Below are positions 1-50,020 of a DNA stretch of 50,020 bases, piece by piece. The DNA is from Gammaproteobacteria bacterium. Its GTDB lineage: Bacteria; Pseudomonadota; Gammaproteobacteria; Chromatiales; Chromatiaceae. Location of the stretch: contig RFHJ01000088.1 in assembly GCA_003696905.1 (NCBI GenBank), positions 1 through 50,020 of the forward strand. The letters are read 5' to 3'. Below the pieces are notes generated by a model. It was given only the letters and a program-made list of their open reading frames with translations. It was not told the origin of the DNA and ran no database searches. Positions within the stretch are counted from its first letter, which is position 1; each line of letters opens with the position of its first letter. The position numbers were made by a program, and so were the translations under genes.

Positions 1-599
1 CGGCCCTGGGTCACCGCGTCGACGGCGTCGCCCAGTTCGCGCAGCTGTCGCGTACGCCACCACACCAACAGGGCCGTCAGCAGGGAAGAGGCCAGGAGGG
101 CGCTCAACCCGATGGCGACCAGGGCATGTCGCTGCTCCGAGAGATAGTCCTGTAGTGCATCGAGCCGCAGTCCCACATGGGCATGGCCTACCGGCTCTCC
201 CCCAATACGGATCGGCAGGGCGTCCACGTAATGGCCTGTTGCCAAGGCCGCCCGGATCTCACCGGAGGCGGCCGGCTCTTGATCGGGTGCCGGGCCGGCC
301 CGTACCAACAGGCGATCTTGGGTGTCATCGATCAGCAACCATTCGATCAGCGGGCTATGGGCCAGGATCTCCTTGGCGCGATGCTGCAGCGAGCCGATAT
401 CTTCGCTGAACAGTGGCGGTGCCAGGGCGGTTTCCAGTAGGGCTTCCACGGGTTGCAGCTGGCGCTGGAATTCGGCGAAGGCATAGCGCTGCATGGTGCG
501 GTCCAGCGTCCACCCGCCCAGGCCGAACACCAGCAGCTGGATGCCGATCGCAGCCAGCATGATGCGCAGGGTCAGGGAGCGGGGCAGCGGCAGTCTCAC
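1..599 (-). CDS. Membrane sensor protein with HAMP linker, N-terminal part only (sensor kinase or similar)
   Basis: The gene starts at a GTG (599-597) that overlaps the TGA of the upstream phnD-like gene and runs off the left edge, so only about 199 codons are visible. A first hydrophobic segment lies at about residues 8-27. It is followed by a periplasmic region of roughly 120 residues, a second hydrophobic segment around residues 165-185, and then a basic segment (WWRTRQLRELGDAVDAV) typical of the start of a HAMP domain. This is the layout of a transmembrane sensor histidine kinase, diguanylate cyclase or chemoreceptor; the output domain lies outside the window. Translational coupling to a PhnD-like periplasmic binding protein suggests that the binding protein presents a ligand to this sensor (inference). 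The GTG start gives the correct reading frame but has no strong ribosome site of its own, consistent with coupling. Confidence 0.7.
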   Translation of the reverse strand, partial: MRLPLPRSLTLRIMLAAIGIQLLVFGLGGWTLDRTMQRYAFAEFQRQLQPVEALLETALAPPLFSEDIGSLQHRAKEILAHSPLIEWLLIDDTQDRLLVRAGPAPDQEPAASGEIRAALATGHYVDALPIRIGGEPVGHAHVGLRLDALQDYLSEQRHALVAIGLSALLASSLLTALLVWWRTRQLRELGDAVDAVTQG

Positions 600-1465
600 T
601 GGCTGGCGGCCTCCCGTGCGGCCTCGATGCGTGCCAGGTAGTGGTCCAGCACGGCCAGATCCTGGGGCGAGATGGGACGCACACCTTCCAGGCCGGTGGT
701 GTCGAAATAGGTCTTGCCGACAGGAGTTCCAGGGAAGGCCTCGAGCGCTCGCCGCAGTGCCTCGGCGGTTTCCTTCGGCAGATCCCGGTGCACCATGATG
801 GCAAAACCCGGGATGGGCCGGGAGCGTCCGATCACTCGCAGCGAGCGTTTTTCCGGCGCCTGGTAGCGCCGCCAGGTAGGCCGGCCTACCGCCGCTGCAT
901 CGGTTTCTCCGAGGATCACCGCATAGAGTGCGCGGTCATGGGACTTGTAGGGCACGATGGTGACATCGCGTCCCCCCTCGAGCCCTGTCGCTTCCAGGGT
1001 CTCGAGCGCCATCTGGTGGATGATGGCGAGCCGCGGCGGCAGCGCGAGTCGTTTTCCCCTGAGGTCGGCGATGCGGTGGATCGGGCCGTCGCGCCGTGCC
1101 ACGAAGACCGCCTCCGAATAGTTGCTGGTCACCGCCAGCCAGCGGTACCTGGCCTGTCGTTCCGCCAGCCGACCCAGGTGGGGCGCGGTGACGAGCAGGT
1201 CATAGCGTCCCGCCGCGGTACCTTGTCGAAAGGTCTTGAAGTCCGGGGCCGATACCAGGCGGATCGGCAGGCCGGTTTCATGGGCCAGATAGTCCTTGAG
1301 CGGCTTGTGCAGGCCGATCAGCTGTTCGGGCGAGAAATAGGGGAAGATGCCCATTCTCAAGGTCTTCGCCGGGGCACCGACGCAATACAGGATCACGCAA
1401 AACAACAGCACCCCGCGCATCAGGGGGGCGGGTCTGGCGGCTGGCAGCGGCTTGTGGGCGTTCAT
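596..1465 (-). CDS. PhnD-family phosphate/phosphite/phosphonate-type periplasmic binding protein
   Basis: The predicted protein has 289 residues. It begins with a basic stretch and a hydrophobic core (about residues 16-34) ending in a cleavable or lipoprotein-like region, followed by a solute-binding domain. The core shows family features: the opening KTLRMGIFPYFSPEQL, a segment on the docking of the ligand (YDLLVTAPHLGRLA), the ADLRGKRLALP segment and a late GxTDAAAVGR region. Known PhnD-like proteins bind oxyanions or small phosphonates for ABC import, but stand-alone copies next to sensors act as ligand receptors. Here no ABC permease or ATPase gene is adjacent. The start ATG overlaps the xerC stop by 4 bp and the stop overlaps the downstream sensor GTG by 4 bp, so the three genes are probably co-translated. 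The ligand cannot be told from sequence. Confidence 0.8.
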   Translation of the reverse strand: MNAHKPLPAARPAPLMRGVLLFCVILYCVGAPAKTLRMGIFPYFSPEQLIGLHKPLKDYLAHETGLPIRLVSAPDFKTFRQGTAAGRYDLLVTAPHLGRLAERQARYRWLAVTSNYSEAVFVARRDGPIHRIADLRGKRLALPPRLAIIHQMALETLEATGLEGGRDVTIVPYKSHDRALYAVILGETDAAAVGRPTWRRYQAPEKRSLRVIGRSRPIPGFAIMVHRDLPKETAEALRRALEAFPGTPVGKTYFDTTGLEGVRPISPQDLAVLDHYLARIEAAREAASQ

Positions 1466-2385
1466 TTCCTTCCTCCGTTTCCATCCCGCCGCCTGTGGGC
1501 GCGCGGATGGGCCTGGTCGTACACCTGGGCCAGATGCTGAAAGTCGAGGTGGGTATAGACCTGGGTAGTGGCGATGTCGGCGTGTCCCAGCAATTCCTGA
1601 ACCGCACGCAACTCGCCAGACGATTCGAGCAGATGGCTGGCGAAGGAGTGGCGCAGCATGTGGGGATGTACCCGGCAAGGCAGGCCCTGTTGTCTGGCGC
1701 GCAGGGCGATCCGCTGTTCGATCGCGCGGACGCTCAGCCGGTTCCCGCGACGGCTCACGAAGAGTGCCTGCTCGTCGGGTTTCGCCAGCGCCGGGCGGAC
1801 CGCGAGCCAGGCCGAGAGGGCATCCATGGCCATGCGCCCGACCGGCACCCGGCGGGTCTTGGCACCCTTGCCGATGACCTCCAGCAGGCCGTCGTGCGGC
1901 CGTTGTGCCAGATCCAGGGAGGCCAGTTCGGACAGTCTGAGACCGCTGGAATAGAAGAGCTCGAGGATGGCGCGATCGCGGCGATCCAGCGGCTCGTCCC
2001 CGGGCAGTTCGAGCAACCGGGTCATCTGGTCCACCTCGAGGGCGGCCGGCAGGGGGCTTTCCCCCTTGGGTGCGCGGAGCCCCTCGGCCGGATTGGCCTT
2101 CACGCGCGCCTCACGCAACAGAAAGCGGAAGGCCCCGCGCAGCGCCGAGAGTTGCCGCTGCAGGCTGCGCGAGGCGAGCCCCTGACGGTGACGCTCGGCG
2201 ATGAAACGCCGCAGCTGCTGCTGGTCGGCCTTCTGCCAGGGAGAAAGCCCGTTCTGCCGGCACCAATGCAGGTAACCCTCCAGGTCACGGCGGTAGGACG
2301 ACAGGGTCCGGGGCGAGGCCCGCCGCTCGAAGCGTAGATGGTCGAGATAGTCCTGCAGCCAGACGGAGTCCCTGTCCTGGCCCAA
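1462..2385 (-). CDS. xerC: Site-specific tyrosine recombinase XerC
   Basis: XerC works with XerD at the dif site to resolve chromosome dimers. The 307-residue protein has an N-terminal SAM-like core-binding domain (about 5-100) and a C-terminal catalytic domain. The catalytic set is all visible: Arg150 in SSGLRLSEL, Lys173 in GKGAKTRR, His242 and Arg245 in HPHMLRH, His268 in LLGHADI, and the nucleophile Tyr277 in QVYTHL. The chosen start is TTG (2385), because no in-frame ATG exists before residue 121 and the family needs the N-terminal domain; it lies 3 bp after the DUF484 stop. The neighbour order dapF-DUF484-xerC is the classic gammaproteobacterial arrangement, which favours XerC over XerD. 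The gene overlaps the following phnD-like gene by 4 bp. Confidence 0.93.
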   Translation of the reverse strand: MGQDRDSVWLQDYLDHLRFERRASPRTLSSYRRDLEGYLHWCRQNGLSPWQKADQQQLRRFIAERHRQGLASRSLQRQLSALRGAFRFLLREARVKANPAEGLRAPKGESPLPAALEVDQMTRLLELPGDEPLDRRDRAILELFYSSGLRLSELASLDLAQRPHDGLLEVIGKGAKTRRVPVGRMAMDALSAWLAVRPALAKPDEQALFVSRRGNRLSVRAIEQRIALRARQQGLPCRVHPHMLRHSFASHLLESSGELRAVQELLGHADIATTQVYTHLDFQHLAQVYDQAHPRAHRRRDGNGGRK

Positions 2386-2388
2386 GGC

Positions 2389-3069
2389 TCAGATTCCCGG
2401 ACTGGAGACGGCGCTCAGGCTGGCGCTGACCACGTCGGCCAGGCGCTTGAGGAAATCCACGCTCTTGCCCGCATGAAAGCGTTGCGGGTCGTGACTGCCG
2501 ATTGCCAGCACCCCGACCAGGGGCGGCGCATGCAGGGGAATCAGTGCCACCGAGCCGGTTTCGGTGGCCTGGGATCCGAACAGATATTCCAGCTGAGAGG
2601 GCGGCAGCTCTCCCAGGGTGGGGCGTTCTGCCTGGATGAAATCGGCAAACATCGCTGGCCCTGCCTCGGCGGCATGGGAGGCGAGCTCCTCCGCGGAGAA
2701 GAGCTTCATCTCCACCGCATCGGCCTGGAACAGGTTTCGCAGCTCGTCCTGCAGGGTATTGAGCACCTCCTCGAAGCTGCGTGCCTCGATCAGGGCCAGG
2801 GTGAGCCGGTGCAGCCGGTTGGCGGTGGCGTCGTTCTCGCGCGCAATGGCGACAAGTGAATCGAGCTGCCCGCGCAGACGACGGTTCTGCTCGCGCAGGG
2901 TCCGTACCTGGCGCTCGATCAGGGAGACTGCATCACCGGTGGGATGCGGAATGTCGATCTCGGCCAGCACCTCGGGGTGGCGGACCAGGAAGTCCGGGTG
3001 GGCGACCAGGAAGTCCGCCACCAGGCGTTCCCGTTCGTCTGACGTTTGCTCGTCCTGATTCAGGCTCAT
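2389..3069 (-). CDS. DUF484 family protein
   Basis: This 226-residue protein belongs to the DUF484 family, recognised by the N-terminal segment [19 protein letters not shown] followed by a heptad-rich coiled coil (about 50-85) and a GAF-like C-terminal domain (about 95-220, with [14 protein letters not shown] near the end). Its molecular function is not established. The gene is consistently found between dapF and xerC in gammaproteobacteria, as here. Its ATG overlaps the dapF stop by 4 bp and its stop lies 3 bp before the xerC start, so it should be made from the same message. No signal peptide or membrane segment is present, suggesting a cytoplasmic protein. Confidence 0.9.
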
Positions 3070-3896
3070 AGCTCGATGTCGCCCTCGAAAACCTCTACCG
3101 CCGGGCCGGTCATCCAGACCGGTTCGTCCTCTCCCCGCCAGCTTATCACAAGATCTCCGCCGGGCAGATGGACCTGGACGCGCTCGTCCAGCAACCCCCA
3201 GAGGCGTCCCACCACCACCGCCGCACAGGCGCCGGTGCCACAGGCGAGGGTCTCACCGGCGCCCCGTTCATGGACGCGCAGATCGATCTCGCCGCGGTGG
3301 CGCACCGCCATGAAGCCCACATTGACCCGCCGTGGGAAGCGCGGGTGATGCTCGATCAGCGGCCCAAGGCTGGCGACGGGTGCGGTGGCGACATCCGCCA
3401 CCTGCAACACCGCATGCGGATTGCCCATCGAGACCGCACCGATCTCGACCTCGCCCTCCGGCGTCTCCAGCCGATAGCGCAGGGCCCGGCCTGCCGCTTC
3501 GAAGGGCAGGGCCGCGGGATCGAGCCGGGGAGCGCCCATGTTCACGCGTACCTGGCCGTCTGCTTCGAGGTAGAGGGTGATGGGGCCGCGTGCGGTGCCC
3601 ACCCGGATCTGGTCGCGGTTGGTCAGGCCGTGATCGCGCACGAAACGGGCGAAGCAGCGTGCCCCGTTGCCGCATTGTTCCACCTCGGAGGCATCGGCGT
3701 TGAAGATCCGGTAGTAGAAATCGGTCTGCGCATCCCGCGGCGGCTCCACCAGCAGGATCTGGTCGCAACCGACACCAAAACGCCGGTCCGCCAGGTGGCG
3801 CAGCTGTGTCTCCGACAGCTCGATGGGCTCCCGGGTGGCATCGAGCACGACGAAGTCATTGCCCAGCCCCTGCATCTTGGTGAAGTGCAGTTTCAT
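3066..3896 (-). CDS. dapF: Diaminopimelate epimerase
   Basis: DapF interconverts LL- and meso-2,6-diaminopimelate, supplying peptidoglycan and lysine synthesis. The 276-residue protein shows both halves of the pseudo-symmetric fold. The two catalytic cysteines are Cys75 in [11 protein letters not shown] and Cys220 in [11 protein letters not shown], and the N-terminal signature is [19 protein letters not shown]. The start at 3896 is set by this conserved N terminus; the open frame continues upstream through 92 codons that are out-of-frame methyltransferase sequence and were rejected. The start overlaps the stop of the upstream methyltransferase gene by 4 bp and the stop overlaps the DUF484 start by 4 bp, so it sits in the middle of a tightly coupled operon. 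Confidence 0.97.
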
Positions 3897-4570
3897 GCCT
3901 CCCCCGGGATTCGCCCGCGCACCGCAAGATGGCGATCGCTCACCATTGTCACCGACAGCCCTGCAAGGCCGCTCGCCGCCAGCTGTTTCTCGATTTCCTC
4001 GACGGTGTAGGCAGCGAGCAGGGAGTTGTAGAAATCGCGTCGCAGGATCGGTGGGGCATCGGCCGCATGGGTTTGCACAAGTGCCTCGGCTGCGGCGGGC
4101 GAGGCCGGGCGCGCCAGGTCCATCACCAGCACCTGGGCGCCGGGACGGGCAGCGTGGGCGAGGGTTCTCCACAGAACGGCGGGGTCGCCCAGGTGGTGCA
4201 GCAGGCTGTTGCTGAGCACCAGGTCGAAGGCGGCAGCCGGCAGGTCTGCATCGGGCAGGATGGCACAGCGCAACGTGAGGCGCGGCGCCAGCTCGGGTTC
4301 CCGCGCAAGGCGCTGCCTGGCATGCGCCAGCATGGCCTCGGCCCCGTCCACCGCCGTGATGTGTAGCGCTGGGTGGCGCCTCAGCAGATCCAGTGAAATG
4401 TCGGCCGGGCCGCAGCCCAGGTCCAGCGCTTCGCCCGACAGGGAATGGGCGGCCTGTTCCTCCAGCAGTTCGACGAACAGTCGGTTGGGCTCGCCGAAGT
4501 CGGCCTCGGCATAGGCGGTCGCCTGTGCCGGATCGTCCATCAGCTCTTCGGGTTCGGGAATACGTTGCAT
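3893..4570 (-). CDS. Class I SAM-dependent methyltransferase
   Basis: The 225-residue protein carries a class I methyltransferase fold: motif I as [11 protein letters not shown] (about residues 49-59), an acidic strand-2 end in [12 protein letters not shown], and motif post-II/IV as [13 protein letters not shown]. The substrate is not apparent. The shape (short, UbiE/BioC-like Methyltransf_11 or _25 type domain with LSNSLLHHL) would fit a small-molecule methyltransferase. Lying between ubiD and dapF, it could serve quinone synthesis, but nothing in the sequence proves this, and it lacks the typical UbiE/UbiG signatures. It overlaps dapF by 4 bp and follows ubiD by 40 bp. Confidence 0.8.
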
Positions 4571-4610
4571 GACCCCATTATGGCCCAGGTGCGAGTCCGA
4601 ATGACCCAGG

Positions 4611-6074
4611 TCAAAGTCCGAGTTCGCTCCACATCGCGTCCACCCGTGCCTTCACCTCCTCGCTCATGCGGATGGGGCGGCCCCATTCGCGGTCGGTCTC
4701 ACCGGGCAGCTTGTGGGTGGCGTCGAAGCCGATCTTGCCCCCCAGGCCGGAGAGCGGGGAGGCGAAGTCGAGGTAGTCGATGGGGGTGTTCTCCACGATG
4801 GTGGTGTCCCGGGCCGGGTCCATGCGCGTGGTCATGGCCCAGATGACATCGTTCCAGTCACGCACGTTCACGTCGTCGTCGGTGACGATCACGAACTTGG
4901 TGTACATGAACTGACGCAGGAAGGACCAGACACCGAACATCACCCGCTTGGCATGGCCGGGGTACTGTTTCTTCATGCCGACCACCGCGAGGCGATAGGA
5001 GCAGCCCTCGGGCGGCAGGTAGAAGTCGGTGATCTCGGGAAACTGCTTCTGCAGCAGGGGCACGAACACCTCGTTCAGCGCCACGCCGAGCACCGCGGGC
5101 TCGTCCGGAGGGCGACCGGTATAGGTGCTGTGGTAGATGGGGTCTTCCCGATGGGTGATCCGCTCGATCGTGAAGACCGGAAACTCCTCCACCTCGTTGT
5201 AGTAGCCGGTGTGATCGCCGAAGGGCCCCTCGGGCGCGGTGTCGCCGGGATGGATCACGCCTTCGAGCACGAACTCGGCGGCGGCCGGCACCTGCAGCGC
5301 GTTGCCGATGCTCTGCGCCACCTCGGTGCGGCTGCCCCGCAGCAGGCCGGCGAAGGCGTATTCGGACAGGGTGTCGGGCACCGGGGTGACCGCTCCCAGG
5401 ATGGTGGCCGGATCGGCGCCGAGGGCCACGCTCACCGGGAAGGGCTCGCCCGGGTGGGCCTGCTGCCATTCGCGAAAGTCCAGGGCGCCGCCACGGTGTG
5501 CCAGCCAGCGCATGATGACCCGGTTGCGGCCGATCACCTGCATGCGGTAGATGCCGAGGTTCTGGCGCGCCTTGTGCGGGCCGCGGGTGATCACCAGGCC
5601 CCAGGTGATCAGGGGGCCTGCATCCTCGGGCCAGCAGGTCTGCACCGGGATGCGGGAAAGATCCACCTCGTCTCCCTCGGTCATCAGCTGCTGGCAGGGG
5701 GCGTTGCGGACCACCTTGGGCGCCATGTCCAGCACCTTCCTGAAGATCGGCAACTTCTCCCAGGCGTCCTTCATGCCGCGGGGCGGATCGGGTTCCTTGA
5801 GCATGGCGAGCAGGCGTCCCACCTCGCGCAGCGCCTCCACCGACTCCTCGCCCATACCCAAGGCGACCCGTTCGGCGGTGCCAAAGAGGTTGGCCAGCAC
5901 CGGGATGTCATGGCCCTTGGGGTTCTCGAACAATAGTGCCGGGCCACCGGCGCGCAACACCCGGTCGCAGATCTCGGTCATCTCCAGGGCCGGATCGACC
6001 TCGGCGCGGATTCGCCGGAGCAGGCCCCGCTCCTCCAGCCGGGCGACGAAGTCACGCAGATCGCGATACCGCAT
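4611..6074 (-). CDS. ubiD: UbiD family 4-hydroxy-3-polyprenylbenzoate decarboxylase
   Basis: UbiD decarboxylates 3-polyprenyl-4-hydroxybenzoate during ubiquinone synthesis using prenylated FMN. The 487 residues match the length of the gammaproteobacterial enzyme. Recognisable segments are the N terminus [17 protein letters not shown], the central [21 protein letters not shown] block with conserved acidic residues, and a C terminus with [19 protein letters not shown] purine-rich ribosome site (AGAGGGAAAGGG) precedes the ATG. The gene begins 15 bp after hemY ends and is probably cotranscribed with it. The prenyl-FMN synthase gene ubiX is not in the window. Confidence 0.96.
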
Positions 6075-6089
6075 GGGGACCCTTTCCCT

Positions 6090-7385
6090 CTAGGCGTGGC
6101 CGCCGCTCACCGGCTCGGCGGGCAAGGGGGGTTCGGTCGGCTCTTCGAGTACCGGACGATTGGCCTGGGGTTTGCCGATATGGGCCGGCAGAGGAATGGC
6201 ATGGCGGTCCTCGTCGCCGGTCAAGGCCTGGCGATAGACCTGCAGGGCCTCGGTTTCCTCTCCCATGTGCTCCAGCAGCCAGGCCAGCTCGCGATAGGCG
6301 TCCACCGGGCCGCCACGGGTGATGCTCGCTTCCAGATAGGCGCGGGCCTTGCCCCACAGCTGGGCGCGCATGCTCAGCCGCCCGAGGGTGAGCAGCAGGA
6401 TCGGATCATCGGGATGATCCTTGAGGAATTTCTCCATCCTGGCCAGTGCCTTGCCGGGCTCGGGGCAGTCCAGCAGCCCGAAGAGTTCGACCAGGTGCGG
6501 ATGCCAGCCCAGCTTGAGGGCCTCGCGAAGGAGTTTTTCTGCCTCCTCGTCACGTCCCCTCTCCTGCAGATAGCCGGCGTAGTCGCCCGCCAGCTCGGGA
6601 TCGGCCCGCACGGCCTTGGGCACCGTGGCCCAGGCGCGGTCCAGGTCGCGGGCGTCCTGACTCAAGAACGCATTCTCCAGCAGTTTGCGATGGGTCTTGA
6701 CCTCCAGCTGGCGCAGCTCGTCGCTCGGGACCACCTTGCCGCGCCGCAGTTCCGGGATCAGCTCGCGCAGGTGTTCCCAGTCGCCCAGCTGTTCATACAG
6801 ACGGCGCAGCAGGCGCAGTACATAGGTGTGCTTGGGCGCCACGCTGCGCAGGTGGCGCAGGGTCGCCAGCGCCTGTTCCAGCTGATGGTCGGCGAGCTGC
6901 AGCTCCGCCTGGGTGAGGCTGACCGCCACATCGGCGGAGGGCATGTGCTCGTGCGCGAGGCGGATGTAGGCATCCCGCCGGTCGTGTGCGCCCTGCAGCT
7001 GGGCGGCGCGGGCGGCGGCGAGGTAGTTGAGCAAGGGGGTCTCCGACTGCTCGGCGTAGCGCACCAGACGACGTTCGGCAGAGCGCCAGTTGCCCTCGGA
7101 CATCTCCAGCAGCCCGCGGGTCATGGCCTCCTGGGCCTTGCGTGCGCCTTGGCGTTGTCGCCAGCTCTGGACGTCACGGGGCAGGTGACGGGCCCGCACC
7201 AAGGTGCGGATCAGGAAATAGAGGCCGGTAAAGGCCACGCCCAGCAGCAGGATCAGCAATGCCAGGCTCATCTCCACCGTGTAATGACCGAACGAGAGCA
7301 GCACATAGCCGCTGTCGCGGCTCACCAGGACACCGACGAGGGCACCCGCCAGAATGACGGCCCAGAGTTTGATCAGGCGACTCAT
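6090..7385 (-). CDS. hemY: HemY, tetratricopeptide-repeat inner-membrane protein of the heme cluster
   Basis: The 431-residue protein has two N-terminal hydrophobic segments (about 5-24 and 40-62), joined by SRDSGYVLLSFGHYTVEMS, which is the HemY N-terminal signature. A long alpha-helical tetratricopeptide-like region follows (residues about 90-400). This is the proteobacterial HemY, not the protoporphyrinogen oxidase of the same name in Gram-positive bacteria. Its exact role is unsettled; it is thought to support late steps of coproporphyrinogen/heme synthesis or assembly at the membrane. The ATG overlaps the hemX stop by 4 bp, giving the usual hemC-D-X-Y order. Confidence 0.93.
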   Translation of the reverse strand: MSRLIKLWAVILAGALVGVLVSRDSGYVLLSFGHYTVEMSLALLILLLGVAFTGLYFLIRTLVRARHLPRDVQSWRQRQGARKAQEAMTRGLLEMSEGNWRSAERRLVRYAEQSETPLLNYLAAARAAQLQGAHDRRDAYIRLAHEHMPSADVAVSLTQAELQLADHQLEQALATLRHLRSVAPKHTYVLRLLRRLYEQLGDWEHLRELIPELRRGKVVPSDELRQLEVKTHRKLLENAFLSQDARDLDRAWATVPKAVRADPELAGDYAGYLQERGRDEEAEKLLREALKLGWHPHLVELFGLLDCPEPGKALARMEKFLKDHPDDPILLLTLGRLSMRAQLWGKARAYLEASITRGGPVDAYRELAWLLEHMGEETEALQVYRQALTGDEDRHAIPLPAHIGKPQANRPVLEEPTEPPLPAEPVSGGHA

Positions 7386-8632
7386 GGCTTTTCTCCCCCT
7401 GCCTCTCCGGGGGGCACCTCGGGCACCACTGGGCGCCCCAGATCGGCGAGCAGTTTTTCCCGCGCCTGCAGGGCGGCGAGAGAGCCGCTGATGTCCGGCA
7501 GGGGGGGGCGGATACGCTGGCGTTCCAGATCGCCGACCGTCTCGCGCAGCTTCCGGGTGAGGGGATCGTGGGGATCGAAGTATTCGTCCAGGGCGCGCCG
7601 CACCTGGGACAGGCTGTCGTGATACAGGCGTTCATCCCCGCGCAGGGCGGCGAGGCGTGCGCTCTCCAGATGCAGGCGCAGATTCTCGTACAGGAAGTAT
7701 TGCTGTTCCGGAGGCAACATGGCCTGCACCGGCTTGTCGTTGCGCCGGATCCGGACCGTCTGCTTGAAGCCCGCCCAGAGGTCGTCGAGCAGGGTCTCCC
7801 AGCTGCGCGCCTGGCGGGGTGTGGCCGCGGCGGGTTCGGGGCTGGTACGGCGGACGCCTCCCAGGGTGGCGCCGGCCAGCTTCAGCTGCGGTACCTGTTC
7901 GGCCAGTGCCGAGAGCCGGGCCGAGAGGCCGGTGAGGTCCGGCAGGTCGGCGGCATCCAGGGCGGCGATGTCGCGTGCGATCTGTTTGCGCACGCCGTTC
8001 CAGCCAGGGTCCTTGGTGTCGCGCAGGCGCTGATCCGCCAGCAGCATGGCCGCGCGCGCGGTCTGTACGTCGCGCGCCAGGTTGAGTCGCTCGTTGGCCA
8101 GGCGCAACAGGTATTCGGCCTCGGCGACCATCCACTGGGTGCCCGAGGCACCCACCCGCCGGTGCACATCGGTGACGGCCGCGCGCAGTTCGGCCTCTCG
8201 CTGTTCCATCTTCTCGCGCTCGGAATCCAGGGCCTGCCCCTGCTCGGCGAACTGTTGCCTGGCCTGGGCGATCAGTTGCTCCTGGCTGGCGAGCTTTTCT
8301 TCCTGCTGGCGCAGGCGCTTCGCCTGTTCGGCCATGCTGCGGTTGGCCTCGGCCAGCTGTTCCTGCAGGGTGCGCTGTTGGTCCAGACTCTGCTGCAGGC
8401 TTTGCTGGATTCGGGCGAGATCGCTGGCGGCCTGGCGGGTATAGCGGTAGGCCATTGCCAGTGCGACCACCACCAGCACCAGGGACAGCCCGGCCACGAT
8501 CAGGGCCGTGCGTTGGCCTTTGGGTGCGACAGGGGGAGTGTCGTCTGGGGCGGTGGCCTCTTCCCTGGGCGGTGTGTCCGGCTCGGGCTCGACGTCGATG
8601 ACCACGCCGGCCTTTTCTCTGTCCTCGGTCAT
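7382..8632 (-). CDS. hemX: HemX, membrane-anchored coiled-coil protein of the heme cluster
   Basis: The protein has a short acidic, Pro-rich cytoplasmic N terminus, one membrane helix (about residues 42-64), a strong coiled coil rich in Gln and Glu (about 75-165), and a conserved C-terminal domain with WETLLDDLWAGFKQTVRIRR. Database entries often call this family uroporphyrinogen-III C-methyltransferase, but no SAM-binding methyltransferase domain is visible, so that name is not supported. The ATG at 8632 was preferred over an upstream in-frame TTG at 8644; neither has a strong ribosome site. It lies 63 bp after hemD and overlaps hemY by 4 bp. Confidence 0.9.
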   Translation of the reverse strand: MTEDREKAGVVIDVEPEPDTPPREEATAPDDTPPVAPKGQRTALIVAGLSLVLVVVALAMAYRYTRQAASDLARIQQSLQQSLDQQRTLQEQLAEANRSMAEQAKRLRQQEEKLASQEQLIAQARQQFAEQGQALDSEREKMEQREAELRAAVTDVHRRVGASGTQWMVAEAEYLLRLANERLNLARDVQTARAAMLLADQRLRDTKDPGWNGVRKQIARDIAALDAADLPDLTGLSARLSALAEQVPQLKLAGATLGGVRRTSPEPAAATPRQARSWETLLDDLWAGFKQTVRIRRNDKPVQAMLPPEQQYFLYENLRLHLESARLAALRGDERLYHDSLSQVRRALDEYFDPHDPLTRKLRETVGDLERQRIRPPLPDISGSLAALQAREKLLADLGRPVVPEVPPGEAGGEKP

Positions 8633-8695
8633 TCGGTGGCTCAATGGTGGTTGTTATCTTCTAGAGACTAGCAAACCCGGTACCGGGTCGTCTTG

Positions 8696-9472
8696 TCAAT
8701 CGACCAGGCCGCACAGGGTGGCCAGCATGTCGCGATCCAGTGCCGAGGGTGCTACCAGCACCTGCTCGCATCCCCGATCGGCCGCCTCTCGTGCGATCCG
8801 TTCGCTGGCCACTACCAGGGGCGTGGCCCGCAGGCGCTCACTTCCCGCCTCGCCCAGCAGGGTAAAGAGGTTGTCCAGGATCTGCACACTGGTCACCGTG
8901 ACCACGTCCACCAGGCGCTCCCAATTGGCGATCAGATTGGCGGGGTTGCGCTGCGGGAGACGGCGACGGTAGACCTCGGCATAGTCGACCTGGGCGCCGC
9001 GCGCGCGCAGGGTATCGCCCAGCAGAGGGCGGCCGCCATTGCCCCGCACGATCAGGATCTGCCAGCCTTCGATGTGTTGCAGTGCCGGCAGGGCCAGCAG
9101 CCCTTCGCTGTCGAAGGAAGCGTCGGGAACCAGGGTCGGCTCGAGTCCCACGGCCTCGAGGGCGCGCCCAGTGGCCCTGCCGACCGCCGCGATCCGGAGA
9201 TCCAGGGGGATCTGGTCGGGCAGCAGGGGGAAGGCATAGCGCACCGCATTGGCGCTGACGAAGATCAGCAGGTCGAGACGATCCAGGGCGCCGAGCTGGC
9301 GACGTACCGCGTGCTTGTCCTCCGGGCCCAGGATCTCGAGGGCCGGGAATCCCACCGGGCGGCCATGGGCGGCGGAGATCAGCTCGGAGAACTCGGCGGC
9401 CTGCTCCGCGGGTCGGGTGACCAGGACGTTCAGCCCCTGGAGATTGCAGGGGGGCGCTGGGCGGCGGTTCAT
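8696..9472 (-). CDS. hemD: Uroporphyrinogen-III synthase
   Basis: HemD closes and isomerises hydroxymethylbilane to uroporphyrinogen III. The 258-residue protein shows the two-lobed family pattern with weakly conserved sequence: [18 protein letters not shown] at the start, [15 protein letters not shown] in the first lobe, and a second-lobe segment [14 protein letters not shown]. Its position directly after hemC, with a 4-bp ATGA overlap, confirms the assignment. It is followed by hemX after 63 bp. Confidence 0.93.
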
Positions 9473-10398
9473 GCCTCGGCGTAGAGTGCCTGCAGTATCT
9501 CGGCAGCGCCGTTGGCCAGAAGCTCTTCGGCCAGGGCGGTTCCCAGCGCCGTTGCCTCTTCACGCGGGCCGCGGATCTCGCCGCGCACGATTTCGCTGCC
9601 GTCGACCGTCCCCACCAGGCCGCGTAGCCAGAGCTGGTCGCCCTCCAGCACCGCATGGCCGCCGATGGGTACCTGGCAGCCGCCCTCGAGACGGGCGTTC
9701 AGGGCGCGCTCGGCCCGTACGCGGTCGGCGGTGTCGGGGTGATGCAGCGGAGTGAGCAGGGCATTGATACGGTCATCGTCACTGCGACATTCGATTCCCA
9801 CGGCACCCTGCCCGATGGCGGGCAGGCTCTCGGCAGGATCCAGGGTGGTGCGGATGCGCTCGCCGAAGCCGAGACGGATCAGACCGGCCGCGGCGAGGAT
9901 GACCGCGTCGTATTCGCCCTCGTCGAGCTTGCGCAGGCGGGTGTTCACGTTGCCGCGCAGGGAGCGAATCTGCAAATCGGGGCGCCGATCGGCGAGCTGG
10001 CACTGGCGCCGCAGGCTTGAGGTGCCGACGACTGCGCCCTCGGGCAGTGCCTCGAATGTCGGAAAGTGATTGCTCACAAAAGCATCTCTCGGGTCTTCCC
10101 GTTGCATGATCACCGGCAGGTGCAGCCCTTCGGGCAGGGTGACCGGCACGTCCTTCATGGAATGCACCGCAATGTCCGCCTCGCCAGCGAGCATGCGCGC
10201 CTCCAGTTCCTTGACGAACAGCCCCTTGCCGCCAATCTTGGCCAGCGGGGTATCCAGGATCTTGTCACCCTGGGTACTCATGCCGAGGATCTCCACCTGC
10301 AGTCCGGGGTGGGCGGCGCGCAGGGCCTCGGCAACGTGCTCGGCCTGCCACATGGCGAGGGGGGATTTGCGGGTGGCGATACGGATGGTGTCGGTCAT
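9469..10398 (-). CDS. hemC: Hydroxymethylbilane synthase (porphobilinogen deaminase)
   Basis: HemC polymerises four porphobilinogen units to hydroxymethylbilane. The 309-residue protein contains the cofactor-attachment Cys241 in [13 protein letters not shown], the substrate-binding AVHSMKDVP and [11 protein letters not shown] segments, and [12 protein letters not shown]. The start was set at 10398 ([18 protein letters not shown]), which matches the family N terminus; an in-frame upstream start would add 11 residues with no family support. It is the first gene of the minus-strand run down to the left edge and is divergent from the thioredoxin-like gene, with a 124-bp shared promoter region. 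Confidence 0.97.
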
Positions 10399-10522
10399 GC
10401 TGCCTGGATCGCGGAATGGGAGGTGCGGCAATGGTAAGCCCTGAGCGTGCCCGAGACAAAGGCGGCTTATACTTCGCGGCCGGCGGGATTCCGCCGGATG
10501 ATGTCTTCTTCAGGTGAAGGGT

Positions 10523-10870
10523 ATGCAAGGGAACATCTACAGTGTCGATCTGCCCGATTTCGAGGTGCAGGTCATCGAGGCCAGCCACGAGCGGCCGGTC
10601 CTGGTCGACTTCTGGGCCGACTGGTGCGCCCCCTGTCATGCCATTGCGCCCCATCTGCAGCGGGTAATCGAGGAACGGGCGGGAGCGATCCGCCTGGCCA
10701 AGGTAGAGGTGGACGAGGGAGAGAACATGAAGCTCGCCGGACATTACCGCCTGCGGGGGTTTCCGACCGTGATCCTGTTCCACAACGGCGAGGAGCTGGG
10801 GCGATTCAGTGGGTCGCGTCCCACCCATTGGATTCAAGAGTGGCTCGATGAGCGGTTGGCGTTGGACTGA
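10523..10870 (+). CDS. Thioredoxin-like protein
   Basis: This 115-residue protein is a single thioredoxin domain with the redox motif WCAPC in FWADWCAPCHAIAP, a DEGENMKLAGHYRLRGFPTV segment carrying the conserved cis-proline, and no signal peptide, so it is probably cytoplasmic. A Shine-Dalgarno-like AGGTG lies 5-9 bp before the ATG at 10523; a GTG nine bases upstream in the same frame is less likely because it overlaps that site. It could be an accessory thioredoxin; the classic active site is CGPC, and CAPC with the following histidine is a variant. It is transcribed away from hemC. Confidence 0.85.
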   Translation: MQGNIYSVDLPDFEVQVIEASHERPVLVDFWADWCAPCHAIAPHLQRVIEERAGAIRLAKVEVDEGENMKLAGHYRLRGFPTVILFHNGEELGRFSGSRPTHWIQEWLDERLALD

Positions 10871-10934
10871 ATCCGCGCAATTTGCGTCTGAGAAGGCGAA
10901 AGGGCTGCGCCTTGAGATTGGCGAACAAAATTCT

Positions 10935-10961
10935 TAAAGGATCGTCGCCGGCGGCCGTTAA
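10935..10961 (+). promoter_or_regulatory. Sigma-28 (FliA)-type promoter
   Basis: TAAAGGAT at 10935-10942 and GCCGTTAA at 10954-10961 are separated by exactly 11 bases. The enteric flagellar sigma-28 consensus is TAAAGTTT-N11-GCCGATAA, so the -35 box matches in its first five bases plus the last, and the -10 box in seven of eight. Transcription should start near 10967-10970 on the plus strand. No flagellar gene is nearby, so a link to motility is inferred from the promoter alone. Confidence 0.6.
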
Positions 10962-10967
10962 GGAGAG

Positions 10968-11058
10968 CGACAGTAAACTTCATGTTTGCTCTCCGATCCT
11001 CCTCCGGCGCTAGAACAGCGCCCTTCGGGCCCGCGATTACCGTTGTGGGCCCTTTTTT
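10968..11058 (+). ncRNA. Candidate sigma-28-dependent small RNA, about 90 nt
   Basis: The stretch between the sigma-28-type promoter and a strong terminator has no coding sequence but folds into three successive hairpins. These are GTAAAC/GTTTGC (10973-10978 with 10984-10989), GGCGCT/AGCGCC (11006-11011 with 11017-11022) and the terminator stem (11027-11052). Between the first and second hairpins an unpaired C/T-rich segment, 10990-11005, contains ATCCTCCTCC, which is complementary to Shine-Dalgarno sequences. This is the layout of a trans-acting, Hfq-type regulatory RNA. It lies 38 bp upstream of the DUF2789 start, so it could instead be an attenuated leader of that gene. The start and end are predicted only. 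Confidence 0.5.
11027..11058 (+). terminator. Rho-independent terminator
   Basis: GGGCCCGC (11027-11034) pairs with GTGGGCCC (11045-11052) with one G-T wobble across a 10-base loop, followed directly by TTTTTT (11053-11058). It ends any transcript from the sigma-28-type promoter before the DUF2789 gene and may also end the thioredoxin-like gene transcript. Confidence 0.85.
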
Positions 11059-11095
11059 ATGTAGTCTTCGGCGAACGCTACCCGGAGGATGTCCT

Positions 11096-11341
11096 ATGAC
11101 CCTGGAAGAACCGATCTACGATATGGCCGGCCTGTTCGAACAGCTCGGCCTGCCCGACGACCCCGCATCGATCGATCGATTCATTGCCGAGCATTCGCTG
11201 GCCCCCGATCAGCCGATCGAAGAGGCATCGTTCTGGAAGCCCGCACAGGCCGAGTTCCTGCGCGAGGAGCTGCGCAAGGACGCGGACTGGGCCGAGCTCA
11301 TCGACGAGCTCAATACCCTGCTGCACAAGTCGAACGGCTGA
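11096..11341 (+). CDS. DUF2789 family protein
   Basis: This 81-residue acidic protein fits the DUF2789 family: DMAGLFEQLGLPDDPASID near the start, a central AEHSLAPDQPIEEASFWKP, and a C-terminal helix AEFLREELRKDADWAELIDEL. The function is unknown. GGAGG at 11084-11088 sits 7 bp before the ATG, which fixes the start, although the frame stays open further upstream through the small-RNA region. It follows the terminator at 11027-11058, so it needs read-through or a promoter inside the 37-bp gap. It is convergent with mogA, 12 bp away. Confidence 0.85.
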   Translation: MTLEEPIYDMAGLFEQLGLPDDPASIDRFIAEHSLAPDQPIEEASFWKPAQAEFLREELRKDADWAELIDELNTLLHKSNG

Positions 11342-11353
11342 GTCCGCCCGGTC

Positions 11354-11887
11354 TCAGGCGCCCTTGGGCCGAAAGGCCTTGATAAAGGCTTCGTGGGTTT
11401 CCAGGCGCGGCCCGCCGATCAGATCGATGCAATAGGGGATGGCGGGGAAGACCGCCTCCAGACAATCGGCGATGGCACTAGGCTTGCCGGGCAGGTTGAC
11501 GATCAGCGATTGGCAGCGGATGCCGGCGGTCTGGCGCGACAGGATCGCAGTGGGCACGTACTGCAGCGAGACCGAGCGCATCAATTCACCGAAGCCCGGC
11601 ATCATCTTTTCACACACCGCCTCGGTGGCCTCGGGGGTGATATCACGCGGGGCCGGCCCGGTGCCTCCGGTGGTCACCACCAGGCAGCAATGCTTCTCGT
11701 CGCACAGCTCGCGCAATGCCGCCTCGACCTGATCCTGCTCGTCGGGCACCAGACGCGTCATTGGCTCCCAGGGCGAGGCGAGGGCCTTGTTCAGCCACTC
11801 ACGGATGGCGGGGCCGCCCAGGTCCTGGTATTCGCCGCGGCTGGCGCGGTCGGAGACGGTGAGGATGCCGATCTTCGCTAGCATCAT
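11354..11887 (-). CDS. mogA: Molybdopterin adenylyltransferase
   Basis: MogA adenylates molybdopterin before molybdenum insertion. The 177-residue protein has the MoCF-binding signatures LTVSDRASRGEYQDLGGP at the N terminus, VVTTGGTGPAPRDITPEAT in the centre and LIVNLPGKPSA near the C terminus. AGGAGA lies about 7 bases before the first of two adjacent ATG codons (11887 and 11884). The gene follows hemF by 19 bp and is likely the last gene of that run. Another molybdenum cofactor gene, moaC, is about 24 kb away. Confidence 0.95.
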   Translation of the reverse strand: MMLAKIGILTVSDRASRGEYQDLGGPAIREWLNKALASPWEPMTRLVPDEQDQVEAALRELCDEKHCCLVVTTGGTGPAPRDITPEATEAVCEKMMPGFGELMRSVSLQYVPTAILSRQTAGIRCQSLIVNLPGKPSAIADCLEAVFPAIPYCIDLIGGPRLETHEAFIKAFRPKGA

Positions 11888-11906
11888 GGCGATTCTCCTC
11901 TCGTTT

Positions 11907-13416
<1,510 letters not shown>

Positions 13417-13437
<21 letters not shown>

Positions 13438-13482
13438 GGCCAAATCGAATCCCAGGCCCGCTTGGAAACGACTCCGACCCCG
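13417..13482. repeat. REP-like palindromic element, copy at the tsaC start
   Basis: GGTCGGAGTCGTT (13419-13431) is perfectly complementary to AACGACTCCGACC (13467-13479). The arm sequence is shared with the elements at 40.1, 40.2 and 47.0 kb. The presumed tsaC ATG lies in the loop and codons 3-7 lie in one arm. Confidence 0.75.
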
Positions 13483-13517
13483 GGAGGGGGGATCAAAGGC
13501 CGCATCGACGACCGCGC

Positions 13518-15815
13518 TCAACCATTCTCCGCCTTCTCCTCCGGCAGCGGCTCGCACGGCTCGGCGAAGGAGCAGTTCGGTTGTGGGCAAACCTTTTCGG
13601 TGCCGCGCCGCTTGGTGGTCTTGATGATCAGGATCGGCCAGCCGCATTGCGGGCAGGGTTCGGCCACCGGCGGATTCCATATCGCGTAGTCGCACTTCGG
13701 GTAGGTGGAGCAGGAATAGAACACCTTGCCGCGCCGTGATTTGCGTTGCATCAGGGTGCCCTTGTGGCACTTGGGGCAGGTGACGCCGGTGTCCTTGGGC
13801 TTTTCCAGCGGCTCGATGTGTTTGCACTTCGGGTAGCCCGAACAGCCGATGAACTTGCCATAGCGACCCTGTTTGAATATCAGCTCCTCGCCGCACTTGG
13901 GGCATGCCCGGCCCACCTTCTCCGGCTCCGGCCCGGCGTTGGCGTCCTCGTTGAGGTTCCGGGTGTAGTCGCATTCCGGGTAGTTGGTACAACCGATGAA
14001 GCGTCCGTTGCGACCCAGCCGGATCGACAGCTGGCCGCCGCACTTGGGGCACTGCTCGTCGATCTTCTCCTGGGTCACGTCGGAGCGGCTGACGTTCTTT
14101 TCGGTCTCCTCGATACGTTCCCGGAAGGGCTGCCAGAACTTGCGCAACAGCGGGATCCATTCCTCCTCGCCGCGGGCGACGGCGTCAAGTTCGTCCTCGA
14201 GGCGGGCGGTGAAGTCGTAGTCGACGTACTGGGTGAAGTAGTTGGTGAGGAACTTGTTCACCACCCGGCCCACGTCGGTGGGATGAAAGCGTTTCTTCTC
14301 CAGCTCTACATAGCCGCGTTCCTGCAAGGTGGAGATGATGGAGGCATAGGTGGAGGGGCGGCCGATGCCGTATTCCTCCAGGGCCTTCACCAGGCTGGCC
14401 TCCGTATAGCGCGGCGGTGGTTCGGTGAAATGCTGCTCGGGGCGGATCTTGAGCAGCTCGACCTGCTCGCCCTCCTTCAGCGGCGGCAGCATCTTCTCGT
14501 CGTCGTCACCCTTCTTGTCGTCCGTGCCCTCGGTGTAGACCTGGATGAAGCCCGGCTTGGCAATGGTCGAACCGCTGGCGCGAAAGACATTGCCCTCGCC
14601 AGCGGTCAGGTCGGCCGACACGGTGTGCAGGGTGGCGTGGATCATCTGGCAGGCCACGGTGCGTTTCCAGATCAGGGTGTAGAGCTTGAGCTGATCCTTG
14701 TTCAGATACTTGGCCAGGGACTCGGGCGTGTTGTGCACCGAGGTGGGGCGGATCGCCTCGTGCGCCTCCTGGGCGTTCTTGGCCTTGGTCTTGAAGACCC
14801 GCGGCTTGTCCGGCAGGTTTTCCTTGCCGTATTTGTCGGCGATGAACTCGCGCAGTTCGGTGATCGCCTCGTCGGCCAGGTTGACCGAGTCGGTCCGCAT
14901 ATAGGTGATCAGGCCGACCGCGCCCGAGCCGATATCCACGCCCTCGTAGAGCTGCTGGGCGATGCGCATGGTGCGCTGGGCGGTGAAGCCCAGTTTGCGC
15001 GAGGCCTCCTGCTGCAGGGTCGAGGTGGTGAAGGGGGCGGCCGGGTTGCGCCGGCGCTGCTTCTTCTCGACCTTGGTGACGGTCAGCTTGCCCTGGGCGG
15101 CGGCGTTCAGGGCCTGCTCCACCTCATGGGCCCGTTCGCCGCTCTCGATACTGAACTGGGAGAGCTTTTCGCCCGCGAATTGGGTGAGCTTGGCGGTGAA
15201 GGCCTGCTGGTTCTTCTGCGCATCGGCCTCGATGGTCCAGTACTCGCGCGAGACGAAGGCCTCGATCTCGTCCTCGCGCTCGCAGATCAGGCGCAGAGCA
15301 GGGCTTTGCACCCGCCCGGCGGACAGACCGCGTCGCACCTTCTTCCACAGCAGCGGCGACAGGTTGAAACCGACCAGGTAGTCCAGGGCGCGGCGGGCCT
15401 GCTGGGCATTCACCAGGTCCATGGAGAGATCGCGCGGATGCGCCACCGCGTCCTGCACCGCCTTCTTGGTGATCTCGTTGAACACCACCCGGTGCACCGG
15501 CTTGTCCTTGAGCACCTTGCGGTTCTTCAGCAGCTCGTAGAGATGCCAGGAGATGGCCTCGCCCTCGCGATCGGGGTCGGTCGCCAGATACAGGGCGTCG
15601 GCGTTCTTGAGCTTGCTGGTGATGGCCTTGACGTGCTTGTCGTTGCGTTCGATCACCTGGTATTTCATGGCGAAGTCGTGCTCGGGGTCGACCGCGCCCT
15701 CCTTGGGCACCAGGTCACGCACATGGCCATAGGAGGCGAGGACGTCGAAGTCCTTGCCCAGGTATTTCTTGATCGTCTTCGCCTTGGCCGGCGATTCAAC
15801 GATGACGAGGTTCAT
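13518..15815 (-). CDS. topA: DNA topoisomerase I (type IA)
   Basis: TopA relaxes negative supercoils. The 765-residue protein begins with the Toprim domain (MNLVIVESPAKAKTIKKYLG; acidic DPDRE at 80-84), followed by the gate domains and the catalytic Tyr305 in LITYMRTDS. The C terminus carries four C4 zinc ribbons (CPKCG...C...C, CPKCGEE, CPKCHKG, CPQCG) between about residues 590 and 750. A long 5' gap of 156 bp separates it from smg upstream. The gene order dprA-smg-topA-tsaC is typical of gammaproteobacteria. Confidence 0.98.
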   Translation of the reverse strand: MNLVIVESPAKAKTIKKYLGKDFDVLASYGHVRDLVPKEGAVDPEHDFAMKYQVIERNDKHVKAITSKLKNADALYLATDPDREGEAISWHLYELLKNRKVLKDKPVHRVVFNEITKKAVQDAVAHPRDLSMDLVNAQQARRALDYLVGFNLSPLLWKKVRRGLSAGRVQSPALRLICEREDEIEAFVSREYWTIEADAQKNQQAFTAKLTQFAGEKLSQFSIESGERAHEVEQALNAAAQGKLTVTKVEKKQRRRNPAAPFTTSTLQQEASRKLGFTAQRTMRIAQQLYEGVDIGSGAVGLITYMRTDSVNLADEAITELREFIADKYGKENLPDKPRVFKTKAKNAQEAHEAIRPTSVHNTPESLAKYLNKDQLKLYTLIWKRTVACQMIHATLHTVSADLTAGEGNVFRASGSTIAKPGFIQVYTEGTDDKKGDDDEKMLPPLKEGEQVELLKIRPEQHFTEPPPRYTEASLVKALEEYGIGRPSTYASIISTLQERGYVELEKKRFHPTDVGRVVNKFLTNYFTQYVDYDFTARLEDELDAVARGEEEWIPLLRKFWQPFRERIEETEKNVSRSDVTQEKIDEQCPKCGGQLSIRLGRNGRFIGCTNYPECDYTRNLNEDANAGPEPEKVGRACPKCGEELIFKQGRYGKFIGCSGYPKCKHIEPLEKPKDTGVTCPKCHKGTLMQRKSRRGKVFYSCSTYPKCDYAIWNPPVAEPCPQCGWPILIIKTTKRRGTEKVCPQPNCSFAEPCEPLPEEKAENG

Positions 15816-15920
15816 GGGATTTTTCGATCTCCGGTGGGCCCCGAACGGCGGGTGCCGGGGTGGGTTTCCTTTTTTTACCGATAGCCCTTGGGTCGCAGGG
15901 GTGTCAAGTGGTCGACATGG

Positions 15921-15944
15921 CGAGGCCGCCCGCAGGCGGCCTCG
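15921..15944 (-). terminator. Strong hairpin after smg, possible terminator
   Basis: CGAGGCCGCC and GGCGGCCTCG form a perfect 10-bp stem with a 4-base loop, 27 bp beyond the smg stop. No T-run follows on the minus strand, so it may stabilise the 3' end or pause transcription rather than act as a simple terminator. Confidence 0.4.
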
Positions 15945-15971
15945 CAGTGCTTGTCCCGGCAGCAGCCGCGC

Positions 15972-16451
15972 TCAGTGCAGATAGGGTGGTTCGCCGTTGT
16001 AGACGAGTTCTTCCATCAGGGCGAAGGCATTCTCCTGGCCGGGCTGATTGAGCAACACCAGCAGGACCACCCATTTCACGTCGTCGGTGGTCAGCTCCTC
16101 GGTCTCGATCGCCATGCAGCGCTCGATGACCAGTTCCCGGCTCATGGGGTCGAGGATGCCGCTTTGCTCCAGGGTCAGTAGCATGCCCTGGATCTCCAGG
16201 TCCATCTTCTGCTGTTCCTCGCTACTGAATATCCGGGTGGCCAGGCTGGGGCGGTTGCCGTATTCGATCAGGCTGCCCTGACGCCAGGCCAGTTCGTCGA
16301 GCCAGTTGAAGGCCTTGCGCACCTCGCCCTGCTGGAAGCCGGCCTGGAGCAGTTCTTCCTCGAGCGTCACCTGGTCCACCGGCACGGATTCTTCACCATC
16401 CATGTAGTTTTCGTAGATATAGATCAGGACGTCGATGAGGTTTTCAGTCAC
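15972..16451 (-). CDS. smg: Smg family protein (DUF494)
   Basis: The protein has 159 residues from a GTG start at 16451. It matches the Smg family along its length: ENLIDVLIYIYENYMDGEE at the start, KAFNWLDELAWRQG, GMLLTLEQSGILDPMSRELVIERCMA, and DDVKWVVLLVLLNQPGQENAFALMEELV at the end. The function is unknown. The GTG was chosen over an ATG ten codons upstream because family members start at this point and an AGGA lies about 9 bases before it. The adjacent dprA-smg pair is conserved across gammaproteobacteria. Confidence 0.93.
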   Translation of the reverse strand: MTENLIDVLIYIYENYMDGEESVPVDQVTLEEELLQAGFQQGEVRKAFNWLDELAWRQGSLIEYGNRPSLATRIFSSEEQQKMDLEIQGMLLTLEQSGILDPMSRELVIERCMAIETEELTTDDVKWVVLLVLLNQPGQENAFALMEELVYNGEPPYLH

Positions 16452-16541
16452 GGTTGGATTCCTGGGCGGCGAAGAAGACATGGCCCGTGGAACATAAATG
16501 CTCCGGTCGGCAGCCGGTCAGGGTGGGATATGGGTCCACGA

Positions 16542-17663
16542 TCAGTGTTTTCCAAGTCGAACGAACAATCCACCGGGTTCCGATGATACATGACCCTGCA
16601 GTTCCAGCAACAGCAACATGGAGGAGATTTCCGCGGCAGAAAAGCGGCTTTGGGTCACCAGCCAGTCGATGCTCACCGGTTCCCAGCCCATCAGCTCCAA
16701 TAGCTCCCGGTAGTCCGGGTCCAGATCCGGGGCGCTCGACACGCCGGGGTCGAGATCTGCCGTCATGGGTTCCTCTGGCAGCAGCCTACCCAGCTGAGAG
16801 ACCAGTTCCTCGACGATATGGGCGCCGGTTTCGACCAGCTTGGCGCCCTGGCGGATCAGGGCATGACACCCCCGTGCCCGGGGATTGTGGATGGAGCCCG
16901 GAATGGCAAAGATCTCGCGGCCGATCTCGCCGGCGAGCCGGGCGGTGATCAGGGAGCCGCTGGCGAGCGTCGCTTCCACCACCAGGGTGCCCAGCGAGAG
17001 GCCTGCGATGATCCGGTTGCGGCGTGGAAAATTGCCGCGCAAGGGGGTGGTGCCCGGTGGGTATTCGCTCACCAGCAAACCTTGCTCGGCGATCTGATGG
17101 GCCAGTTCCCGGTTGCGCGCTGGATAGACCCGGTCCAGGCCGGTGCCTAGCACGGCGATGGTGGTGCCACTGCCGGCGGCCAGAGCCCCTCGATGGGCGG
17201 CGCTGTCGATGCCCGCCGCGAGGCCGCTGGTGACTACCAGGCCGCTGTCGGCAAGGTGGCGCGCAAACCGATGGGCGTTCTCCAGGCCTGCGCGGCTGGC
17301 ATTGCGGCTGCCCACCACTGCGATCTGTGGCAGCCCCAGCAAGGCCGCGTCGCCCCGCAGGAACAATGCCAGCGGCGGATCGGCCAGTTCCCGCAGCAGC
17401 GGGGGATAGTCGTCCGCGGTGTAGGGAAGCAGCCGGTTGCCGCTCTCGGTCAGCCATTCCAGGTCGCGTTTCGCCTGTTCCCGATCCGCCTCGCCCAGTG
17501 CTTGTCGCACCTTCTCGGGGGTATTCGGTGGTGGCGAGGCCAGCAGGACCTCGGGGTCGGCAACCTGTTCGAGTAGCGGCAACAGGCGGCGCGGCCCCAG
17601 GCCGGGGGCCCGTAGCAGGGTGAGCCAGGCAAGGGCCTTGGATGAGGACATCACGGCGTCCAT
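16542..17663 (-). CDS. dprA: DNA processing protein DprA
   Basis: DprA binds incoming single-stranded DNA and loads RecA during natural transformation. The protein contains an N-terminal helix-rich SAM-like region with LRAPGLGPRRLL, the central Rossmann-like domain with VVGSRNASRAGLENAHRFA, VTSGLAAGIDSAAHRGAL and FPRRNRIIAGLSLGTLVVEA, and a C-terminal winged-helix-like domain (about 310-370). There are alternative starts at 17705 and 17651; the family begins close to the SSSKALAWL segment. It follows the LysM gene by 21 or more bp. Confidence 0.95.
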   Translation of the reverse strand: MDAVMSSSKALAWLTLLRAPGLGPRRLLPLLEQVADPEVLLASPPPNTPEKVRQALGEADREQAKRDLEWLTESGNRLLPYTADDYPPLLRELADPPLALFLRGDAALLGLPQIAVVGSRNASRAGLENAHRFARHLADSGLVVTSGLAAGIDSAAHRGALAAGSGTTIAVLGTGLDRVYPARNRELAHQIAEQGLLVSEYPPGTTPLRGNFPRRNRIIAGLSLGTLVVEATLASGSLITARLAGEIGREIFAIPGSIHNPRARGCHALIRQGAKLVETGAHIVEELVSQLGRLLPEEPMTADLDPGVSSAPDLDPDYRELLELMGWEPVSIDWLVTQSRFSAAEISSMLLLLELQGHVSSEPGGLFVRLGKH

Positions 17664-17726
17664 GTCGTGATCATACCGGTCGTCGGAGATAGGGGGCCGG
17701 GTCATGCAGCAACCCGGCGCTGTTCA

Positions 17727-18767
17727 TCAGGGCTTGCGTACGCGATCGCCCACGTGAATGGGGCGAATGGCGTTGAGGACCAGGCCAAAGCTGACTCGAT
17801 CGAAGGTGCGGAACACCATCAGCAGGCCCGCTTCCTCGTCCGGCAGCTTCACCGTGTCACGCGAGTCGGGGGTCACCACATCGCGGATCACCTCACCACG
17901 TTGGTCGATGCGCAACACGTGGCCGGCCTCCAGGCCATCCGCGGCGCCGCGATCGAGTACCACCACGTTGTATTGGCCTATCTGCGACACGCCGTTCATT
18001 ACCGCGATGATCGAGCCGGTGATGTCGCGGCCTGGATGATGGGGGATGAAGTTGGTCCAGCTGGTGTCCTTGGTGATGGGTATCAGGCGATCGCCGATGA
18101 CCGCCTCGCGTTCACTGCTGTTGAAGAAGACAGTGGCCGGGTCGCCCGCACGGGTCGCCTCGACCGTCCCGATATAGGTGGCCTCATAGCCCAGAATCTC
18201 TCCCGTATCGGCATCCTTGTAGGGTCCGCCGGGGCGGACCACGTGAAATTTCCTGCCATCTGCCTCGCTCAGGGAACGGACGTAGGCACGCACGCCGGTG
18301 CCGCCGACGATGTGGTCGTTGCCGAAACTGACGATATAGGGCGCGACCTCCGCCTGACCCGGTTCCAGGACGTAGGGTCGCGAAAGGAAGGGCGCGATGT
18401 CGCCGATGGGGATGGTGGGGATGGCGCCGTCCCACGGGTGTGCGCGCACGTGGGGTGACAGTTTGATGGGGCCGCGGCTCAGCACGAGGCGCGGCTTGCC
18501 GTTCACATACACCAGGTCGAGGCGGTCACCGGGGTAGATCAGATGTGGATTGCGAATCTGCGGATTCACGTACCAGATCTCGGGCCAGCGCCAGGGACTG
18601 CGGAGGAAGCGCGCGGAAATGTCCCAGAGGGTATCGCCTTTCTTCACCACATAGTGTGCCGGGTGATCGGCGCGCAGCAGGTCGTCGGCGATGGCGGCAC
18701 TGCCGAGAAGCAGGCCGATCATCAGAACGACGACATTTCTACGGATGGATTGGCTGACACTCTTCAT
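17727..18767 (-). CDS. Secreted LysM domain protein
   Basis: The 346-residue protein has a signal peptide (about 1-27, cleavage near SAAIADD) and a single LysM domain at about 37-87 (HYVVKKGDTLWDISARFL...IYPGDRLDLVY), which binds peptidoglycan. The remaining 250 residues hold no recognised catalytic motif. Homologues sit next to def and dprA in many gammaproteobacteria, and this one is divergent from def with a 167-bp intergenic region. The role is probably in the periplasm at the cell wall. AAGGGAATTCC before the ATG supports the start. Confidence 0.9.
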   Translation of the reverse strand: MKSVSQSIRRNVVVLMIGLLLGSAAIADDLLRADHPAHYVVKKGDTLWDISARFLRSPWRWPEIWYVNPQIRNPHLIYPGDRLDLVYVNGKPRLVLSRGPIKLSPHVRAHPWDGAIPTIPIGDIAPFLSRPYVLEPGQAEVAPYIVSFGNDHIVGGTGVRAYVRSLSEADGRKFHVVRPGGPYKDADTGEILGYEATYIGTVEATRAGDPATVFFNSSEREAVIGDRLIPITKDTSWTNFIPHHPGRDITGSIIAVMNGVSQIGQYNVVVLDRGAADGLEAGHVLRIDQRGEVIRDVVTPDSRDTVKLPDEEAGLLMVFRTFDRVSFGLVLNAIRPIHVGDRVRKP

Positions 18768-18934
18768 GGAATTCCCTTGGCGTTATCATCGGTTCCCGGC
18801 GGTCGAATATCGACACATTAAGGTATCATTGTGGCCTCGGCAGGCATCAAGCGTGGTAATTGTGACGAAAGTCTAGCCTAAACAGCGGCCTGGCGACGAT
18901 TTTTCAAACTCTGCTACAGAATGCGAACTGGCTC

Positions 18935-19468
18935 ATGGCGATTCTTGACATCCTGCACTTTCCCGATCCGCGCTTGCGCAACAAGGCCAAACCGGTCGCA
19001 GAGGTCGACGACCGGATCCGCCGGCTGGTCGACGACATGTTCGAGACCATGTACCAGGCACCGGGGATCGGTCTGGCGGCGATCCAGGTGAATGTTCCCT
19101 TGCGGGTAGTGACCATCGACATATCGGAACAGCATGATCAGCCGCTTACGCTGATCAACCCGGAGATTCTGGAGCGCGACGGCATCGAGGAGATGGACGA
19201 GGGCTGCCTGTCGGTGCCCGGGGTCTACGAGAAGGTGCGGCGCGCCGAGCGGATCCGCTTTCGCGCCCTTGATCGCGATGGCCGGTCCTTCGAGCAGGAG
19301 GCCGATGGCCTGCTGGCGGTCTGTGTGCAGCACGAAATCGATCATCTCGACGGGAAACTGTTCGTGGACTACCTGTCCAATCTGAAGCGTCAGCGGATCC
19401 GCAAGAAGCTGGAGAAGGAGGCCCGACAGGCGACGCCGGCCCCGGCAGGCGTGGGCACCGCGATCTGA
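18935..19468 (+). CDS. def: Peptide deformylase
   Basis: Def removes the formyl group from nascent proteins. The 177-residue protein has all three metal/active-site motifs: GIGLAAIQ at 44-51, EGCLS at 89-93 and HEIDH at 133-137. The gene precedes fmt by 75 bp, the conserved def-fmt pair, and is divergent from the LysM gene. No strong ribosome site is seen before the ATG. Confidence 0.98.
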
Positions 19469-19543
19469 GCCGGATCGTCGATCTCCGGCGCGAGCCCTCG
19501 TGCCGCCATTCTTTATCCTTTTGCACCACAAGGATTCTCTCGC

Positions 19544-20482
19544 ATGACCCCTCCTCTGCGTATCGTCTTCGCCGGCACGCCGGATTTCTCGGTGCCTCCC
19601 TTGCGCGCCTTGATCGGGTCGCCATACGAGGTAGTGGCGGTCTATACCCAGCCGGACCGACCGGCGGGACGGGGGCGCAAGCTCCAGCCCAGTCCGGTGA
19701 AGGAGGTGGCGCTGGAGACAGGCATTCCGGTGGAGCAGCCGGTGAATTTCAAGGATGAGGCGGCGGTCGAGCGCCTGGCTGGCTATGCGCCCGATCTGAT
19801 GGTGGTGGTCGCCTATGGCCTGCTGCTGCCCGAGTCGGTCCTCCGGATACCGCGCCTTGGCTGCGTCAACATCCATGCCTCCATCCTCCCCCGCTGGCGC
19901 GGGGCTGCGCCCATTCAGCGCGCCATCCAGGCGGGCGATACCGAGACCGGGGTCTCCATCATGCAGATGGAGAAGGGACTCGACACCGGGCCGGTCTATC
20001 TGATCGAGCGCACACCCATCGAGCCGGACGAGACCGGGGGCAGCCTGCACGACCGCCTCTCGGAACTCGGCGCGACCGCCCTCATGAAGGCATTGCCCGG
20101 GATCGTCGATGGCAGCCTCCGCCCCCAGCCCCAGGACGAGCAGCAGGCGACCTATGCCCACAAGCTCAGCAAGCAGGAGGCCTGGATCGACTGGACCCGG
20201 CCGGCCTTGGAGATCGAGCGCCAGGTGCGCGCCTTCAACCCCTGGCCGGTGGCGCAGACCCGTTACGAGGACGCCAATCTGCGCATCTGGGATGCCTGGG
20301 CGATGCCTGGCGAGACGGGTGAGCCGGGGATGGTCATGGCGGCCGGCCGCGAGGGCATCGATGTCTCCACCGGCGATGGGCTGCTGCGCATCACCGAGCT
20401 GCAACTGCCCGGCAAGCGGGCCATGAAGGCCCAGGATTTCATCAACGCGCATCCCATTCAGGGGCTGGTGCTGGGCGCCTGA
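19544..20482 (+). CDS. fmt: Methionyl-tRNA formyltransferase
   Basis: Fmt formylates initiator Met-tRNA using 10-formyltetrahydrofolate. The 312-residue protein begins with RIVFAGTPDFSVPPLRAL and contains the hallmark NIHASILPRWRGAAPIQRAI with the catalytic Asn and His, followed by GVSIMQMEKGLDTGPV with the catalytic Asp. The C-terminal OB-fold domain starts near residue 205 (YAHKLSKQEAWIDW). AAGGA before the ATG supports the start. It is 7 bp upstream of rsmB. Confidence 0.98.
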   Translation: MTPPLRIVFAGTPDFSVPPLRALIGSPYEVVAVYTQPDRPAGRGRKLQPSPVKEVALETGIPVEQPVNFKDEAAVERLAGYAPDLMVVVAYGLLLPESVLRIPRLGCVNIHASILPRWRGAAPIQRAIQAGDTETGVSIMQMEKGLDTGPVYLIERTPIEPDETGGSLHDRLSELGATALMKALPGIVDGSLRPQPQDEQQATYAHKLSKQEAWIDWTRPALEIERQVRAFNPWPVAQTRYEDANLRIWDAWAMPGETGEPGMVMAAGREGIDVSTGDGLLRITELQLPGKRAMKAQDFINAHPIQGLVLGA

Positions 20483-20489
20483 GGGCCCC

Positions 20490-21809
20490 ATGGGTGCCGT
20501 CGACGATCCCCGTCTGGTCGCCATTCGCAGCGTGGCGGCGGTCCTCGACGGTCGCTCCCTGGATGCGGTGCTGCCACAACAGAGCGCGGCGCTGGATCCC
20601 GCCGAACGCGCCCTCGCGCATGAGCTCGCCTTCGGTCTCTGTCGCTGGTACCGACAGTTGCACGCGCTGGTGGCGGGGCGTCTGCGCAAGCCGCTGAAGG
20701 ACAAGGACCGCGAGGTCCATCTCGCCATGCTGCTGGGCCTCTACCAGCTGATGCATACGCGCATCCCGCCGCACGCCGCCATTTCCACTGCGGTGGAGCT
20801 GGCGCGCACCCTGCGCCGACCCTGGGCGGTGAAACTGATCAACGGCGTATTGCGCGGCCTGCAGCGCGAGCTGGACGATCCCGCTTCGCCACTCCACGCC
20901 CGGCTTGCGGACGATCCCTCGTTGCGCCATGCCCAGCCCAAGTGGTTCGTGCGCGCCATGCAGCGGGCCTGGCCGGATCGATACGAGGCGATATTGGCGG
21001 GCCTGCAGGCCCGTGCGCCCATGACGCTGCGCCTGAACCTGCGCCGCATGGGGAGGGAGGACTATCTGGCGCGTCTGCGGGCCGCCGGGCTCGAGGGGCG
21101 GTCGTTGGAGCAGGTCCCGGAGGCGGTGGTGCTGGCGCGCCCGGTGGCGGTGGAGGCATTGCCGGGTTTTGCCGAAGGGCTGGTGTCGGTGCAGGATGCC
21201 GGGGCCCAGCTGGCCGCCCGCTTGCTGGACGTGCGGCCTGGGCAGCGGATCCTCGACGCCTGCGCCGCCCCGGGCGGGAAGACCGGCCATCTACTGGAAC
21301 TGGCCGACGATCTCGATGTCACAGCCATGGATGCGGATGAGGCGCGCCTCGCTCGGGTGGGCGAGAATCTCGCTCGGCTCGGCCTGCGGGCACGGCTGTT
21401 GGTTGGCGATGCGACAAGACCGCCGGCAGACTGGCATGATCACTCCTTCGATCGCATCCTGGTGGATGCCCCCTGTTCGGCCACAGGCGTGATGCGGCGG
21501 CATCCGGATATCCGGCTGTTGCGGCGTGCCGAAGACATCGACGCGCTGGCGCAACGTCAGGCAGGGATCCTCGATGCCCTCTGGCGCTGCCTGCGGCCTG
21601 GCGGGCGCCTGCTGTACGCAACCTGCTCCCTGATGCCGGAGGAGAACGAGCAGCAGGTGACCGCGTTCCTGGAACGACATGCCGATGCGCGTAATATCGA
21701 CGTCCCCAATCACTGGGGGCACGCGCGGTCCGTGGGAAGGCAAACCCTGCCCGGTGAGCACACAATGGACGGTTTCTATTATGCCCTGGTCGAGAAACAG
21801 GAAGACTGA
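20490..21809 (+). CDS. rsmB: 16S rRNA (cytosine-967-C5)-methyltransferase
   Basis: RsmB (Sun/Fmu) methylates C967 of 16S rRNA. The 439-residue protein has an N-terminal NusB-like RNA-binding domain (about 1-140) and a C-terminal methyltransferase domain: motif I in ILDACAAPGGKTGHL, motif IV Cys in VDAPCSATGVMRRHPDI, and motif VI Cys in YATCSLMPEENE. The def-fmt-rsmB order is conserved in many bacteria. Confidence 0.97.
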   Translation: MGAVDDPRLVAIRSVAAVLDGRSLDAVLPQQSAALDPAERALAHELAFGLCRWYRQLHALVAGRLRKPLKDKDREVHLAMLLGLYQLMHTRIPPHAAISTAVELARTLRRPWAVKLINGVLRGLQRELDDPASPLHARLADDPSLRHAQPKWFVRAMQRAWPDRYEAILAGLQARAPMTLRLNLRRMGREDYLARLRAAGLEGRSLEQVPEAVVLARPVAVEALPGFAEGLVSVQDAGAQLAARLLDVRPGQRILDACAAPGGKTGHLLELADDLDVTAMDADEARLARVGENLARLGLRARLLVGDATRPPADWHDHSFDRILVDAPCSATGVMRRHPDIRLLRRAEDIDALAQRQAGILDALWRCLRPGGRLLYATCSLMPEENEQQVTAFLERHADARNIDVPNHWGHARSVGRQTLPGEHTMDGFYYALVEKQED

Positions 21810-21903
21810 ATCGCATGGTCCGGCGGCACCGGCACCGGCGCCACGGCCTGCTGCCGACAGCGACCGCGCGACGTTCGGTTGCCAACGCTGCGAGCAGTGG
21901 AAG

Positions 21904-22467
21904 ATGCCGCGGATTCGGGGGCGTTGGCTTCCGTTGGCCATGCTGTTGCTGGTTTGGCCACTGGTTGCCTGGTCTGCCTATCTGGAATTCAGCCAGGTCA
22001 CGCTGACGTTGGGTGAGGATGGCCGCATCTACCTCGATGCACAGATCAAATACCAGCTCACACCCGCCGTGAGCGAGGCCCTGGAGAATGGCGTGCCGTT
22101 GACCTTCGTGACCCACGTCCAGATGCGTGCCACCGATGCCTGGATATGGGAGAAGGATGTGGCGGAGTACCGTCTGCGCAGCCAATTGCGCTATCGGCCG
22201 CTGTCTGGTCTGTATGCGGTGCGGACGCCGACCATCGAGGACGAACAGGTGTTTGCCACCCGCGAGGCGGCACTGCGCTTCATGGGACGGATTCGCGACT
22301 TCGCCATCATCGAACGCAAGCGGCTCGATCTCGACAAGGAATACGAGGTCAAACTGGAGGCCTACCTCGACATCGAGGCGCTGCCCCTGCCGCTGCGCCC
22401 ACGTGCCTATCTGTCGGGTGACTGGCATCTGTCGGCCGAGCCGTGGACATGGCAGATCCGTCCCTGA
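21904..22467 (+). CDS. DUF4390 family exported protein
   Basis: The 187-residue protein begins with a signal peptide (MPRIRGRWLPLAMLLLVWPL, cleavage near AWSA) and matches the DUF4390 family, which lies between rsmB and ntrY in many gammaproteobacteria. Characteristic segments are YLDAQIKYQLTPAVSEALENG and LYAVRTPTIEDEQVFATREAA. It is predicted to be periplasmic; the function is unknown. The frame stays open upstream inside rsmB, but those codons are not part of the family, so the start was set at 21904. The end overlaps the following kinase gene by 19 bp, and the family's constant position suggests a link to that kinase. Confidence 0.88.
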   Translation: MPRIRGRWLPLAMLLLVWPLVAWSAYLEFSQVTLTLGEDGRIYLDAQIKYQLTPAVSEALENGVPLTFVTHVQMRATDAWIWEKDVAEYRLRSQLRYRPLSGLYAVRTPTIEDEQVFATREAALRFMGRIRDFAIIERKRLDLDKEYEVKLEAYLDIEALPLPLRPRAYLSGDWHLSAEPWTWQIRP

Positions 22468-24662
22468 AAATACGCCGCCGTCGCCTGGACCTGCTCGCCA
22501 CCGGCGCGTTGGTGGTACTGTTGCTCGCGGCCCTGCACATGATGAGTGGGGCGGTGCAACGTTCGGAGGCGTTGGATCGCTGGTTCATCCCCTTGCTCGC
22601 CTTTACCGTGGTGGGGCTGGTGGTGCTGGTGGGCGCGGTCGGCTGGAACCTGTGGCAGCTGTTGGGCGAGTACCGGCGCCAGGCGGCGGGGGCGCGCCTC
22701 AACCTCCGGCTGGTGCTGTTGTTCGTGATTCTGGCCCTGGCGCCCGTGACGGTGGTCTACATCTATTCTCTGCAGTTTCTCTCCAAGGGCATCGATGGCT
22801 GGTTCGATGTCCAGGTCGACAGCGCAATGGAGGACGCCCTATCGTTGAGCCGGGTCTCTCTGGATCTGCACAAGCGGGAGATGCTACGGCTGTCGCGCAA
22901 TCTGCTGGCCTCCCTCGACGACGTCTCGCCTGCGGCGATAAAGCAGGTGGTGGGTCAGCTGCGCGAGGCCGCAGGCGCCTTCGAGGTGGATATCTTCAAT
23001 CGCGATGGCAAGCTGTTGGCGTTGAGTCACCTCAATCCGGACGTGCTGACACCGAGTCCGCCCACGGCGAGCATGCTCAAGCAGGTCAAGGCGGGCAAGG
23101 ATTTCATCAGCCTGGTGCCGGTGAAGAACGGCCAGATGGTGGTGCGCACCATGGTAGTGGACCCCAAGGGGCGTCCCTTGACGCTGCAGGCGATCTATCC
23201 GGTACCGGATGAGCTCAGCCAACTCACCGGCCGGGTGCAGCGCGCCTACGAGGCCTATCGCGAACGTGCCTATCTGCGCGGCTCCATCAAGTTCAGTTTT
23301 GCCCTGACCCTCTCCCTGGTGATGTTGCTCGGGTTGTTCGCCGCGGCCTGGGGGGCCTTCTACACCTCGCGCATGCTGGTCCGACCGATCAAGCAGATCG
23401 CGGAGGCCACCCGCGCGGTGGCCGCCGGGCAGTACGATGTGCGGGTGCCCATGCCACGGGTGAAGGACGAGCTCGCCTTTCTGGTCGATTCCTTCAACCA
23501 GATGACCCGGCGCCTTGCGCAGGCACGCAACGTGGCGGAGGCGAGCCGACGCGAGTTGGCGGCGCAGCACAAATACCTGGAGACGGTCCTGGGGGCCATC
23601 TCGAGCGGCGTGATCGCGCTCGACGAACAGGGCTTGATCCGCACCGCGAACCCGGCAACGGAGACCATCTTGCGGCTGCCGGTCAGCGAGCTGGAGGGCC
23701 GCTATCTGTATCAACTGGCCGGTTTGGACAGTGCACTGGAGCCCTTTGTGACGCAGATCCGGGAGGCCCTGGCGAGTGGCCATAGCGAGGGCAAGGTCGA
23801 GATCTCGCTGCAGCGGGAAGGCGGGCGGCAGGTACTGTTGTGCCAGTACTCGCGGCTGCAACTCAGCGAGGGGGAGCCCGATGGCCATGTATTGGTCTTC
23901 GACGACGTGACCGAACTGGTACAGGCCCAGCGGGATGCGGCCTGGGGCGAGGTGGCGCGCAGGTTGGCGCACGAGATCAAGAACCCCCTCACGCCCATCC
24001 AGCTGGCGGCAGAACGCCTGCGCCGCAAGTATCTGCCGCAGATGTCGCCCGACCAGGCGGATGTACTGGAGCGCGCCACCAAGACCATCGTGCAACAGGT
24101 CGAAGCGCTGAAGGCGATGGTCAACGAGTTTTCCGACTACGCGCGACCGGGACGTCTCGAACCTCGCCCACTGGTGATCGACGACTTCGTCACCGAGGTG
24201 CTGGATCTCTATGCCGGGGGTGATTCCGGGGTTTACTTCAAGCCGGGTGCCCCTGGCCTTCGGGTCGACGGCGACCCGCTACGGCTGCGACAGGTACTGC
24301 ACAACCTGATCAAGAATGCCCAGGAGGCTGGGGGCGATCGCCCGGCGGAGGTGTGGGTGAGCACCGTGCCCGTCCACAGTCGCGGGCAGGATTGGGTGGA
24401 ACTGCGGGTGGAGGACGATGGCAGCGGCTTCGATCCGGACACCATGGACCAGGTGTTCGAGCCCTATGTCACCAGCAAGCGCAAGGGAACGGGCCTGGGC
24501 CTGGCGATCGTCAAGCGTATCGTGAGCGAGCATGGTGGTAGGGTAGTGGCCGAGAACCGTCCCGAGGGAGGTGCGCGCATCCGCGTGCTGTTGCCCCTGG
24601 GCGAGAAACCGAGCAGACCCCGTCAGGCGCCAAGGCCGCAGACAGGAGGCAAAGAAGCATGA
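22449..24662 (+). CDS. ntrY: NtrY-like membrane sensor histidine kinase
   Basis: The 737-residue protein has two adjacent hydrophobic segments (about 15-37 and 43-68), a third at about 82-104, a periplasmic region, and a fourth membrane segment around residues 280-305. A HAMP domain follows (MLVRPIKQIAEATRAVAAG), then a PAS domain (about 375-480), HisKA with the phospho-acceptor His in RRLAHEIKNPLTPIQ, and an HATPase domain (HNLIKNAQEA, GTGLGLAIVKRI). Family members sense nitrogen or redox state and phosphorylate the neighbouring NtrX. An in-frame GTG lies two codons upstream. It ends in a 4-bp overlap with the response regulator. Confidence 0.92.
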   Translation: MADPSLKIRRRRLDLLATGALVVLLLAALHMMSGAVQRSEALDRWFIPLLAFTVVGLVVLVGAVGWNLWQLLGEYRRQAAGARLNLRLVLLFVILALAPVTVVYIYSLQFLSKGIDGWFDVQVDSAMEDALSLSRVSLDLHKREMLRLSRNLLASLDDVSPAAIKQVVGQLREAAGAFEVDIFNRDGKLLALSHLNPDVLTPSPPTASMLKQVKAGKDFISLVPVKNGQMVVRTMVVDPKGRPLTLQAIYPVPDELSQLTGRVQRAYEAYRERAYLRGSIKFSFALTLSLVMLLGLFAAAWGAFYTSRMLVRPIKQIAEATRAVAAGQYDVRVPMPRVKDELAFLVDSFNQMTRRLAQARNVAEASRRELAAQHKYLETVLGAISSGVIALDEQGLIRTANPATETILRLPVSELEGRYLYQLAGLDSALEPFVTQIREALASGHSEGKVEISLQREGGRQVLLCQYSRLQLSEGEPDGHVLVFDDVTELVQAQRDAAWGEVARRLAHEIKNPLTPIQLAAERLRRKYLPQMSPDQADVLERATKTIVQQVEALKAMVNEFSDYARPGRLEPRPLVIDDFVTEVLDLYAGGDSGVYFKPGAPGLRVDGDPLRLRQVLHNLIKNAQEAGGDRPAEVWVSTVPVHSRGQDWVELRVEDDGSGFDPDTMDQVFEPYVTSKRKGTGLGLAIVKRIVSEHGGRVVAENRPEGGARIRVLLPLGEKPSRPRQAPRPQTGGKEA

Positions 24663-26023
24663 GTGCCCCTTACATCCTCGTCGTCGACGACGAGCCCGAC
24701 ATCCGCGAACTGCTGAGCGAGATACTGCAGGACGAGGGCTATCAGGTGGCCGCCGCGCAGAATGGTGCGGAGGCGCGTCAGGCGCTGCGGGAGCGTCGTC
24801 CCGACCTGATCCTGCTGGATATCTGGATGCCCGATGTGGACGGCATCAGTCTGCTCAAGGAGTTGAGTGACGCGGGTGAGCTGCCCTGCCCGGTGATCAT
24901 GATGTCGGGCCATGGCACGGTGGAGACCGCGGTGGAGGCGACCCGCCTGGGCGCCTACGACTTTCTGGAAAAGCCCCTTTCCCTGGCAAAGCTGCTGCTG
25001 ACGGTCGAGCGTGCCCTGGAGGCGCATCGCCTGGCACAGGAGAACATCGTGTTCCGTCAGCGCGAGGGAGCGGTGATGGAACCGGTGGGCAACAGCCAGG
25101 TGATGGTGCGGCTGCGCGAGCAGGTCAAGCGGGTGGCCCAGCACGATACCTGGGTGCTGATCACCGGCGAGCCGGGCAGCGGGCGGGAGACCATCGCACG
25201 TTACCTGCATGCCCACAGTGCCCGGCGCGATGGTCCCTTCGTGGACGTGGGGGTCTCCGGCATCACCCAGGGAGGCGCGGCCCTGGAACTGTTCGGCCGT
25301 GAAACCGACGGTCATGTGGAATATGGTCGTCTGGAGCAGGCCGCCGGCGGGATCCTGTTCCTCGACGAGGTCGCGGACATGGACCTGGAGGTCCAGGCGC
25401 AGCTGGTGGCGGCGCTGGACACGGGGACCTTTCTGCGCGTGGGCGGCGCCGAGCCGGTGCGCCTCGATGCGCGGGTGATCGCCGCGACCCGGCACGATCT
25501 GCAGGAAAAGGTGGCGAAGGGCGAATTCCGCGAGGATCTGTTCTTCCAGCTCAATGTGGTACCACTGCACGTACCGCCGCTGCGCGAGCGTCGGGAGGAC
25601 ATTCCGCTGTTGCTGGCGAGCGCGGTGGACCGGCTGGTCATGCGCGAAAAGCTGCCCTATCGCCATTTCTCGGTGGCGGCACAGAACTACCTGCGCAACC
25701 TGGAGTGGCCGGGCAACGTGCGTGAATTGATCAACCTGGTGCAGCGGGTACTGATCCTGGGCCACGAACCCGAGGTCAGCCTCGAGGAGGTCAAGGCGGC
25801 GCTCGGTCAATTGCAGCCCGAGGGCGCGGCCCCCCAGTTTGCCGGCGTCTTGCTCGACCAGCCCCTGCGGGAGGCACGAGAGGCCTTCGAGAAGGCCTAT
25901 CTCGAATATCACCTGGAGCAGGCCGGCGGCAACATCTCGCGCATGGCCCAGGCGGTCGGGATGGAGCGTACACACCTGTATCGCAAGCTCAAGGACCGCG
26001 GCATAGAGATCAAGGGACGCTGA
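24659..26023 (+). CDS. ntrX: NtrX-like response regulator with degenerate sigma-54 interaction domain
   Basis: The 454-residue protein has a receiver domain (Asp54 phosphorylation site, LLDIWMPDVDG; Lys105 in LEKP), a central AAA+ domain (about 143-370) and a C-terminal Fis-type helix-turn-helix (about 425-451, NISRMAQAVGMERTHLYRKL). Two key features of sigma-54 activators are altered. The GAFTGA loop, expected at about residues 215-222, reads ETDGHVEYG, and Walker A is GEPGSGRE with Arg176 where lysine is usual. Walker B (GGILFLDEVADM) and the downstream RREDIPLLL are intact. It overlaps ntrY by 4 bp. By these residues it should not remodel sigma-54 polymerase in the usual way; it may bind DNA and act by another mechanism (inference). 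Confidence 0.9.
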   Translation: MSAPYILVVDDEPDIRELLSEILQDEGYQVAAAQNGAEARQALRERRPDLILLDIWMPDVDGISLLKELSDAGELPCPVIMMSGHGTVETAVEATRLGAYDFLEKPLSLAKLLLTVERALEAHRLAQENIVFRQREGAVMEPVGNSQVMVRLREQVKRVAQHDTWVLITGEPGSGRETIARYLHAHSARRDGPFVDVGVSGITQGGAALELFGRETDGHVEYGRLEQAAGGILFLDEVADMDLEVQAQLVAALDTGTFLRVGGAEPVRLDARVIAATRHDLQEKVAKGEFREDLFFQLNVVPLHVPPLRERREDIPLLLASAVDRLVMREKLPYRHFSVAAQNYLRNLEWPGNVRELINLVQRVLILGHEPEVSLEEVKAALGQLQPEGAAPQFAGVLLDQPLREAREAFEKAYLEYHLEQAGGNISRMAQAVGMERTHLYRKLKDRGIEIKGR

Positions 26024-26211
26024 GTATCCGGGGACTCATCCGCGGTTTCGCCTGGCCGTTGGCGTCGTCCGGAGCGAACCGAGCGCCCGCTGCCTGTTCA
26101 GCGGGGCGCCAGGCCGGATGAGGTGGTCCCGGTGATCGGGTGCGCGCACTGCGCATCCTTCCCCGGTGTTGTTACAATCGCCCGAGGACGGTCGTCAGGG
26201 CCAGGACAACA

Positions 26212-27585
26212 ATGAAGATCATCATCCTCGGCGCCGGACAGGTGGGCACCTCGGTGGCGCAGAACCTGGCCAGCGAGGCCAACGACATCACGGTGGTGGA
26301 CCAGAACGGCGATCTGCTGCGCAACCTCGCCGACCGTATCGACATCCGTACCATCCAGGGTCTCGCCTCGCACCCGGACATCCTCTCCCAGGCGGGGGCG
26401 GACGATGCCGACATGCTCATCGCGGTGACCAACAGCGACGAGGTCAACATGGTCGCCTGCCAGGCGGCCTGGACCCTGTTCCACACGCCGCGCAAGATCG
26501 CCCGTGTGCGCTCTCCCGAATATCTCAAGCACCCCGTATTGTTCTCGCAGGGTGCCTTGCCCATCGACGTCCTGATCAGCCCTGAACAGCTGGTCACCGA
26601 TTACATCATGCGTCTGGTGGAGCACCCCGGGGCCCTGCAGGTGCTGGATTTCGCCGGCGGGCGCGTGCGCCTGGTGGCGGTTCGGGCCTATTACGGTGGC
26701 CCGCTGGTGGGCCATGAGATCCGCGATCTCAACGAATGGTTGAAAGGCGGGGAGGCCCGCATCGCCGCCATCTACCGCAAGGGGCGCGCCATCGAGCCCC
26801 ATGGCAATACCGTCATCGAGGCCGACGACGAGGTCTTCTTTCTTGCCGCCTCGCAGAACATACAGGCAGTGCTGAAGACCCTGCGCCGTTCGGAAAAGCC
26901 GTTCCGTCGCCTCATGTTCGCCGGGGGTGGCAACATCGGCCGTCGTCTGGCGCAGGCGCTGGAAGGCAATTACCGGGTGAAGCTGATCGAGCGCGATCCC
27001 GAGCGGGTCGCCGAAGTGGCCGAGGCCCTGCGTCACACCATCGTGCTGGAGGGGGACGCCGCCGACGAGAACCTGCTGCTCGAGGAGAACATCGAGGAGA
27101 CCGACGTCTTCTGCGCGGTCACCAATGACGACGAGGCGAACATCCTCTCGGCCATGCTGGCCAAGCGATTGGGGGCGCGCAAGGTGATGGCGCTGATCAA
27201 CCGGGCCGCCTATGTGGACCTGGTCCAATCCGACATCATCGACATCGCCATCTCACCCCAGCATGCCACCATTGGCTCGTTGCTGACACATGTGCGGCGG
27301 GGTGACGTCGTGGTCGTGCATTCGCTGCGTCGCGGTGCGGCCGAGGCGATCGAGGCGGTGGCCCATGGTGACCCCAAGACCTCCAAGGTCGTTGGACGCT
27401 CGATCGAAGAGATCAAGCTGCCCAAGGGCACCAGCATCGGGGCCATCGTGCGCGGCGAGGAGGTGATCATTGCCCACCACGACACCGTGATCGAATCCGA
27501 GGATCATGTCATCCTTTTCCTCATGGACAAGCGACGCATCCATGAGGTGGAACGCCTGTTCGCGGTGGATATCACCTTCCTCTGA
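26212..27585 (+). CDS. trkA: Trk system potassium uptake protein TrkA
   Basis: TrkA is the peripheral, NAD(H)/ATP-binding regulatory ring of the Trk K+ uptake system. The 457-residue protein has two Rossmann TrkA-N domains ([19 protein letters not shown] at the start and [18 protein letters not shown] at about 230) and two TrkA-C domains. An AGGA lies about 9 bases before the ATG at 26212; an upstream in-frame ATG was rejected because the family begins with the Rossmann strand. It is 11 bp upstream of trkH. The 188-bp region before it is otherwise empty apart from a GC-rich inverted repeat GCCTGGC/GCCAGGC (26050-26115). Confidence 0.97.
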
Positions 27586-27596
27586 CCCCATCCCAG

Positions 27597-29048
27597 ATGC
27601 ACTTTCGCTCGGTACAGCGCATCCTGGGGATCCTGCTGATGTTGTTCAGCGTGACCCTGGTGCCACCGCTGCTGGTGGCCTGGATCAGCGCGGATGGAGC
27701 GGTGATGGCCTTTCTGGTCGCGTTGGGGATCATCCTCGCCAGTGGGCTGGCGATCTGGCTCCCGGTGGCCGGGCACCGGCGCGAGCTGCGGGTGCGCGAC
27801 GGATTCGTCGTGGTGGTCATGTTCTGGACGGTGCTGACCCTGATCGGTGCCTTGCCCTTCGTACTGGCCGAACATCCGCATCTGCCACTGATCGATGCCA
27901 TCTTCGAATCGGCATCGGGGCTGACCACCACCGGTGCCACCGTGATCGTCGGCCTGGACGAGCAGCCGGTTTCCATCCTCTACTATCGCCAACAGCTGCA
28001 ATGGCTAGGCGGCATGGGGATCGTGGTGCTGGCGGTGGCGGTGCTGCCCATGCTGGGGATCGGCGGCATGCAGTTGTATCGTGCAGAGACACCGGGTCCC
28101 ATCAAGGACAACAAGCTGACGCCGCGGCTGGCCGAGACGGCCAAGGCGCTGTGGTACATCTATCTCGGTCTCACGGTGGCCTGCGGGCTGGCCTATTGGG
28201 CGGCGGGGATGAGCCCCTTCGATGCCCTCGGGCATGCCTTCTCCACCGTGGCGATCGGTGGTTTCTCGACCCATGACGCGAGTCTGGGCTATTTTCAGAG
28301 CCCGCTCGTGGATGGGGTGGCGGTGCTCTTCATGTTTCTCGCGGGCATCAACTTTTCTCTCCATTTCGTGGCCTTCCGTTCGCGCAATCCGGCCGGCTAT
28401 TGGCACGATCCGGAGCTGCGCTTCTATGTCCTGCTGCTGGTCGTGGTGGCCGCGTTGACCGTGGTCGGACTCTATTGGAGCGGAACCTACGAAAGCTGGG
28501 AGGAAGCCCTGCAGAAGGGCATATTCCATGCGGTATCCATTGGCACCACCACCGGGTTCACCACCGACCCCTGGCACGTCTGGCCTGGTTTCCTGGTGAT
28601 CCTGTTGCTGTTCGCCAGCACCGCAGGCGGCTGTGCCGGCTCCACCGGCGGTGGCCTGAAGGTGATTCGGGTACTGTTGCTGATCAAGCAGGGACTGCGC
28701 GAGATCCGGCGCCTGATCCATCCCAACGCGCAGATTCCGGTCCGCCTGGGAGACAAGGTCGTTGCATCGCGGGTAATCGAGGCGGTGTGGGGCTTCTTCG
28801 CCCTCTATGTCGCCAGCTTCACGGTCATGTATCTGGCATTGGCGGCCTCCGGGGTGGATCTGATGACCGCCTTCAGCGCGGTGATGGCCTGCCTCAACAA
28901 CCTGGGGCCGGGCCTGGAGAACGTGGGCCCCCACTATGCGGACATGCCCGACCTCGGCAAGGGGATTCTGGTCTTCGCCATGCTGCTGGGCCGGCTGGAG
29001 ATCTTCACCCTGTTGGTGCTGCTCACCCCCGCCTTTTGGCGTGATTGA
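27597..29048 (+). CDS. trkH: TrkH family potassium transporter
   Basis: TrkH is the membrane pore of the Trk system. The 483-residue, highly hydrophobic protein has four M1-P-M2 repeats whose filter segments are visible: SGLTTTGATV, STVAIGGFSTHD, SIGTTTGFTTD and CLNNLGPGLEN. It directly follows trkA and should work with it. Its stop codon abuts the stop codon of a second trkH on the other strand (29049). Confidence 0.96.
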   Translation: MHFRSVQRILGILLMLFSVTLVPPLLVAWISADGAVMAFLVALGIILASGLAIWLPVAGHRRELRVRDGFVVVVMFWTVLTLIGALPFVLAEHPHLPLIDAIFESASGLTTTGATVIVGLDEQPVSILYYRQQLQWLGGMGIVVLAVAVLPMLGIGGMQLYRAETPGPIKDNKLTPRLAETAKALWYIYLGLTVACGLAYWAAGMSPFDALGHAFSTVAIGGFSTHDASLGYFQSPLVDGVAVLFMFLAGINFSLHFVAFRSRNPAGYWHDPELRFYVLLLVVVAALTVVGLYWSGTYESWEEALQKGIFHAVSIGTTTGFTTDPWHVWPGFLVILLLFASTAGGCAGSTGGGLKVIRVLLLIKQGLREIRRLIHPNAQIPVRLGDKVVASRVIEAVWGFFALYVASFTVMYLALAASGVDLMTAFSAVMACLNNLGPGLENVGPHYADMPDLGKGILVFAMLLGRLEIFTLLVLLTPAFWRD

Positions 29049-30494
29049 TCAGCTGCGCCAGAACTCGGGGGTGAGCAGCACGATGATGGTGAATACCTCG
29101 AGCCGGCCGAGCAGCATGGCGAAGCTCGCCACCAGCTTGCCGGCGTCGGATACCCCGGCGAAACTGCTGGACACCGCGCCGAGGCCTGGCCCCAGGTTGT
29201 TCATGGAGGTGGCGATGGCCGAAAAGGCCGACACCTGATCCAGTCCCGCGGCCATCATCAGCAGCATCAGAATGACGAAACTCACCACATAGGCGGCCAT
29301 GAAGCCCCAGACCCCCTGCACCGTTTGCGGGGAAACCACCTGATCGCCAATGCGGATCGGCAGCTTGGCGCGAGGGTGGATCAGGCGGCGCACCTCTCGC
29401 CATCCCTGTTCGGTGAGCAGGATCACCCGCATCACCTTCATGCCTCCCGCCGTGGAGCCGCCGCAGCCGCCGATGAAGCTGATGAAGATCAGCAATACCG
29501 GCACGAAGCTGGGCCAGAGCGAGAAGTCGACGGTGCCGAAGCCGGTACTGGTAATCACCGAGACCACCTCGAACAGGCTGTTGCGCAGGGCATCCAGGTA
29601 GCCGGGGTACTCGCCGCTGAACCAGAGAAAGCCCGCGATCACCAGGACCGCGGCGACGATGAGCAGGAGGAAGACCCGGACTTCCACGTTGTGGAGATAT
29701 TCGCGCAGGCTGCGATGGCGCCATGCCAGGAAATGGACGCTGAAGTTGATCGCCCCCATGATCATGAAGATCACCGCGATCATCTCGATCAGGGCGCTGT
29801 CGAAGTAGCCGATGCTGGCATCGTGGGTGGAGAAGCCGCCGGTGGAAAGGGTCGAGAAGGCGTGGGTGATGGCGTCGAAGAGGTCCATCCCTGCAAGCCA
29901 GTAGGCGAGGGCGTTGATCAGGGTCATGCCGACATAGAAGGCCCAGAGATAGCGGGCGGTCTGACTCAGTCGCGGGGTGAGCTTCTCCTCCTTGAGGGGG
30001 CCTGGGGCCTCCGCCTTGTACAGCTGCATGCCGCCGATACCCAGCATCGGCATGACCGCGACGGCCAGCACGATCAGGCCCATGCCACCCAGCCACTGGA
30101 GCAGCTGGCGATAGAACAGAAAGGACTTGGGCAGCTCATCGAGCCCGCTGATCACCGTGGCGCCGGTGGTGGTGAAGGCGGAGACCGCCTCGAACAGGGC
30201 ATCCACCGGCTCGAGGTGGGCGCTCAGCATGAAGGGCAGCGAGGCGATGCTGCTCAGGCCGAACCAGAACAGGGCGACGATGAGGAAGCCGTCTCGGCTG
30301 TGGAGATCGTTGCCGGCGCGATAGCCGAGGGCAAGGAACACCAGCCCGAAGGCGGCGGTGGCGCCCATGGCCTCGAGAAAATGGCCGATCTCGTCCTCTC
30401 CGTAGAGCGCGGCCACCAGCAGCGGCAGGAGCAGGATCAGACTGAAGCCGAGGGCGAAGAAACCGATGATCCGGGCGATGGTGCGAAGATGCAT
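29049..30494 (-). CDS. trkH: Second TrkH family potassium transporter
   Basis: The 481-residue protein is a paralogue of the preceding TrkH (start MHLRTIARIIGFFALGFSL versus MHFRSVQRILGILLMLFSV), with filter segments SAFTTTGATV, STLSTGGFSTHD, VITSTGFGTV and SMNNLGPGLGA. It lies tail to tail with the first copy; TGA and TCA meet to make TGATCA at 29046-29051. It presumably shares TrkA. It is 24 bp downstream of the glutamate-dehydrogenase-family gene, which is on the same strand. Confidence 0.94.
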   Translation of the reverse strand: MHLRTIARIIGFFALGFSLILLLPLLVAALYGEDEIGHFLEAMGATAAFGLVFLALGYRAGNDLHSRDGFLIVALFWFGLSSIASLPFMLSAHLEPVDALFEAVSAFTTTGATVISGLDELPKSFLFYRQLLQWLGGMGLIVLAVAVMPMLGIGGMQLYKAEAPGPLKEEKLTPRLSQTARYLWAFYVGMTLINALAYWLAGMDLFDAITHAFSTLSTGGFSTHDASIGYFDSALIEMIAVIFMIMGAINFSVHFLAWRHRSLREYLHNVEVRVFLLLIVAAVLVIAGFLWFSGEYPGYLDALRNSLFEVVSVITSTGFGTVDFSLWPSFVPVLLIFISFIGGCGGSTAGGMKVMRVILLTEQGWREVRRLIHPRAKLPIRIGDQVVSPQTVQGVWGFMAAYVVSFVILMLLMMAAGLDQVSAFSAIATSMNNLGPGLGAVSSSFAGVSDAGKLVASFAMLLGRLEVFTIIVLLTPEFWRS

Positions 30495-30518
30495 GGCGGT
30501 ATCAATCCTTGTGCCCGG

Positions 30519-31811
30519 TCAGGGCCAGATGCCGCGTTCGAGGACCGCGCAGCTCACGCGTTCCATGGCCAGAGCCAGGGCAGCGGTGCGCAGCAGGGCT
30601 GCGTGGGCATCGTCGGGGTGATCGTTCTGCAGCGCCTCGCTGTGTCGGAGCACCTGCCCCACGGCGCGGGACATGCGTTCGCGCAGCTTGTGCAATACCT
30701 CGTCCTCTGTCCATTGCTCATTCTGGATGTTCTGCACCCATTCGAAGTAGCTCACACAGACCCCGCCGGCGTTGGCCAGGATGTCGGGCAGCACGGTGAT
30801 GCCGTGCTGGTGCAGGATCAGGTCCGCCTGGGGTGTGACCGGATCGTTGGCCGCCTCCACCACCAGCCGGGCTCGCACATCGGGGGCATTGTCGGCATGC
30901 ACCTGGCTTGCCGTGGCGGCGGGGATCAGGATATCGCAATCCGCAGTGATCAGTTCCGCGTTACTGATATTGGTGGTGCCCGGCATGCCGCAGAGCCTGC
31001 CGTTGCGTTGTTTGAATGCCATGGCCTGCGCCGGATCGATCCCTTCGGGCGCATGAATGGCGCCCTGCGAGTCGCCCAGTGCCACGATGACGGCACCACG
31101 CTCGACCAGGGCCTTGGCCGCCGCGCTGCCCACGTTGCCGAAGCCCTGGATCGCCACCCGGAGCCCCTGCAGGCTACGGTGCCCATTCACTCCGCGTATC
31201 CCGAGATAGTGCTCGGTGGCGAACACCACTCCCCTGCCGGTGGCGTCCTGGCGCCCGAGTGAGCCGCCCTGGTCGACGGGCTTGCCGGTCACCACCGGTC
31301 GATTGTTGCGGCCCGGATGCATGGCATCGTAGGTATCGTAGATCCAGGCCATGGTCTGGGCATTGGTGTACATGTCCGGTGCCGGTATGTCGGTGTGCGG
31401 CCCGATGTTGTCTCCCAGCTCGGCGATGAAACGCCGGGTGATGCGGCGCAGTTCCCCCTCCGAGAGCTGTTTGGTGTCGCACACCACCCCGCCCTTGGCC
31501 CCGCCGAAGGGCACCCCGATCAGTGCGCACTTCCAGGTCATCAGGGCGGCCAGGGAAGAGACCTCCTCCAGGGTCAGGTCGGGGTGGTAGCGAATGCCCC
31601 CCTTGCCCGGCCCGAGGACATTGTTGTGCAGGACCCGGTAGCCGAAGAAGCTGCGCACCGAGCCATCGTCCATCTCCACCGGGAAGCAGACCGTAATGGC
31701 CCGGCGGGGGTTGGCCAGGTGCGCCAGTAGGCCCTTCTTGAAATCGGTGACATAGCGGCTGGCATCGAGGACGCGCAGCAGGCCCTGCTTGTGGGGTGAA
31801 GGGGTGGTCAT
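30519..31811 (-). CDS. Glu/Leu/Phe/Val dehydrogenase (glutamate dehydrogenase family)
   Basis: The 430-residue protein has the glutamate dehydrogenase fold: N-terminal substrate domain with LGPGKGGIRYHPD and the catalytic lysine region FGGAKGGVV, a TDIPAPDM segment, and a NAD(P)-binding domain with QGFGNVGSAAAKAL. The length and the first-residue pattern (QGLLRVLDASRYVTDFKKGLLAHLANPRR) match NAD-type hexameric glutamate dehydrogenases, but substrate and cofactor cannot be fixed here. The start was set at the ATG 31811; 40 bp separate it from the divergent polA start. Confidence 0.9.
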   Translation of the reverse strand: MTTPSPHKQGLLRVLDASRYVTDFKKGLLAHLANPRRAITVCFPVEMDDGSVRSFFGYRVLHNNVLGPGKGGIRYHPDLTLEEVSSLAALMTWKCALIGVPFGGAKGGVVCDTKQLSEGELRRITRRFIAELGDNIGPHTDIPAPDMYTNAQTMAWIYDTYDAMHPGRNNRPVVTGKPVDQGGSLGRQDATGRGVVFATEHYLGIRGVNGHRSLQGLRVAIQGFGNVGSAAAKALVERGAVIVALGDSQGAIHAPEGIDPAQAMAFKQRNGRLCGMPGTTNISNAELITADCDILIPAATASQVHADNAPDVRARLVVEAANDPVTPQADLILHQHGITVLPDILANAGGVCVSYFEWVQNIQNEQWTEDEVLHKLRERMSRAVGQVLRHSEALQNDHPDDAHAALLRTAALALAMERVSCAVLERGIWP

Positions 31812-31851
31812 GGAGCGCTCCCGGTTTGGCCGCCAATGGTATCCTGCGCCC

Positions 31852-34566
31852 ATGAACAAGCAACCCCCGCTGATCCTGGTCGATGGTTCCTCCTACCTTT
31901 TTCGGGCCTTCCATGCCCTGCCGCCACTGACCAACTCGCGCGGTGAGCCCACCGGGGCCATTGTGGGAGTGGTGAACATGCTGCGCAAGCTGATCAACGA
32001 TTACCACCCGACCCATATCGCGGTGGTGTTCGATGCCCCCGGCAAGACCTTCCGTGACGAGATGTACGCGGACTACAAGGCGAACCGGCCGCCGATGCCG
32101 GAGGAGCTCGGTGCCCAGATCGAGCGCCTGCACCAGATCGTCGAGGCCATGGGCCTGCCGCTGCTGGTGATCGAGGGGGTCGAGGCGGACGACGTGATCG
32201 GTACCCTCGCCCGTCAGGCGGAGGAACGCGGCATGGACGTCCTGATCTCCACCGGCGACAAGGACATGGCGCAGCTGGTGGACGACCATGTCACCCTGGT
32301 CGACACCATGACCGACACCACCCTCGATGCGGCCGGCGTCGAGGCCAAGTTCGGTGTCTCGCCCGGGCAGATCGTGGATTATCTCGCCCTGGTGGGCGAC
32401 AGCTCGGACAACATCCCCGGGGTTCCCAAGGTAGGACCGAAGACGGCGGCCAAATGGCTGGCCCAGTACGGTGATCTCGATCGGCTGGTGGCGCATGCGG
32501 ACGAGATCAAGGGCAAGGTGGGCGAGAACCTGCGCAGCAACCTCGATCAGCTGGCGTTGTCCCGCCAACTGGCCACCATCCGGCGCGATGTCTTACTGCC
32601 CGTGGGGCCGCAGGATCTGACGCCCAGTCCGCCGGACGTGGCGCGGCTGCGTCAGCTCTATGAGGAGATCGAGGCAAGGCGTCTGCTGGCGGCGCTCGAG
32701 GAAGAGGTCGCTGGTGACGACCCGCCGGGTCAGACGCTGCGCGCGGTCGATCATCCCGGCTACGAGGTGATCACGGACGAAGCAGCCTTCGAGGCCTGGC
32801 TGGCACGCCTGGAGGCCGCCGAGCTGTTCGCCTTCGATACCGAGACGACCAGCCTGGACTATGTCGAGGCAGAGGTGGTGGGGGTTTCGTTTGCCGTCGA
32901 ACCGGATGCTGCGGCCTATGTGCCGCTGGCCCATCGTTATCCCGGCGCGCCGGCACAGCTGTCCCGGGACTGGGTGCTGGAGCGCCTTCGCCCCCTGCTG
33001 GAGAGCGAACGGCCGCGGGTGATCGGGCAGCACATCAAGTACGACCGCAATGTGCTGCTCAATCATGGCATCACCCTGGATGCGATGGCCTTCGATACCA
33101 TGCTCGAGTCCTATGTCCTGGATTCCAGCGCCGGACGGCACGACATGGACTCCCTGGCCGAACGTTATCTGGGGCATCGAACGACCCATTACCAGGAGAT
33201 CGCGGGGAAGGGGGCGAAGCAGCTTCGCTTCGACCAGATCCCGCTGGAGCAGGCAGGCCCCTATGCGGCCGAGGACGCCGACATCACCCTGCGCCTGCAT
33301 CGACTGTTGTGGCCACGATTGCAGGAGGTGCCGCGACTGGCCGGCGTGTTGCGCGATATCGAGATGCCGTTGATCCCGGTGCTGTCGCGCATGGAGTGCA
33401 TCGGGGTGAGCATCGATCGTGACATGCTGGCCCGCCAGAGCGGGGAGCTCGCCGAGCGGCTGCACCAGCTGGAGCAGCGGGCCTACGAGGTGGCGGGTCA
33501 CCGCTTCAACATGGGATCGCCCAAGCAGATCGGGCAGATCCTGTTCGAGGAACTGGGCCTGCCGGTGATCAGCAAGACCCCCAAGGGGGCCCCATCCACC
33601 AGCGAGAGCGTGCTTCAGGAGCTGGCCGATCAGGGCTATGAACTGCCGCGCATCATTCTCGAACACCGAGGGCTGGCGAAACTCAAGTCCACCTATACCG
33701 ACAAGCTGCCCGAGATGATCAACCCCCGCACGGGCCGGGTACATACCAGTTATCACCAGGCGGTGGCCGCCACGGGACGGCTCAGTTCCTCGGACCCCAA
33801 TCTGCAGAACATCCCGGTACGCACCGAGGAGGGACGCCGCATCCGGCAGGCCTTCGTGCCTCGGGCCGGCTGGAAGATGGTCGCTGCGGACTATTCCCAG
33901 ATCGAGCTGCGTATCATGGCGCATCTGTCCGGGGACGAGGGCCTGTTGCGGGCCTTCGCGGAGGGACGCGATATCCATCGGGCCACCGCGGCCGAGGTCT
34001 TCGGCTCGGGCGATCCCGAGGCGGTCACCGCCGAGCAGCGCCGCTCGGCGAAGGCGATCAACTTCGGCCTCATCTACGGCATGTCAGCCTTCGGCCTGGC
34101 GCGCCAGCTGGGCATCGAGCGGGGCGAGGCCCAGGCCTATATCGATCGCTATTTCCAGCGCTACCCCGGGGTCAAGGCCTTCATGGAGCGCACCCGTGAA
34201 CAGGCCCGCGAACAGGGCTATGTGGAGACCCTGTTCGGACGCCGCCTGTATCTGCCGGAGATCAAGTCACGCAACGGGGCCCGTCGTGCTGCCGCCGAGC
34301 GGACTGCGATCAATGCGCCGATGCAGGGGACCGCAGCGGACATCATCAAACGGGCCATGATCGCGGTGGACGACTGGCTTCAGCGCAGCGGCGTGGCGGC
34401 GCACCTGCTGATGCAGGTGCACGACGAACTGGTCTTCGAGGTGGAACCGTCGGCGCTCGAAGAGGCCGTCGAGGAGATACGTCGCCACATGGCCTCGGCC
34501 GCCGAACTCGAGGTGCCCCTGGTAGTGGATGTGGGTATTGGCGACAACTGGGACCAGGCGCACTGA
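31852..34566 (+). CDS. polA: DNA polymerase I
   Basis: PolA fills gaps and removes RNA primers. The 904-residue protein has an N-terminal 5'-3' exonuclease (about 1-290; GVEADDVIGTLA, STGDKDMAQLV), a 3'-5' exonuclease (FAFDTETTSLDY with DTE intact, and YAAEDADITL) and a C-terminal polymerase with VAADYSQIELRIMAHLSGDEG (motif A), RRSAKAINFGLIYGMSAFGLA (motif B) and LLMQVHDELVFEV (motif C). All three activities therefore look intact. The start at 31852 is set by the family N terminus; an open stretch of 21 codons upstream was rejected. Confidence 0.98.
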   Translation: MNKQPPLILVDGSSYLFRAFHALPPLTNSRGEPTGAIVGVVNMLRKLINDYHPTHIAVVFDAPGKTFRDEMYADYKANRPPMPEELGAQIERLHQIVEAMGLPLLVIEGVEADDVIGTLARQAEERGMDVLISTGDKDMAQLVDDHVTLVDTMTDTTLDAAGVEAKFGVSPGQIVDYLALVGDSSDNIPGVPKVGPKTAAKWLAQYGDLDRLVAHADEIKGKVGENLRSNLDQLALSRQLATIRRDVLLPVGPQDLTPSPPDVARLRQLYEEIEARRLLAALEEEVAGDDPPGQTLRAVDHPGYEVITDEAAFEAWLARLEAAELFAFDTETTSLDYVEAEVVGVSFAVEPDAAAYVPLAHRYPGAPAQLSRDWVLERLRPLLESERPRVIGQHIKYDRNVLLNHGITLDAMAFDTMLESYVLDSSAGRHDMDSLAERYLGHRTTHYQEIAGKGAKQLRFDQIPLEQAGPYAAEDADITLRLHRLLWPRLQEVPRLAGVLRDIEMPLIPVLSRMECIGVSIDRDMLARQSGELAERLHQLEQRAYEVAGHRFNMGSPKQIGQILFEELGLPVISKTPKGAPSTSESVLQELADQGYELPRIILEHRGLAKLKSTYTDKLPEMINPRTGRVHTSYHQAVAATGRLSSSDPNLQNIPVRTEEGRRIRQAFVPRAGWKMVAADYSQIELRIMAHLSGDEGLLRAFAEGRDIHRATAAEVFGSGDPEAVTAEQRRSAKAINFGLIYGMSAFGLARQLGIERGEAQAYIDRYFQRYPGVKAFMERTREQAREQGYVETLFGRRLYLPEIKSRNGARRAAAERTAINAPMQGTAADIIKRAMIAVDDWLQRSGVAAHLLMQVHDELVFEVEPSALEEAVEEIRRHMASAAELEVPLVVDVGIGDNWDQAH

Positions 34567-34676
34567 TCGGGTCCATAGCGGCGGCCATCATCTGCCTTTG
34601 AGGTCTACAGGGGTGGGCCCGAGATGAGAAAAATGTGGACTGGTTCGCAATTTCGGCGACCCGTGCCATCTAGACT

Positions 34677-34836
34677 TTGAGGCAACGAATCTCTTTCGAG
34701 ATATTCGTTGGTTACGCCGATCATGGATGATCGGTTATGTTTCCGGCTCGCAAGGCCCGCCGGGCTCCATCCCTGACTTCCCAGCCGGAAGCACGCTGGC
34801 CCCGCAAGACTCCCCCAGGTCTGCGGGGTCTTTTTT
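34677..34836 (+). ncRNA. Candidate structured small RNA between polA and engB
   Basis: The 363-bp gap between polA and engB holds no coding sequence but shows four successive complementary blocks. They are CAACGAAT/ATTCGTTG (34683-34690 with 34703-34710, with an inner CTC/GAG), CCGATCA/TGATCGG (34717-34723 with 34728-34734), TTCCGGCT/AGCCGGAA (34741-34748 with 34783-34790), and a terminator ending in TTTTTT (34800-34836). TAGACT at 34671-34676 could be a -10 box; the -35 box is weak. Spot 42 in enterics and ErsA in pseudomonads lie in this same gap, so a small regulatory RNA is likely by position. The primary sequence does not look like Spot 42. Confidence 0.6.
34800..34836 (+). terminator. 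Rho-independent terminator
   Basis: CCCCGC plus AGAC (34800-34810) pairs with GTCT plus GCGGGG (34819-34828), with a one-base bulge, followed by TC and six T. It ends the candidate RNA and, failing that, polA transcription. Confidence 0.85.
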
Positions 34837-34929
34837 GCCCGCAACTCGGGAATGGAATTCCTTTTTCGTGGCATTTCGTTGCCTGCCGACAGACCTGACG
34901 GGCTGCTAGCAGCGAGATGTCAGCATGTT

Positions 34930-35556
34930 TCAGCGACGGGGCGAAATACTTGGGCCAAGCCACTGATCCAGCTGCGCATGTGCCTCATCGATCCCCCATC
35001 GTCTGGTGGCGGAAAAGATCTGGGCGGTGAAATCGGTACTGAAGGCCCGCAGCGCCTCTTGGACCCCTGCCAGGGCCGCCTCCGACTGCTGGCGATTGAG
35101 CTTGTCCGCCTTGGTCAACAGTACATGCACCGGCAGGGGGATTTGATTCGCCCACGCCAGCATCTGTTGGTCGTAGGGTTTCAGTGGATGGCGGGCATCC
35201 ATGACCAGGACTAGCCCGCGCAGACAGCGACGCCGTTCCAGGTACTCGGCGAGGGTGCCCTGCCAGTCTCGTTTCACCCTCTCGGCGACCTTCGCGTAGC
35301 CGTAGCCCGGCAGGTCCACAAGGCGCCGCCCGGGCTCGATCTCGAAGAAGTTGAGTAGCTGGGTGCGGCCCGGCGTGCGACTGGTCCGGGCAAGCCCCTG
35401 TTGGTCGCACAGGGCATTGATTGCGCTGGATTTGCCCGCATTGGAGCGGCCCGCAAAGGCGATCTCGCGCCCTTCGTCCGGCGGGGCCTGGGAAAGGCGG
35501 GCGGCACTGGTGAGGAACCGCGCTTGACGATAGCGCGGGTTCACTCGCGGTTCCAT
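34930..35556 (-). CDS. engB: Ribosome biogenesis GTP-binding protein YsxC/EngB
   Basis: EngB is an essential GTPase of large-subunit assembly. The 208-residue protein has G1 as [12 protein letters not shown]3 as [10 protein letters not shown] and G4 as LTKADKL, with switch sequence [14 protein letters not shown]. The start at 35556 was chosen because the family begins shortly before [11 protein letters not shown]; the extended open frame upstream lies in moaC. It overlaps the moaC 3' end by 16 bp. The convergent polA-engB layout is widely conserved. Confidence 0.95.
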
Positions 35557-36020
35557 TCTCCGGACTTGCCGCCGGATTTGTGCTCCAGCCGGATCTGATC
35601 CATCTGCATGCCGCGGTCGACCGCCTTGCACATGTCATAGATGGTCAAGAGGGCGTTCTGCACCGCGCACAGTGCCTCCATCTCGACCCCCGTCTGGCCG
35701 CGGGTCTCGGCACGAGCCTGTGCTTTTACCCTCGAATTTTCCAGGTCGGTTTCGAAGTCGATGGCCACGTGGGTCAGGGGCAGAGGGTGGCACAAGGGAA
35801 CCAGCTCCGCCGTCTTCTTGGCCGCCATGATGCCGGCGATGCGGGCGATGCCGAGCACGTCACCCTTCTTGTGACCGCCCTCGACGATCAGCCTGAGGGT
35901 GTCCGGCTGCATGCGGATGACCCCGGAGGCGATGGCGACCCGGTGGGTTTCGGATTTGCCGCCGACGTCCACCATGTGGGCCTGGCCTCGGGCGTCGAAA
36001 TGGGTCAGTTCGTCGTTCAT
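35541..36020 (-). CDS. moaC: Cyclic pyranopterin monophosphate synthase
   Basis: MoaC, with MoaA, makes cyclic pyranopterin monophosphate, the first molybdenum cofactor intermediate. The 159-residue protein has [13 protein letters not shown] near the start, the [20 protein letters not shown] segment and CHPLPLTHV, then [23 protein letters not shown] near the end. moaA is not in the window. The ATG overlaps the stop of the upstream phosphodiesterase gene by 4 bp and its end overlaps engB by 16 bp. Confidence 0.96.
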
Positions 36021-36568
36021 AGGGTAGCGGTGCTCCGGTCCTGGAACTCGATGTTCTTGGCCACCTCGCGGACCTCGAATGCCATGCAGTCGAGATCTCC
36101 CAATACCCAGGTGGCGGGTGCCGTCCCCACGCCGCCTACGGTACCCGGATTGACCAGCCAGGTGACGCCCCCCTTGCAGTTGGCGACCTCGGCGATCTCC
36201 ACCTTGTGGCTGTGACCACAGCACACCAGGTCCCAATCACCGGTGGCCGCCATGGCATGGGCATAATGGGGGTAGTGGACGATGAAGATGCTGCGTCCGC
36301 CCAGTTCGATTCCCGCATCCATGCCGTGATAGCGCACAATACTGCCAGGTCGGTGCGCCAACCGGGTCAGTGCATGCAGGTCGCCGGTGTTGTTGCCATG
36401 GATCACGTGCACCGGCAGGGCGTGCTTCTCGAGACAGCGCAGGGTGCTGGGCGCAACCAGATCACCGGCATGCAGCACCGCCTCGGCGCCGGCGGCCTTG
36501 GCATCCGCCACGGCGGCGTCCAGCAGGGGAATGTGATCATGGCTGTCCGAGAGTATGCAGAGCTTCAT
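36017..36568 (-). CDS. YfcE/MJ0936 family metallophosphoesterase
   Basis: The 183-residue protein has the metal-binding motifs of small phosphodiesterases: LSDSHDH (residues 7-13), HAGDLV, HGNN, and a late GHSHK segment. The substrate is unknown; related enzymes act on cyclic nucleotides or phosphodiesters. It is coupled to moaC by a 4-bp overlap and lies 12 bp after ppa. Confidence 0.88.
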
Positions 36569-36580
36569 GTCGACATCCGA

Positions 36581-37126
36581 TCAGAAGCGCGGTTTTTCCG
36601 GTGCCTGGCGGTATAGTTCGACACTATCGAGGATCTCCTTCTTCGCCTCGTCGAGGCCGTACCAGCCATCCACCCGGACCCACTTGCCCTCGTCCAGGTC
36701 TTTGTAGTGCTCGAAGAAGTGGGAGATGCGGTTGAGTATCTCACCGCTCAGATCGCGGAAACTCTCTACACCGCGATACGTCTTGCACAGCTTGTCTATG
36801 GGCACGGCCAGGATCTTGGCATCGTCGCCGGACTCATCCTTCATCTTGAGCACGCCAACCGGCCGGCAGCGGATCACCGACCCGGAGATCAAGGGATGAG
36901 GGGTCAGGACCAGCACGTCCGCGGGATCGCCATCCGAGGAGAGGGTGTGCGGAATGTAGCCGTAGTTGCAGGGATAGTACATGGCGGTCGACATGAAGCG
37001 GTCGACGAACATGGCGCCGGTGTCCTTGTCCAGTTCGTACTTCACCGGATCCGAGTGGGCCGGAATCTCGATGATGACGTTGATCTCGTTGGGCACATCG
37101 CCGCAGCTCACGCGGTCTAGGTTCAT
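36581..37126 (-). CDS. ppa: Inorganic pyrophosphatase, soluble family I
   Basis: This enzyme hydrolyses PPi to drive biosynthesis. The 181-residue protein contains the family I signature [14 protein letters not shown] with the metal-binding aspartates, the substrate-binding [12 protein letters not shown] segment and KYELDKDTG. It lies 138 bp downstream of a membrane pyrophosphatase on the same strand with a terminator between, so it probably has its own promoter. Confidence 0.97.
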
Positions 37127-37185
37127 AATGGGCTCTCCAGGATGATGACTGAGCGGAAAGCGGCAAGTATAGCGTCTCGCAGCAG

Positions 37186-37209
37186 AGAAAGCCCCGCACG
37201 AGGCGGGGC
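37186..37209 (-). terminator. Terminator after hppA
   Basis: GCCCCGC and GCGGGGC (37191-37197, 37203-37209) form a stem with loop ACGAG, followed on the minus strand by TTTCTCTG. It lies about 55 bp beyond the hppA stop and before ppa. Confidence 0.65.
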
Positions 37210-37264
37210 ATGACCTGGATTGGTGGGGGTGTTCGCGAAGATATCCGCGGACCAGGGGCCTATC

Positions 37265-39286
<2,022 letters not shown>

Positions 39287-39435
39287 CGGGTTCTGCCCTC
39301 CTGCTTGACTGCAGGCCGGTCTGGATCGCCCGCGGATGAGGCTGCCGGCCCGTCAGGCGACCATTATTTAGGAATAACCCTGAAGATAGTGAGAAAAGTT
39401 TCCGATGCTGGCATCAGCGGGATTGAATGCCCGCC

Positions 39436-39639
39436 TCAGAGGCCAACCTTGGAATAGTCGGCCTGCGGGTCCAGTTCGAAGTGATTCTCGAGGTCGAATT
39501 CGCGAAACAGTTGGGCTACTGCGGCTGGTCCGTGCACCCGAGCCACCTCGCCCAGAATGAGGCGGACGGCGTTGCGGTTGTAGCCGCTGGTGAAGACCAT
39601 CTGTTGTTCGATCAATTCGCGCGCTCTCGATAATTGCAT
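39436..39639 (-). CDS. Small hypothetical protein, 67 residues
   Basis: The predicted protein (MQLSRARELIEQQMVFTSGY...) is helical, with no signal peptide or membrane segment. The open frame extends 20 codons upstream, but those overlap the GtrA-family gene; the ATG at 39639 lies 8 bp beyond that gene's stop. I do not recognise a family. The local codon pattern and the conserved-looking amphipathic helix VRLILGEVARVHGPAAVAQLFREFDL support a real gene. Confidence 0.6.
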   Translation of the reverse strand: MQLSRARELIEQQMVFTSGYNRNAVRLILGEVARVHGPAAVAQLFREFDLENHFELDPQADYSKVGL

Positions 39640-39647
39640 GGGGATGC

Positions 39648-40037
39648 TCAATTGTTGCGTGTGGCGAATGTCCAGTACCGGTTGATGGTGAAGTTCCACA
39701 CCAGCACCAGAGCGGTGGTGATCACCTGCGCTAGAAGATAGAACATTTCCAGCACCTCGGTGAAAAGGTACATGAGAGCGGTGTTCAAGGTCAGGCCCGA
39801 GGCGGAAACCAGAGCATAACGGGGGGCCGCCTCCTTGTGTCGCCGATCACTGGCGAACACCCAGTGGTACTTCATGAGGTAATTGAAGAAGGCGGCAACC
39901 GCGTAGCCGATGGCCGATGCCCAGGGTGGGGGCAGTCCCCCGAGTTCCTTGAGGAGTATCAGCAGGAGATACTGAATTCCGGTGGCAATGGCGCCGGTGC
40001 CGGCAAAGGCCGCGAACTGTTTGAGTAGTGCCAGCAT
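39648..40037 (-). CDS. GtrA family membrane protein
   Basis: The 129-residue protein has four predicted membrane segments and GtrA family landmarks: FAAFAGTGAIATGIQYLLLILL, AAFFNYLMKYHWVF and VLVWNFTINRYWTF. GtrA proteins are thought to help flip lipid-linked sugars for cell-surface glycosylation. No glycosyltransferase gene is adjacent. Confidence 0.9.
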   Translation of the reverse strand: MLALLKQFAAFAGTGAIATGIQYLLLILLKELGGLPPPWASAIGYAVAAFFNYLMKYHWVFASDRRHKEAAPRYALVSASGLTLNTALMYLFTEVLEMFYLLAQVITTALVLVWNFTINRYWTFATRNN

Positions 40038-40084
40038 GGGCGCAGTCTAACCCGAATGCCTTGGCCGCGAACCCGGTGCCGTTT

Positions 40085-40170
40085 TCGGGATCCGGGGTCG
40101 GAGTCGGTGCTCCCCCGACCCCCGGGTAGATTCCGGTCCCTCAGCTGCCGACTCCGACCCCTGGCATTGA
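40085..40170. repeat. REP-like palindromic element, copy 1
   Basis: GGGGTCGGAGTCGG (40094-40107) pairs perfectly with CCGACTCCGACCCC (40148-40161), followed by TGGCATTGA. The loop includes AGATTCCGG and CCTCAGCT, shared with copy 2. Confidence 0.85.
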
Positions 40171-40257
40171 TTCGGGATTCGGGGGTTGGAGTCGGTGCCT
40201 TCCCGGCCGTAGGGATAGATTCCGGCTCCTCAGCTACCGACTCCGACCCCTGGCATC
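40171..40257. repeat. REP-like palindromic element, copy 2
   Basis: GGGGTTGGAGTCGGT (40182-40196) pairs with ACCGACTCCGACCCC (40236-40250) with one G-T, followed by TGGCATCAA. It is directly adjacent to copy 1 in the same orientation, with the same loop blocks. Confidence 0.85.
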
Positions 40258-40290
40258 AAAAAGGCCCCACATCCGGAGATGCGGGGCCTT
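40258..40290 (-). terminator. Terminator after the first sulfur-globule-like gene
   Basis: On the minus strand GGCCCCGCATCT and GATGTGGGGCC form a stem (with one wobble) followed by TTTTTGATG. It lies about 27 bp beyond the stop at 40317, immediately before the REP copies. Confidence 0.8.
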
Positions 40291-40316
40291 CAGGCCGAAT
40301 TCAGAGGGTGTCTGAA

Positions 40317-40649
40317 TTACTTGGCAGCGGGAGCAGCCGGAGCCTGAGGAGCGGCCGGGGCAACCGGAGCCGGGGCCATCGGATAGCCATAGCCGTAGTA
40401 GGGCTGGTCGTAGCCGTAGCCGGCGAAGTTGCCGCTGGTGTCGCCGTTGCCCTTGAAGTCGCCGGTGGTCTTGCCACGGCCCTTGAAGGTCATGGAGAAG
40501 GTGGCCTCACCTTCGCCAGTGCCGTTACCGACGAAGTCGCCGTTGCCATTGTAGGAACCGTTGCCGGAGGTGTTGTCACCCCAGAAGCTGGAGCTGGCAG
40601 CAACTTGGGCAGAAGCGAGGATAGCGGCGATAGCGATGATCTTTTTCAT
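40317..40649 (-). CDS. Sulfur-globule-protein-like secreted protein, paralogue 1
   Basis: The 110-residue protein starts with a signal peptide (MKKIIAIAAILASAQVAAS), followed by a low-complexity mature part rich in Gly, Asn, Tyr and Pro. It contains GNG-type repeats, a central ATFSMTFKGRGK, a Tyr-rich GYGYDQPYYGYGYP block, and an Ala/Pro-rich tail ending in APAAK. Purple sulfur bacteria coat their sulfur globules with small exported proteins of this composition; the FSMxFxGRG and GYGYGYP features resemble the SgpC/CV3 type. Function is inferred from composition, not from a diagnostic motif. It shares most of its sequence and its promoter with the paralogue at 40845-41156. Confidence 0.65.
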   Translation of the reverse strand: MKKIIAIAAILASAQVAASSSFWGDNTSGNGSYNGNGDFVGNGTGEGEATFSMTFKGRGKTTGDFKGNGDTSGNFAGYGYDQPYYGYGYPMAPAPVAPAAPQAPAAPAAK

Positions 40650-40719
40650 GATGTTCTCCAGTAATCAAAGTAGTTGGAAGGTTGGTTTCGTTCGACTGTA
40701 CTGCCTGTCGATGGTGATT

Positions 40720-40747
40720 AGTATATAAGTAGTTTCTGAAATGTCAA
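40720..40747 (-). promoter_or_regulatory. Strong sigma-70 promoter of sulfur-globule-like gene 1
   Basis: On the minus strand TTGACA (40747-40742) and TATACT (40725-40720) are 16 bases apart, near-consensus for sigma-70. The leader is about 60 nt. The same sequence TTGACATTTCAG-N-ending CTTATATAC recurs before paralogue 2. Confidence 0.85.
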
Positions 40748-40791
40748 TATATTTTTCTGTTTTTTTGGGGGGAGGCCTTGGGGCCTTGGAA

Positions 40792-40826
40792 CAACACCCC
40801 CGGGCTCCTGGGCCCCAGGGGTGTTG
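40792..40826 (-). terminator. Strong hairpin beyond paralogue 2, possible terminator
   Basis: CAACACCCC (40792-40800) pairs with GGGGTGTTG (40818-40826) over 9 bp, 18 bp beyond the stop of paralogue 2. No T-run follows on the minus strand. Confidence 0.45.
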
Positions 40827-40844
40827 GCAGCCCTAAGGATGGCG

Positions 40845-41156
40845 TTACTTGGCAGCCGGGGCTTGCGGCGCTGTGCGGGCAGCCGGCGGCACCGGATAGC
40901 CGTAGCCGTAGTAGGGTTGGTCGTAACCGTAGCCGGCGAAGTTGGCGCTGGTGTCGCCGTTGCCCTTGAAGTCGCCGGCGGTCTTGCCACGGCCCTTGAA
41001 GTTCATGGAGAAGGTGGCCTCACCTTCGCCGGCACCGTTGCCGACGAAATCGCCGTTGCCATTGTAGGATCCATTGGTGGCGCCATTGCTGGAATCCCAG
41101 AAGGCGGCAGCCTGTGCAGAGGCGATGATGGCTGCGATAGCGATGATCTTTTTCAT
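40845..41156 (-). CDS. Sulfur-globule-protein-like secreted protein, paralogue 2
   Basis: The 103-residue protein has a signal peptide (MKKIIAIAAIIASAQAAA), then GNG repeats, ATFSMNFKGRGK, the block GYGYDQPYYGYGYP and a tail ending in APAAK. It is nearly collinear with paralogue 1, with small changes and gaps in the N-terminal and Ala/Pro-rich parts. A 17-codon open extension upstream is rejected because the signal peptide starts at 41156. The gene has its own consensus promoter and a hairpin at its end, so each paralogue is a separate unit. Confidence 0.65.
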   Translation of the reverse strand: MKKIIAIAAIIASAQAAAFWDSSNGATNGSYNGNGDFVGNGAGEGEATFSMNFKGRGKTAGDFKGNGDTSANFAGYGYDQPYYGYGYPVPPAARTAPQAPAAK

Positions 41157-41225
41157 GAGTCTCTCCCGAGTCGGCATCGTTTCGTGTTGGTCTTGTGCGA
41201 CATGCACTGCCCGTCGACGACTTAA

Positions 41226-41253
41226 GGTATATAAGCAAATACTGAAATGTCAA
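41226..41253 (-). promoter_or_regulatory. Strong sigma-70 promoter of sulfur-globule-like gene 2
   Basis: On the minus strand TTGACA (41253-41248) and TATACC (41231-41226) are 16 bases apart. The block TTGACATTTCAG and the end CTTATATAC are shared with the promoter of paralogue 1, so the duplication included the promoter. Confidence 0.85.
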
Positions 41254-41294
41254 TCTGTGCCCATGCGGGAGAGAGGGTATGTGGCATCCTGTCT

Positions 41295-41326
41295 GAAAAA
41301 ACCCCTCGGGCCGCAAGCCCGAGGGG
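41295..41326 (-). terminator. Terminator after pfp
   Basis: On the minus strand CCCCTCGGGC and GCCCGAGGGG form a stem with loop TTGCG-like, followed by TTTTTT. It lies about 48 bp beyond the pfp stop. Confidence 0.88.
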
Positions 41327-41373
41327 TCCGTTCCGCGCTGAGTTCGGTGGCTCAGTTTGTTTTCGGCTGGTGA

Positions 41374-42630
41374 TCAGATCTCGAAAGGCGGCAGCTTTTT
41401 GTCCACCGCTGCCAGCTTCAGTGTGACATAGCGGGGCATGCCATTGTCGTCGTAGTCGGGATACGCCTCTCCCTGGATCAGGGGGTAGAGGTATTCCTTG
41501 CACTTGTCCGTGATGCCGAAGCCATCGTCGGAAATGAAGTCCAGCGGCATCATCTTCTCGACATTGGCCACTTCGCTGAGGGGCGCCTCGCCGATGTGCC
41601 ATTTGTAAGGTGAGGACGATTCGCGCACAACAGTAGGCATGATGGAGTTCTTGCCCTCGAGCGCCTTCTCCACAGCGGCTGCGCCCAGAGCGTACGCCTG
41701 CTCGACGTCAGACTCGGAAGCGAGATGACGCGCGGCGCGCTGCAGGTAGTCGGCGACTGCCCAATGGAACTTGTGTCCAAGGGCGTCTTTGATCATGTTC
41801 GCGACCACCGGGGCGGCTCCACCCAGCTGGGCGTGCCCGAAGGCGTCGCGGGTGCCTTGCTCGGCCAGGAACTTGCCGTCCGGCCAATGGCAGCCCTCGG
41901 AGACGACTACCGAGCAGTAGCCGAACTCCTTCACTTTCGCATCGACGGCGGCCAGGAACTTGTCCTTGTCGAATTCCACTTCGGGGAACAGGATGACCAC
42001 CGGGATGCCGTAGTCTTCGACCAGGCCACCCGCGGCCGCGATCCAGCCGGCATGCCGCCCCATTACCTCGATGACGAAGATCTTGGTGGAAGTGGCGGCC
42101 ATCGAGCGGACGTCGTAACTGGCCTCGAGTGTCGATACGGCGATGTACTTGGCCACTGAGCCGAAGCCGGGGCAGTTGTCGGTGATCGGGAGGTCGTTAT
42201 CCACGGTCTTGGGGACGTGGATGGCCTGGACCGGAAACCCCATCTTCTCCGATAGCTGGGAGACCTTATAGCAGGTATCGGCCGAGTCGCCGCCGCCGTT
42301 GTAGAAGAAATAGCCGATATTGTGTGCCTTGAACACCTCGATCAGCCGCTCGTACTCGCGCTGGTTCTCTTCCAGGCTCTTGAGCTTGTAGCGGCAGGAG
42401 CCGAAGGCGCCGGATGGTGTCTTCTTCAGCGCGGCAATGTCCTCGGTCGATTCCTGGCTTGTGTCGATCAGCTCTTCGGTCAGGGCACCGATGATGCCGT
42501 TGCGGCCGGCATAGACGTTGGCGATCTTGTCGGGGTGTTTGCGGCAGGTCTCGATGACGCCGCAGGCCGAGGCGTTGATAACGGCGGTGACGCCGCCGGA
42601 TTGGGCGTAGAAGGCATTCTTGGCGCTCAT
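41374..42630 (-). CDS. pfp: Pyrophosphate-dependent 6-phosphofructokinase
   Basis: This enzyme phosphorylates fructose-6-phosphate using PPi, reversibly. The 418-residue protein shows the PFK fold with GGVTAVINASACG near the start, FFYNGGGDSADT at about residues 107-118, PKTVDNDLPITDNCPGFGSVA and VIEVMGRHAGWIAAAGG. The GGGDS (ATP enzymes: GGDGS) and TVDND (ATP enzymes typically TIDND) pattern favours PPi. It fits the PPi economy suggested by hppA and ppa nearby. The gene is followed by a strong terminator. Confidence 0.94.
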   Translation of the reverse strand: MSAKNAFYAQSGGVTAVINASACGVIETCRKHPDKIANVYAGRNGIIGALTEELIDTSQESTEDIAALKKTPSGAFGSCRYKLKSLEENQREYERLIEVFKAHNIGYFFYNGGGDSADTCYKVSQLSEKMGFPVQAIHVPKTVDNDLPITDNCPGFGSVAKYIAVSTLEASYDVRSMAATSTKIFVIEVMGRHAGWIAAAGGLVEDYGIPVVILFPEVEFDKDKFLAAVDAKVKEFGYCSVVVSEGCHWPDGKFLAEQGTRDAFGHAQLGGAAPVVANMIKDALGHKFHWAVADYLQRAARHLASESDVEQAYALGAAAVEKALEGKNSIMPTVVRESSSPYKWHIGEAPLSEVANVEKMMPLDFISDDGFGITDKCKEYLYPLIQGEAYPDYDDNGMPRYVTLKLAAVDKKLPPFEI

Positions 42631-42745
42631 GTCGGGATATCCTCCTGATTCAAGGTTGGGGAAGATCGACAGGTCGGATCTTCCATTGATACATATCCAT
42701 TCCGCCCGGTCAGAGCCGGGACCAGCACTCCACCTGAGGTACGCC

Positions 42746-43093
42746 TCAGATGTCGCCGCGCTCGCGGGCCTCGTGGTCGGCCTGCGCCTGCAACAGCGAG
42801 ACGGCGCATTCGGTCAGGTCGTCATATTCGTGCACCCCGGTGCCATACTGCTGGTAGCCACGGTAGAAGAACTGGCAGCGATAGCGGCGTTCGCCCGTCT
42901 TGAAGATGACGAAGTGACAGTTATCGGCTTTCCAGAAAAATACCGGACAGGTGCTGAGCTCCCGGTCCGCCGGGCTGAGGCGGATCTCGGCATCGGCGAA
43001 CTGCAGTTCGGGGGGGTGGTCGCCGTAGCGTTCCCTGAGTGTCGTCTCGACGATCCAGCGTTCGGTGTCGGTGATGTCGGGAATCTCATTCAT
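42746..43093 (-). CDS. Hypothetical protein, 115 residues
   Basis: The predicted protein (from ATG 43093; an in-frame TTG at 43111 is an alternative) is acidic and Cys/aromatic-containing: WIVETTLRERYGDHPPELQ, CPVFFWKADNCHFVIFK, RYRCQFFYRGYQQYG. No signal peptide or membrane segment is evident. I do not recognise a family. It lies 115 bp upstream of pfp in the same orientation, and its promoter would sit in the intergenic region shared with the adk-like leader. Confidence 0.65.
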   Translation of the reverse strand: MNEIPDITDTERWIVETTLRERYGDHPPELQFADAEIRLSPADRELSTCPVFFWKADNCHFVIFKTGERRYRCQFFYRGYQQYGTGVHEYDDLTECAVSLLQAQADHEARERGDI

Positions 43094-43472
43094 GGGGCTT
43101 GTCTTGGCCAAACGGGGCGCGGGTCGCCCCGGATTTTCGCAGGCAAGGTGCGATGAATTGTGCAGATTTTGGCCGTTTTACAAAAATACGCGAAAAAATA
43201 GACGAACTTGCCCAAAAAATCGCCAAAAACAGGGCCTTTCGTTGACAAGGCAAAAAATGTGCGATTAGCTTAGACAAGGAGGACGGGGTCAGCCAATGCA
43301 AAACACGCATGGCCCCATAGGAAAATCCTAATTTCCTGAAATGTGGCCGTCCAGTCTGGGTCGGTGAAGGATCGCGTGGCGGAGGGCCGTGGCCGACCGT
43401 CACAACGCGACACCGGGTAGGCGGACGTTTGTCGGGTGCCAACATAATAAGAGGCCTGTTACAGGAGCCACC
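43094..43472 (+). other. Long non-coding leader/promoter region upstream of the adenylate-kinase-like gene
   Basis: The 379-bp region is AT-rich at 43160-43275, unlike its GC-rich surroundings. It contains a short frame at 43153-43245 (30 codons, Lys-rich, with AGGTG before the ATG), whose stop overlaps a promoter, and a mini-frame at 43296-43331 (11 codons). AGGAAA/TTTCCT (43319-43337 region) and GGTCGG/CCGACC (about 43360-43407) could form hairpins. A leader of about 200 nt would precede the gene. Functions are not assigned. Confidence 0.4.
43242..43270 (+). promoter_or_regulatory. Sigma-70-type promoter of the adenylate-kinase-like gene
   Basis: TTGACA (43242-43247) and TTAGCT (43265-43270) are separated by 17 bases within an AT-rich stretch. 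The -35 box is perfect, the -10 box weak. It would yield a leader of about 195 nt. Confidence 0.5.
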
Positions 43473-44663
43473 ATGCGGATAGTACTTCTTGGCCCACCGG
43501 GGTCCGGCAAGGGTGAATTGGCGCAACGGATCGCCCAGGCCTACGGTATTCCCATCATCACCCAGTCCAGTGTCGTGGACGCGGTGGCTGCAGAGCCCGG
43601 CGAGCTAGGTCGTCTGGCCGCCGAGGCGCGAGATGCCTCCCGCGTTTCCGATGAGCTGTTGCTGGCGCTGCTGCGTATCCAGCTGCCGAAGATCGATCTC
43701 TCGAAAGGGTACTTGCTGGTGGATATCCCGCGCGATGCGGGCCAGGCCGATGTCCTCGATGCCATGCTCAACGATCTGGGCAAACCGGTAGACCTGGTGA
43801 TCAAGCTCGACGTCGACATGGATGAACTGATGGAGCGCCTGGTCGGGCGGGTTCAGTGCGACAATTGCGGCGCCGAATACAACATGTATGTCAATCCGCC
43901 CCTGGTGGATGGCGTCTGTGACGAATGCGGTGCGCGGGTGCGTCGCCGGCCGCCCGACTATGAAGAAACCATCAGTAACCGGCTGCGGGTCTACGAGGGC
44001 CAGATGGGGCCGCTGCTCCAGTATTACCAGCAGGCGGGGAAGCTCCACCGGTTCGATGCGACCGGTGAGGTGGAGCCCTTGTGGCAGCAGGTGAAGGCCG
44101 TCGTCGAGGCCACCCCCAGCCCTGAGGTGGCCGCGGCTGCCGCAGAAGAGGCCGCGCAGCCGGTCGCGCCGCCGGCAAAGAAAGTGGCAGCCGAGAAAAA
44201 GGTGGCCAAGAAGGTCGCCAAGGCTGCGGGTAGGAAAGCGGCCAAGAAGGCGGCGAAAAAGGTGGCAAAAAAGGCTGTAAAAAAGGTGGTGAAAAAGTCT
44301 GCTGCCAAGAAGGTGGCGAAGAAAAAGGCCGCTCACAAGAAAGTGGCGAAGAAGAAGGTCGCGAAGGCGGCCAAGAAAGCGACGAGGAAAGTCGCCAAGG
44401 GGGCCGTGAGCAAGAAGGTGGTGAAAAAGACCGCCAGCAAAAAGGCCGTGAAGAAAGTGGCCAAGAAGGCAGCAGCCAAGAAAAAGGTAACCAAGAAGGT
44501 CGCCGCAAAAAACGTGGCCAAGAAAGTCGCAGCGAAGAAGGGCGCGGCCAAGAAAGCTGTCCGCAAGAAGAAGGTCGTGAAGAAGGCCGCTACCAAGAAA
44601 AAGGCCGCCAGCAAGAAGGCCGTGAAGAAAGTGACCAAGAAGGGCCGGTCGCGCCGGCGCTGA
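43473..44663 (+). CDS. Adenylate-kinase-like protein with a histone-H1-like Lys/Ala-rich tail
   Basis: The 396-residue protein has an adenylate-kinase domain (1-213): P-loop GPPGSGKG (7-14), [13 protein letters not shown] (Arg87), the LID ERLVGR, and four LID cysteines (129, 132, 149, 152) that could bind zinc. A 183-residue Lys/Ala/Val tail follows, built from AKK and VAKK units like histone H1 and bacterial H1-like DNA-binding proteins. The AMP site is unusual: the ISTGDMLR of standard enzymes is replaced by ITQSSVVD, so Thr31, Asp33 and Arg36 (Escherichia coli numbering) are lost. It may be a standard-looking fold with another nucleotide, or a non-kinase role in DNA binding (inference). 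The ATG at 43473 has an AGGAG site upstream. Confidence 0.85.
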
Positions 44664-44687
44664 TTCCTGCTCCGAGCGAACCCCGCC

Positions 44688-46538
44688 ATGCAACGTCAGG
44701 CCCAGCGCCCGTCGGTGCTGCAGACCCTCTCGGATGTCTTCGGCTATTCCGACTTCCGTCCCCTGCAGCGGGAGATCATCGATGCCCTGATCGCGGGCGA
44801 AGACGCCTTCGTCCTCATGCCGACCGGGGGCGGCAAGTCGCTCTGCTATCAGATTCCTGCCCTGCACCGGCCGGGGGTGGCGGTGGTGGTCTCGCCCCTG
44901 ATCGCCTTGATGAAGGATCAGGTCGACGCCCTGCAGGCGAGCGGTGTGGCGGCCGCCTGCTACAACTCCAGCGTCGACGGCGAGCAGGCGCGGAAGATTC
45001 TCGCACGTCTGCACGCCGGAGAGCTGGATCTGCTGTACGTGAGCCCCGAGCGCCTGCTCGGCGGCGACCTGCTGCAGCGCCTCGGCGAGGTGCCGCTGGC
45101 GCTGTTCGCCATCGACGAGGCCCACTGCGTCTCCCAATGGGGACACGACTTCCGCCCGGAATATGCCCGCCTCGGCCTGCTGCGCGAACGGTTCCCCGAT
45201 GTGCCCCTGATCGGCCTCACCGCCACCGCCGACGAGCAGACCCGGGAGGATATCCGGCGGGTGCTGGGTCTGCAGCGGGCGCGGACCTGGCAGGGGGGCT
45301 TCGATCGGCCGAATATCCGCTACGCGGTGTTGGAAAAGCACCGCCCCTTCGAGCAACTGCAGGCCTTTCTGGCGGCCCACCGTGGCGAGGCGGGCATCGT
45401 CTATGCTCTCAGCCGCCGCAGGGTGGAGGAGGTCGCCGAACGGCTCTCCGCGACCGGGGTGCGTGCCGCGGCCTATCACGCCGGCCTGCCCCCCGAGCGC
45501 CGCCAGGCCACCCAGGAGGCCTTTCTGCGGGACGACATCGAGGTGGTGGTGGCGACGGTGGCCTTCGGCATGGGTATCGACAAGCCCAATGTGCGCTTCG
45601 TCGTGCACTACGACCTGCCGCGCAACATCGAGGGCTACTATCAGGAGACCGGTCGTGCGGGGCGCGATGGCCTGCCCGCCGAGGCCCTGCTGCTGTATGG
45701 AGCGCAGGATGTGGTGACCGCCCGCCGCCTGATCGAGAACACCGAGGATGAAACCCGCCGCCGGGTGGAACTGCACAAGCTCGACGCCATGGTCGCCCTG
45801 GCCGAGAGCCTGGGTTGCCGGCGCCGGGTGCTGCTGAACTATTTCGGCGATCATCAGGACGAGGACTGCGGCCACTGCGACCGCTGCGACGACCCGCCCG
45901 AGCGCTACGACGCCACGCGGGATGCGCAGATGGCCCTGTCCTGTGTCTACCGGGTGGGCCAGCGCTTCGGTATCCGGCACGTGGTCGAGGTCCTGCGCGG
46001 CGCCGACACCGAACGCATTCGGCGCCTCGGGCATGACCGCCTGTCCACCTACGGCATCGGGGGCGAACGCAGTGACCAGGAGTGGATGTCCATCCTGCGT
46101 CAGCTGATCCACCTGGGCTTTCTCCGCCAGGACATCGCCAACTACGCGGTGCTGCAGCTGACCGAGCGCGCGCGTCCGCTGTTGCGCGGCGAGGTCACCC
46201 TCGAGCTCGCCCGACCCAGGGTGCGGGAGCGCGCGGGACAGCGTCGCAAAAGGTCTGTCTCGTCGCAGGGGCCCTATGACGAGGCCCTGTTCGAGCGGTT
46301 GCGCGCCTTGCGCAAACAGCTGGCGGACGAGCAGGGTGTGCCGCCCTATGTGATCTTCGGTGACGCCAGTCTGGCGCAGATGGCGCGCGACCAACCCCGC
46401 GATGCGGAGGCCTTTCTGGCGGTCCATGGGGTGGGTACGCACAAACTCGAGAAATACGGCGAAGCCTTTCTCCGCGCCATCGCCGATTATTGCACCGATA
46501 CCAGCACGAGTGGCTCGCCGCAGTTCCGGCAGCAATAG
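44688..46538 (+). CDS. recQ: ATP-dependent DNA helicase RecQ
   Basis: RecQ unwinds DNA with 3'-5' polarity in recombination and repair. The 616-residue protein contains Walker A ([16 protein letters not shown]), the DEAH box in [19 protein letters not shown], motif VI GRAGRDG, a zinc-binding RQC region (CDRCDDPP after CGHC) and a C-terminal HRDC domain (about 525-600). The start is 24 bp after the adk-like stop, so the two may be cotranscribed. Its 3' end overlaps the sprT-like gene on the other strand by 52 bp. Confidence 0.96.
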
Positions 46539-47008
46539 GTCTGCTCGCCGCGCTGGATGCGGTTGTGGCGGGTGGTGCTGAGCTGGTATTCCCGGCAGGC
46601 GCAGCGATAGGCCCAGCGGCGCTGGCGACGCACCTCACCCTCGGGGATCTCGAACGCATGGCAGCGGCTCGGATGGGCGACCCCGAGCTGGCGCATCACC
46701 GCCTGCCATTCCGGCCCATGGGGACGGGCCTTGCGGCCGTGTCGATGCCATATCACCAGGTGCGCCACCTCGTGCGGCACGGTCTGCGCGATGAAGGTCT
46801 CGGGATTCTGCCGGGCCAGTGCCAGATTGAAGCGGATCTCCAGTCGGCCCCGGCTCGAGGCGCGCATCTGTCCGGCCGCTTGGCCCCGCAGGTCGAAGCG
46901 GAGGGCCACCGACGGTAGCCGGGCAGCCCCGGCGATCTTGGACCGGGCAGCGTCAAGGCAGGCCTCGGTGGCCTCGCGGAGGCGTTGGCGCAGCAGGTCG
47001 TCGTTCAT
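46487..47008 (-). CDS. sprT: SprT-like zinc metallopeptidase family protein
   Basis: The 173-residue protein has the HExxH motif ([14 protein letters not shown] at about 80-93) followed by a GPEW segment, and a C-terminal zinc ribbon (CACRE...CCRNCGEP). This is the SprT family, related to the DNA-protein crosslink protease SPRTN; the cellular role in bacteria is not well established. It is convergent with recQ, overlapping it by 52 bp. Confidence 0.9.
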
Positions 47009-47035
47009 GGTGGGGGTCGACAGGTCCCCCGGTCA

Positions 47036-47120
47036 GGATCCGGGGTCGGGGTCGGTATTCTACCGATCCCTGGGGTCGGCTTCCTGCCGTTCAGGTGCCG
47101 ACGCCGGCCCCTGGTATTGA
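47036..47120. repeat. REP-like palindromic element, copy 3
   Basis: GGGGTCGGGGTCGGT (47042-47056) and GCCGACGCCGGCCCC (47097-47111) form an imperfect inverted repeat followed by TGGTATTGA, matching the ends of the copies at 40.1 kb. It lies between sprT and the cytochrome terminator. Confidence 0.75.
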
Positions 47121-47136
47121 AAAAGGCGCGGGACAT

Positions 47137-47167
47137 AAAAAAGCCGCCGGTGCTGGACACCGGCGGC
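47137..47167 (-). terminator. Terminator after the nine-heme cytochrome
   Basis: On the minus strand GCCGCCGGTG and CACCGGCGGC form a 10-bp stem with loop TCCAG, followed by TTTTTT. It lies 20 bp beyond the stop at 47188. Confidence 0.9.
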
Positions 47168-47187
47168 CAAGTCGAGACAGGGGGGGA

Positions 47188-49719
47188 TCAACCGCCGTTG
47201 ATCTTGTTGCTATGGCACTGGGTGCAGCCTACCTTGGTGCCCTTGGGCACAGTGATGACCTGCCCCTTCGCGCTACACAACGAGCCCTTGCTGTCCTTGC
47301 AGATCCACTGACGCTGGGCGCCGGTGCGCGACAGCTCCGTACCCTGCCCGTTGGCACCATGACAGCTCTTGCACTCGCTGGTGTTGCGTTCCGCCAGCTT
47401 CTCGTGCTTCTTGTTCCATGTGCGGCTGCCCACCGGGTGCATGCCGTGCGGCCCTTCGAGGGTGACGCCCAGATCGATGTTGCCGTGGCAGGTGTTGCAC
47501 TCGCGCAATACGCCGGTGTGGCCTTGCAGGTCTTTCGCCGCAAGGTTGTCGTTCGAAGCGGCGAACGGATTGGGCCAGATCGCGTGGGTACTCCCGTGGC
47601 AACCCTCGCACATCACACCGCCATGGCCCTTGCTCAGGCGATACAGATGGTCCTTGCCGTTGGTATCCCGGGTTTCGGCGAAGCGCCGGTTGACCGCCTT
47701 GATCGGTGAGGCCGTCGGATCGTTGGTGCGATAGGCCTGCAGCAGGCGGATGCCGTCGCTCGCCGGAATCACGTTGGGATCGTTGGCGAGGTTGCTCATG
47801 GCATCGCCCGTGTGGCAGGACTGACAGCCCGGCTCACTGGCCCAGGGGACGCGCTTGGACCAGTCCAGATTGGCGGCCCAGTTGGGATCGCCCGGGGCGT
47901 TGTTGACCAGCTTCTCCGAGAAGTCGTCCCCGACCTCCTTCATGTTGCCATGACAGTCCTGGCATACCACACCGGCGCCGCCCATGGCACCACGCAGGCA
48001 CTTGGTCCGCTTGCCTGGATGGCAGGCATAGCAGGTCTTTTCCAGGATGTCCTGGGTCGTGGAGAGGCTGCGATTGCCGGGCGGCGGCATATCGGGGAAC
48101 AGGTCCGTGAATTGGCCATGGTGTCCATGCATGGCCCGTGACATGGAGATGTGCCGGGTCTGTTCCTTGCCGTTGTCGTCGTTCGGTCCCAACTGTGCCA
48201 GGTCCAGCGCGGGCGAGTAGTGACAGCTGGCGCAGACGATCTTGCGCCTGGTGTCCAGTTCGGTCCCGTGCTTGGCGTCGTGCAGGCGCAGGATATTGAT
48301 CTTGGAGGCGTTCAACACCTTCTGATACTTCGTATCGCCAGGTATCGACGGGAAGTCGGACGCCGTGACCACGTTGAAGTCGGTGGACGCAAAGCTGGCA
48401 GCCTCCCCGTTGCACGCCTGGCTCGCGGTACGCGTGGACAGATTGCAGACCTCCTGATCCAGGTGGCACAGCTGACAATCGGCCTCTGCCGCGACGGGCA
48501 GGACGATGCGTACCGAGGCAAGCTGATTGGCCGGGTCATTGGGGTCCTTACCCTTCTGGACTGCCGTCACTTTCATTAGCGGGTAAGGGGCCTCCCACAC
48601 ATTGCCTTGAGCGTCCGGATCGGAGACCGGCATGATCGGCACGCCCTCGGCGGTGAAACGGTCGATGTTGTCCGCGATATAGCCGAAGGGCAGGCTGTTG
48701 AAGAAGGGATAGTTGTTGATATAGCCATGGAACGGCTTGGGCGTGTTGCTGGTTCCGGGCATCTGTTGCTGATGGGCCTCGAGGGTGCCATCGCCAAGGT
48801 GCAGACGCTCCACGTTCGGCGACGGGAGGCCGGTATCCGCAGGCAGTGAGAACTGACTGAGGACGCCGGTGGGGTAGAGTGGATCATAGACGGTGCGGCC
48901 CAGGCTCCTGTCCCAGAAGTTGGTCTTGAATGCATTGCCGATGTTCTGGCTGGTGGTGGTGATTACGTTGGGCGGAACTGCGTCCGCAGGACTGTGCACG
49001 GCGGTGTAATAGACGTCCACCTGGGTGGAATCCATGATCTGCGGCTCGGCGCCCTTCTTCAATACCTGGCTGTGAACCACGTTGAAGGGCGGCAGGATCG
49101 AGAAGATCCGGTAGTCCTGATCGGCACAGTGCATGCCCAAGTCGTTGCTGGCAATGGTCACATAGTTGCCGCTGGGAGTGGTGCCGACGGTAGCGCCCCC
49201 GCCGGTATTGCCGCCGCCGGTGTTACCCCCACCGGTGTTGCCCCCACCGGTGTTGCCACCGCCGGTGTTGCCACCGCCGGTGTTGCCACCGCCGGTATTG
49301 CCACCGCCGGTATTGCCACCGCCGGTATTGCCACCGCCGGTATTGCCGCCGTCAGCGTGACAATAGCGACTGGCGTTCTTGACCGTTTTGGCCGTGGCGC
49401 TACCGTCGGCGACTGCCTCGACCCGGCAGGGTGGTGTGCCGAGAGACAGCTTGACGCGCCATTTGCCCTCGCCGTTGCTCACGGTCTGGGTGATGGTGGC
49501 CATGGAATCTGCGTCCTTGATGCTAACAGCCGTCCGCTTGGGTGCGCGACCCTTCACCACCAGGCGAGAGTCGCCCGCCTCCCACTTGGCCTCTTTGATT
49601 CGAAGCGTGTAGTGGTGACTCCCTCCCTGATGGTGCTCATGGTTGCCAGCGATCGAGGGCATGGCGACAGGCAGGCCCAGGCCCGCAACTGCCAACCAGG
49701 ACAGTCTCTTTATCAACAT
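47188..49719 (-). CDS. Secreted nine-heme c-type cytochrome with a Gly-Asn-Thr repeat linker
   Basis: The 843-residue protein has a signal peptide (MLIKRLSWLAVAGLGLPVAM...), an N-terminal beta-type domain (about 25-120), a linker of ten 5-residue repeats (GGGNT-type), and a C-terminal multiheme domain with nine CxxCH motifs. These are CQLCH, CASCH, CYACH, CQDCH, CQSCH, CEGCH, CNTCH, CKSCH and CTQCH, spread over residues about 415-838. No catalytic signature is visible, so electron transfer is assumed; substrate and partner are unknown. The start at 49719 follows GGAGG by 8 bases; an ATG five codons upstream overlaps that site and is unlikely. It is probably exported to the periplasm or outer surface. 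Confidence 0.9.
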   Translation of the reverse strand: MLIKRLSWLAVAGLGLPVAMPSIAGNHEHHQGGSHHYTLRIKEAKWEAGDSRLVVKGRAPKRTAVSIKDADSMATITQTVSNGEGKWRVKLSLGTPPCRVEAVADGSATAKTVKNASRYCHADGGNTGGGNTGGGNTGGGNTGGGNTGGGNTGGGNTGGGNTGGGNTGGGNTGGGATVGTTPSGNYVTIASNDLGMHCADQDYRIFSILPPFNVVHSQVLKKGAEPQIMDSTQVDVYYTAVHSPADAVPPNVITTTSQNIGNAFKTNFWDRSLGRTVYDPLYPTGVLSQFSLPADTGLPSPNVERLHLGDGTLEAHQQQMPGTSNTPKPFHGYINNYPFFNSLPFGYIADNIDRFTAEGVPIMPVSDPDAQGNVWEAPYPLMKVTAVQKGKDPNDPANQLASVRIVLPVAAEADCQLCHLDQEVCNLSTRTASQACNGEAASFASTDFNVVTASDFPSIPGDTKYQKVLNASKINILRLHDAKHGTELDTRRKIVCASCHYSPALDLAQLGPNDDNGKEQTRHISMSRAMHGHHGQFTDLFPDMPPPGNRSLSTTQDILEKTCYACHPGKRTKCLRGAMGGAGVVCQDCHGNMKEVGDDFSEKLVNNAPGDPNWAANLDWSKRVPWASEPGCQSCHTGDAMSNLANDPNVIPASDGIRLLQAYRTNDPTASPIKAVNRRFAETRDTNGKDHLYRLSKGHGGVMCEGCHGSTHAIWPNPFAASNDNLAAKDLQGHTGVLRECNTCHGNIDLGVTLEGPHGMHPVGSRTWNKKHEKLAERNTSECKSCHGANGQGTELSRTGAQRQWICKDSKGSLCSAKGQVITVPKGTKVGCTQCHSNKINGG
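49196..49345 (-). repeat. Ten tandem 15-bp repeats within the cytochrome gene
   Basis: The unit encodes Gly-Gly-Gly-Asn-Thr on the minus strand and is repeated ten times in frame with small third-position changes. It forms a flexible linker and could change length by slippage without breaking the frame. Confidence 0.9.
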
Positions 49720-49879
49720 GGGAAATTCCTCCATTTATCTGAAGGAGGAGTCTAGATGACCGAAAGAGATGAAAGTGCGGCCTGAGTCACATTTCTCTTT
49801 ATTGGATGGAATAGTTTTCCGCAGTGTCCCCTGGGCCCATTGGGGGTTGTGAAGGGTTTCTCCACAAGGCTTAGGGAAA

Positions 49880-50020
49880 CCCTGATAAGAGCCATCCCTG
49901 GCTTTATCAGGGTACGCTGCACCGCAAACGCGGTTTGCGGCTGGCTTCAAAATCAATCGCTTATAGCGATCGATTTTGGCGGCTCTTCCCTGAGCCGCGG
50001 AAGGTCTGAATTTTTCAGAC
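49880..50020. repeat. Cluster of five consecutive hairpins upstream of the cytochrome gene
   Basis: The five stems are CCCTGATAA/TTATCAGGG with inner AGCCA/TGGCT (49880-49912), CCGCAAAC/GTTTGCGG (49922-49940), AAAATC-ATCGCT/AGCGAT-GATTTT with one mismatch (49949-49977), GCGGCTC/GAGCCGC (49979-49998) and GTCTGAA/TTCAGAC (50004-50020). No gene is seen in 49720-50020. The cluster may be a structured RNA, a repeat element, or part of a feature that continues past the right edge. Confidence 0.75.

Follow-up and report, generated by a model that had tools for sequence, protein, structure and literature searches.

Adenylate kinase (ADK) is a textbook essential enzyme. Its ATP loop follows the consensus GxPGxGKGT, and T31, D33, R36 and R88 are taken here to be its AMP-binding residues. 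The closest tested precedent for the basic tail described below is AlgP of Pseudomonas, a DNA-binding protein with an H1-like KPAA tail that is reported to be required for the spacing of polyphosphate (polyP) granules and to yield peptides that bind DNA (PMC9239181). A pyrophosphate (PPi)-type phosphofructokinase (PFK) is reported for sulphur oxidisers of the kind considered here in PMC4287430 and PMC4136832, and an H+-PPase in at least one of the two; the term "adenylate kinase" is absent from the main text of both papers, which deal with related bacteria. No title among the papers listed in literature searches was relevant to an ADK that is tailed, H1-like or dead, or to one encoded beside PFK.

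The window analysed here is a stretch of 50,020 nucleotides from a gammaproteobacterium of the Chromatiaceae (contig RFHJ01000088.1, assembly GCA_003696905.1), and encodes a protein in which an ADK-fold domain is followed by such a tail. The ADK with an H1-like tail is a real, family-wide feature, which in the window apparently takes the form of a selected pseudoenzyme.

The window protein and its active site

The features of the locus are collected in Table 1. The gene begins with ATG, with AGGAG upstream at 43463-43467; a promoter scan gave no site, and four terminator-like sites were observed against 2.5 expected.

Table 1. Positions in the window of the tailed ADK gene, its parts and its neighbours
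Feature	Position	Strand	Remarks
H_PPase, membrane proton-pumping pyrophosphatase	37292..39247	-	same strand as PFK gene
Phosphofructokinase (Pfam PFK)	41374..42630	-	conserved divergent neighbour of tailed ADK gene
ORF, 121 aa, no Pfam match	42746..43111	-	often conserved between PFK and tailed ADK genes
Tailed ADK ORF	43473-44663	+	396 aa: 213-aa ADK-fold domain and 183-aa tail
ADK-fold domain, zinc-type LID	43473..44111	+	213 aa; Pfam, alignment, AlphaFold2
P-loop GPPGSGKGE	43491..43517	+	Lys13 retained, Thr15 replaced by Glu
AMP-loop remnant TQSSVVD	43560..43580	+	STGDMLR in the genome's own E. coli-type ADK
Zinc-type LID, Cys129, 132, 149, 152	43857..43928	+	alignments
H1-like K/A/V tail	44112..44660	+	183 aa; composition
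recQ	44688..46538	+	24 bp downstream of tailed ADK gene; Pfam

Pfam detects both ADK (101 bits, cut-off 26.8) and ADK_lid (43 bits, cut-off 26.6) in the window protein. AlphaFold2, with 30 aligned sequences, models the ADK domain with pLDDT 88.5 and pTM 0.82, and in a structure search with the predicted core the matches listed (50 PDB entries) were all adenylate kinases, the best being 2c9y (Z 23.8, rmsd 4.6, 216 aligned). Pfam, prediction and PDB matches agree on an ADK fold with NMP, CORE and LID domains, which is predicted to be intact; the derivation from adenylate kinase proposed in the preliminary description of this DNA is thereby borne out. The score against the NCBIfam model TIGR01351, 155.3 bits, lies under the cut-off of 168, which leaves the protein outside that subfamily. 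The pI is 4.7 for the core and 11.9 for the tail.

Aligned with the genome's own E. coli-type ADK, the window protein has Q, S and D at residues 31, 33 and 36 in place of T, D and R, which confirms the earlier reading of its AMP loop as one that has lost Thr31, Asp33 and Arg36; the AMP-binding set as a whole reads Q, S, D and R. Also as described earlier, the arginine at position 88 (window Arg87), the LID arginines R119, R123, R156 and R167 and the four LID cysteines are retained, together with Q92; the cysteines are invariant across 15 sequences and present in 100% of the intact set defined below. The P-loop had been called kept, which is true of Lys13 but not of the consensus as a whole. 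Since Thr15 is also gone, ATP binding by the window protein is uncertain. Further substitutions beyond the AMP loop change D158 to Pro and DG at 84-85 to VD. Judged by these residues, the AMP kinase activity of the window protein has likely been lost.

The last 170 residues comprise 69 K, 47 A, 26 V, 7 R and 3 P, with a net charge of +75, a long, low-complexity, Lys/Ala-rich basic composition that agrees with the H1-like character first assigned to the last 183. A Pfam scan of the tail up to E=1 found no family, histone-like ones included, although low-complexity filters may mask one. At the DNA level the tail repeats imperfectly (66-90% match at periods of 12-45) and its Lys codons are mixed (AAG 49, AAA 20), and it is therefore unlike fresh slippage; as the tail is also common to relatives, recent slippage is rejected as its origin.

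Tailed adenylate kinases and the erosion of the AMP site

Three ADK-family genes are present in the window's genome, namely the window gene and two adjacent ones on another contig that carry the intact motifs ISTGDILR and ISTGDMLR. The separate standard adk that the preliminary description had thought possible therefore exists, and the window gene is rejected as the sole ADK of this genome. The impression of an isolated oddity did not survive either, as the window protein belongs to a large family of tailed ADKs. Close homologues with long open reading frames turned up in many genera when 146 genomes of the window's taxonomic family were searched, and relatives in named records (44 loci) include Sedimenticola, Thiolapillus and Thiodiazotropha as well as symbionts of Lamellibrachia, Escarpia and Solemya. 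At the level of the class, 122 of 276 genomes gave E values of 1e-55 or lower, many of them with frames of more than 300 aa; this count mixes tailed and ordinary ADKs. In the phylum, a search with an intact core had 58 matching genomes among 348 at E 1e-58, and most frames among the matches listed were short. Many gammaproteobacterial families have tailed ADKs; the AMP site of these is often intact, and in some genomes no other ADK was found.

From this branch 117 ADKs were read out, one per genome, 68 from the window's family and 49 from outside it, the latter chosen mostly for long frames, so that the proportion with a tail should not be read as a frequency. A copy was called degenerate if not all of T31, D/E33, R/K36 and R88 were present, a lenient rule under which E33 and K36 pass and the copies of genus g8, mostly K36, are scored intact; one copy (G230) was set to intact and left out of the trees. 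With G230 left out, a tail of at least 30 aa is present in 107 of 116 ADKs, and one of at least 60 aa with at least 20% Lys in 99. Such a tail of at least 30 aa is carried by 39 of the 40 degenerate copies (median net charge +62) and 68 of the 76 intact ones are tailed (median +80). Within the window's genus (g1), tails are 71-219 aa long with 28-38% Lys. Some tails of the set are cut at contig ends, which makes their lengths lower bounds. The domain fusion is present in close relatives, and the tail outlives the active site.

A degenerate AMP site is found in 40 of the 117 ADKs, and 37 of these sit in genomes with other ADKs. The site is intact in 28 of 31 single-ADK genomes versus 49 of 86 multi-ADK genomes (Fisher p 0.0007, not phylogeny-corrected); in genomes of at least 92% completeness, degenerate copies number 0/28 and 31/79, respectively. 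Outside the window's family the corresponding figures are 0/21 and 6/28 (p 0.03, likewise not corrected for phylogeny), and inside it 3/10 and 31/58, a difference that is not significant (p 0.30). The three genomes in which a degenerate ADK is the only one found (G040, G051 and G088) are 72, 90 and 91% complete, and the latter two are both available genomes of their genus. On a careful tree, in which the 17 included standard paralogues form one group (100/96), the degenerate label requires nine changes (bootstrap 8-10), and well-supported branches force three. AMP-site erosion in the window's family probably happened several times. Some degenerate copies sit on long branches (up to 2.1), a pattern partly in line with relaxed selection. 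The copy at locus L055 (G089), an untailed ADK without Lys13 and R88 as aligned, in a genome of 1.6 Mb, looks like true decay.

Site retention was scored in 26 window-type relatives from a 27-member degenerate clade of a quick tree, with G089 left out; in the careful tree this clade is no single group but a succession of branches close to the midpoint root. In these 26, T31 is kept in none, R36 in 8%, Thr15 in 4% and D158 in 27%, and Lys13, G10, G12 and the four cysteines are present in all, with R119 and R156 at 96%. Among positions with high conservation in the intact copies, retention is 0.39 for the AMP site, 0.75 for the ATP site and 0.71 elsewhere (AMP versus ATP site, permutation p 0.023, not phylogeny-corrected). 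The ADK domain is constrained except at the AMP pocket.

Core dN/dS medians are 0.061 (10 pairs), 0.079 and 0.095 in the degenerate genera g1, g42 and g30, lie at 0.06-0.10 over six degenerate genera, and are 0.052 and 0.062 in the intact genera g21 and g45, the gene of g45 being a sole ADK; all are rough because synonymous divergence is high in several groups. The PFK neighbour gives 0.019-0.054 in the same five groups, with some PFK genes taken from short loci and perhaps partial. The degenerate copies remain under purifying selection, which in the window's genus is like that on the sole intact ADK.

Gene neighbourhood

The PFK of the window is presumably of the PPi type, on the basis of signature residues. 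A divergent PFK adjoins 65 of 72 tailed ADK genes versus none of eight untailed ones, a comparison of 80 loci whose upstream sequence spans 2 kb or more; related loci were counted separately, and six of 86 were dropped for short upstream sequence or no tail call, four of which have PFK. It stands beside 30 of the 31 degenerate loci tested, and the 121-aa ORF near these genes is conserved across many Gammaproteobacteria. The nearby H+-PPase gene perhaps makes this a pyrophosphate-metabolism cluster. Between the PFK and GtrA genes lie two genes for sulphur globule proteins (Pfam SGP; 40320-40649 and 40845-41162, both on the minus strand), and an 848-aa cytochrome-like protein (Cytochrome_C7) with a long GGGNT repeat is encoded at 47188-49734 on the minus strand. 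Of 25 genomes tested, 18 (among them four from the window's genus) have a polyP kinase domain (PF02503), which was not found in the other seven (the window's, 3/3 of g30, 2/2 of g45, and G036); as the window's genome is 92% complete, the gene may be missing from its assembly.

The distance to recQ is as originally given, but the link it had seemed to hint at is unsupported. A same-strand recQ follows the ADK gene at 8 of 84 loci, all from close relatives (two genomes are counted twice, and some loci stop shortly after the ADK gene), and it is absent in G144, a member of the window's genus; recQ as a general partner is rejected. At locus L034 (G109) the recQ behind the tailed ADK gene is split over two ORFs, possibly by a frameshift. 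Longest downstream ORFs were taken from 11 loci, and the six proteins scanned, from five loci, vary (PmbA/TldD-type, LeuRS, glycosyltransferase, ABC1 and one unknown).

Proposed role and comparison with described proteins

It is probable, though well short of certain, that the window protein is a selected ADK pseudoenzyme of tailed-ADK descent, held on nucleic acid by its basic tail. Its ancestor would be the tailed ADK of many Gammaproteobacteria families, a zinc-LID ADK with a polycationic, presumably disordered tail, whose gene usually stands head-to-head with that of a PPi-type PFK. The tail presumably tethers the enzyme to a polyanion, most likely nucleic acid. Where such a protein is the sole ADK found, its AMP site is nearly always preserved; in the window's family, in which other ADKs are usually present, the AMP site has decayed with fold and tail under purifying selection, and it is this combination that marks the window protein as a selected pseudoenzyme. 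It would not be expected to phosphorylate AMP. Lys13 and the LID arginines may still let it bind a nucleotide, and the tail would hold it on DNA or RNA. Judging by composition, binding of the tail to a polyanion can be proposed with moderate confidence, and binding to nucleic acid is plausible given the AlgP precedent as well. Residual nucleotide binding, and a role for it there, is at most faintly suggested, and a regulatory or scaffold role on nucleic acid would be a guess. With Thr15 and D158 mostly lost in the 26 relatives, nucleotide binding may have disappeared as well; ATP-site positions are retained no better than other conserved ones, and the three genomes with a degenerate ADK alone also count against this explanation, as do the non-significant link to copy number within the window's family and the long degenerate branches.

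An active kinase whose AMP pocket has been rebuilt for another nucleotide or a small molecule would account for the retained R88, Q92 and LID arginines, the fold predicted to be intact and the strong selection. The pocket residues, however, diverge among degenerate lineages (TQSS, TVSS, VEEV, LQDR) with no convergence, R88 is Lys in several copies and Thr15 is gone, which makes a changed acceptor improbable. Slow decay of a redundant enzyme, with tail and domain as remnants, would fit the long branches, the 37 of 40 degenerate copies found alongside other ADKs, and G089, whose copy as aligned has neither tail, Lys13 nor R88. Against the low dN/dS medians in six degenerate genera, the tail in 39 of 40 degenerate copies and the PFK neighbour kept at 30 of 31 loci, such decay is very improbable as a general account. 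Just as little probability attaches to a tail that targets polyP granules instead of DNA, in a protein that would serve PPi/polyP metabolism together with the products of the neighbouring PFK and H+-PPase genes. AlgP provides a precedent, the PFK neighbour and the H+-PPase in the same window would suit it, and polyP kinase occurs in most genomes tested; its apparent lack in seven, the window's incomplete one included, weakens this proposal but does no more than that.

If the selected pseudoenzyme does bind nucleic acid through its tail, energy charge, pyrophosphate metabolism and the nucleoid would be linked in sulphur oxidisers that include symbionts of deep-sea animals. In the broadest version, an H1-like tail would have put ADK on the bacterial nucleoid at least twice, and one lineage, in chemosynthetic sulphur oxidisers and symbionts, would have ended as a pseudoenzyme that sits on nucleic acid, reads nucleotide state and serves as regulator or scaffold, with a genetic tie to pyrophosphate-based energy metabolism. 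This version is speculative and on balance unlikely. The natural series of intact sole, intact extra and degenerate copies lets the role of the tail be separated from catalysis.

With zinc-LID bacterial ADKs (TIGR01351; PDB 1zin and 5g3y) the window protein has in common the fold, the P-loop lysine, the LID arginines and the four cysteines; it differs from them in the absence of T31, D33, R36 and T15 and in its long basic tail. The tailed ADKs of NCBIfam NF010381 (PRK13808), above cut-off in 10 of 398 genomes, likewise consist of an ADK followed by a K/A-rich tail. Unlike the window protein, the three members examined, which come from a single family, have a short LID without cysteines and an intact STGEMLR or STGDMLR, and their genomes belong to the same phylum but lie outside Gammaproteobacteria. 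Short-LID ADKs outside the class with a similar tail suggest that the tail probably arose twice, that of NF010381 apparently being a separate acquisition. AlgP and PhaF of Pseudomonas share with the window protein the arrangement of an N-terminal part and a long Lys/Ala tail, but their tails are built of proline-rich KPAA-type repeats, whereas that of the window protein has only three prolines in 170 residues.
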